Assembly: GCF_036345915.1 (NCBI RefSeq)
Contig: NZ_CP107785.1
Span: 6,572,001 to 6,636,000 of the forward strand
Reading direction: 5' to 3'
Source: Nocardia sp. NBC_00565
GTDB lineage: Bacteria > Actinomycetota > Actinomycetes > Mycobacteriales > Mycobacteriaceae
DNA: 64,000 bases
A program made the position numbers and the translations under genes. Below are positions 1-64,000 of the stretch, in pieces (position 1 is the first letter of the stretch; each line of letters starts with the position of its first letter). The notes beneath the pieces were generated by a model that was not told where the DNA came from, did not search any database, and saw only the letters and a program-made list of their open reading frames with translations.

Positions 1-55
1 GAGGTCAAGGGGTGCACGGGCTTTGAGACTAGAGCTGGCTCGTTGGGGCGCGGGT

Positions 56-262
56 CTACTGGCGCTCGAACTCGCCGTCGACAAGGCCAGCGGTGAACGC
101 TTGCCACTCGCCGGAGGTGAACACCAGCGCTGGACCGGCCGGGTTCTTGGAGTCACGAACACCGACCATGCCGCCGTCCAGATGTGCGACTTCTACACAG
201 TCTTGCGAGCCACTGCTACGTGTGCTTTTAAACCAGAGCGCTCCGAACAGGTCGATGTTCAC
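56..262 (-). CDS. DUF397 protein, distal copy
   Basis: A 68-residue DUF397 protein. DUF397 proteins are small actinobacterial proteins typically encoded beside XRE/DUF5753 regulators; Streptomyces work on related pairs suggests a partner or antitoxin-like role, which is only inferred here. The family core is visible: WFKST near residue 10, DCVEVAHL near 21, GVRDSKNP near 34 and GEWQAFTAG near 51. I place the start at a GTG (260-262) with a GAAGGAG ribosome site just upstream, because it gives the same 68-aa length as the two sister copies. Compared with the middle copy it has LFGALW at the N-terminus and FTSGEW instead of FTPGEW. Confidence 0.85.
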   Translation of the reverse strand: MNIDLFGALWFKSTRSSGSQDCVEVAHLDGGMVGVRDSKNPAGPALVFTSGEWQAFTAGLVDGEFERQ

Positions 263-368
263 GGCGCGTGCTCCTTCGCTGCCTGACGAAGCAGGCGTTT
301 GCTGTCTGGCACGTCCAACGCTACCCGCTGGATAGACACGAAGGCACGGGACTCGTTGGGGCACAGGT

Positions 369-575
369 CTACTGGCGCTTGAACTCACCGTCGACAACAC
401 CAGCGGTGAACGCTTGCCACTCGCCAGGGGTGAACACCAGCGCCGGACCGGTCGGATTCTTGGAGTCACGAACACCGACCATGCCCCCGTGCAGATGCGC
501 TACTTCTACACAGTCGCTCCCTCCCGCGCTGTAGGTGCTCTTGAACCAGAGCGCTCCGGACAGGTCAATACTCAT
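369..575 (-). CDS. DUF397 protein, middle copy
   Basis: A 68-residue DUF397 protein, the middle member of the array. The start is the ATG at 573-575, preceded by GAAGGAG at 9 bp. A GTG three codons upstream overlaps that ribosome site and is unlikely to be used. It is the most divergent copy: YSAGGS replaces the RSSG-type loop after WFKST, HLHGG replaces HLDGG, and the tail is EFKRQ. Changes in an otherwise conserved 68-aa scaffold are consistent with diversification of a partner surface, but this is inference. The gene is co-directional with the XRE gene and probably co-transcribed. Confidence 0.88.
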   Translation of the reverse strand: MSIDLSGALWFKSTYSAGGSDCVEVAHLHGGMVGVRDSKNPTGPALVFTPGEWQAFTAGVVDGEFKRQ

Positions 576-681
576 GGTGTGCACTCCTTCGCCGCCTGCC
601 GCAACAGGCGCTTGCTATCTGGCACGTCCAACGCTACCCGCTGGATTGACACGAAGGCACGGGACTCGTTGGGGCACAGGT

Positions 682-888
682 CTACTGGCGCTCGAACTCG
701 CCGTCGGCAACACCAGCGGTGAACGCCTGCCACTCACCAGGGGTGAACACCAGCGCTGGACCGGCCGGGTTCTTGCTGTCACGTACACCGACCATGCCGC
801 CGTCCAGATGTGCAACTTCTACACAGTCTTGTGTGCCGCTGCTGCGTGTGCTCTTGAACCATCGTGCCCCCGACAGATCAACGTTCAC
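682..888 (-). CDS. DUF397 protein, promoter-proximal copy
   Basis: A 68-residue DUF397 protein immediately downstream of the XRE/DUF5753 gene. The GTG start (886-888) overlaps the TGA of the regulator in a GTGA arrangement, so translational coupling is likely. A GGAG motif lies about 9 bp upstream inside the regulator's last codons. It has the full core (WFKST, DCVEVAHLDGG, GVRDSKNP, FTPGEWQAFTAG). This overlap marks it as the original partner of the regulator, with the two distal copies as later tandem duplicates. Confidence 0.9.
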   Translation of the reverse strand: MNVDLSGARWFKSTRSSGTQDCVEVAHLDGGMVGVRDSKNPAGPALVFTPGEWQAFTAGVADGEFERQ

Positions 889-1763
889 CGGGTCAACTCC
901 TCTGCAATCTTCAGGATCAGGCGGCGCGAGTCGGCCTCGTTCAGCGCCGCACGCTGTAGCCGAGTGTAGGCGTCACGGTACTGCTGTACTTCCTCAGGCT
1001 TTTCCAGGTACAGCGCGCCCGTATAGCCCTGAACGTAGATCACCGGAGGTTCGGTCAAATGCGCCGTCGGATGCTTGGGGAACTCCAACAGCACAAACGT
1101 GCCGACCAGCAAGCCGGGATGTGTGCCCGCGTCGGCAGGAACAACCCGAACAGAAACGTTCTTCAAACGGCTGACCTCGGCAATGTGCCGAAGCTGCGCG
1201 GCCATGATTTCCGGACTACCGATCGGGCGCCGCAATGGCAACTCATCCAGGACTACATCCAACGCGAGCGGGTTTGAGTCATCGGTGAGTCTGTCTTGCC
1301 GACGCGCCGCGAGTTCGATCCGGCGTTCTACCTCAGCGGTGTCAGCGTTGGGAACCTCAGCCCAGATCACTTCACGGCGATAGTCCGGTATCTGCAACAG
1401 TCCGGGGACGAGCGCAGCTTGATACGTAGTCAGCCGAACGGCAGCCTGTTCGAGTCCCACGAACAGGTCGAAGTGCTTCGGGATCGCGTCGCCGTACGCA
1501 TGCCACCAGCCCTTACCCTGCGCCTCCTCGGTCAGCCCCAGCAAGATTTCCGTCTGCTCCTGCGTCGCACCATAAACCTGGCACAGCCGCTCGATATCGA
1601 TGAACCGCAATCTCACCGGCTGTCCGGTTTCCATGCGCCAAATCGTCTGTTTGCCAACGGAGATAGCCGCCTTGGCTACATCCATCGTGATGCCCGCGTT
1701 CTCCCGTAAGTCGTGCAGCTCGCGCCCCAGCAGCCGCCTCGGAAGCGTTGAACCGGTACTCAA
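885..1763 (-). CDS. XRE-family regulator with DUF5753 domain
   Basis: A 292-aa transcriptional regulator. An N-terminal XRE helix-turn-helix (about residues 8-65) contains the RELHDLRENAGITMDVAKA and SVGKQTIWRMETGQ helices. The C-terminal DUF5753 domain shows the typical hydrophobic QAALVPGLLQIPDYRR stretch and the VRVVPADAGTHPGL segment. The open frame extends far upstream, but I choose the TTG at 1761-1763: it has a strong AGGAGGGG ribosome site 7-8 bp before it and gives the normal family length. The first DUF397 gene overlaps its stop codon. A GTCTGG/CCAGAC palindrome lies about 30 bp upstream and may be an autoregulatory site. Confidence 0.88.
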   Translation of the reverse strand: MSTGSTLPRRLLGRELHDLRENAGITMDVAKAAISVGKQTIWRMETGQPVRLRFIDIERLCQVYGATQEQTEILLGLTEEAQGKGWWHAYGDAIPKHFDLFVGLEQAAVRLTTYQAALVPGLLQIPDYRREVIWAEVPNADTAEVERRIELAARRQDRLTDDSNPLALDVVLDELPLRRPIGSPEIMAAQLRHIAEVSRLKNVSVRVVPADAGTHPGLLVGTFVLLEFPKHPTAHLTEPPVIYVQGYTGALYLEKPEEVQQYRDAYTRLQRAALNEADSRRLILKIAEELTR

Positions 1764-1793
1764 TTCCTTACCCCTCCTGATGATTCCGGTCTT

Positions 1794-1807
1794 GTCTGGA
1801 ACCAGAC
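1794..1807. promoter_or_regulatory. Palindrome upstream of the XRE/DUF5753 gene
   Basis: A perfect inverted repeat GTCTGG-AA-CCAGAC, 31 bp upstream of the regulator's TTG start. Size and placement fit an operator bound by the XRE protein itself. A second 10-bp palindrome, CGAGCGCTCG, sits at 1894-1903 in the same divergent intergenic region (1764-1994). Function is inferred. Confidence 0.4.
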
Positions 1808-1994
1808 TGACAGCTCTGCTGGAACTTCGGAAGATTTCGATGGAAAGTTCCCGTTGATAGGTCGCACTCGGGCTCGGTCGGTGCTGAACTGAGCGAGCGC
1901 TCGGAGAAACGACTCTCTTACTTCCCTCATCGAGGACGGTTTTCTCAGGGGCCGGGCGCATCCAAGCCACAGTCGATGCACCGGAGGTCGGCAG

Positions 1995-2207
1995 ATGCCG
2001 AACAACGAGCTTCCACAACGCAATCCGTTCACCGGGCCACCAGTCGGGGACTGGGCAGCACCGGGCGATCTGGTCGAACTCTTCGCGAACGCGCTGAACG
2101 AGTGGAAGACCGCCGAGTCGCCACCGTGCAAAGTCGCCGAGCCACTCACTCTCACGAGCCTGAGCACAGACCAAATCGACCAAGAGGTCTTCCGATGGCT
2201 CACATAG
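1995..2207 (+). CDS. Small conserved-type hypothetical protein (70 aa)
   Basis: A 70-residue protein I do not recognise. It is acidic and ends in a VFRWLT segment. A GGAGG ribosome site at about 1983 with a 7-bp spacer supports the ATG. It is divergent from the XRE/DUF5753 operon and overlaps the next gene by 13 bp, so the two are probably translated from one message. No signal peptide or membrane segment is visible. Confidence 0.65.
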   Translation: MPNNELPQRNPFTGPPVGDWAAPGDLVELFANALNEWKTAESPPCKVAEPLTLTSLSTDQIDQEVFRWLT

Positions 2208-2680
2208 GTTTTGGCGACACTCCCGCCTCCCGGTGCGTCTACTACCGGCAGGCTTGCGACCTGCCCGCGAGCATCGACCCGCCACACCTCGGACGCATTG
2301 TCATGCGCGCCGCGCACGTGTGGGGCCTGTCCATGCCGACCGCACTCGGACAAGCCGTCAAGATCCGCATGCACAAGCAAGGCTGCGACATTGGGCCGAT
2401 CATGTCGCATACGCGCTCAGTCCGTTGGACATTTCTGATACGGCCGGACCTGCCCGACGAGGTGCGCTTGTTCGCCGAAATGTTCCGGCTCAACGTCTCG
2501 GTCATCCGTGACGGCGGCACCATCGCGTTGCCCAGCCCAACAGATCAACGCGTCGAGTTCCGGCGCTGGATCGAACCACCACGATGCACATTCCGGCCGT
2601 CCGGACTCGTCGTGGTCGATTCGATCCGCGCATGTGCGGGACATAGCCGGGTTCGCATGATCACCCCAGTGCAGGCGTAG
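2195..2680 (+). CDS. 161-aa hypothetical protein, paralogue of 30234-30719
   Basis: A 161-aa protein of unknown function with a clear paralogue of identical length at 30234-30719. Shared blocks are FGDTP near residue 6, Y(R)RQACDLPA-type sequence near 18, SIDPPHLGRIVM near 30, GCDIGPIMSH near 66, WTFLIRPDLPD near 81, FRLNVSVIRDGGTIALPSP near 97 and RRWIEPPRCTFRPSGL near 125. The start is the ATG at 2195: an AGAGG motif lies just upstream, and the paralogue's alignment begins at the same point. Frames extending upstream are not conserved. Both copies sit divergently beside an XRE gene, which suggests a regulator-linked module. I cannot name the function. Confidence 0.8.
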   Translation: MAHIGFGDTPASRCVYYRQACDLPASIDPPHLGRIVMRAAHVWGLSMPTALGQAVKIRMHKQGCDIGPIMSHTRSVRWTFLIRPDLPDEVRLFAEMFRLNVSVIRDGGTIALPSPTDQRVEFRRWIEPPRCTFRPSGLVVVDSIRACAGHSRVRMITPVQA

Positions 2681-2684
2681 CCCG

Positions 2685-2927
2685 ATGTCCGACATCCAGC
2701 CCCAACGACGCGAAATCGCCCCATCCGTGCGGGCATTGCTCGCAGCCTTCCACGCGGACACCCGAGACAAGCTCGAGCTCGCCCCGGTCGATAGCGCCCC
2801 GATCTACCAGCGTGCGGACGGTTCACTGAGCCGGGTCGTAGACGGCTGGATCTCCGACTCGGACGCCGATCTCGACAAAGCCGACGCCATCACCCTCGAA
2901 CCGAGCAGTGTTCGCGACATCGAGTAA
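2685..2927 (+). CDS. Small hypothetical protein (80 aa)
   Basis: An 80-residue, strongly acidic C-terminal protein (DSDADLDKADAIT near residue 57) that I do not recognise. It starts 5 bp after the 161-aa gene and is very likely in the same operon. The ribosome site before the ATG is weak, which fits coupling to the upstream gene. An AAGGAG lies just after its stop and belongs to the next small frame. Confidence 0.65.
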   Translation: MSDIQPQRREIAPSVRALLAAFHADTRDKLELAPVDSAPIYQRADGSLSRVVDGWISDSDADLDKADAITLEPSSVRDIE

Positions 2928-2986
2928 CAAGGAGACCGTAAATCCAACAGCGCCAAGATGTTTCGCCACTGCCGCACGAACCGGAC

Positions 2987-3166
2987 GTGCACCTCAGTGT
3001 ATTCGTACACGGCGTGCGGATGGACTACGCCGCATGCCTGACCGCCGCGCTGGTGTTCGTCTCCGAGCATCGGGCACGCCACTACCTCGACGCCGTGAAC
3101 ATGCTCCCCGGCGATACCACCGGGCTTCGGAGACTCCCCAACGAACGCTTGTATCTCGAGCCGTGA
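2987..3166 (+). CDS. Small hypothetical protein, short and with uncertain start
   Basis: A frame running to the TGA at 3164-3166 encodes VHLSVFVHGVRMDYAACL followed by an SEHRARHYLDAV block and an ERLYLEP end, with strongly GC-biased third positions, so it looks like real coding sequence. From the GTG at 2987 it is 59 aa. A good AAGGAG at 2929-2934 sits 7 bp upstream of an in-frame ATC (2942), which would give 74 aa. That would be a non-canonical start, and an in-frame TAA lies just before it. It follows the 80-aa gene in the same direction. Confidence 0.5.
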   Translation: MHLSVFVHGVRMDYAACLTAALVFVSEHRARHYLDAVNMLPGDTTGLRRLPNERLYLEP

Positions 3167-3214
3167 ACCTCGAGAATCACGAAAAGCGGTGCACCCCTGT
3201 ATCCCTCGGAGACC

Positions 3215-3397
3215 ATGGGTTACGCATTGCATACATACTGCGGCTCGAATGGTTCTGCTATGAAGACACAGGCATCGCCGAACCTTTACACGTTCCGCTG
3301 TTCCGGGCGCGGTGATGTCGAGTTCGTGCTGACCGAGGAGGAGATCCTCGACTCACTCGCTGAACATATGGCGAAAATTTCGGGACCACGACACTAG
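3215..3397 (+). CDS. Small hypothetical protein (60 aa)
   Basis: A 60-residue protein with an N-terminal part containing CGSNGSAMK and RCSGRGDVEFVL, then an acidic helix EEEILDSLAEHMAK. It is the last gene of the small-gene string and ends 4 bp into the convergent P450 gene. Two cysteines spaced about 20 residues apart are visible, too few to propose a metal site. I do not recognise the family. Confidence 0.55.
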   Translation: MGYALHTYCGSNGSAMKTQASPNLYTFRCSGRGDVEFVLTEEEILDSLAEHMAKISGPRH

Positions 3398-4692
3398 CGG
3401 CTGGTTGCGTGCGGGTCAGATAGGCGCACGGGTTCGATGTTCGCGTTCAAAGGAGAGGCGGGTGGAAAGGTGACCGGCAGTTGCGTCAGTGCCCGGTGGA
3501 AGGGCCCCGGCCGCCAGGTCGGCGTGCCGTCCGGTACGTCGAGCCGGATTTCGGGCAGGGCATCGAGGAGCTGGTCGATGGCATCCTGCGCGATCAAATA
3601 GGCAAGGGATTGCGCGGGGCAGGCGTGTGGGCCGATGCCCCAAGCCAGGTGGGAGCGATTACCTGCCAGCTCATCGGTGCGGATGGAAGGGTCGTTGTTG
3701 CAGGCGGCCATGCTGATGACGACCGGCTGATCGGCAGGCAGCCACACGCCGTCGATGAGGATCGGCTGGCGGGGGTAGGTGATCAGCAGGTTCGCCAGCG
3801 GCGGGTCATTGAACAACACTTCATCCAAGGCCTCCCGCGAGGACAGATTCCCGCCAAGGACACTGTCACCGAACCGGTAGTCGGTGAGGATCAGCAGGAG
3901 GGTATTAACGATCAGGTTCAGTTCGAACTCGATGCCCGTGCCGTAGACCTGCGATACGTGATGCGAGACCTCCACGTCATCCAGAGCGGCCGGATGCTGT
4001 TGCAGGACTGAGGTGATGTCGTTTCCGGGCTCCGTTCGTTTGAGGGTCACTAGATTCATCAGTGCCGCGCCGAGCATCTGGCTGCCTTTTTCAGCATCGA
4101 CCCCCTCGAGCAACGCGGCCGTGCCTGCGGCGACCTGCTGCCCGATCTCCGGCGGGCAGCCGAGCATGGAATTGACGACTTCGAACACCAGCGGGTACAC
4201 GTACTGGCTGATCAGCTCCGCGCGGCCCTCCTGGCAGAACCTGTTGATCAGGGGGGTCGCAATGTTCTCCACGATGTCGTGCATGGCGTAGAGATCCACG
4301 GCGTCGATGCTCGCGGTGATTGCCTGCCGATACCGCAGGAAGTCCGTCCCCGTGCTTCTGCTGGCCATGGGCCGCCACTCCAGCAGTGGGAGGATCGGGC
4401 AGTCGGAGGGGACCGTCTTCTGCCAGGTGCGCGGGTCGGCAGGGAAGTGATCGGGATCGTTGAGGATTCGCACCGCGGCGCTGTAGCCGATCACCAGCGT
4501 GGCAGGCACGCCGGGCGCCAGTTCAACCGGCGCCAAAGAGCCGTACTGTCTTCGCATTTCACGGTACGCATGGTGCGGATCGGCAGCGAACTCCGGCGAA
4601 TGCAGAGGTATTCGCGGGCCGTCGGAAGCGATCGGCGAGCCGTGGATGACCGGGCACGACTGTGGGCGCACCTGGGACTGCGGCGTACTCAA
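3394..4692 (-). CDS. Cytochrome P450
   Basis: A 432-aa P450 monooxygenase. The haem-binding loop is visible as HLAWGIGPHACPAQSLA with the cysteine ligand near residue 355, a variant of FGxGxHxCxG in which W replaces F and PAQ follows the Cys. The I-helix region (GTGIEFELNLIVNTLLL) lacks the usual AGxET/D-T oxygen-activation motif, so its chemistry may be unusual. The substrate is unknown. The open frame extends to 5025, but the upstream part looks non-coding. I choose the TTG at 4690-4692 because GGAG lies 8 bp upstream and the length then fits the family. It lies 203 bp downstream of the phosphotransferase on the same strand. Confidence 0.85.
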   Translation of the reverse strand: MSTPQSQVRPQSCPVIHGSPIASDGPRIPLHSPEFAADPHHAYREMRRQYGSLAPVELAPGVPATLVIGYSAAVRILNDPDHFPADPRTWQKTVPSDCPILPLLEWRPMASRSTGTDFLRYRQAITASIDAVDLYAMHDIVENIATPLINRFCQEGRAELISQYVYPLVFEVVNSMLGCPPEIGQQVAAGTAALLEGVDAEKGSQMLGAALMNLVTLKRTEPGNDITSVLQQHPAALDDVEVSHHVSQVYGTGIEFELNLIVNTLLLILTDYRFGDSVLGGNLSSREALDEVLFNDPPLANLLITYPRQPILIDGVWLPADQPVVISMAACNNDPSIRTDELAGNRSHLAWGIGPHACPAQSLAYLIAQDAIDQLLDALPEIRLDVPDGTPTWRPGPFHRALTQLPVTFPPASPLNANIEPVRLSDPHATSR

Positions 4693-4895
4693 GAAAGACT
4701 CCAGACTGTTCGTATTGCACGTTGCTGTGGCACTGCGCTGTGCCGAGCCACTGCTCCGAAGAGCACAGTCATCCTGCCGACCTCGACGGGAACCCGTCGA
4801 TGGTATAGCGGACAGCCCAGCACCGTGAGACATCACGAAACCAGCCCGGCGTGAATCTCTTTCACACACCTGAGCTTCAAGCCCGCCCGGCGGGA

Positions 4896-6068
4896 CTAGA
4901 CGCCGAGGGCACCCAACGAATCGTGATCGTCGATCGCGGTGGTGATGCGCTTCAACAGCGTCAAACAAGTTTCGGTCGATTGCATCTTGGGTTGATACGC
5001 CGCACGGCCGATCGTGAAAGCCCATGCCGCGTAGGCGAACAGGGACTGCTGCCGATACAGCAGCCAGGCGTCGTCGAACGACGGCACCTGCCCGCCAGCA
5101 TGTCCCAGCTCGTCCAGGTATGCCGCCAACAGTTCACGGTCCCACGCACGCCGGTCCTCGGGCTCACATCCGGAGTTGACGGCATAGGCGAAATCGTGCG
5201 CCCACCCGCCACGCATCACCACCTGCCAGTCGACGTACCCCATTCGCCCGTCGCGAGTCAGATATGTCTGCCCGATGTGCGGGTCGCCGTGTAACAAGGT
5301 CGCGGGAACGTCGTTGGTCGCGATCACGACGGCCCGCTCGACACCCGCCCACAACCGCTCGCTCTGCCCGTGCAAGCCATCGGGAACGACCTCTTCCGCC
5401 CGGCGCAGGCCTACCTCACAGCGCTTCTTCATATCGATCGCGGCGAGATAAACGTCGAGCATGTAGGCCGGGGTGTTGAGGACCGCGATAGACGAGTCCT
5501 CCCAGAACGTGCCGTGCAACCGGGCGAGATTGCGGACCAGATCTTCGATCTGGTCGCGGGCGATGGGAGCAGTCGGCTCGCTGAAAACGGCACCGCGCGT
5601 CGCGACGATATCCTCCATCAGCGCGATCGACCGCCACGACGACGGATCGGAGGCGCCCCAGTAGCCGATCGGGGCCTCCATCTCGACTCGCGGCCGGAAG
5701 TCACGGAAGAAGCGAGTCTCCCCCTCGATCATCTTTCCGCCGCCGAGCAGTATGCGCTGGCTGAAGGCCGAAGTCGTCTTCGCGAACAGCTCCGTGGGCA
5801 ATCCCGCCTGAGTGCCCACGTCGTTGTAGTCGACCCGGATCGCGACCCGAGTGGACGTACCGCGGCTGCCGTTGGACGTGCTGAACGACAGCACCTCGGC
5901 ATCGGGGACATCGCGACACAGGACAGCCGTCAGCCACTCCGGAGCGATTTCTTCGCCAGAAACCGGGACATCGTCGATGGACCGCGCCTTCGGTCGGGTG
6001 ATCTTCTCGCCCAGCATATGAGCACCGACCGTGGCGGATCGCGTGAGCAACCAGAGCTTGTGGTTCAT
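4896..6068 (-). CDS. APH/EcKL-like phosphotransferase family protein
   Basis: A 390-aa protein of the aminoglycoside phosphotransferase / choline kinase superfamily, ecdysteroid-kinase-like branch. The catalytic loop LLHGDPHIGQTYL (near residue 265) has Q where classical kinases have N. The metal-binding motif follows as GYVDWQVVMRGGWAHDFAY. The N-terminal lobe includes GSRGTSTRVAIRV near residue 58. The start is the ATG at 6066-6068 with a GAGG site upstream; the longer open frame is not supported by any ribosome site. The substrate is probably a small hydroxylated compound, unknown here. The adjacent P450 could supply the hydroxyl group, but that link is only positional. Confidence 0.8.
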   Translation of the reverse strand: MNHKLWLLTRSATVGAHMLGEKITRPKARSIDDVPVSGEEIAPEWLTAVLCRDVPDAEVLSFSTSNGSRGTSTRVAIRVDYNDVGTQAGLPTELFAKTTSAFSQRILLGGGKMIEGETRFFRDFRPRVEMEAPIGYWGASDPSSWRSIALMEDIVATRGAVFSEPTAPIARDQIEDLVRNLARLHGTFWEDSSIAVLNTPAYMLDVYLAAIDMKKRCEVGLRRAEEVVPDGLHGQSERLWAGVERAVVIATNDVPATLLHGDPHIGQTYLTRDGRMGYVDWQVVMRGGWAHDFAYAVNSGCEPEDRRAWDRELLAAYLDELGHAGGQVPSFDDAWLLYRQQSLFAYAAWAFTIGRAAYQPKMQSTETCLTLLKRITTAIDDHDSLGALGV

Positions 6069-6273
6069 GTGCTTGCCTCGATTCCGGAGTACGACAACAC
6101 TGTCCCGAGCGGCTGGCCGCGCGCGGCCGGGGCCCGCAGACAGTACCCCATAATTCCGGAAGACGTTGTACGACAAGGACGTTGCCCAAGTCTCCCGCTC
6201 GTCAGCGCAGGCTCTGTATGGCCCGCACCCACAGCACGGTCCTAGCTCCTGACCCCTCGGCTACGAATGTCGG

Positions 6274-6891
6274 TCAGATCGCGCCTTGCTCGCGGGCGCG
6301 GGCTACGGCGGAGGTGCGGGAGCGGACGCCGAGTTTGGCGTAGATGTGGACTAGGTGGGATTTGACGGTGGTTTCGCTCAGGAACAGTTCCTTGGCGATC
6401 TCGCGGTTCGAGCTGCCGTCGGCCACCAAGCGCAGCACCTCGATCTCGCGCGGGCTCAGCGTGGTGTCGGCGCGGCGCACCCGGGTCATGAGTTTGGAGG
6501 CCACGGCAGGCGAGAGCACGCTCTCCCCCGCGGCCGCCGAGCGCACTGCGGCAAGCAGCTCGCTCGGCGGGGTGTCCTTCAAGATGTAACCACACGCACC
6601 GGCCTCGATGGCGCTGAGGATGTCGGCGTCGGTGTCGTAATTGGTGACAACCAGGACGTTGGGCGGCGCTGGGAGGGCACGCAATTCGGTGGTCGCGTCC
6701 ACGCCGGAACGACCGGGGCCGAAGCTCAGATCCATCAGCACCAGATCGACCGGGGTGGTGGCGCAGAAGGCGACGGCGGCCTCGGCGGTCGGCGCGTCCC
6801 CGACGACGGTGACGTCGTCATTGCTCTCCAGCAGCGCCCGCAGGCCCGCGCGGACGATGGCGTGGTCGTCGGCCAGCAGCAGGCGGATCAT
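6274..6891 (-). CDS. NarL/LuxR-family response regulator
   Basis: A 205-aa two-component response regulator. The receiver domain (1-120) carries the acidic pair in LLADDHAIVRAG, the phospho-acceptor Asp in DLVLMDLSFGPGRSG (about residue 54) and the conserved Lys in GYILKDTPP. The C-terminal LuxR-type helix-turn-helix is clear (LSPREIEVLRLVADG, NREIAKELFLSETTVKSHL). Its start codon overlaps the histidine kinase stop by 4 bp, so the two are an operon. The likely target is the divergent ABC transporter at 8221-10044. Confidence 0.95.
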   Translation of the reverse strand: MIRLLLADDHAIVRAGLRALLESNDDVTVVGDAPTAEAAVAFCATTPVDLVLMDLSFGPGRSGVDATTELRALPAPPNVLVVTNYDTDADILSAIEAGACGYILKDTPPSELLAAVRSAAAGESVLSPAVASKLMTRVRRADTTLSPREIEVLRLVADGSSNREIAKELFLSETTVKSHLVHIYAKLGVRSRTSAVARAREQGAI

Positions 6892-8090
6892 GGGCGAGGC
6901 TCCGGATCGGTCGAATCCGGTATGAGCGCAATAGGTTCCGGCTCGAGTGGGAAGGAGACGGTGACTGCTGTGTGGCCGGGCTCGGACTCCACTGCCATCG
7001 TGCCGCCCTGCTGTTCCACGCGACTGCGCATTGCGGCCAATCCGAAGGTGCCGGATGGCGCGCGATCCAGTACGGCCTGGTCGATGCCCTTACCGTCGTC
7101 CACCACATCGAGGTACACCTCGGTGTCGGCGTAGGTCAGGGTCAATCGCATCCGGCTCGCATCCGCGTGGCGCACGACGTTCGAGACCGCCCCCTGCGCG
7201 ATCCGAACCAGCGCCGCCTCGATCGGCATCGGCAGCCGTTCCGGCGTTCCTTCCACCACCATCTGTGTGACCAGCCCTGGCGATTCCGCGCGCAGGCAGA
7301 TGCGTTCCAGCGCCTGTGCGAGGGACTGTCCCTCCAAGGCCGCCGGGGTCAATTCCGCGATCAGCCTCCGGGTTTCGGCCAGATCCTCCGCCGCCGTCTC
7401 GCGCGCCAGCCGAATCTGTTGCAGCGCAGGATGATCCGGTGCCGACTGCTCGGCGGCGTGCAGTAGCAACTGAATGCTGCTGAGGCCCTGCGCGACCGTG
7501 TCGTGGATCTCCTGCGCCAGGCGCTCGCGCTCGGCCAGCTTGCCCGCCGTGCGTTCCTGTTCCGCGAGAGTCGCTCGGGTGCTGAGCAATTCGTCGATCA
7601 AACGCTGACGTTCGGCGGACTCCCGGAACAGCGCCTGGTAGCCGAGCCCGATCCCGACCGCGACGGCCGCACCAAGCATCGGCCCGATCGCACCCGCCAC
7701 CGACCAACCGCGATGCACCCCGAAACCGATCACCGCCACCACGGTTGCCGCACCGACCGCGAGCAGGCTCCACGGACGCGGCAGTAGATGCAGATACAGG
7801 AAGAAGATGCCGAACGCGAGATACCCGGCATCGGGCGCGAGCACCACCAGACCCAGCCACAACACGGTCAGCGCGGCCAGCCACAGGCGGATGCCCGCCG
7901 GATGACGGCCGACCAACGCACCCGCGAAGTACACGGCCAGGAACACCGCGGTCAGCGCGACGACGCCGAGCGGATGCCCCGCGCCGGGCAGCAGCGCACG
8001 CACCGCGACCACCACCGCCAACGTCGTCACCAGCACATGCAGCCCTAACCGCAGCGCGGTGAAGACAGGGGTGAACGGCGACGAGTGCAC
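6888..8090 (-). CDS. Sensor histidine kinase, NarL-cognate type
   Basis: A 400-aa membrane sensor kinase. About six hydrophobic segments fill residues 10-145. A coiled linker leads to the HisKA_3 box ERLAQEIHDTVAQGLSSIQ, with the phospho-accepting His near residue 196. The HATPase region follows with NVVRHADASRMRL (N box), DVVDDGKGID (G1 box) and a GTFGLAAMRSR G2 box. With almost no extracytoplasmic loop it probably senses a membrane-associated signal. It forms a 4-bp-overlapping operon with the response regulator and is divergent from an ABC exporter, the usual layout for envelope-stress or drug-sensing systems. The GTG start has only a weak ribosome site. Confidence 0.93.
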   Translation of the reverse strand: MHSSPFTPVFTALRLGLHVLVTTLAVVVAVRALLPGAGHPLGVVALTAVFLAVYFAGALVGRHPAGIRLWLAALTVLWLGLVVLAPDAGYLAFGIFFLYLHLLPRPWSLLAVGAATVVAVIGFGVHRGWSVAGAIGPMLGAAVAVGIGLGYQALFRESAERQRLIDELLSTRATLAEQERTAGKLAERERLAQEIHDTVAQGLSSIQLLLHAAEQSAPDHPALQQIRLARETAAEDLAETRRLIAELTPAALEGQSLAQALERICLRAESPGLVTQMVVEGTPERLPMPIEAALVRIAQGAVSNVVRHADASRMRLTLTYADTEVYLDVVDDGKGIDQAVLDRAPSGTFGLAAMRSRVEQQGGTMAVESEPGHTAVTVSFPLEPEPIALIPDSTDPEPRP

Positions 8091-8126
8091 CCAGCCAGCT
8101 TATGTGCGGCTACCTGGGCGGCATCC

Positions 8127-8160
8127 ATCGAAAGGTGTAAAACACCGGCCAACCTTCGAT
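8127..8160. promoter_or_regulatory. Nested inverted repeat between sensor kinase and ABC genes
   Basis: An outer pair ATCGAA (8127-8132) / TTCGAT (8155-8160) encloses an inner pair GGTGT (8134-8138) / ACACC (8142-8146). It lies in the 130-bp divergent control region and is a candidate binding site for the response regulator. The inner arms alone could also form a small RNA hairpin. Confidence 0.4.
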
Positions 8161-8220
8161 CGGCGCGCATTCCTCCGCGTGCGCGATGGCGGGAGCCGTT
8201 CCGAGCGGGAGAGTCGAGGA

Positions 8221-9285
8221 ATGTTCGTCGCACTCCGAGATCTGCGGGCCGCACGCGGCCGCTTTCTGCTCATCACGCTGGTCGTCACCCTGGTGGCGCT
8301 GCTGGTGAGCTTCCTCAGCGGACTCACCGCCGGGCTCGCGCACCAGAACATCTCGGCCATCGAGGCGATCCATGCCGACGCCGTCGTCTTCGCCGACAAT
8401 GGCGCGGATCCCTCCTTCGACGCCTCCGCCCTGACTCAGCAGCAGGTCGAGACCTGGCGGACCGCCGCGGGCTCGACCGGCATCGTCGACCCGATCGGCA
8501 TCAGCCGTACCGAGGCGGTGGCTAATCGAAGCGATACGAAACCCGCACAGGTCGCCCTTTTCGGAACCGCCGGAACCGCATTGGGCAATCGCGTCGCAAC
8601 CGAACCGGGAGCAGTGGTGCTCAGCACCGGCGCGGCCAAGGCCCTCGACGCCATCGCCGGTGACTCCGTCACGCTCGGTACGGGCGCCTTTCGAGTAGCC
8701 GCGGTGCAGGACGACGACTGGTACAGCCACACCCCCGTCGTCTGGATGACACCTGCCGATTGGCAGTCGGTGAGCCCGCGCGGTGGCACTGCCACGGTGC
8801 TCGCGGTATCCGGCATCCCGAATATGGCCGCCGTCAACGCATCCGCGCATACAACCTCGACCAGCGTGTCCGGTTCGCTGTCGGCATTGAGTTCCTATCG
8901 AGCCGAAAACGGCTCGCTGACACTGATGACGGTACTGCTGTTCGCCATCTCCGCCCTGGTGATCGGCGCATTCTTCACCGTGTGGACGGTGCAGCGCATG
9001 CCGGATATCGCGACCTTGAAGGCACTGGGCGCGACCTCGGGCGCATTGGTTCGCGACGCCCTCGCGCAAGCGGCAATCGTGCTGACGGCCGGAGTCGCGG
9101 TGGGGCTCGGAATCACTATCGCCGCAGCCACATTCATGGGCGACGCACTGCCGTTCGTACTCGGCCCCTCGACCACCCTGCTGCCCGCGGCGGCCCTGAT
9201 CACGCTCGGCCTGCTCGGCGCGGCCAGCGCACTGCGCTTCCTGTTCACCACCGACCCACTGACCGCGCTCGGCGCGGCCCGTTGA
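8221..9285 (+). CDS. ABC transporter permease, FtsX/MacB type
   Basis: A 354-aa permease. One N-terminal membrane helix (residues 13-40) is followed by a large extracytoplasmic domain (about 45-225), then three C-terminal helices starting at MTVLLFAISALVIGAFFT, AAIVLTAGVAVGLGI and AALITLGLLGAASAL. This is the FtsX/MacB/LolC topology of mechanotransmission ABC systems, which move lipids or peptides or export drugs. The internal HTVQRMPDIATLKALGA-like segment (VWTVQRMPDIATLKALGA) is the typical coupling helix. The ATG at 8221 has a GAGG site; the ATPase gene follows after 15 bp. Confidence 0.9.
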   Translation: MFVALRDLRAARGRFLLITLVVTLVALLVSFLSGLTAGLAHQNISAIEAIHADAVVFADNGADPSFDASALTQQQVETWRTAAGSTGIVDPIGISRTEAVANRSDTKPAQVALFGTAGTALGNRVATEPGAVVLSTGAAKALDAIAGDSVTLGTGAFRVAAVQDDDWYSHTPVVWMTPADWQSVSPRGGTATVLAVSGIPNMAAVNASAHTTSTSVSGSLSALSSYRAENGSLTLMTVLLFAISALVIGAFFTVWTVQRMPDIATLKALGATSGALVRDALAQAAIVLTAGVAVGLGITIAAATFMGDALPFVLGPSTTLLPAAALITLGLLGAASALRFLFTTDPLTALGAAR

Positions 9286-9300
9286 CCTTCGGAGACCCGA

Positions 9301-10044
9301 ATGACCACCACCATGACGAAAACCGCACTCACCGTCAGCGAAACCACCCTCACCTACCCGGACGGCGCGGGCCGACTCACCGCGCTGAACCACGTGAACC
9401 TGCACGTCACCGGCGGCACCATCGCCGCCATCACCGGCCCGTCCGGCTCCGGCAAATCCAGTCTGCTCGCGGTCGTCTCGACCCTGATCCGCCCCGACTC
9501 GGGCCGCATCACCCTCGAAACCACCAACGGCACAGCAGATCTCGCGACCATCACCCGCCGCGAAGCCGCCGCCCTGCGCCGCTCGTCCATCGGCATCGTC
9601 TTCCAGCAGCCGAATCTCATCCCCGCCCTCACCGCCGTCGAACAGCTCGAGGCCATGTCCCACCTCGGCCAGCGCCTGTTCACCTCCTCGACGCGACGCC
9701 GCGAAACCCACACCAAGGCAATGGAATTACTCGATGCCGTCGGCCTGGCCGACCAGCATGCCAAGCGCCCCGCGCAACTCTCCGGCGGCCAGCGTCAACG
9801 CGTGAACATCGCCCGCGCCTTGATGAACGACCCGGCCCTGCTGGTCATCGACGAACCGACCAGCGCCCTCGATACCGAACGCGGCATCGCCATCATCGAA
9901 TTGATCCTCACCATGGTCCGCGACCACGGTGCCGCCACGCTACTGGTGACCCACGACCGCACTCACCTGCACCAGATGAACGCGGTCTACCGCATGGTCG
10001 ACGGTGTCCTCGATATCGACCGCACCGCCGCACGCGTGGCCTGA
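9301..10044 (+). CDS. ABC transporter ATP-binding protein, MacB/LolD type
   Basis: A 247-aa ATPase. Walker A is GPSGSGKSS near residue 46, the Q-loop is FQQPNL near 101, the signature is LSGGQRQR near 160, and Walker B with D-loop is LLVIDEPTSALD near 179; the switch His is in LLVTHDR near 219. It pairs with the upstream FtsX-type permease, 15 bp apart. The operon is divergent from the sensor kinase / response regulator pair, which probably controls it. Confidence 0.94.
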   Translation: MTTTMTKTALTVSETTLTYPDGAGRLTALNHVNLHVTGGTIAAITGPSGSGKSSLLAVVSTLIRPDSGRITLETTNGTADLATITRREAAALRRSSIGIVFQQPNLIPALTAVEQLEAMSHLGQRLFTSSTRRRETHTKAMELLDAVGLADQHAKRPAQLSGGQRQRVNIARALMNDPALLVIDEPTSALDTERGIAIIELILTMVRDHGAATLLVTHDRTHLHQMNAVYRMVDGVLDIDRTAARVA

Positions 10045-10073
10045 CACACGCCGATCGGATCGAAACAGCGAAC

Positions 10074-10988
10074 CTACAAGCCCAGCAACACGTTCTGCTG
10101 TTCCCGAACCCGAAGGTGGATGGCCTCGACCACCGCCGCCACCTCCGGCCTGCGCAGCGTCTCGGTGCGCGTGACGAGCCAATACGACAGCCGGACCGAA
10201 ACCTCCTTGCGCAGCACCCGAATCAGGTCATCGTGCCGGTCGGCCATGAAGCACGGCAGCAGACCCAATCCGGCTGCCGCCCGCGTCGCCTCGACGTGCA
10301 CGAAGACATTGGTGGAGGTGACGGATTCGCGCATCGCGGGCGCGAAGCTGGAGGCGAGATCGAGATCGTCCACCTGCAACATCGAGTCGATGAAATACAC
10401 CAGCGGGTGCCGCGCCAGATCCACTATGCCCGTCGGCGTTCCGTGTTCGCGGAGATAATCGCGCGAGCCGTAGAGACCGAGGCAGTAGTCGCCCAGCCGA
10501 GTTGCCTTGGCGCGGTGGACTTGCGGTTCGCCGACCACCACTTCGATATCCAGGCCTGACCGCTGCTGGGATGCGCGGCGGGTCGCGGCGACGATTTCGA
10601 CGGCGATCTTCGGATGCCGCCGCTGCACCTCGGCGGCGGCCGGTGCGGCCATATAGGCACTGAAGCCGTCGGTCGCCGATATCCGGACAACGCCTTCCAG
10701 CACCCGTGTCCCATCGACATCAGTGGCGAGCGACTTCACCGCCGACTCGACTGCCTCGGCCGCCGCCAGCGCCTCCCGCCCCAGATCGGTCAGCTCCCAG
10801 CCACCGGTCACCCGGGTCAGCACCCGGCCGCCCAGCGTCTGCTCCAGCGCGGCGATGCGCCGGGAGATGGTGGTGTGGTTGATGCCGAGTTCTTCGGCGG
10901 CGGAGACGAAGCGGCCCGAACGCCCGACGGCGAGCAGAACCAGCAGGTCATCCGCACTGGGATGGCTGGGTCCGGTGGCCGCGTTCAT
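10074..10988 (-). CDS. LysR-family transcriptional regulator
   Basis: A 304-aa LysR-type regulator. The N-terminal winged helix (residues 10-70) reads LLVLLAVGRSGRFVSAAEELGINHTTISRRIAALEQ-like sequence (given in two parts: GRFVSAAEELGINHTTISRR, then IAALEQTLGG). The effector domain fills the rest. The ATG at 10986-10988 is taken because the frame upstream lacks a ribosome site and runs through a perfect inverted repeat that overlaps this start. It is divergent from the transporter/3-hydroxybutyrate dehydrogenase operon, its likely target; the inducer may be a ketone body or related acid (inference). Confidence 0.88.
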   Translation of the reverse strand: MNAATGPSHPSADDLLVLLAVGRSGRFVSAAEELGINHTTISRRIAALEQTLGGRVLTRVTGGWELTDLGREALAAAEAVESAVKSLATDVDGTRVLEGVVRISATDGFSAYMAAPAAAEVQRRHPKIAVEIVAATRRASQQRSGLDIEVVVGEPQVHRAKATRLGDYCLGLYGSRDYLREHGTPTGIVDLARHPLVYFIDSMLQVDDLDLASSFAPAMRESVTSTNVFVHVEATRAAAGLGLLPCFMADRHDDLIRVLRKEVSVRLSYWLVTRTETLRRPEVAAVVEAIHLRVREQQNVLLGL

Positions 10989-11007
10989 ATCTGCATTCTT
11001 GCAGATA
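10988..11007. promoter_or_regulatory. Perfect inverted repeat at the LysR start
   Basis: TATCTGCA (10988-10995) and TGCAGATA (11000-11007) are perfect 8-bp arms with a 4-bp spacer, overlapping the LysR initiation codon. Self-binding LysR sites typically sit over their own promoter in a divergent region, so this is a good operator candidate. The rest of the intergenic region to 11129 is AT-richer and should hold both promoters. Confidence 0.55.
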
Positions 11008-11129
11008 CGTACTGCACAACTGGTTATTGCGACTAAAGATATGTGCACCAATACTCGTTCTGACCACGAAATGTGGGGGCCGTCACATCGCATGTCCGGA
11101 TGTGGCCCCGGTCATGAAGGAGATGTGCG

Positions 11130-12551
11130 ATGAGCGTGCGCAGTGCAGTGCGGCCGAGCGATCCCGGCGGCGTACCCGCCGGCCTGCGGCGGGTGGTGGC
11201 CGCCTCGATGGCGGGCACCGTGGTCGAGTGGTACGAGTTCTTCCTCTACGGCACGGCTGCGACGCTGGTGTTCAGCAAGGTGTTCTTCGCCGCGGGCACC
11301 AGTGATCTCGACGCGATCCTGGCGGCCTTCATCACCTATGCGGTCGGCTTCGCCGCACGGCCGTTGGGCGGCATCGTCTTCGGGTATTTCGGCGATAAGT
11401 ACGGCCGCAAGAAGCTGCTGCAGTTCAGCCTGGTGCTGGTCGGCGCCGCGACCTTCCTGATGGGCTGTCTGCCGACCTTCGCCCAGATCGGTTACTGGGC
11501 ACCGACTTTGCTGGTCGTGCTGCGGTTCATCCAAGGTTTCGCGGTCGGCGGCGAATGGGGCGGCGCGGTGCTGCTGGTGGCCGAACACAGTCCGAGCAAG
11601 AGTCGCGGCTTCTGGGCGAGCTGGCCGCAAGCCGGTGTGCCCGTGGGGAATATGCTCGCGACCGTCGCGCTGCTGGCCCTCACCTCGACCCTGTCCGATA
11701 CCGCCTTCCTGAGTTGGGGTTGGCGCGTCGCGTTCTGGTTGTCCGCGGTGGTCGTACTGGTCGGCTACTACATTCGCACGAAGGTCACCGACGCACCCAT
11801 TTTCGTTGCGGCACAACAGGAAATCGAGCAGATCAAGGCGAACTCGCTCAGCGTCGTCGAGGTGCTGCGGCGCTATCCGCGCGGCGTCTTCACCGCCATG
11901 GGGCTGCGGTTCGGCGAGAACATCCTCTACTACCTGGTGGTCACCTTCACCATCACCTATCTCAAGGTGCAGGTCCATGTCGACACCAAGGTCATCCTCT
12001 GGTGGCTGCTGGCCGCGCACGCCGTGCACCTGGTGATGATTCCGTTGGCGGGCAGCCTCTCCGACCGTTTCGGCAGGCGACCGGTGTATCTGGTCGGCGC
12101 GATCACGGCGGGCACGTGGGGCTTCTTCGCCTTCCCGATGATGGACAGCGGCCACAACGCGGTCATCATGTCCGCGATCATCATCGGCCTGATATTCCAT
12201 GCCTTCATGTACGCGGGCCAGCCCGCGATCATGGCCGAGATGTTCCCCACTCGGATGCGGTATTCCGGTGTCTCCCTCGGCTATCAGGTCACCTCGATCG
12301 TCGCAGGCTCGCTGGCTCCGATCATCGCCGTCCGCCTGCTCAACACCTACAAGTCCGCCGTGCCGATCGCCATATATCTCGCGGCCGCCGCGGCCATCAC
12401 CGTGATCGCCGTGCTGTTCGCCCGTGAAACGAAGGGTATCGCGCTGGAGAGCATCGACGACGCGGATGCGGAAGCTGTTGCCGCCCAGACCTCCTCGACC
12501 ACATCTGCGCAAGTGACACAGCCCGACACCCTACGAGCGGAGCTCACATGA
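11130..12551 (+). CDS. MFS transporter, metabolite:H+ symporter (MHS) type
   Basis: A 473-aa, 12-helix major facilitator of the MHS subfamily (ProP/KgtP/ShiA relatives). Family marks are MAGTVVEWYEFFLYGTAA near residue 27, the loop-2 motif GYFGDKYGRKKLL near 87, RFIQGFAVGGEWGGA near 133 and SDRFGRRP near 313. These symporters import organic acids and compatible solutes. Its stop overlaps the 3-hydroxybutyrate dehydrogenase start (ATGA), so 3-hydroxybutyrate or acetoacetate is the most likely substrate (inference from context). A GAAGGAG site precedes the ATG. The last 30 residues are a Ser/Thr-rich tail. Confidence 0.9.
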   Translation: MSVRSAVRPSDPGGVPAGLRRVVAASMAGTVVEWYEFFLYGTAATLVFSKVFFAAGTSDLDAILAAFITYAVGFAARPLGGIVFGYFGDKYGRKKLLQFSLVLVGAATFLMGCLPTFAQIGYWAPTLLVVLRFIQGFAVGGEWGGAVLLVAEHSPSKSRGFWASWPQAGVPVGNMLATVALLALTSTLSDTAFLSWGWRVAFWLSAVVVLVGYYIRTKVTDAPIFVAAQQEIEQIKANSLSVVEVLRRYPRGVFTAMGLRFGENILYYLVVTFTITYLKVQVHVDTKVILWWLLAAHAVHLVMIPLAGSLSDRFGRRPVYLVGAITAGTWGFFAFPMMDSGHNAVIMSAIIIGLIFHAFMYAGQPAIMAEMFPTRMRYSGVSLGYQVTSIVAGSLAPIIAVRLLNTYKSAVPIAIYLAAAAAITVIAVLFARETKGIALESIDDADAEAVAAQTSSTTSAQVTQPDTLRAELT

Positions 12552-13294
12552 GTGACCTGACCGGACGTTCCGCGCTGATCACCGGCGGCGCGAGCGGCAT
12601 CGGCGCCGCCTGCGCCAGAGAACTCGCGGCGCGCGGCGCGACCCTCACCATCGCCGATATCGATGACGTCGGCGCGAAGGCGCTGGCGGCCGAGCTCGAT
12701 GGAAAGGCGTGGGCCGTAGATCTTCTCGATGTCGCGGCACTGGAAGAGCTCACCCTGGACACCGACATCCTGGTGAACAACGCCGGTGTGCAGAGCATCA
12801 GCCCGATCGAGGACTTTCCGCCGGAACGGTTCCGAAACCTGATGACCCTCATGGTCGAAGCGCCGTTCCTGCTCATCCGCGCGGCACTGCCGCGGATGTA
12901 TCAGCGCGGCTTCGGCCGGATCATCAACCTCTCCTCGGTGCACGGCTTGCGTGCCTCCGAGTACAAGGTCGCCTATGTGACGGCCAAGCACGCACTGGAG
13001 GGCCTGTCCAAGGTGACGGCACTCGAGGGCGGCCGCCACGGCGTGACCAGCAACTGCGTCAATCCGGGCTACGTCCGAACGCCCCTGGTGGATAAGCAGA
13101 TCGCCGATCAGGCCAAGGCGCACGGCATCGCCGAGCAACAGGTGCTCGAACAGGTGCTGCTCACCGAGAGCGCGATCAAGCGCCTGGTGGAGCCGCAAGA
13201 GGTCGCGTCACTGGTCGGTTGGCTCGCCTCCGCCAACGCGGGCATGGTGACCGGCGCTTCCTACACCATGGACGGTGGGTGGACCGCGCGGTGA
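12548..13294 (+). CDS. bdhA: 3-hydroxybutyrate dehydrogenase (SDR)
   Basis: A 248-aa classical short-chain dehydrogenase. The cofactor loop is TGGASGIG near residue 11, NNAG near 78, and the catalytic residues are Ser in [11 protein letters not shown] (near 126) and YVTAK (near 144). The segment [21 protein letters not shown] is characteristic of D-3-hydroxybutyrate dehydrogenases, which interconvert (R)-3-hydroxybutyrate and acetoacetate with NAD. It overlaps the transporter gene by 4 bp, and with the acetoacetyl-CoA synthetase at 20155 it would feed imported hydroxybutyrate into acetyl-CoA. Confidence 0.9.
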
Positions 13295-13308
13295 TTCCGG
13301 CGGGCGAC

Positions 13309-13917
13309 CTAGCGCGCCGCCGCCCGGCTCAAGGCCGACAGCGCCATCTGACGCAGGATCGGCCGGGTGCGGGTGGCGGTGGCCGAGGTCACGCTGTGCG
13401 GCGTGGAGTTCATCAAGCCGAACCCCGCGTGGGCCTGTACCCGCGCGGTCTCCTCGGGCAGCTCCGGATGCAACTCCCGCAGCACCGCCACCCAGATCTC
13501 GACATACTGACGCTGGGTGCGCCGCAATTCGCGCCGCGGGCCGGTCGGGACGTTCTCCAGATCGCGATCCTGAATCCGGATGAGCTCGGGCTCTCCCAGC
13601 GCGAAATCCAGGTGGAAATCGACCAGCCCGTCCAGCGCCTCCCTGGCCGATCCGGTGCGCGCCACCACCGCCTTCCCGCCATCGAGCAGCCGCTGGCTCA
13701 CGCCGACGAGCAGTTCGACCAGCAGCGCCTCCTTGTTGGGGAAGTGCCGGTAGACCGCGGGCCCGCTGACCCCGACGGCCGCGCCGAGGTCGTCCAGGCG
13801 CATACCGAAGAAGCCGCGATCGGCGATAAGGCGGGCACCCGCCTCGAGCAGCTGCGCCCTGCGCTGCAGTTTCAGTTGTTCCCGGCGGGTGAGCGCGACG
13901 GGTCCGGTGCTGGTCAC
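13309..13917 (-). CDS. TetR-family regulator of the leucine-degradation operon
   Basis: A 202-aa TetR regulator. The DNA-binding domain (about 12-60) reads [20 protein letters not shown] then [18 protein letters not shown]. It is divergent from the carboxylase operon at the position held by Rv2506 in the M. tuberculosis cluster. The GTG at 13915-13917 is chosen because AAAGGAG lies 6 bp upstream; a start six codons earlier has no site. Two inverted repeats in the 93-bp divergent region are probable operators. The ligand is likely a branched acyl-CoA of the pathway (inference). Confidence 0.88.
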
Positions 13918-13949
13918 ACGCGCTCCTTTCCACACGCCTGGACATCTCA

Positions 13950-13994
13950 GTTAATCAACATTAACCTGAATTCCAGTTATCGGCGACTAACTGG
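13950..13994. promoter_or_regulatory. Two inverted repeats, likely TetR operators
   Basis: Repeat 1: GTTAAT (13950-13955), spacer CAAC, ATTAAC (13960-13965), perfect. Repeat 2: CCAGTTA (13973-13979), 8-bp spacer, TAACTGG (13988-13994), perfect. Both contain the core GTTA/TAAC and lie between the TetR and carboxylase starts, the second ending 17 bp before the carboxylase ATG. Binding would repress both transcripts. Confidence 0.65.
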
Positions 13995-14010
13995 ATGGCA
14001 GGATGGCGTG

Positions 14011-15612
<1,602 letters not shown>

Positions 15613-15617
15613 CCGCG

Positions 15618-17672
15618 ATGATGAACAAATCCCACCCCGTCGAGTTCGACACCGTGCTGGTCGCCAACCGCGGCGAGATCGCGGTGCGCGTCATCCGCAC
15701 GTTGCGCGCCATGGGTATTCGCTCCGTCGCGGTCTACAGCGACGCGGACGCGCAGGCCAGGCACGTCCGCGAAGCCGATACCGCGGTACGCCTCGGCCCG
15801 GCGCCGGCCCGGGAGAGCTACCTCGATATCGCGAAGGTAGTCGACGCGGCGGTGCGCACCGGGGCCGGAGCCGTGCATCCCGGCTACGGATTCCTTTCCG
15901 AGAACGCCGCTTTCGCCGCCGCGCTGGCCGATGCGGGCATCGTCTTCCTCGGGCCGCCCGCGAAGGCGATCGAGATCATGGGTGACAAGATCGCGGCGAA
16001 GAACACGGTGTCCGCCTTCGACGTACCCGTCGTCCCCGGCATTGCACGGCCGGGGCTCACCGACGACGAATTGATCACCGCGGCAACCGAAATCGGCTAT
16101 CCGGTACTGGTGAAGCCATCGGCCGGTGGCGGCGGCAAGGGCATGCGGCTGGTCGAGGAACCCGCGCAATTGCCCGCCGCACTGGCGAGTGCCCGACGCG
16201 AGGCCGGGGCGGCGTTCGGTGACGACACGCTGTTCCTGGAGCGGTTCGTCACCCGGCCCCGGCATATCGAGGTGCAGATCCTCGCCGATCAGTTCGGCCA
16301 CGTGATCCATCTGGGCGAACGCGAATGCAGTCTGCAGCGGCGGCATCAGAAGGTCATCGAGGAGGCGCCGTCGCCGCTGCTGGACGCCGCGACCAGGGCG
16401 CGCATCGGCGCCGCCGCCTGCAATACCGCGCGCAGCGTCAACTATGTCGGCGCGGGCACGGTCGAATTCATCGTCTCCGCCGATCAGCCGGACGAGTTCT
16501 TCTTCATGGAGATGAACACCCGGCTGCAGGTGGAGCATCCGGTCACCGAACTGGTCACCGGGATCGACTTGGTGGAGTGCCAGGTGCGCATCGCGGCCGG
16601 GCAGCAACTCGCGGTGGACCAGGACGAACTCCGGCTGGTCGGGCATGCGATCGAGGCGCGGGTGTACGCCGAGGATCCGGGTCGCGGCTTCCTGCCGACC
16701 GGTGGCACCGTACTCGACCTATCGGAGCCCGAAGGTATTGGCGTGCGGGTGGATTCGGGATTGCGCATCGGCACGGTGGTCGGCAGCGACTACGATCCGA
16801 TGCTCTCGAAGGTCATCACACACGCCGCCGATCGCGACGCCGCACTGGCGAAACTCGATCGGGCACTCGCCGATACCGTGCTGCTCGGCGTCACCAGCAA
16901 TATCGAATTCCTGCGCTTCCTTTTAGCCGACCCGGATGTGGCCGCCGGAAAGCTCGATACCGGATTGCTGGATCGCCGCGTCGGCGACTTCCAGCCCACC
17001 GCGGTCGGCGATGAGGAATTCATCGCCGCCGCTGCCTACCATTGGCTGCGGCGCTGGCCCGCGGCCCCGAGCGACCCGTGGGATGTCCCGTCCGGGTGGC
17101 GCATCGGTGCACCCGCGCCCACCATCATCCGGCTGGCCGGCGGTGACCGCACCGAACACGTGTATCTGACCGGCTCTCCCGAACACGCCGCAGTACATCT
17201 CAACAGCAGCGAATCAGCCTCGCTCACCGCTGATTGCACCGAATCCGGCGCCCTGTCCGGCGTGCTCGTCCTGACGCTGGACGGCCTGCGCCGGGAGTAC
17301 CGCGTCGCTGAACACGACGGGCAGCTCTGGGTGGCCGGGTCATCCGGGGTCTCGGTGCTGCGCGAAATGGCCGAGGCCAATGTCCGGGGCGGCGCGGAAC
17401 ATATCGGTGACGCCGAGATCCGCAGTCCGATGCCGGGTTCGGTGATCGCGGTGCCCGTCGCCGACGGGTCCATCGTGGCCGTCGGCGCACCGGTCGTCGT
17501 GGTCGAGGCCATGAAGATGGAGCACACGCTCACCGCACCGGTCGCGGGCACCGTCGAGGTCCTCGTCGAGCCGGGCACCCAGGTCCGCCTCGACCAGCCG
17601 CTGGTGCGCATCGTCGCGGCCCCCACCGAACCAGAACCGAAAACCGCCGAGCGAGAAGGACTTTCCGCATGA
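15618..17672 (+). CDS. accA1: Acyl-CoA carboxylase alpha subunit with biotin carrier domain
   Basis: A 684-aa biotin carboxylase/biotin carboxyl carrier fusion. The biotin carboxylase part (1-450) shows [15 protein letters not shown], the ATP-grasp loop [11 protein letters not shown] near residue 157 and [17 protein letters not shown] near 296. The biotinylation site [10 protein letters not shown] is near residue 632. The ATG at 15618 is 5 bp after the beta-subunit stop. A GTG at 15609 that overlaps that stop is an alternative start, three codons longer. With the upstream subunit it carboxylates 3-methylcrotonyl-CoA to 3-methylglutaconyl-CoA. Confidence 0.92.
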
Positions 17673-18829
17673 CAGACTTTCTGTCCACCGGCACATTGCC
17701 CGAGGACTACCGTGACCTCGCCCTGACGGTGCGCGATTTCGCCAAATCGGTGGTCGCCCCGGTAGCCGCCGAACACGATGCGAACCACACCTTCCCCTAT
17801 AAGGTCGTCGCAGGCATGGCCGAGATGGGCCTGTTCGGTCTGCCGTTCCCGGAGGAATACGGCGGCATGGGCGGCGACTACTTCGCGCTGTGCCTGGCCC
17901 TGGAAGAACTCGGCAAGGTCGATCAGAGCGTGGCGATCACCCTGGAGGCCGGTGTCTCGCTCGGGGCGATGCCCATCTACCGCTTCGGCAACGATAAGCA
18001 GAAGCAGGAATGGCTGCCGCAGTTGACCAGTGGCCGCAACCTCGCCGCCTTCGGCCTCACCGAACCCGGCGCGGGCAGCGATGCGGGCGGCACCAGGACC
18101 ACCGCGGTCGCCGACAGCGGCGAATGGATCATCAACGGCAGCAAGCAGTTCATCACCAACTCCGGCACCGATATCACCAAACTGGTGACGGTGACCGCGG
18201 TGACCGGCCAGTCGGGCGGCAAGAAGGAGATCTCCACCATCCTGGTGCCCACCGACACCCCCGGCTTCGTGGCCGAACCCGCCTACAACAAGGTCGGCTG
18301 GAACGCCTCCGACACCCATCCGCTGAGCTTCACCGACGTCCGGGTACCAGAGGAGAACCTGCTCGGCGAACGCGGGCGCGGCTATGCCAACTTCCTGCGC
18401 ATCCTCGACGAAGGCCGCATCGCCATCGCCGCCCTCTCGGTCGGCGCGGCCCAGGGCTGCGTCGACGAGAGCGTGCGCTACGCCAAGGAGCGCGAGGCCT
18501 TCGGTCACACGATCGGTCGCAACCAGGCCATCGCCTTCAAGATCGCCCGGATGGAAGCGCGGGCCCACGCCGCCCGCACCGCCTACTACGACGCGGCGGC
18601 GCTGATGTTGGCGGGCAAGCCGTTCAAGAAGGAAGCCTCGATCGCGAAGCTGGTGGCCAGCGAGGCCGCCATGGACAATGCCCGCGACGCCACCCAGATC
18701 TTCGGCGGCTACGGCTTCATGAACGAATACGCTGTGGCCAGGCATTATCGCGATAGCAAGATCCTCGAAATCGGCGAGGGTACAACGGAGGTGCAGTTGA
18801 TGCTGATCGGGCGGGAGCTGGGCCTGTGA
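17669..18829 (+). CDS. fadE19: Acyl-CoA dehydrogenase (isovaleryl-CoA-type, FadE19-like)
   Basis: A 386-aa flavin acyl-CoA dehydrogenase of normal length. Family marks are [19 protein letters not shown] near residue 63, the FAD-binding [16 protein letters not shown] near 126, [11 protein letters not shown] near 155 and the C-terminal [26 protein letters not shown] run ([29 protein letters not shown]). Its start overlaps the carboxylase stop by 4 bp. Position corresponds to Rv2500c. Operon context makes isovaleryl-CoA the likely substrate, giving 3-methylcrotonyl-CoA for the carboxylase; other short branched acyl-CoAs are possible. Confidence 0.9.
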
Positions 18830-19314
18830 GCGAGACCAACGGCATGCGCCGGGTGGTGCAGCGCGGCCTGTGGTTCGACGAGTTCGAGACCGATGTGGTG
18901 TACGAGCACCGGCCGGGCCGGACCATCACCGAGGCCGATAATGTCCTGTTCACCACGCTGACCATGAACACCCAGGCGCTGCACCTGGACGCGGCGGCCA
19001 GCGAGCAGCTGCCGCCGTTCCACCAGCGCCTGGTGAATTCGATGTTCACACTGTCCACCCTGATCGGTCTCTCGGTCGCGCAGCTGACCCAGGGCACGAT
19101 CGTCGCCAATCTCGGCTTCTCGGAGATCGCCTTCCCGAAGCCGCTGTTCCACGGTGACACCATGTATGCCGAGACCGTGGTCACCGATAAGCGCGAATCC
19201 CAGAGCCGTCCCGGCGAAGGCATCGTCACCTTCGCGCACACCGCGCGCAATCAACACGGCGATATCGTGGCCACCGCGGTACGCAAGACATTGGTACGCA
19301 AGGAGCCCGCATGA
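18826..19314 (+). CDS. MaoC-family (R)-enoyl-CoA hydratase
   Basis: A 162-aa hot-dog-fold MaoC-like protein. The segment RTITEADNVLFTTLTMNTQ followed by HLD carries the conserved hydratase dyad region, and a second motif SEIAFPKPLFHGDTMYAETVV is typical of the family. It begins at a GTG overlapping the dehydrogenase stop and ends overlapping the CitE-like gene, so translation is coupled throughout. In this pathway it would hydrate 3-methylglutaconyl-CoA to the HMG-CoA stereoisomer used by the following lyase, replacing the crotonase-type hydratase of other bacteria (inference; position equals Rv2499c). Confidence 0.87.
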   Translation: MSETNGMRRVVQRGLWFDEFETDVVYEHRPGRTITEADNVLFTTLTMNTQALHLDAAASEQLPPFHQRLVNSMFTLSTLIGLSVAQLTQGTIVANLGFSEIAFPKPLFHGDTMYAETVVTDKRESQSRPGEGIVTFAHTARNQHGDIVATAVRKTLVRKEPA

Positions 19315-20123
19315 GTTGGGAAATGCCCGGAACGGCCTGGCTGTTCTGCCCCGCCGACCGTCCCGAACGCTACGAAAAGGCCGCCGCGACAGCCGATGTG
19401 GTGATCATCGATCTCGAGGACGGGGTCGCCGCCGCGGATAAGGCGGCCGCGCGCAAGGCGCTCATCGATACGCCGCTGGATCCCGAGACCACCTTCGTGC
19501 GGATCAATGCTGTCGGCACCGATGACCACGGGCTGGATCTCGCGGCGCTGAGCAGTACCGAATACCGGCGGATCATGTTGCCGAAGACCGAATCCGCCCT
19601 CCAGCTCTCCTCGCTCACCGACTGCGAGGTGATCGCGCTGATCGAATCCCCGCTCGGCGCGATGACGATCGAGCATGCGGTGCAGGCGCACAATGTGATC
19701 GGGGTCATGTGGGGCGCGGAGGATCTGGTCGCCGGGCTCGGCGGCAACGCCAGCAGGCATGCCGACGGTAGCTACCGCGATGTGGCCCGGCATGTTCGGT
19801 CCACCACACTGCTCGCGGCCAAGGCGTACGGGAAGTTCGCGCTCGACTCGGTGTACCTGAACTTCCGCGATCTCGACGGGCTGCGGGCGGAGTCGGCGGA
19901 CGCGGTCGCCGTCGGCTTCGATGCGAAAGTCGCGATCCATCCCAGCCAGGTGCCGGTCATCCGGGCGGCCTACGCACCGTCCGCAGACGAAATCGACTGG
20001 GCCCGAAGGGTGCTCGACGAGGTACCGAAGCATCGGGGTGTCTTCGCCTTCGAGGGCCGCATGGTCGATGCACCCGTGCTGCGCCACGCCGAGCGGATCG
20101 TGCGGCGCGCCAACCACACCTGA
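19311..20123 (+). CDS. citE: CitE-like CoA ester lyase (HMG-CoA lyase candidate)
   Basis: A 270-aa HpcH/HpaI-CitE superfamily protein. Landmarks are LFCPADRPERYEKAA near residue 11, the metal-site motif VVIIDLEDGVAAADK near 31, PKTES near 91 and ALIESPLGAMTIEHA near 114. True citrate lyase subunits CitD/CitF are absent. The orthologous position in M. tuberculosis is Rv2498c, reported as a stereospecific (R)-HMG-CoA lyase, so the same role (HMG-CoA to acetoacetate plus acetyl-CoA) is most likely. It is coupled to the MaoC gene by a 4-bp overlap. Confidence 0.88.
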   Translation: MSWEMPGTAWLFCPADRPERYEKAAATADVVIIDLEDGVAAADKAAARKALIDTPLDPETTFVRINAVGTDDHGLDLAALSSTEYRRIMLPKTESALQLSSLTDCEVIALIESPLGAMTIEHAVQAHNVIGVMWGAEDLVAGLGGNASRHADGSYRDVARHVRSTTLLAAKAYGKFALDSVYLNFRDLDGLRAESADAVAVGFDAKVAIHPSQVPVIRAAYAPSADEIDWARRVLDEVPKHRGVFAFEGRMVDAPVLRHAERIVRRANHT

Positions 20124-20154
20124 TTTCCGAGACGTTCAGCCAGGAGGTAATGCG

Positions 20155-22092
20155 GTGCAACCACAATGGGTGCCGACCGAATCAGATATCGCCGAAGCAC
20201 GCCTGACCGATTTCGCCCGATTCGTCGCGGCGCGCACCGGCGTTTCCGCGCCGGATTACCGGTCGCTGTGGCAGTGGTCAGTCGACGATCTCCCCGGCTT
20301 CTGGGGCGCACTGTGGGACTACTTCCAGCTCGGCCCGATCGCGGGTGAGGTGCTGGCGAGCACCGAAATGCCGGGCGCGCAGTGGTTTCCCGGCACCCGG
20401 CTGAACTATGTGGATCAGGTCGTGCGGCAGTTCCGCACCGACCGGCCCGCCATTGTGGCGGTGCGCGAGGACGCCGCGCCGCGCGAGGTGTCCTGGACCG
20501 AATTGATCGACAGCACCGCGGCATTCGCGCGCACCCTGCGCTCGTTGGGGGTACAGGCCGGTGACCGGGTGGCCGGATATCTGCCGAACATTCCCGAAGC
20601 GGTGATCGCCTTTCTGGCCACCGCCAGCATCGGTGCGGTGTGGAGCGCCTGCGGGCAGGACTATTCGCCCAAGGCGGCGCTGGACCGGCTCGGCCAGCTC
20701 GAGCCCACCGTGCTGATCACCGCCGACGGTTACCGTTTCGGCGGCAAGGCACACGATAAGCGCGCCGATATCGCGGCGCTGCAGGCCGGACTCGACACCG
20801 TGAAAGCGACCGTCGTCGTCTCCCAACTGGGTCTGTCGGTGCCGGACGCACTGTCCTGGACCGAGGCGGCCGCCAATACCGAGGCCGTGGTGATCGACAC
20901 CGAGACGGTCGACTTCGATCATCCGCTGTGGATCGTCTTCTCCTCCGGCACTACCGGTCTACCCAAGGGCATCGTGCACGGCCACGGCGGCGTCGTGCTC
21001 GAGCACCTCAAAGCCGTTGCGCTGCAAGCCGATATCGGGGGCGACGACACCTTCTTCTGGTACACCAGCCCGAGCTGGATGATGTGGAATTTCCAGGTTG
21101 CTGGGCTGCTGGTCGGCGCGACCATCGTCACCTACGACGGCAGCCCCACCTATCCGACGCCGGATGCACTGTGGCACATCGCATCCCAGGTCGGCGCAAC
21201 CGTACTCGGCACCAGCCCCGGCTACGTGCTCGCCTGCATCAAGGCGGGTGCGGTGCCGCGTACCGACCACGACCTCGCCGCGCTACGACAGGTCGGCATC
21301 ACCGGCTCGTCGCTGCCGCCCGCGTCGGCAGTGTGGTTGGGCGAGAACGTCGGTAACCATGTGCAGGTCGCCTCGATCAGCGGCGGCACCGATGTGGTCT
21401 CCGCCTTCATCGGCGGTGCGCGCACGGTGCCGACCTGGCCGGGTGAGCTGTCGGCCCCCTACCTCGGCGTCGCGCTGGAGGCCTTCGACGCCGACGGCAA
21501 GCCGGTCCGCGACGAGGTCGGCGAACTCGTCATCACCAAGCCCATGCCGTCCATGCCGGTGCGCTTCTGGCGCGATCCCGACGGAATCCGTTACCACGAC
21601 GCCTATTTCGATATGTTCCCCGGCATCTGGCGGCACGGCGACTGGATCACCATCACCGATCGCGGTAGCGTCGTGGTGCACGGCCGCTCCGACTCCACCC
21701 TCAACCGCCACGGCATCCGCATGGGCAGCGCCGACATCTACCAATCCGTCGAACGCCTCCCCGAGATCACCGAGGCCCTGGTCATCGGCGCCGAACAACC
21801 AGACGGCGGCTACTGGATGCCGCTATTCGTCACCCTCACCCCCGGCACCGAACTCACCGAAGACCTGAAGACCCGCATCAACACCACCATCCGCACCGAG
21901 GTCTCCCCCCGCCACGTCCCCGACGAAATCATCGTCGCCCCCGGCATCCCCCACACCCGCACCGGCAAGAAACTCGAGGTCCCGATCAAAAAGCTCTTCC
22001 AGGGCGCGGACGCGGCCCGCGTCGTCGAACGCAGTGCGGTGGACAATCCGGACCTGCTCGACTGGTACGCCGCCGTCCGCCCACAAAGTTAG
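20155..22092 (+). CDS. Acetoacetyl-CoA synthetase
   Basis: A 645-aa acyl-adenylate-forming enzyme of the acetoacetate-CoA ligase family. The AMP-binding P-loop is FSSGTTGLPKGIVHGHGG near residue 262; ATYDGSPTYPTPD-type sequence (VTYDGSPTYPTPDALW), SISGGTDVVSAFIGG and the C-terminal HTRTGKKLEVPIKK are family hallmarks. The GTG start follows an AGGAGG site with a 7-bp spacer. It activates acetoacetate with ATP and CoA, so it recovers the product of the CitE-like lyase and of 3-hydroxybutyrate oxidation. It takes the place of the ScoAB CoA-transferase found in the mycobacterial cluster. Confidence 0.93.
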   Translation: MQPQWVPTESDIAEARLTDFARFVAARTGVSAPDYRSLWQWSVDDLPGFWGALWDYFQLGPIAGEVLASTEMPGAQWFPGTRLNYVDQVVRQFRTDRPAIVAVREDAAPREVSWTELIDSTAAFARTLRSLGVQAGDRVAGYLPNIPEAVIAFLATASIGAVWSACGQDYSPKAALDRLGQLEPTVLITADGYRFGGKAHDKRADIAALQAGLDTVKATVVVSQLGLSVPDALSWTEAAANTEAVVIDTETVDFDHPLWIVFSSGTTGLPKGIVHGHGGVVLEHLKAVALQADIGGDDTFFWYTSPSWMMWNFQVAGLLVGATIVTYDGSPTYPTPDALWHIASQVGATVLGTSPGYVLACIKAGAVPRTDHDLAALRQVGITGSSLPPASAVWLGENVGNHVQVASISGGTDVVSAFIGGARTVPTWPGELSAPYLGVALEAFDADGKPVRDEVGELVITKPMPSMPVRFWRDPDGIRYHDAYFDMFPGIWRHGDWITITDRGSVVVHGRSDSTLNRHGIRMGSADIYQSVERLPEITEALVIGAEQPDGGYWMPLFVTLTPGTELTEDLKTRINTTIRTEVSPRHVPDEIIVAPGIPHTRTGKKLEVPIKKLFQGADAARVVERSAVDNPDLLDWYAAVRPQS

Positions 22093-22169
22093 GTACGCGA
22101 ACTTCCCGTCGTCGGGCCTCGGTCGGACAGCGCGCCGCGATCTGGCCGGGCTCGGTCACCGATCGACCA

Positions 22170-22207
22170 TTTGTGGCTACAATAATATTTATAAAAGTGG
22201 CCACAAA
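22170..22207. promoter_or_regulatory. Inverted repeat over the toxin-antitoxin promoter
   Basis: TTTGTGGC (22170-22177) and GCCACAAA (22200-22207) are perfect 8-bp arms flanking a 22-bp, very AT-rich core that includes TACAAT and TATAAA hexamers, striking in this high-GC DNA. The right arm runs into the AAAGGAG ribosome site of the antitoxin. This is the expected layout for antitoxin/toxin autoregulation. Confidence 0.65.
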
Positions 22208-22217
22208 GGAGCGCAGC

Positions 22218-22472
22218 ATGGACGTCGGTATTCGAGAACTACGTGACAGCCTCAGCCGCCATCTGGCCGAGGTCCGCTCCGGACATACGGTGACCATCAC
22301 CGATCACGGACGGCCGATCGCCCGCATCGTTCCCGTCGATCGCCCGACCCGGCTGGAGCAATTGCGTGCTGAAGGGCGCGTGCAGCCCGCGCGCAAGAAG
22401 AAGCAGCCCACGCCCGAGCCGATCCATGGGAAGGGCATTGTCAGCGAACTCATCGAAGAGCAGCGTCGGTGA
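22218..22472 (+). CDS. vapB: Antitoxin, Phd/YefM (VapB) type
   Basis: An 84-aa antitoxin. The N-terminal Phd/YefM DNA-binding fold is recognised from MDVGIRELRDSLSRHLAEVR, TVTITDHGRPIARIVPV; the C-terminal half is basic then acidic (ARKKKQP, IVSELIEEQRR), the usual disordered toxin-binding tail. AAAGGAG is well placed before the ATG. The stop overlaps the toxin GTG by 4 bp, giving coupled translation. It should neutralise the PIN toxin and bind the upstream repeat. Confidence 0.9.
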   Translation: MDVGIRELRDSLSRHLAEVRSGHTVTITDHGRPIARIVPVDRPTRLEQLRAEGRVQPARKKKQPTPEPIHGKGIVSELIEEQRR

Positions 22473-22909
22473 TCGGATACCTCGATAGGTCGGCCTTCGT
22501 ACCCCTGCTGGTCAGTGAGCCGAGCAGTGACGCCTGCCGCCGGTTCTGGGACGACGCTGACGCCGTCGTGTCGAGCAGGATGCTGTACGTGGAGACTGCG
22601 GCGGCGCTCGCACAGGCGCATCGAATGGCACGTCTCGATGACGCGGCGTATGCGTCGTGCCGAGGTCTGCTGGACCAACTCTGGCCACAGCTCGAGGTCA
22701 TCGAAGTGGATGAGGAATTGATCCGGCGCGCGGCCGAACTCACCGGCCTCCTCGCGTTACGCGGATACGACGCCGTCCACTGCGCCGCCGCCGAACAGTT
22801 GGAGGACCCGGATCTCGTCGTCGCATCCGGCGACAAACGTCTACTCGACGCGTGGAAGTCATTGAGGCTGGCGACCTTCGACACAAACGCACCTGAGGAC
22901 GCTGCCTGA
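22469..22909 (+). CDS. vapC: PIN-domain toxin (VapC type)
   Basis: A 146-aa PIN-domain ribonuclease. The acidic active-site set is visible: Asp6 in GYLDRSA, Glu in LYVETAAAL (near 42), Asp in RGYDAVHCAAA (near 100) and Asp in VASGDKRLL (near 118). The length is normal for VapC, and nothing suggests inactivation. VapC toxins cleave specific RNAs, often tRNA or rRNA; the target cannot be read here. The GTG start overlaps the antitoxin stop. Confidence 0.9.
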   Translation: MIGYLDRSAFVPLLVSEPSSDACRRFWDDADAVVSSRMLYVETAAALAQAHRMARLDDAAYASCRGLLDQLWPQLEVIEVDEELIRRAAELTGLLALRGYDAVHCAAAEQLEDPDLVVASGDKRLLDAWKSLRLATFDTNAPEDAA

Positions 22910-22983
22910 TCTGAAATGGGGGTGGATGCCTCGACCTGGGCAAATCTGGTGGGGCTTGGGGCATCGGGGGGTGGCGTTGTCGT

Positions 22984-22989
22984 TACCAT
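22984..22989 (+). promoter_or_regulatory. Leaderless-type -10 element before double-TetR gene 1
   Basis: TACCAT ends 7 bp before the ATG at 22997 and there is no purine-rich ribosome site, the spacing expected when transcription starts at the A of the start codon. A similar element precedes the paralogous gene at 24573. Confidence 0.5.
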
Positions 22990-22996
22990 TGCGGGC

Positions 22997-24286
22997 ATGA
23001 GTGTCGACAATCGCCGTACGGCGCGCAAAGCGGTCAGCGGCGACTCGGCACCGCGGGAGGTGCGGCGGCGGCCGAAGAATCGGCGGGCCCAGATCGCGGC
23101 GGCCTCGGCGGCCGCATTCGGTGCGCTGGGCTATCACGGTGTGAGCATGGAGGACATCGCGTCGGGGCTCGGGATCAGCTCGGCGGCGCTGTATCGGCAT
23201 TATCCGAGCAAATACGCGCTGTTCCGGGCGGAATTGCTGCGGGTGGGCCAGGCGATGACGGAATCGGTCGAGCTACCGGAGACGGCGGCGGACTCGGGGA
23301 TGGCAGCCGACGGAGTCGGCGGGGTGGGTCAACACTGGTCTCCGGAACGCAAGCTGCGCCACGTGCTCGACGCGCTCATCGGCGTCACGATCGAGAACCG
23401 GTCGACGGTCACCCTGGTGCGCTGGGAGGGCCGCTATCTGGTGCCGGAGGATCTGACGGTCCTCACCGATCAGCAGCTCGCCGTCGTCGGCGCCATCGGC
23501 ACGCAACTGGCCGCACTGCGACCGACACTCGCGGAGGACGAGCTGCGGATACTGCGCGCCGCACTGCTGAGCGCGATCACCAGTATCGCTGATCACCATG
23601 CCGCGCTGCCCGCGAAATCCCTTGCCCGACTGCTGAGTTCGGCGTGCTGGGCGCTGGTGCCGGCCGAGCTGCCCGCGCTGGACGTACATGCCGCACTGCC
23701 GGTGGCCGCGGAGATCCCGGATTCGTTCAAGCACGAGCTGTTGCTACGCAAGGCCGTCGAACTCTTCCACGATCGCGGCTACCCGAATGTCAGTGTCGAG
23801 GAGATCGCCACTGCCGCAGGGCTTTCCGCCGCCTCGGCGGTCTACCGGTTCTATCGGGGCAAGAGCGATCTGCTCGCGGCCGCCTTCCGGCGGGCCGCCG
23901 ACCGGGTCTCCGGCGCGATCGGGCCGGCGGTCGCGGCGGCCCCCGACGCCGAAGGGGCGCTCACCACGCTGATCGACCAATACGTCGAGGGATCGTTCAC
24001 CGAACGCGCGCTGACCTTCGTGTATTACACCGAGTTCCAGCACGTTCCGACCGACGAGCGCACCGTACTGCGAAATATCCAGCGTCTCAGCGTCGAAGAG
24101 TGGGCCCGGCTGCTGCGCGAGGTGCGTCCGGAGCTCTCACCCGCCGAGGCCCGGTTCCTCATCCACGCGGCATTCGCATTGGTCGTCGATCTGGGCCGGA
24201 CCTTCAGCGCCGAACCGATCGCCGCCCCGCCGCGGGTTCGGTTGCTCATGCAGCTCGTGCTGTTCGGCCGCCCGGCCCGCGCGTAG
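22997..24286 (+). CDS. Double-headed TetR regulator, copy 1
   Basis: A 429-aa protein with two separate TetR DNA-binding domains. The first (about 25-75) reads RRAQIAAASAAAFGALGYHG then GLGISSAALYRHYPSKYALF. The second (about 250-300) reads LLLRKAVELFHDRGYPNVSV then SAASAVYRFYRGKSDLLAAA. Each is followed by a helical ligand-type region, so the protein is like two TetR subunits in one chain. The ATG at 22997 is preferred over an upstream GTG because of the leaderless promoter and because its sequence aligns with the paralogue at 24573-25823. It has an insertion (about residues 98-112, Gly/Ala rich) absent from the paralogue. Confidence 0.87.
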   Translation: MSVDNRRTARKAVSGDSAPREVRRRPKNRRAQIAAASAAAFGALGYHGVSMEDIASGLGISSAALYRHYPSKYALFRAELLRVGQAMTESVELPETAADSGMAADGVGGVGQHWSPERKLRHVLDALIGVTIENRSTVTLVRWEGRYLVPEDLTVLTDQQLAVVGAIGTQLAALRPTLAEDELRILRAALLSAITSIADHHAALPAKSLARLLSSACWALVPAELPALDVHAALPVAAEIPDSFKHELLLRKAVELFHDRGYPNVSVEEIATAAGLSAASAVYRFYRGKSDLLAAAFRRAADRVSGAIGPAVAAAPDAEGALTTLIDQYVEGSFTERALTFVYYTEFQHVPTDERTVLRNIQRLSVEEWARLLREVRPELSPAEARFLIHAAFALVVDLGRTFSAEPIAAPPRVRLLMQLVLFGRPARA

Positions 24287-24300
24287 TCCCAAGGTGCCGC

Positions 24301-24390
24301 CCGCATCCGCATCCGCATCCGCATCCGCATCCGCATCCGCATCCGCATCCGCATCCGCATCCGCATCCGCATCCGCATCCGCATCCGCAT
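24301..24390. repeat. Perfect hexanucleotide repeat, 15 copies of CCGCAT
   Basis: Ninety bases of uninterrupted CCGCAT begin 14 bp after the stop codon of the first double-headed TetR gene. The block is open in several frames only because the unit is 6 bp. It lies between the two paralogous regulators, and the rest of the gap (24391-24560) shows no gene. Perfect repeats of this length are prone to slippage, so copy number may vary between isolates. Its role, if any, is unknown. Confidence 0.97.
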
Positions 24391-24560
24391 CGAGCAGGGT
24401 GGACTGGATCGCGCCGAACCACAAATTATGTTATCGATCATTCCGCGCTACATGAGCGTAAAGAAACCACTTGAAACCGCAGTTCCAGACATCTTTGTGA
24501 GCTTCAATTCAAGCAGATTCCATGGCTGGGAAGACCCATCTAGCAAGCGTCCGATTGGGC

Positions 24561-24566
24561 TAACAT
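24561..24566 (+). promoter_or_regulatory. Leaderless-type -10 element before double-TetR gene 2
   Basis: TAACAT ends 6 bp before the ATG at 24573, with no ribosome site between. The arrangement matches that of the first double-headed TetR gene. Confidence 0.5.
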
Positions 24567-24572
24567 CGCGGG

Positions 24573-25823
24573 ATGGATGCCGAGGATCGTCGCGCAACGG
24601 GGGACGCGAACGCAGGCCGCCCCGCACCGTCGCGTGCGGTGCGGCGCCGACCGCGCGACCGGCGCGCGCAGATCGCCGCCGCCTCCGCCGAGGCCTTCGG
24701 TTCCTTCGGCTATCACGGCGTCAGCATGGAGGACATCGCCTCCCGCCTCGATATCAGCTCCACCGCGCTCTATCGGCACTATCCCAGCAAATACGCGCTG
24801 TTCCGCGAGGAGGCGCTGCGTCTGGCCGCGCTGAGCACCGAGGCCGTGCGCCTGCCGGACGAACTGCACGACCGCCCCGCCACCGAACGCCTCGACCACA
24901 TCCTCAACGCCCTCATCACGGCCGCCATCGCGAATCGGCGCAGCGCAGCGCTGCTGCGCTGGCAGAACCGCTACCTCGACAACGCCGATCGCCAGATCCT
25001 CATCGATCATCTGATCACCACCGATGCGGCAGCCCGCGCCCTGCTGGCCGAGATCCGACCGGACCTGCCCGACGACGATCGCGCGGTGCTCTCGGCCGCG
25101 GCGATGAGCGTGATCGGCAGCATCTGCGATCATCATGTGTCGATTCCGGTGCGCGCATTGGCGGCCCTGGTGCGCGCCGCCTGCGAGGCGGTGCTCGCGT
25201 GCACACTGCCCGCACCCGGTGACGACACCGAATCCCTTGGGGCGAAAGAGGTTCCGCTCACCTTCAAACACGAACTGCTGTTGGTGCGAGCGATCGAACT
25301 GTTCCACGAGCGCGGATATCCCAATGTGAGCGTGGAGGACATCGCCAATGCGGCCGGCCTGCCCGCCTCGTCGGCGGTGTACCGCTTCTACCGCAGCAAG
25401 GGCGATCTGCTCGCCGCGGCGTTTCGCCGTGCGGCGGACCGGGTTTCGGCGGCGATCGGACCCGCCATCGCGGCATCGGATAGTCCGGAGCAGGCGCTGC
25501 GGACCCTCATCGAGCTGTATGTGCGGGGCTCGTTCGCCGAGCGCGCGCTGACCTTCGTCTACTACGCGGAGATCAGCAATGTGCCGCCCGAGGATCGCAC
25601 CGTATTGCGAAATATCCAGCGGCTCAATGTCGAAGAGTGGGCCAAGCTGCTCATCGGGGTCCGGCCGGAACTCTCACCGGCGGCGGCGCGGGTGCTCGTC
25701 CATGCCGCGCTGGCCCTGGTCGTCGACCTCGGTCAGTGGCTCGGGCCGGATAACCCGCTGTGCTCGCGGCAGCGGGTCATCCACCTGATGCAGGTCATCC
25801 TCTTCGGTCGCCCCGCGCACTGA
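24573..25823 (+). CDS. Double-headed TetR regulator, copy 2
   Basis: A 416-aa paralogue of the protein at 22997-24286, similar over its whole length, with two TetR DNA-binding domains. The first (about 25-75) includes DIASRLDISSTALYRHYPSK; the second (about 240-290) includes IANAAGLPASSAVYRFYRSK. The C-terminal region RALTFVYYAEISNVPPEDRT closely matches copy 1 (FVYYTEFQHVPTDERT). The conserved recognition helices suggest the two could bind related sites. Neither has an adjacent obvious target gene, so their regulon is unknown. The tandem arrangement shows a local gene duplication. Confidence 0.88.
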   Translation: MDAEDRRATGDANAGRPAPSRAVRRRPRDRRAQIAAASAEAFGSFGYHGVSMEDIASRLDISSTALYRHYPSKYALFREEALRLAALSTEAVRLPDELHDRPATERLDHILNALITAAIANRRSAALLRWQNRYLDNADRQILIDHLITTDAAARALLAEIRPDLPDDDRAVLSAAAMSVIGSICDHHVSIPVRALAALVRAACEAVLACTLPAPGDDTESLGAKEVPLTFKHELLLVRAIELFHERGYPNVSVEDIANAAGLPASSAVYRFYRSKGDLLAAAFRRAADRVSAAIGPAIAASDSPEQALRTLIELYVRGSFAERALTFVYYAEISNVPPEDRTVLRNIQRLNVEEWAKLLIGVRPELSPAAARVLVHAALALVVDLGQWLGPDNPLCSRQRVIHLMQVILFGRPAH

Positions 25824-25876
25824 GTTCTGCGGTGCAGCAACACATCCCGTGCCGTCGCCTGGCTGATCGCCGATGT

Positions 25877-26491
25877 CTATGTCGATCTGCCGTCGCCGTC
25901 CAGCGGCGCGCCGTCGAGTCCTGTTTCGGTCATTTTGATGTTCAGCTGAGCGGCGAACCCGGGTCCGGATACGGACAGGGGCCACCTGCGGAATTCGAAC
26001 AGGATGAAACCGGCGCGCTGCTGGCCGCGCACCCCATGACCGATCGGACGGGTGTCGGCTCCTTCCAACAGCCAGTCGTACAGGGGGCGCAGATCGTCCT
26101 CGCGCCAGCCCTCGAGATTCGCGGCGTGCGCTGCCAGGGCGAGCTTCTCGGCGAAGTACCCGGGATCGAGAACGGTGCACCGGATCTCGATGTCCAGCTT
26201 CTCGAATTCGTGCCGCTGCCCGAACTGCCACCAACCGTGCACGTGCGTGACATCCGGGGTGACCGACCTGCCTTCGAACAGCCACCAGTAGTCAGTGATG
26301 AACGGCGCACGCAGCTGCAGCCACTTCTGCTCGTCGCCCAGAGCCGAGCATGAGTGTGGAACGTCCGCGAAATCCGGCCATTCGACTTCGGGACAGTCCC
26401 AGTCGGTCAGCCACGACCTGACCTGCTCCCGGTTCGCGATGAACCTGGACCTGAGCTCGTCCGCCTCTTGCCGCTCCGATCGTCGAAACAT
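25877..26491 (-). CDS. Hypothetical protein (204 aa)
   Basis: A 204-aa soluble protein of unknown family, rich in Trp (SWLTDWDCPEVEWPDF, WWLFEGRS, HGWWQFGQRHEFE). It starts at the ATG at 26489-26491 with a strong GGAGGAGG site 5 bp upstream. The same frame stays open upstream into an unrelated hydrolase remnant, which is chance read-through rather than a longer protein. No signal peptide or membrane segment is visible. Confidence 0.75.
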   Translation of the reverse strand: MFRRSERQEADELRSRFIANREQVRSWLTDWDCPEVEWPDFADVPHSCSALGDEQKWLQLRAPFITDYWWLFEGRSVTPDVTHVHGWWQFGQRHEFEKLDIEIRCTVLDPGYFAEKLALAAHAANLEGWREDDLRPLYDWLLEGADTRPIGHGVRGQQRAGFILFEFRRWPLSVSGPGFAAQLNIKMTETGLDGAPLDGDGRST

Positions 26492-26599
26492 CCAGACCTC
26501 CTCCGCCCCTGGGTAGATCCATGATGCCGCAGTTCGGCGCGTTATCCGCTGGATCCGGCCGGGGTGGACCGCACTGGGATCGCCGTGGACTCGACTACT

Positions 26600-26869
26600 G
26601 TGACCGAAGAATCGGATCAGCACCTCGTTGACCTGGTCCGATCGTTCCTGCTGAATGGCGTGGCCGCAGCCGGGGAGCACGACGGTTTCCCGCAGATCGG
26701 GGAACCCGCTGTCGCCGGACATCAGCTGCTGGGACTGTGGCAGTGCGAGTGCGCCGTCGTGGCCGTCGATCAGGAGCAGGGCCGGTACCTGGACTTGGTT
26801 GTGCCGCCAGCCTTTCGACAGTTCCCAGTTGCGGTCGAGGTTGCGGTACCAGTTGAGTCCGCCGGTGAA
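26600..26869 (-). pseudogene. Remnant of an alpha/beta-hydrolase (epoxide-hydrolase-like) gene
   Basis: The minus strand reads FTGGLNWYRNLDRNWELSKG, then VPALLLIDGHDGALALP and VVLPGCGHAIQQERSDQVNE. This is the C-terminal quarter of an epoxide-hydrolase-like alpha/beta-hydrolase, including the late acid-bearing strand and the catalytic His in GCGHAIQQE. A TGA (26870-26872) immediately precedes it, other stops follow further upstream, and the N-terminal nucleophile domain is absent. No start or ribosome site serves it. It is a decayed fragment. Confidence 0.75.
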
Positions 26870-26920
26870 TCAGCGCAGGCCGGCACGCCGTGCGAGTCAG
26901 GCTCGCCGAGGGTGAGCGAC

Positions 26921-28159
26921 CTAGCGCATCGGATAGCGGCGATCGATCACGTCGAACATGTTGGGCTGACCGGCTTTGTACAGTTCGCGGTCGATGAGCT
27001 CGAGCGGTTCCCAGAGGGGCATCGTGTAGCGGGGGGTGATGGTGGCGGGCGCGGCCGGTGCGCCGGAGGCGTGCAGGATGGCGTTGGCGGCGAGGCGGCC
27101 ACCTTCGTTGGCGCCCTCCATACAGGCGACGTTCATGCCGGTTTTGATCCAGTCGCCTGCTAGGAACAGGTTGTCGATGGCGGTGTAGGCGTCCGGGCGG
27201 TCGGACCAGGATCCGGGATTCTGGACGAAAATAGCGTCGTCGTAACCGATGTCGGGGGTACCCGCGCCGGTGAGGCCAGAGTCGATCATCCAGGAGTGCA
27301 GCATGTTGTCGGTGAGCTGGATGTCACCGTCGTCGTTGACGTGGGCCTTGATCTGCGCCCAGGTTTCGCTCGCGATCTCCTCGGGTGCGCATTGTTTGGC
27401 GGTCTTGCGGTTGAAGGTGCCGGGCTCGTCCCACTCGGAGATGGTGGCGGACAGCACATCCCGGACACTGCCGTCGCCATAGGTCGTCAATGGTCGGCGC
27501 CAGAACTGGGCCTCGCTGATCGAGGTCAGGCCCCAGGGTGCGTCGTTGTAGCCGACGTGGCCGTTGGCGAGGTCGACGCGCTCGCGTAGGAAGAACTGGA
27601 TGCCGACCATCCAGGCGGCCTGTAGGTTTCGGATTCGGTCCACGGTGGGGTCGGCGGCGGCGAGCTCGTCGGAGAGCACGTCCGGGAATTTGTCGAGCGG
27701 GATCGCCGCGAGGTAGTAGTCGGCCTCGACTCGGTGACGTACGCCGCCCTGGTCGGTCACGGTCGCCGAGGTGATATGCGCACCATCGCTGCTCAACCCT
27801 GAAAGCCGCTGGCCCAGTTGGAAGGTCACGCCGATCGAGCGCAGGTAGTCGATCCACGGGTTGATCCACGCTTCGGTGGTCGGGCCGTTGAGCACGCGGT
27901 CGTTGCCCTTGCCGTCGGTGTCGTTATTGAGATTCAACACCGACCAGACGTACTCCTCGCCGACCAGGCCGATCGAATGTGCGCTGCAGTTACGGGATTT
28001 GGTGGCGACAAGCTCGCGGATGAAGCCGTCGCCGAGGAAGCGGTTGTACTCCGGCGACGAGTTGTCCAGGATCTGATGTACGCGGCGGATGAACTCTCTC
28101 AGCGACTTCTCGTCCACGTCGTCAGCAGGCGCGAGGACCGCGACACCAGGGTTCGGCAC
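26921..28159 (-). pseudogene. N-terminally truncated FAD-dependent amine-oxidase-like oxidoreductase
   Basis: A 412-aa frame carrying the C-terminal three quarters of a phytoene-desaturase/HpnE-like flavoprotein. The FAD-binding C-terminal motif NLFLAGDWIKTGMNVACMEG with ANEGGRLAANAIL is intact. The N-terminal Rossmann GxGxxG dinucleotide site that all such enzymes need is missing: the frame opens directly with MPNPGVAVLAPADDVDEKSL. Its upstream sequence is occupied by the divergent glycosyltransferase promoter, so the first 100 or so residues were deleted. No ribosome site precedes the nominal GTG. Probably non-functional. Confidence 0.7.
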
Positions 28160-28163
28160 CTGC

Positions 28164-28169
28164 TAGGTT
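28164..28169 (+). promoter_or_regulatory. Leaderless-type -10 element before the glycosyltransferase
   Basis: TAGGTT ends 7 bp before the ATG at 28177 and no ribosome site is present. Confidence 0.45.
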
Positions 28170-28176
28170 CGCGTGC

Positions 28177-29049
28177 ATGCCTGCCCGCGACGAGAAAACC
28201 GTCGGTCTTGTCCTGGTCACCTACCAGAGCGCAGAGGACCTGCCACCCTTCTTGGAATCGCTACCTGCGGCTGTCGAGCCGCTGGCCCTCAACGTGATCG
28301 GTGTCGACAACACATCGACTGATGGCAGCGCCAGTTTTGTCGAGCAGTTCGGCGGGACGGTTATCCGCAATCGTCAGAATGTCGGCCTGGCCGCCGCGAT
28401 CAACCAAGGCGCAGCCGCAACAGATGCCGAATGGATCCTGGTCGCGAACCCCGATACGCACCTGGCACCGGGTTCGATCGCCACGCTCGTCGAAACCGCT
28501 CTCACAGACGAGACGATCGGCATGATCGGCCCGCGCATAGCCCGGCTGGATGGATCGCCCTATCCGAGCGGACGTCGATTCCCGTCGCTCGCGGTAGGTA
28601 TAGCGCATGCCCTACTCGGCGGAGTGTGGCCTAGCAATCCCGCGACCCGCGCGTACTTCGGCAATCCCGTGACCACGATCAGCGATGTTGACTGGATCTC
28701 GGGCTGCTGCATGCTGTTCCGGCGCAGTGCGTTCGACGCGGTAGGCGGGTTCGACACCCGCTACTTCCTCTACTTCGAGGAAACCAAGATGGCGCTCGAC
28801 ATGCACCGCGGCGGGTGGCGGGTCGTGCTGGACCCCAGTGTCGAGATTCGCCACCGCGAAGGCGGCAGCATGCGGTCAGCCCCGTTCCGCAAGATCCGCA
28901 GCCACCACCGCAGCGCCTTGCGGTTCTACTGCGACTACCACCAGGGCTCGCCGTGGCTGCTATTCGCACCGCTGGTCGCGGCGGGCCTGATTGTGCGCGG
29001 CGCGGCATCAGTGCTGCGGACCGCGATCACTCAACGTCTGCGCCACTAG
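28177..29049 (+). CDS. Family 2 glycosyltransferase (rhamnosyltransferase-like)
   Basis: A 290-aa GT-A fold glycosyltransferase. The nucleotide-sugar core is GLVLVTYQSAEDLPPFLESL, VIGVDNTSTDGS, NVGLAAAINQG and the DxD-like ILVANPDTHL (Asp near 93). The acceptor part shows ISGCCMLFRRSAFDAVGGFD, then YFLYFEE. These motifs are those of WbbL/RfbN-like rhamnosyl or related transferases acting on cell-envelope lipids. A hydrophobic segment near the C-terminus (WLLFAPLVAAGLIVRGAA) could anchor it in the membrane. Substrate unknown; the neighbours are degraded genes and give no guidance. Confidence 0.85.
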   Translation: MPARDEKTVGLVLVTYQSAEDLPPFLESLPAAVEPLALNVIGVDNTSTDGSASFVEQFGGTVIRNRQNVGLAAAINQGAAATDAEWILVANPDTHLAPGSIATLVETALTDETIGMIGPRIARLDGSPYPSGRRFPSLAVGIAHALLGGVWPSNPATRAYFGNPVTTISDVDWISGCCMLFRRSAFDAVGGFDTRYFLYFEETKMALDMHRGGWRVVLDPSVEIRHREGGSMRSAPFRKIRSHHRSALRFYCDYHQGSPWLLFAPLVAAGLIVRGAASVLRTAITQRLRH

Positions 29050-29291
29050 GTGAATGGCTGCTCGTCGAGGCCGATACCGGCCGATAGATCCTCGAGCAGC
29101 TTGTGCGATCCGGTTGCCCGTCCGGGAACTCGTCCTTGCGCAGGTCGCGCCAGTCAGCACCGGTGTCTGCCGCGAATTCGGCCATGGCTTGGATCTGGCT
29201 ATGGTTGAACCGCCACCTGCGACAAGGCGGACTAGAGAGCCTTCTTCGATTGCCACGTGCGCAGACTAGCTGAGCAGACCGACAGGTTTGT
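29050..29291. other. Intergenic stretch, no gene assigned
   Basis: No convincing gene. A minus-strand frame reads QIQAMAEFAADTGADWRDLR and continues DEFPDGQPDRTS, which looks protein-like but has neither a good start nor a full domain. It may be another gene scrap of this eroding region. Confidence 0.3.
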
Positions 29292-30066
29292 TTACCAGCG
29301 GCCACGTCCGCTGAGCATCAGCTCAATCTCGACAACCCGCCGCTCCAACCGCGCCGAATGAACACCATACGCAGCCTTCCGAGCCGCCCGGATCGTCTCC
29401 TGCGCCGCATCGAAATCCCGGTTCCGCGCATACGACTCCGCCAACCAAGTCTGATAGAGCGCGACTTCCCGCGCCCGATCCTTCGGATAGCTGTCGATCG
29501 CCTGTTGCAGTAGTGGCCGCGCGCGTGACGGATCGCCGAGTTCAACGAAGCATCGCCCCGCCATCACGTCGATTTCGGACCGATCCACCCAGTACACCCA
29601 TTCGGGTTCCTCGACGCCGGCTATCCGACGCTCGTAGGTGTCGTCCACGGTGTCGAGGGCGCGCATCGCCCCGTCACGGTCACGGGCACGCGCCGCGGCC
29701 CACGCCACTCGCTCAGTCAGCAACGCAGCCACTACCGGTGTCGCACCGTGCGCTCCGCTCAGCGCCGTCCGCGCAAGAAGGACTGCGTCACCCGGCTGAC
29801 CGACGTTCGCGATCTGATAACTCAAGCTCGAGAGCAGTTGGCCGGTAAGTACGCGATCCCCTGCCTGACTGGCCGCTTTCGCGCCGTTCAGGTAGGTGTA
29901 CTGGGCGTGCCCGTAGTACAACGATGTGCTCCGGCTTCACATCCCGCTGATCATTCTCCAACATCCCAAGCATCGACTTGGAGAAGTGAGTCTTGGCCGC
30001 GACAGCCGACAGGCTGACCCCTTGCGATTCGCGGGCCAGCCGAAGCAGAGAGCCGGGCTTATCCAT
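29292..30066 (-). pseudogene. XRE/TPR regulator with internal deletion and frameshift
   Basis: The 5' part (from 30066) encodes an intact XRE helix-turn-helix: MDKPGSLLRLARESQGVSLS, then KTHFSKSMLGMLEND. At about 29925 the sequence jumps into a TPR-like C-terminal half in a different frame (YYGHAQYTYLNGAKAASQAG, LLSSLSYQIANVGQPGDAVL, AREVALYQTWLAESYARNRD). Relatives of this regulator type have roughly 400 residues with about 130-170 residues between these parts, all missing here. An out-of-frame internal deletion is the simplest explanation. The C-terminal frame alone (29292-29921) has no ribosome site. Confidence 0.75.
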
Positions 30067-30233
30067 GGATCCGCAGCACCGATCTGTGGACGCTAGTGGA
30101 CGCTGAACTTGTTCTGTGTCAAGCCTTCTGACACGAGACTACTACTCAGCACGTCAGCGGCGTTTCGCTCAAGAAACCTCGACGCCGTGCACTGCGCCCG
30201 CAGCGCCGACCGCGACCCAAGGAATTGAACCCA

Positions 30234-30719
30234 GTGGATCACAGAGCTTTCGGAGACACCCCGGTGTCCCGCTGCCACTTCTATCGGCGGGTGTGTGATC
30301 TGCCCGCGAATATCGACCCACCGTACCTTGGCCGGATCGTCATGAAGGCCGAACATGTGTGGGCGCTGATGCTTCCCGCCCATCTCGGCCAATCCGTGAA
30401 AATCCATATGCAGCAACATGGTTCGGATATCGGTCCGATGGTGTCGCATCCGCGCTCGAATCGGTGGACTTTCCTCGTGCGGCCCGACATCCCTGACGAC
30501 GTGGGCCTGTTCGCCGAGATGTACCGGCTCAACGTGTCGGTAGTGCGAACAGGCGGCACCGTCGCGTTACCCTCGCCCGCCGACCAAGGCGCACAGTTTC
30601 GACGCTGGATCGAACCACCCCGCTGCACGTTCCGGCCCTCTGGCCTTGCGGTGGTCGACGCGATACGTGCTTGCTCGAGTCCATATCGGCCCGTACGGCG
30701 GAGCGCCGCTCATGCCTGA
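30234..30719 (+). CDS. 161-aa hypothetical protein, paralogue of 2195-2680
   Basis: A 161-aa protein matching the one at 2195-2680 over its full length: FGDTPVSRCHFYRR, CDLPANIDPPYLGRIVMK, DIGPMVSHPRSNRWTFLVRP, EMYRLNVSVVRTGGTVALPS and RRWIEPPRCTFRPSGLAVVD. I choose the GTG at 30234 because it gives exactly the same length; an AAGGA lies about 10 bp upstream. It is divergent from an XRE gene, as its sister is, but here the XRE gene is broken while this one is intact. Function unknown. Confidence 0.8.
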   Translation: MDHRAFGDTPVSRCHFYRRVCDLPANIDPPYLGRIVMKAEHVWALMLPAHLGQSVKIHMQQHGSDIGPMVSHPRSNRWTFLVRPDIPDDVGLFAEMYRLNVSVVRTGGTVALPSPADQGAQFRRWIEPPRCTFRPSGLAVVDAIRACSSPYRPVRRSAAHA

Positions 30720-30852
30720 ATGTGATTGCGGGCCACGGATCAAACTCTCTGGGCGCTGCCCGTTGATCGGGGTCCGTGTAGTCGACGGCCGTGAGGACTT
30801 CGTATCCGGTGTCCCGGTGCAAGTCCTGCTGACACCGGTGCAGCGGTCATGA
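30712..30852 (+). CDS. Small hypothetical protein (46 aa)
   Basis: A 46-aa frame overlapping the end of the 161-aa gene by 8 bp, with a GGAG motif about 9 bp before its ATG. It starts MPECDCGPRIKLSGRCPLIG and ends with a VQVLLTP segment. Three cysteines (C4, C6, C16) could hold a metal, but this is speculative. The overlap and ribosome site favour a real gene; no family recognised. Confidence 0.5.
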   Translation: MPECDCGPRIKLSGRCPLIGVRVVDGREDFVSGVPVQVLLTPVQRS

Positions 30853-30860
30853 ACGCAAAC

Positions 30861-31343
30861 TCTCAGCCCGAGGGCGAATCCGCGCAGCCCAAACTTGGTT
30901 GCGTCATAAATGGCGGCGTCGGCCGCTGGAACTCTGCCCCCGATGGAGCCGATGAAGACGATGTGACCGGCCGCCCGTTGCTGCATCAACCGGACAAGTT
31001 GGTGGGCCATCAGAATCGGCGTACGCAAATTCACAGCGAGCGCGTCATCGATGTCCGCCGCAGCGAAGTCTCCGAGCTTCCCCAGTGCTGCGACACCCGC
31101 GTTCGCGACGAACACGTCAACCTGTCCGACCTCATCGATCAGCCGCGCGATCTCCTGAGGTTAGGTGAGGTCGGCGGCGATGGACGTGGCGCCCAACTCG
31201 CTCGCGAGCTGCTGCAAGACGTCGACTCGCCGGCCCGTGAGAATCAGAACCGCCCCCTGCGCGCTGAATTCACGCGCTATGGCCTGCCCGATACCGCCGG
31301 TCGCACCAGTCAACAGGACCGTCTTACCCCCTACGTGCATCAT
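30861..31343 (-). pseudogene. Short-chain dehydrogenase, nonsense-mutated and truncated
   Basis: The minus strand encodes the first two thirds of a classical SDR: KTVLLTGATGGIGQAIAREF (cofactor loop), then FVANAGVAALGKLG, HIVFIGSIGGRVP and the catalytic AAIYDATKFGLRGFALGLR. An in-frame TAA at 31161-31163 interrupts the protein between LGATSIAADLT and PQEIARLIDE, and the reading is continuous on either side, so it is a point nonsense change. Homology stops at about 30861, where the 161-aa module begins, so the last 80-100 residues are lost. It is divergent from nothing and adjacent to the TetR gene, its possible former regulator. Confidence 0.75.
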
Positions 31344-31384
31344 CCACCCATCTTCTGGCACGCAACTCGACTATCCGAAGCCGA

Positions 31385-31930
31385 TCAGGCCAGCACGTTA
31401 CCCTGTCGAAAGATCGAGGCTAGTTCTTCATACATGTCGTTCATCTGTTCCCCAGTGGTCCCACTCATCTGCGCGCCGATCAGCGCGTTGAGGGTGATGT
31501 TGGCGCAGATCTCAGCGATGGCTCGTGCTACTCCATGGTCGACGAGTGATTGCGTGAGCCCGTCGCGACGAAGCCGGTCCACGCGCTGTTGCGCCGCGGC
31601 AACTTGGGGGTTGATCGTTGCCCACGCCCGCAGTGCCACTTCGGCTCCGTGGGGCAGCGAGACCGCCTGTTGTACCTGACGTTTGATCATTGCCGAAATG
31701 TCATCGACTGCGGCCGCTGCGGTGATGAGGTCGCGGCTGTAATGGCGCTCCCAGTACGACAGCAGTCCGCCGACGAACGCCTCGAAACTATCGAAGTGGT
31801 GATAGAAGGAGCCACGAGTCACCGCCATGCGATCGCATAGCGCGGACGCGCTCAATCCGGGGAAGCCGGATTCGTCGAGGACGAGCAGCGCCAATTCAAA
31901 GTAGTCTTCGCGGCTTCGTCGAATCGCCAT
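31385..31930 (-). CDS. TetR-family regulator of the AveC/EXPERA pair
   Basis: A 181-aa TetR regulator. The DNA-binding domain reads LDESGFPGLSASALCDRMAV, then TRGSFYHHFDSFEAFVGGLL. The C-terminal domain is short and hydrophobic. It is transcribed divergently from the AveC-family gene; the 105-bp divergent region has two 14-bp palindromic sites 25 bp apart that are likely its operators. A GGAGG lies 10 bp before the ATG. Ligand unknown, possibly a lipophilic polyketide or sterol-like molecule given the target genes (inference). Confidence 0.88.
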   Translation of the reverse strand: MAIRRSREDYFELALLVLDESGFPGLSASALCDRMAVTRGSFYHHFDSFEAFVGGLLSYWERHYSRDLITAAAAVDDISAMIKRQVQQAVSLPHGAEVALRAWATINPQVAAAQQRVDRLRRDGLTQSLVDHGVARAIAEICANITLNALIGAQMSGTTGEQMNDMYEELASIFRQGNVLA

Positions 31931-31974
31931 CTCGCGGTGGCCTCCATGTAGTACTTCGGGATTGACTCACGACC

Positions 31975-32013
31975 ATACTACCCTGTATGTTCCCAGAAGA
32001 TACAGGGCTGTAT
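31975..32013. promoter_or_regulatory. Twin TetR operator candidates before the AveC-family gene
   Basis: Site 1 at 31975-31988 reads ATACTA-CC-CTGTAT and site 2 at 32000-32013 reads ATACAG-GG-CTGTAT, the latter a perfect 6-bp-arm palindrome. The pair also creates a larger perfect inverted repeat, CCCTGTAT (31981-31988) / ATACAGGG (32000-32007). Centres are 25 bp apart, so two dimers could bind nearly opposite faces or side by side. Site 2 ends 22 bp before the GTG start. Confidence 0.65.
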
Positions 32014-32035
32014 GGTCTGCGCAGAGGGAAGAACC

Positions 32036-33061
32036 GTGTCAACTAATGTGGATGAACGTCAGACCGCTGCGTCGGATGAATTGCCGTCGGGCATTCAGGG
32101 TCGGGACGCGCCGCGAGTTGTGTGGCTGGCGCGCATCGGCGTGCTGTTCGTGCTGCTCCAGGCATACATATACGGGCGTTGGATCTTCTCCGACCAGTTC
32201 ACGCCCGCCCCAACGGGTTCCGACCCGCTGTCGGCCTCCCAGGAGTTTTGGATCCGCTGCTGGGACATCGTCAGCATCGCGGCATGTGTCGGGTTCCTCA
32301 TCTGGATCGTGTGGAAGACAGTGCGAGATCGGGCGATACCCACCTTGGGGATCGTCACCATCGCCTGGATGCTCACCGCCTGGCAGGACCCCGGTGTCAA
32401 CTACATCCGGCCGGTTTTCTCCTACAACGACCACTTCTTCAACCGCGGAACATGGGCCCAGTTCATACCCGGCTGGGTCAACCACGCGGGCGCCAACCCA
32501 CAGCCGATTTTCTTCTGGGTCGCTACCTATTCGGGGCTCATGGTGGTTGGCATCCTCGGCATCTGTCAGCTGCTCGACAGAGTTCGAAAAGCCTTCCCGA
32601 GAATCAACAAGGCGGGACTTCTGGCGCTGCTATTTCTCTTCTCGGTCATCAGCGACGCTGTCGCTGAATCGATCTGGATGCACCAAGGGTTATGGGCATA
32701 TCCGAGGGTGAACGGCACCTGGTCGCTGTTCACAGGCGGCATCACGCAACTGCCGCTGTTCGAACCTCTTGTATTCGGCGGGTTTGTGGGCACGGCGGCG
32801 ACCGCCATCTATTACTTTCGCGACTCGAACGGTCATATGATCACGGACACGGGACTACGCAAGCTCACGATCAAGCGTGGACGAACTCCCGTTCGCGTGT
32901 TGGCCCTGTGCACGGTCCTGAACGTGCTCATGCTCGTTTTCAACATGGGGTGGAACATGGTCAACCAACATGCCGACACCACGCCAACCCATGTCCCAAG
33001 CTACTTCTCCAGCGAACTGTGCGGCCTCGGCGCCAGTTCTGCGTGCCCGCCACCGAAGTAG
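32036..33061 (+). CDS. AveC-family (spirocyclase-like) membrane protein
   Basis: A 341-aa integral membrane protein of the AveC family. AveC of Streptomyces avermitilis forms the avermectin spiroketal, and homologues of unknown function occur in Nocardia and mycobacteria. About seven hydrophobic segments are visible, with conserved-looking polar runs between them: DPGVNYIRPVFSYNDHFFNR near residue 113, WAQFIPGWVNH near 135 and ESIWMHQGLWAYP near 210. I choose the GTG at 32036 with AGAGGGAAG upstream; an ATG at 32012 lies inside the operator. No polyketide synthase is present nearby, so the natural substrate is open. Confidence 0.8.
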   Translation: MSTNVDERQTAASDELPSGIQGRDAPRVVWLARIGVLFVLLQAYIYGRWIFSDQFTPAPTGSDPLSASQEFWIRCWDIVSIAACVGFLIWIVWKTVRDRAIPTLGIVTIAWMLTAWQDPGVNYIRPVFSYNDHFFNRGTWAQFIPGWVNHAGANPQPIFFWVATYSGLMVVGILGICQLLDRVRKAFPRINKAGLLALLFLFSVISDAVAESIWMHQGLWAYPRVNGTWSLFTGGITQLPLFEPLVFGGFVGTAATAIYYFRDSNGHMITDTGLRKLTIKRGRTPVRVLALCTVLNVLMLVFNMGWNMVNQHADTTPTHVPSYFSSELCGLGASSACPPPK

Positions 33062-33181
33062 TCGATCGCATGGTTCAACGAAGCCACCACGACGCTCAGT
33101 ACGCGTCGGTGAGTGCGGAAAGTTTCACCAAACGTCGGAACCGAGATGATTGCGGCGCCGACGCTGAACAACGGAGAAAGA

Positions 33182-33982
33182 ATGACTGATATCGCCAATC
33201 CGACGGCCCGGCGGGCACTACCCCTCAGCTACGGAAACTTCATCGTAATCATTCTCATACTGATCGCGTTATCTGACGTCTTGTGCTGGAGCGCCGCGGC
33301 GCATTTCGGTGTCAACAAGGCTCTCGCCTCCAACATATTCGTCGTCATCTGCACCTCGGCGATCGTGGCCGTCATCGTGCTGCCGTGGTTCAACCTCAGG
33401 GGGCAAGTAGGTCTCGACCGCGAGCAGCGTATGGAGAAAACGGCCGGCGCGTGGGTCGCGGTCCTTGCCTTGGTGCACCTGACCTGGGAGCTGCCCTGGG
33501 TACTCTTCCACAGCTACATCATGGGCACAGCGGGTGAGGGAAAGCTGTGGAGCTACATGTGGTGGATTTACGCCGACGGTGGCGACGTGCGCTACATCCA
33601 CCCCGACGACAATCTTCTCGCCCTGGAGTCCGGCGCGACGCTGTTGGGTTTGACCGCGCTTGTCTTGGTATATTTGCGGCGCAAGGCCGGGCGGTTCACC
33701 CGCGGCCAACTCGTGGTCGTCGCGAGCCTGATGGCCATCGAATTCTATTCGACGATCATCTATGTTCTATCGGAATCTTATTCGGGTATGAAGGACGTGT
33801 CGGGAGCCGCGAACCTCGTGGTGAAGTTCGGCTACGGGAACATTCTGTGGCTCACCGTTCCCTGCATCGTCTTCCTGTGGGCAAAAGGCCAACTTTCGGC
33901 ACCCGATAATCAATACCGCCCTCAAGGACAGTCGCAGACCGTGGACACAAGAGACACCCTGCACGCGCCCACCAACACCTAG
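33182..33982 (+). CDS. EXPERA/emopamil-binding-like membrane protein
   Basis: A 266-aa membrane protein with about seven hydrophobic segments. The arrangement HLTWELPWVLFHSYI, DVRYIHPDDNLLALESGATL, VVVASLMAIEFYSTIIYVLS and FGYGNILWLTVPCIVFLWA resembles the EXPERA domain of emopamil-binding protein (sterol delta8-delta7 isomerase) and TMEM97. In particular it has paired WE, an acidic E in ALESGAT and the late N-W-P motif. This is recognition by pattern, not alignment score. It follows the AveC-family gene by 120 bp with its own GGAG site and is probably in the same operon. Catalytic activity is unproven. Confidence 0.6.
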   Translation: MTDIANPTARRALPLSYGNFIVIILILIALSDVLCWSAAAHFGVNKALASNIFVVICTSAIVAVIVLPWFNLRGQVGLDREQRMEKTAGAWVAVLALVHLTWELPWVLFHSYIMGTAGEGKLWSYMWWIYADGGDVRYIHPDDNLLALESGATLLGLTALVLVYLRRKAGRFTRGQLVVVASLMAIEFYSTIIYVLSESYSGMKDVSGAANLVVKFGYGNILWLTVPCIVFLWAKGQLSAPDNQYRPQGQSQTVDTRDTLHAPTNT

Positions 33983-34059
33983 GGACAAGCAACAGCGCGA
34001 ATGCTCGATACCAGAATCAGAGGTTTGCTGATTTAGCCTCAATCCACCGACCCAGGTTT

Positions 34060-34098
34060 CGCGTTGGTCTGCGCGCCGGAGGCGCGCAGACCAACGCG
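34060..34098. repeat. Perfect 18-bp hairpin
   Basis: An 18-bp arm (34060-34077, starting CGCGTTGGTC) is followed by GGA and the exact reverse complement (34081-34098, ending GACCAACGCG). There is no T-run, so it is not a classical terminator. It lies just downstream of a transposase remnant and could be an insertion-sequence-associated palindrome or a bidirectional terminator. Sequence 33983-34059 and 34099-34174 shows no gene. Confidence 0.85.
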
Positions 34099-34174
34099 TT
34101 TCGGGTGTGGTGTAGTCGCTGGTCTGCCCAGCTTTTCCACTTCGATGTTGGTTCGGGCTGTTGGGCCGGGGCGG

Positions 34175-34428
34175 TCAGGTGGTGACGGGTTGTGGTGGTG
34201 TGTAGCCGATAGTGTTGTGCCACAACATGAGCCATGCGTCGGTCCAGGGCCAGTGGCTGGGTAGGTGCAGGATCGGTCGGCGTTGCGGGCGGGGATGTTG
34301 ACGATCTTGCGGCGCAGGGTGGCTGCGCGGGCGCGGGCGTGGCTTCCGCCGGCGAGGATGCCGGTGGCGCGCAGCAGGTTGTGGGCGATCGCGGCGCACA
34401 GGACCCAGGCAGAGTTGGCGCCGAACAC
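34175..34428 (-). pseudogene. IS1380-type transposase C-terminal remnant, frameshifted
   Basis: The minus strand reads FGANSAWVLCAAIAHNLLRA then ARAATLRRKIVNIPARNADR, and after a frameshift near 34270 continues LHLPSHWPWTDAWLMLWHNT in another frame to a stop at 34175. This is the C-terminal end of IS1380-family DDE transposases. The catalytic core is absent and no matching terminal repeats are obvious, so the element is dead. Confidence 0.75.
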
Positions 34429-34477
34429 ACCCCCAACCTCGGATTACATCGGTAGATCGAGGCTAAGGTCTCGTGCC

Positions 34478-35200
34478 ATGGGCGAACCCGGGCACGTGCG
34501 CGACACTCGCGACGGATACGACTCAGTGGCCACCGAATACGCGGAGCGCTTCAGCGACTCGCTTCGGGACCATCCCTTCGACCGGGCGATGCTCGCGGTC
34601 TTCGCCGAACTCGTCCGAGCCTCCGGACCACTGCGGGTCCTGGACATCGGTTGCGGCCCAGGGTATGTGACCGACCATCTGCGCACGCTCGGGCTGCAGT
34701 CCCAGGGCATCGACCTCTCCCCAGAGATGATCGCGCTCGCGCGCCGCGCTTACCCCGACCTTCGCTTCGAGCTCGGCGACATGACCGCGATCGACCTGCC
34801 GAACGCCGGCCTCGGCGGCGTGTTCTCGAGGTCTTCGATCATCCACACCCCGCCCGAGCAACTCCCCGCGGTGTTCGCCGAGTTCCACCGGGTGCTCGCC
34901 CCCGGCGCTCATCTGCTGCTGACGTTCCAGGCGAGCGACGACACCTCGCAGGTCGCCTGGCCGTTCGACCATGCTGTGGCACTCGCCTACCGCCTTTCGG
35001 TCGGCCGCGTGGCCGATCTGCTGCGGGAGGCCGGATTCCAGGAGATGGCGCGCCAGATCACGGCCCCGGAGCAGGACAAGGTCCGCGGCTTCCACTACGG
35101 GTATCTCCTGGCCCGCAGGAGCGCCGATGACGCCAACGGTGCGGCCCCACGCAACGACCATCGTTTGGGGTCGCACATATCGAGTGAACGCCGCGCATAG
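34478..35200 (+). CDS. SAM-dependent class I methyltransferase
   Basis: A 240-aa methyltransferase. Motif I is LRVLDIGCGPGYVTDHL near residue 52; motif II is the acidic GIDLSPEMIALARR near 75; motif IV region is GVFSRSSIIHTPPEQLP near 114, with a post-I GDMTAIDLP. It belongs to the broad Methyltransf_11/25 group and probably acts on a small molecule; the substrate cannot be told. The ATG at 34478 lies 8 bp after a TAAGGT hexamer, so it may be leaderless. The last ten codons (GSHISSERRA) fall in the left arm of a large hairpin. Confidence 0.85.
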   Translation: MGEPGHVRDTRDGYDSVATEYAERFSDSLRDHPFDRAMLAVFAELVRASGPLRVLDIGCGPGYVTDHLRTLGLQSQGIDLSPEMIALARRAYPDLRFELGDMTAIDLPNAGLGGVFSRSSIIHTPPEQLPAVFAEFHRVLAPGAHLLLTFQASDDTSQVAWPFDHAVALAYRLSVGRVADLLREAGFQEMARQITAPEQDKVRGFHYGYLLARRSADDANGAAPRNDHRLGSHISSERRA

Positions 35201-35235
35201 TTTGCACGCCTCGTGTGCGGAGGTCACTCGATATG
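35176..35235. repeat. Large hairpin spanning the methyltransferase stop codon
   Basis: Arms CATATCGAGTGA (35176-35187) and TCACTCGATATG (35224-35235) are perfect over 12 bp. A 3x3 internal loop leads to a second stem CCGCGCA (35191-35197) / TGTGCGG (35214-35220) with one G-T pair. The methyltransferase TAG is the first triplet of the loop. It could stop transcription or be the scar of a small palindromic element that now supplies the end of the protein. Confidence 0.75.
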
Positions 35236-35311
35236 CGACAGCCTTTCCAGGCCCGAGATCCATGGGACTGCCCCGGGCAACCGGTCACCACGACGTCCGC
35301 GCACGGTTCGC

Positions 35312-35317
35312 TAGGAT
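35312..35317 (+). promoter_or_regulatory. Leaderless-type -10 element (TAGGAT)
   Basis: TAGGAT ends 7 bp before the ATG at 35325, with no ribosome site between. The TSS should be at or next to the start codon. Confidence 0.5.
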
Positions 35318-35324
35318 CGCGGCG

Positions 35325-35993
35325 ATGTCGACCATGACCATGCACACCCTGCCCATCGATGCGGATCGGGTGCGGCGGATGGTGCAACTCACGAGCCGGT
35401 GGCAGCGGGATGCGTTGGAGCGCACCCTGGTCGAGTACGGATGGGTCACCGACACCGAGGTCTCTTTGCTGCCGTGGTGCGAGAGCCAGTGCGCGCCATT
35501 TTATTTCGGGGTCGATGGCGATTCCGGTTCGCCCGATTCCGCTCGGTGGCGCCTGGATTTCGGCTGCCCGCCGGAGAGTCACGACCACGGCGCGCCGGAG
35601 GAGGACGACCACGGCACGCCGTTCATTCAGCTGCTCTGTGCGCTGAAATGGCCTGCCTTCGGCCAGGATCCGGACCCCGAAGATCCCGATGAGTTCGACG
35701 ATTTCGATGACAATGACGGCCGGTGGACCACCCACTCCGAGATAACTCGTGCGGACTGGGATGCCGAGTTCGATCGGCTCGGCGCGCTGCTGCGCGGCCA
35801 ACTCGGTACCCCCGCACACACCGAAACACCGGATAAATCCGGCTACCGGTTGGAACGGTGGCAACTGGACGACATGGCGGTCGTTCTGGTCTCCGGCGAC
35901 GACATCAACTCGTACTCGTTCTACGACGCGATCTTCCTCCGGATCTGCCCGGCGGCAGCGCGCATGGCGAGCAGGTACTGGCCGACGGATTAG
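35325..35993 (+). CDS. Acidic hypothetical protein (222 aa)
   Basis: A 222-aa soluble protein, very acidic in the middle (DPDPEDPDEFDDFDDNDG near residue 122). The N-terminal part is Met/helix-rich (VRRMVQLTSRWQRDALERTL). I do not recognise it with confidence; it resembles the many small immunity-like or DUF6301-type actinobacterial proteins, but this is a guess. The ATG at 35325 is supported by the leaderless promoter. It stands alone between a methyltransferase and the MerR-type promoter. Confidence 0.7.
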   Translation: MSTMTMHTLPIDADRVRRMVQLTSRWQRDALERTLVEYGWVTDTEVSLLPWCESQCAPFYFGVDGDSGSPDSARWRLDFGCPPESHDHGAPEEDDHGTPFIQLLCALKWPAFGQDPDPEDPDEFDDFDDNDGRWTTHSEITRADWDAEFDRLGALLRGQLGTPAHTETPDKSGYRLERWQLDDMAVVLVSGDDINSYSFYDAIFLRICPAAARMASRYWPTD

Positions 35994-36010
35994 CCGGGTC
36001 GATTCAGCAC

Positions 36011-36041
36011 TTGCGTTGGAGTGCACTCCACCTTTTAGAGT
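36011..36041 (+). promoter_or_regulatory. MerR-type promoter with 19-bp spacer and central palindrome
   Basis: -35 TTGCGT (36011-36016) and -10 TAGAGT (36036-36041) are separated by 19 bp, two more than optimal. The spacer starts with the perfect palindrome TGGAGTGCACTCCA (36017-36030). This is the diagnostic MerR-family layout, where the bound activator underwinds the long spacer. The ATG of the next gene lies 7 bp after the -10, so the transcript should be leaderless. No MerR gene is present in the window. Confidence 0.75.
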
Positions 36042-36048
36042 TCGGGCC

Positions 36049-36855
36049 ATGACCAACACGGAGGCCTCTACCAGCAATGATCGTTTCGAGCGCGGACTGG
36101 AACTGCTTCGGCAGGTCGGGGGGAAGGAGCGGCCCGCGGTGCTGGACAGTCTCGCGGATATCGCGCCCGACCTGGGACGACTGACTGTCGAGTTCGGATA
36201 TGGCGACATTCTGTCGCGGCCGGGGCTGACATTGCGTGAGCGGCAATTGGCCACCGTGGCGGCGCTCGCGGCGATGGGGAATGCCGCGCCGCAGTTGCGG
36301 TTCCACATCGACGGGGCGCTGAATGTGGGGTGCACCCGGGAGGAGATCGTGGAGACGCTGATCCATGTCAACGTGTATGCCGGAATCCCCGCCGCGCTGA
36401 ACGGAATCGCGGCGGCGCGCGAAGTGTTCGACGCCCGTACCGATCTCCCGGCTCCGGCCGAAGCGGCACCGGCCCCGACGGGTGATCGGTTCGAGCGCGG
36501 GAGCGCGAAGATCGCCGAAATCGATGGACACGCAGGCGAACAGGTCATCGCTTCGCTGCGCGATATCGCACCGGATCTGGGGCGATACATCATCGAGTAC
36601 AGCTTCGGCGATATCTACTCGCGGCCGGGTCTGGACCTGAAGTCTCGCGAAATGGTCACCGTCGCCATGTGCACCGCACTCGGCACCGTCGCACCGCAAC
36701 TCGGTGTGCACATCCACGGTCTACTGAATGTCGGCGGTACCGAGACCGAGGTCGTCGAGATCATCACGCAGATGGCCGGTTACGCCGGATTCCCGGCCGC
36801 GCTGAACGGAATAGCCGTGGCACGTACGGTTTTCGCGGAACGTTCGGGCAACTGA
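36049..36855 (+). CDS. Double-domain carboxymuconolactone decarboxylase-family protein
   Basis: A 268-aa fusion of two CMD/AhpD-like domains (about 30-125 and 165-260) joined by a Pro/Ala linker (LPAPAEAAPAPTG). Each repeat shows RFERG, DIAPDLGR, FGDIxSRPGL, (R)E(L/M)xTVA and a final YAG(I/F)PAALNG block. The AhpD-type CxxC catalytic pair is absent: the first domain has a lone C in GALNVGCTREE, and the second has G there. It is more likely a decarboxylase or lyase-like protein than a peroxidase component. The MerR-type promoter suggests induction by reactive aldehydes or oxidative stress (inference). Confidence 0.85.
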   Translation: MTNTEASTSNDRFERGLELLRQVGGKERPAVLDSLADIAPDLGRLTVEFGYGDILSRPGLTLRERQLATVAALAAMGNAAPQLRFHIDGALNVGCTREEIVETLIHVNVYAGIPAALNGIAAAREVFDARTDLPAPAEAAPAPTGDRFERGSAKIAEIDGHAGEQVIASLRDIAPDLGRYIIEYSFGDIYSRPGLDLKSREMVTVAMCTALGTVAPQLGVHIHGLLNVGGTETEVVEIITQMAGYAGFPAALNGIAVARTVFAERSGN

Positions 36856-36875
36856 CGCCCCGCAGCTGGACGGCC

Positions 36876-37055
36876 ATGACCTACCCGCAATGGCGCACCC
36901 AACTACGCCTGCACCGCGCGATGCAGCTGCTGGCCGAATCACTTCCGGTCACCACGGTCGCGCATCGCTGCGGCTGGGCGAGCGCCAGTGCCTTCATCGA
37001 CGTCTACCGCCGTGCCCTCGGCCACACCCCCGGCGCTTACCACCGACGCCAATAA
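36876..37055 (+). pseudogene. AraC-family regulator, C-terminal fragment
   Basis: A 59-codon scrap encoding only the second half of an AraC/XylS DNA-binding domain: MTYPQWRTQLRLHRAMQLLA, TVAHRCGWASASAFIDVYRR, LGHTPGAYHRR. The effector domain and the first helix-turn-helix are missing, and coding similarity begins 20 bp after the preceding gene's stop. No ribosome site precedes the ATG. A remnant brought next to the CMD gene by deletion or transfer. Confidence 0.75.
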
Positions 37056-37141
37056 CGTTCGTCCCCAGGGCCTTTCAGCCCAACCCGGTGCGGCACTCTG
37101 CGGATGGCGCCGCACCGGGCCCCCTCATCGGGGCAGGCGGG

Positions 37142-37330
37142 TTACTTTTCGGCAGCGCACCGGAAGCAGTGCGCGGAGGCGGCCAGATATTGGCGACAGC
37201 GGGCGCCGTGGCCGGCATGGACGGAGACGATGAAACGGGCCCGGTCAAAACTGAGACCGACCGGTTCTTGACTGCAATCACGGCTCTGCACCAGCCACAA
37301 TTCCCGGATATCAGAATGCAAAACGTCCAT
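37142..37330 (-). CDS. Small hypothetical protein (62 aa)
   Basis: A 62-residue protein starting at the ATG at 37328-37330 behind a strong GGAGGTG ribosome site with a 5-bp spacer. Codon third positions are GC-biased. It has three Cys in its C-terminal third (ARCRQYLAASAHCFRCAAEK), spaced CX8CX2C, which might bind a metal. No family recognised. The following 260 bp (37331-37590) hold no gene and should contain the divergent promoters of this gene and the XRE/TPR regulator. Confidence 0.65.
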   Translation of the reverse strand: MDVLHSDIRELWLVQSRDCSQEPVGLSFDRARFIVSVHAGHGARCRQYLAASAHCFRCAAEK

Positions 37331-37590
37331 TGTTCACCTCCATGAAAGATAAGCGCACCCGACACCGGCAGCGCCTCCGAAGCCCGTCGTCAACGCTGTT
37401 GGATCGGAGCAGCGTCGGGACCGTGCGTCGGGCTCCGGGAGAGCCTGCGCCCCCGAAAGGGTTTGAGGCACAAACCCGGTGCCGGGTACTGCTTCAGCGT
37501 GCACGTTGCGATTCGGTCGATAACAGAGCCGAATGCGGTAAATGCGAGTAATTTCCGATTGAATCAGCCTGGTACGAGGAAGCGGGACCT

Positions 37591-38934
37591 ATGGTTGAGA
37601 TCGACTGGACCGGCGAAGACGTACTCGCACTTCGCGCGGCAATGAAGCGAAGTCGCTATGAGTTCGCGCGCTTGGTGGGCGTCACCCCGCGCACCGTGAT
37701 CTTGTGGGAGAACGGCCGGACAACCCGGATGCATGCCGCAAGCAGGCGTTTGCTCGATCGAGTGCTCGCGGAGGCCGATTCGGTCGCCATCGCGCGATTC
37801 GAGCGCGCGCTCGAGGCGGGCCCCACGGCGGGCCGCGATACCGAAGACACGAGCGCGGCGCTCGATCGGATACAGCTCGGTAGGGACATCGGGCTCGACA
37901 AGGAAGTCGAGGATGACGACGTGAGAAGGCGATTACTGCTGGCCTGCATCGGCGCGGGCCTGGTAGGACAGGCGGCCGATCTGGTCGCCACCGAACCGGA
38001 GAAGATGCTCGCCACCCTGGACGCCGGGTCGATGAGTGAACGGCGGCTCGGCTTCTTCGAGCAATCCGTCGAGGCCCTCGGCACCCGGGTGGTGCAGGTG
38101 CCGCCGCACGAGTTGCTCCATCTCACGCTCGACCAGTTCCGTGCGGTTCGCGGCTGTCTCGCCGAGCGCCAATCGACCCACCATCAAATCCGACTGGTCC
38201 GTACGGCGGGGCGCTTGGCGAATGTCGTCGGCGAAATTCTGTTCAACGAAGGTCATTTCGGTCAGGCGCGATTGTGGTACACCACCGCAATTCACGCCGC
38301 CCAGGACATCGGCGACCGCTATTCCGAAGACATCGCACTGGCCGGATTGGCGTATTTACCGACCTATAGCGATAATCCGAAGGAAGTTTTGAACCTGGTC
38401 GGTCCGCGCCTCGAAGAAAATCCGGGCTATGGTCCGGCGGCCGCCTGGTTGTGGGGAATGGCGGCCCGCGCACACGCCAGCCTCGGCAATTCCGACAGCT
38501 TCACCCGCTGTATCGCGAGATCCGAGCAGGCTTTGGAAAATGTTCCCGCGGAACACCTCTCGATCGGGATATTTTCCTTCCGCCCGGAGAAGCTGGCCTT
38601 CTACCAAGCCATCGGCTACTCCCGGCTCGGCCACACCAAGGAGACCGCCGGCGCCGCCGCGCGAGCTATCTCCCTGTACGACCCCAGCGAAACCATGGAA
38701 CCCGCGCTGGTCCGGTTCGAACACGCCACCGCCCTGCTCGGTTCGGGCGAGGTGGACGAGGCCTGTGCGGTGGCCACCGACGCGATCACCAACGGTCACA
38801 CCTACGTCGGCCTCACCGTTACCAAGCGCGCCAAGCAATTCGACACCGCGGTCGCGACCTACCAGGGCCGCGCGGTCGCCGACTGGCGCCAACAGGCACG
38901 GATGGTCATCGACTCTCCCCGCACCCGGGCGTAA
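37591..38934 (+). CDS. XRE-family regulator with TPR-like domain
   Basis: A 447-aa regulator. The N-terminal helix-turn-helix (about 8-60) reads VLALRAAMKRSRYEFARLVG then VTPRTVILWENGRTTRMHAA. The remaining 350 residues are helical repeats of the TPR type (LWYTTAIHAAQDIGDRYSED, GYSRLGHTKETAGAAARAI). Such XRE-TPR proteins usually sense a peptide or small ligand. An AGGA site lies before the ATG. It is convergent with the NRPS gene and separated by only 59 bp containing a hairpin; it may regulate the cluster, but position is the only evidence. Confidence 0.88.
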   Translation: MVEIDWTGEDVLALRAAMKRSRYEFARLVGVTPRTVILWENGRTTRMHAASRRLLDRVLAEADSVAIARFERALEAGPTAGRDTEDTSAALDRIQLGRDIGLDKEVEDDDVRRRLLLACIGAGLVGQAADLVATEPEKMLATLDAGSMSERRLGFFEQSVEALGTRVVQVPPHELLHLTLDQFRAVRGCLAERQSTHHQIRLVRTAGRLANVVGEILFNEGHFGQARLWYTTAIHAAQDIGDRYSEDIALAGLAYLPTYSDNPKEVLNLVGPRLEENPGYGPAAAWLWGMAARAHASLGNSDSFTRCIARSEQALENVPAEHLSIGIFSFRPEKLAFYQAIGYSRLGHTKETAGAAARAISLYDPSETMEPALVRFEHATALLGSGEVDEACAVATDAITNGHTYVGLTVTKRAKQFDTAVATYQGRAVADWRQQARMVIDSPRTRA

Positions 38935-38947
38935 AAGGGGCGAGGCA

Positions 38948-38981
38948 CACCGGTCGGCGGGGGTGGATGCAAGGACCGGTG
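38948..38981. terminator. Hairpin between convergent XRE/TPR and NRPS genes
   Basis: CACCGGTC (38948-38955) pairs with GACCGGTG (38974-38981) across an 18-nt loop in the 59-bp convergent gap. The placement fits a bidirectional terminator, although no T-run is present, as is usual in high-GC actinobacteria. Confidence 0.6.
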
Positions 38982-38993
38982 CACCCCGCCTAT

Positions 38994-64000
<25,007 letters not shown>

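Follow-up and report, generated by a model that had tools for sequence, protein, structure and literature searches.

The window, a stretch of 64,000 nucleotides from the 9.7-Mb single-contig genome of Nocardia sp. NBC_00565, contains a block of three genes with intact frames: a tetR-type regulator gene, an aveC-like gene and a gene related to the EXPERA proteins (Table 1). The regulator gene and aveC diverge across a gap of about 105 bp that holds two operator-like palindromes 25 bp apart, and the EXPERA gene starts 120 bp after the aveC stop codon. The starts proposed here are a GTG for aveC and an ATG for the EXPERA gene, the corresponding open reading frames being listed from 32012 and 33113, respectively. 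An earlier note on this DNA had described an AveC-family and an EXPERA-like membrane protein paired under the control of a TetR that has two matching 14-bp sites 25 bp apart; both palindromes were located in the gap, and the pair was borne out by matches to PF17198 and by the EBP profile and fold matches given below.

Table 1. Features of the tetR–aveC–EXPERA block and its immediate surroundings; positions are those of the window.
Feature	Position	Strand	Basis or remark
Broken SDR, second piece	30567..31115	-	PF00106 E 6e-19, residues 2-110
Broken SDR, N-terminal piece, 60 aa	31164..31343	-	PF00106 E 1.2e-9; ends at in-frame TAA
tetR, TetR-family regulator, 181 aa	31385..31930	-	PF00440 27.1 bits; divergent from aveC
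Sigma-70-like promoter match TTGACT-18-TATGTT	31962..31991	+	overlaps site 1; weak
Operator-like site 1, ATACTACCCTGTAT, 14 bp	31975..31988		palindrome in tetR–aveC gap
Operator-like site 2, ATACAGGGCTGTAT, 14 bp	32000..32013		perfect palindrome, 6-bp half-sites
aveC-like gene, Spirocyclase AveC-like family, multi-pass membrane protein	32036..33061	+	PF17198 E 1.1e-36
EXPERA/EBP-like gene, 266 aa, sterol-isomerase relative	33182..33982	+	EBP profile match, fold, residues
Perfect 18-bp stem, 3-base loop	34060..34098		about 80 bp 3' of EXPERA stop

The GC content of the three intact genes is 0.59–0.61 against 0.66 for the window, and the block looks to have been acquired by horizontal transfer. 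Directly behind tetR, an SDR gene is cut off after 60 residues by an in-frame stop, and the SDR resemblance of its second piece ends at about residue 110. This broken neighbour hints at decay; it probably once encoded a dehydrogenase that acted in one pathway with the AveC and EXPERA proteins. The stem behind the EXPERA gene lacks a T run and the terminator search lists no site there, so that it could possibly be a terminator or the end of an element. The region 34039–34428 was read by eye as a transposase remnant; a Pfam search of it gave no match. A 25-kb NRPS frame lies 5 kb downstream, from 38994 on.

The window AveC matched PF17198 with 126.8 bits (cut-off 26.6), and its structure model had a mean pLDDT of 80. 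The TetR_N score of the regulator lies above the cut-off of 24 bits. The EXPERA protein alone matched no Pfam family at E ≤ 1, and the PF05241 model did not match it even at E ≤ 10. None of its 44 relatives carries a precomputed Pfam domain, and the named ones are called "hypothetical protein" or, in one case, "membrane protein YkgB". A profile of the window's clade, built from 32 of the 44 relatives and searched against PDB sequences, found human EBP with an E value of 5.9e-14, the next match having an E value of 1.4. PF05241 in turn detected 21 of the 32 aligned clade members at E ≤ 10 (best 0.0016), and one relative of a neighbouring clade (M) exceeded its cut-off (26.8 vs 25.7 bits). Also the structure model, which is of middling confidence, shows a membrane helix core with the EBP fold, EBP ranking first with Foldseek and VIA-align. 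The EXPERA resemblance claimed earlier was thus confirmed by profile and fold together, which place the protein in the EXPERA/EBP superfamily (PF05241). It shares with human EBP (Delta8-Delta7 isomerase; PDB 6OHT, 8W0R) the profile, the fold and 10 of 11 essential residues, but differs in its low identity (16% in structural alignment), in being missed by PF05241 and in belonging to a bacterial operon. The profiles of AveC and EXPERA showed no relation (hhalign probability 0.2%, E 0.31), and a pocket common to the two proteins, which the earlier note proposed to look for, is not supported.

For EBP, the accessible part of PMC4263179 gives 11 residues found essential by alanine scanning. In the consulted text of PMC6549186, His76, Glu80 and Glu122 form a proton relay and Trp196 holds the cation; activity disappears when His76 or Glu80 is lost, and is abolished or lowered by losses among the triad residues and Trp196 in general. 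Ten of the eleven are retained in the window protein, including the complete His76–Glu80–Glu122 triad, and map in the profile alignment to H99, E103, W127, Y130, D135, R137, Y138, E149, N220 and W223. In the 32-row alignment of the window's clade none of the ten departs in more than one row, and the only departures are a gap row at E149 and an F at N220. The positions of His76, Glu80, Glu122, Asn193 and Trp196 are taken by H99, E103, E149, N220 and W223, kept in 32, 32, 31, 31 and 32 of 32 rows, respectively. The Thr125 column is doubtful because the alignment shifts by one there, the residue being either A152 or T153 (S/T in 31/32 rows). From comparison with EBP we infer that the protein may be a double-bond isomerase acting on a sterol-like substrate. 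An EXPERA-like protein with lost or changed activity, serving as a sterol or lipid sensor or as a chaperone for AveC, would be another reading, and a very improbable one.

The tree, constructed from a sample of 42 rows, separates four bacterial EXPERA clades, here called W (that of the window), M, M2 and R. The essential set is nearly whole in W and M2. The M clade has Arg at the His76 position in 34/35 rows, and the R clade has Gln at His76 and Phe or Tyr at Trp196 in 39/39 rows; because these two positions are changed, the R clade may carry out other chemistry. Of 34 M-clade loci, 14 have Mce genes next to the EXPERA gene and 23 have a divergent TetR of a different kind. Within the genus, 3 of 150 genomes gave an EXPERA match, namely the window's own and two at 135–136 bits, and no other gene of the window's clade was found among these 150 genomes.

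Among relatives of the window AveC with identities of 43–64%, the named ones all come from Mycobacterium, Mycolicibacter or Nocardia, and within the genus 55 of 146 genomes gave at least one AveC-like match. Neighbours within 6 kb were counted in 22 named loci of the window type, of which 13–14 appear to descend from a single type of operon, and were named after their best NCBIfam matches, the cut-off being passed by the mycofactocin-type SDR alone. On these terms a CoA ligase was found in 18/22 loci (14 strong matches of more than 700 bits and 4 weak ones of 106–158 bits), an LLM-class oxidoreductase in 14, the mycofactocin-type SDR in 13, an SCP-x-type thiolase in 12, an aldehyde dehydrogenase in six and a GntR regulator in four. 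In three loci (L101, L115, L117) MFS- or MmpL-like transporters were seen by eye a few genes from AveC. The second AveC of the window genome (L031) adjoins a KS/KR/DH polyketide synthase, and the AveC family may therefore serve both catabolism and polyketides.

These neighbourhoods bear on two other explanations. The pair could tailor a secondary metabolite, for example the product of the NRPS downstream, much as AveC does in avermectin, and both the proximity of that frame and the polyketide synthase beside the second AveC point that way. However, the NRPS lies on the opposite strand with other genes intervening, the block is set apart by a regulator, operator-like sites and a base composition of its own, and the 22 named loci favour CoA-ligase/SDR/LLM/thiolase or aldehyde dehydrogenase neighbours, so tailoring is considered unlikely. 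Equally improbable is a module that responds to drugs or toxins, in which the EXPERA protein would bind or modify foreign amphiphiles and TetR would be a sensor of the multidrug type. The transporters near AveC are compatible with such a module, as are the weak matches of two TetR homologues to the LmrA/YxaF-like C-terminal domain PF21993 (E 0.0016 and 0.0078, below cut-off), but they occur in few loci while the recurrent AveC neighbours are catabolic enzymes. MmpL proteins may equally transport lipids. EBP itself binds many drugs (accessible part of PMC6549186); in the window protein, however, the catalytic residues are retained and not a pocket alone. For the earlier idea of a common lipophilic substrate, the retained catalytic residues and the catabolic AveC neighbours raise the likelihood, while a steroid or terpenoid as that substrate stays presumptive.

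Homologues of the window TetR (45–59% identity) lie beside aveC in four of the 22 named loci: L111 of N. arizonensis, L117 of Mycobacterium sp. E796, L118 of Mycolicibacter sp. MYC340 and L122 of M. alsense. In L117 the tetR is divergent from aveC, as in the window. A window-like palindrome precedes the conserved part of aveC in each of the four; L117 has two identical palindromes with the window's spacing of 25 bp, and L122 has two that are 22 bp apart. Searching with the pattern ATACANNNNTGTAT and up to one mismatch, operator-like sites were found in 4/4 loci with this TetR and in 0/18 loci without it, a result that lends support without being independent, since the pattern was relaxed after viewing the four loci. 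Further matches are an unrelated pair in L116, 9.4 kb away, and a second one in L111, at a distance of 6.4 kb. Genome-wide, the exact pattern occurs at five places, one of them in the window, and its reversed control at none. The promoter match over site 1 is one found against 1.0 expected by chance. A TetR dimer may bind both candidate sites.

The AveC–EXPERA pair is not a conserved orthologous operon; it recurs in a different clade. No EXPERA gene was found within the fetched DNA near AveC in any of 36 distinct other AveC loci (the 22 named window-type loci and 14 further ones from Nocardia), whether the search used the window-clade profile, at E values of up to 10, or a query from the R clade. 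Ten of the 14 further Nocardia loci (L135–L144) have an AveC of the R type, the one paired with EXPERA in mycobacteria, scoring 341–612 bits to the R query and 128–139 bits to the window AveC; as these loci carry no EXPERA gene, R-type AveC occurs also without one. Among the first 53 EXPERA loci examined, AveC was nearby in one (L097), and for EXPERA proteins of the window's clade a pairing with AveC was seen in this genome only.

L097 pointed to the R clade, and 40 more Mycobacterium loci were then added, a partial sample made up mostly of weaker EXPERA matches. AveC was present in 15 of these 40, against 0.43 expected from how often AveC occurs, namely 123 times in 240.9 Mb; the binomial P of 9e-20 for this excess is made too small by shared descent. 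Together with L097 the set includes 41 loci, of which 37 hold an R-clade EXPERA gene. In 16 of the 37 AveC lies within 10 kb and always on the same strand, and in 21 it is absent. All the 16 also contain a TetR, a Rieske oxygenase and an amidohydrolase, while CbbQ was found in 14/37 and a VWA protein in 12/37 loci; the parts of the cluster were named by Pfam and NCBIfam in L199/L200. Co-occurrence of the two genes outside this genome was thus found in the mycobacterial R clade, and neither of the two outcomes that the earlier note had named as refuting its reading, a lack of any EXPERA profile match and a lack of such co-occurrence, came about. The R-clade cluster resembles the window in having EXPERA and AveC on one strand near a TetR, and differs in its EXPERA clade, AveC type and TetR, in the changed H76 and W196 positions and in being much larger. 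The M and M2 clades, in which no AveC was found in the loci seen, are nearer to W than R is; as W and R are thus separate, the pairing would have been made or kept twice, the W case being the window alone.

With this recurrence in mind, the block may still be taken for a decaying mobile fragment, whose two genes arrived by chance and share no function in this genome. The broken SDR, the low GC and the restriction of the clade's EXPERA gene to this one of the 150 genomes of the genus are in keeping with that, whereas the aveC, EXPERA and tetR frames are intact, the operator-like sites recur with the TetR, the EXPERA clade retains its catalytic set and the two genes meet again in another clade. 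We regard this reading as unlikely.

Instead we favour, with a probability of roughly one half, an inducible pair of membrane enzymes that remodels a sterol- or terpenoid-like molecule for catabolism, encoded in a TetR-repressed two-gene operon. This reading builds on the gene order, the homologies, the EBP residues, the twin sites and both recurrences, all of them present at the level of sequence. A TetR dimer on both palindromes would cover the aveC promoter and repress it, and repression would be lifted by a lipophilic inducer, which would probably be either the substrate itself or the first product of its breakdown. Both proteins would be membrane-embedded acid-base enzymes. The EXPERA protein would shift a double bond within a ring by adding and removing a proton, in the manner of EBP, H99, E103 and E149 playing the parts of His76, Glu80 and Glu122 and W223 holding the carbocation. 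AveC might dehydrate or rearrange a nearby hydroxyl or keto group, as AveC does in avermectin, where spiroketal and dehydration roles are described in the accessible part of PMC6490886. Such joint remodelling in the membrane would let oxidative and CoA-linked catabolism proceed.

Parts of this arrangement have known counterparts. The window AveC belongs to the same family as avermectin AveC (PF17198, above cut-off) but lacks adjacent polyketide genes, and its relatives stand amid CoA-linked catabolic genes. Proteins with PF05241, of the same superfamily as the window protein, are reported from several Mycobacterium, Mycolicibacterium, Microbacterium and Nocardia in the available text of PMC9903846, and that of PMC4818103 describes a genomic island in which EBP-like hypothetical proteins are accompanied by a TetR and a probable cholesterol dehydrogenase. 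The available parts of these two accounts mention neither AveC nor operators nor retained catalytic residues, and contain no function tests. Published work on AveC that was found concerns polyketides or uses AveC as a taxonomic marker, and a literature search pairing AveC with emopamil and EXPERA did not find it beside either. Most of the AveC relatives examined in Mycobacteriales have catabolic genes around them, and some are accompanied by an EXPERA protein. According to the accessible portion of PMC13277303, a Mycobacterium tuberculosis protein expressed in E. coli reduced 8,14-sterols, and the editing of sterol rings therefore has a precedent in this order.

More tentatively, and with less confidence than the reading of the locus itself, a bacterial EBP-type sterol isomerase with an intact triad, overlooked by Pfam, and AveC might form an inducible pair that shifts double bonds and strips oxygen functions from a sterol, a triterpenoid or a comparable polycyclic lipid. 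AveC would then be mainly lipid-catabolic in Mycobacteriales, the avermectin spirocyclase an offshoot, and two or more clades would have gained or kept the pairing with EXPERA, including one within an undescribed mycobacterial Rieske oxygenase pathway.

Research on EBP-type isomerases has dealt with them as cholesterol enzymes of eukaryotes and as drug targets, and here a bacterial clade with a near-complete catalytic set is found. Should the pair indeed remodel sterol rings, a route of steroid or terpenoid breakdown would come into view in an order known for sterol catabolism, and the TetR would be a ready sensor for the compound. The recurrence in mycobacteria points to an unstudied remodelling of steroid-like molecules.

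In the mycobacteria, a cluster with genes for TetR, EXPERA, AveC, an amidohydrolase and a Rieske oxygenase was found repeatedly, in altogether 16 loci, with either one or two AveC copies per cluster. The most frequent additional genes were those of a PaaE-like reductase and an SDR (13 of the 16 loci) and of a CbbQ-like ATPase (also 13), followed by a VWA protein in 12, an F420-type LLM oxidoreductase in eight and an acyl-CoA dehydrogenase in six. A single literature search combining AveC, Mycobacterium and Rieske did not find any paper. The window's own genome has a second AveC gene, which adjoins the gene of an FAD enzyme as well as that of a KS/KR/DH polyketide synthase.

Coordinates of the features (L-numbers, loci compared with the window; G000, the window's genome)
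Feature	Location	Strand	Remark
Second AveC gene, window's genome	L031 9561-17611 (G000:C1:2876600-2896599)		
Rieske-AveC-EXPERA cluster, example	L199 2935-18639		
Rieske-AveC-EXPERA cluster, all loci	L097, L177, L179, L180, L182, L186-L188, L194, L195, L197-L202		
Further operator-pattern matches (n=2)	G000:C1:1800940-1800970 (L206)		Pattern search of whole genome
NRPS reading frame	window 38994-64000	-	>25 kb, continues past window's end
Toxin-antitoxin pair	window 22173-22909	+	Phd/YefM-type antitoxin, PIN-domain toxin
Inverted repeat	window 34060-34098		Perfect, 18 bp, 3-base loop; 3' of EXPERA gene
M-clade EXPERA genes	L018-L024 and L061-L087; example L061 9274-13642		

The two operator-pattern matches outside the window are spaced 17 bp apart, and possibly form another site pair for the window's TetR or a related regulator. 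Within the window, the inverted repeat lacks a T run, and the one 1000-residue piece of the NRPS frame that was searched included condensation, AMP-binding and carrier domains.

Mce transporter genes adjoin the M-clade EXPERA genes in 14 of the 34 loci. A divergent TetR gene accompanies the EXPERA gene in 23 of the 34, and the catalytic His (His76 of human EBP) is replaced by Arg in 34 of the 35 aligned sequences of the clade. The M-clade EXPERA is an EBP-like protein with a probable tie to lipid uptake.
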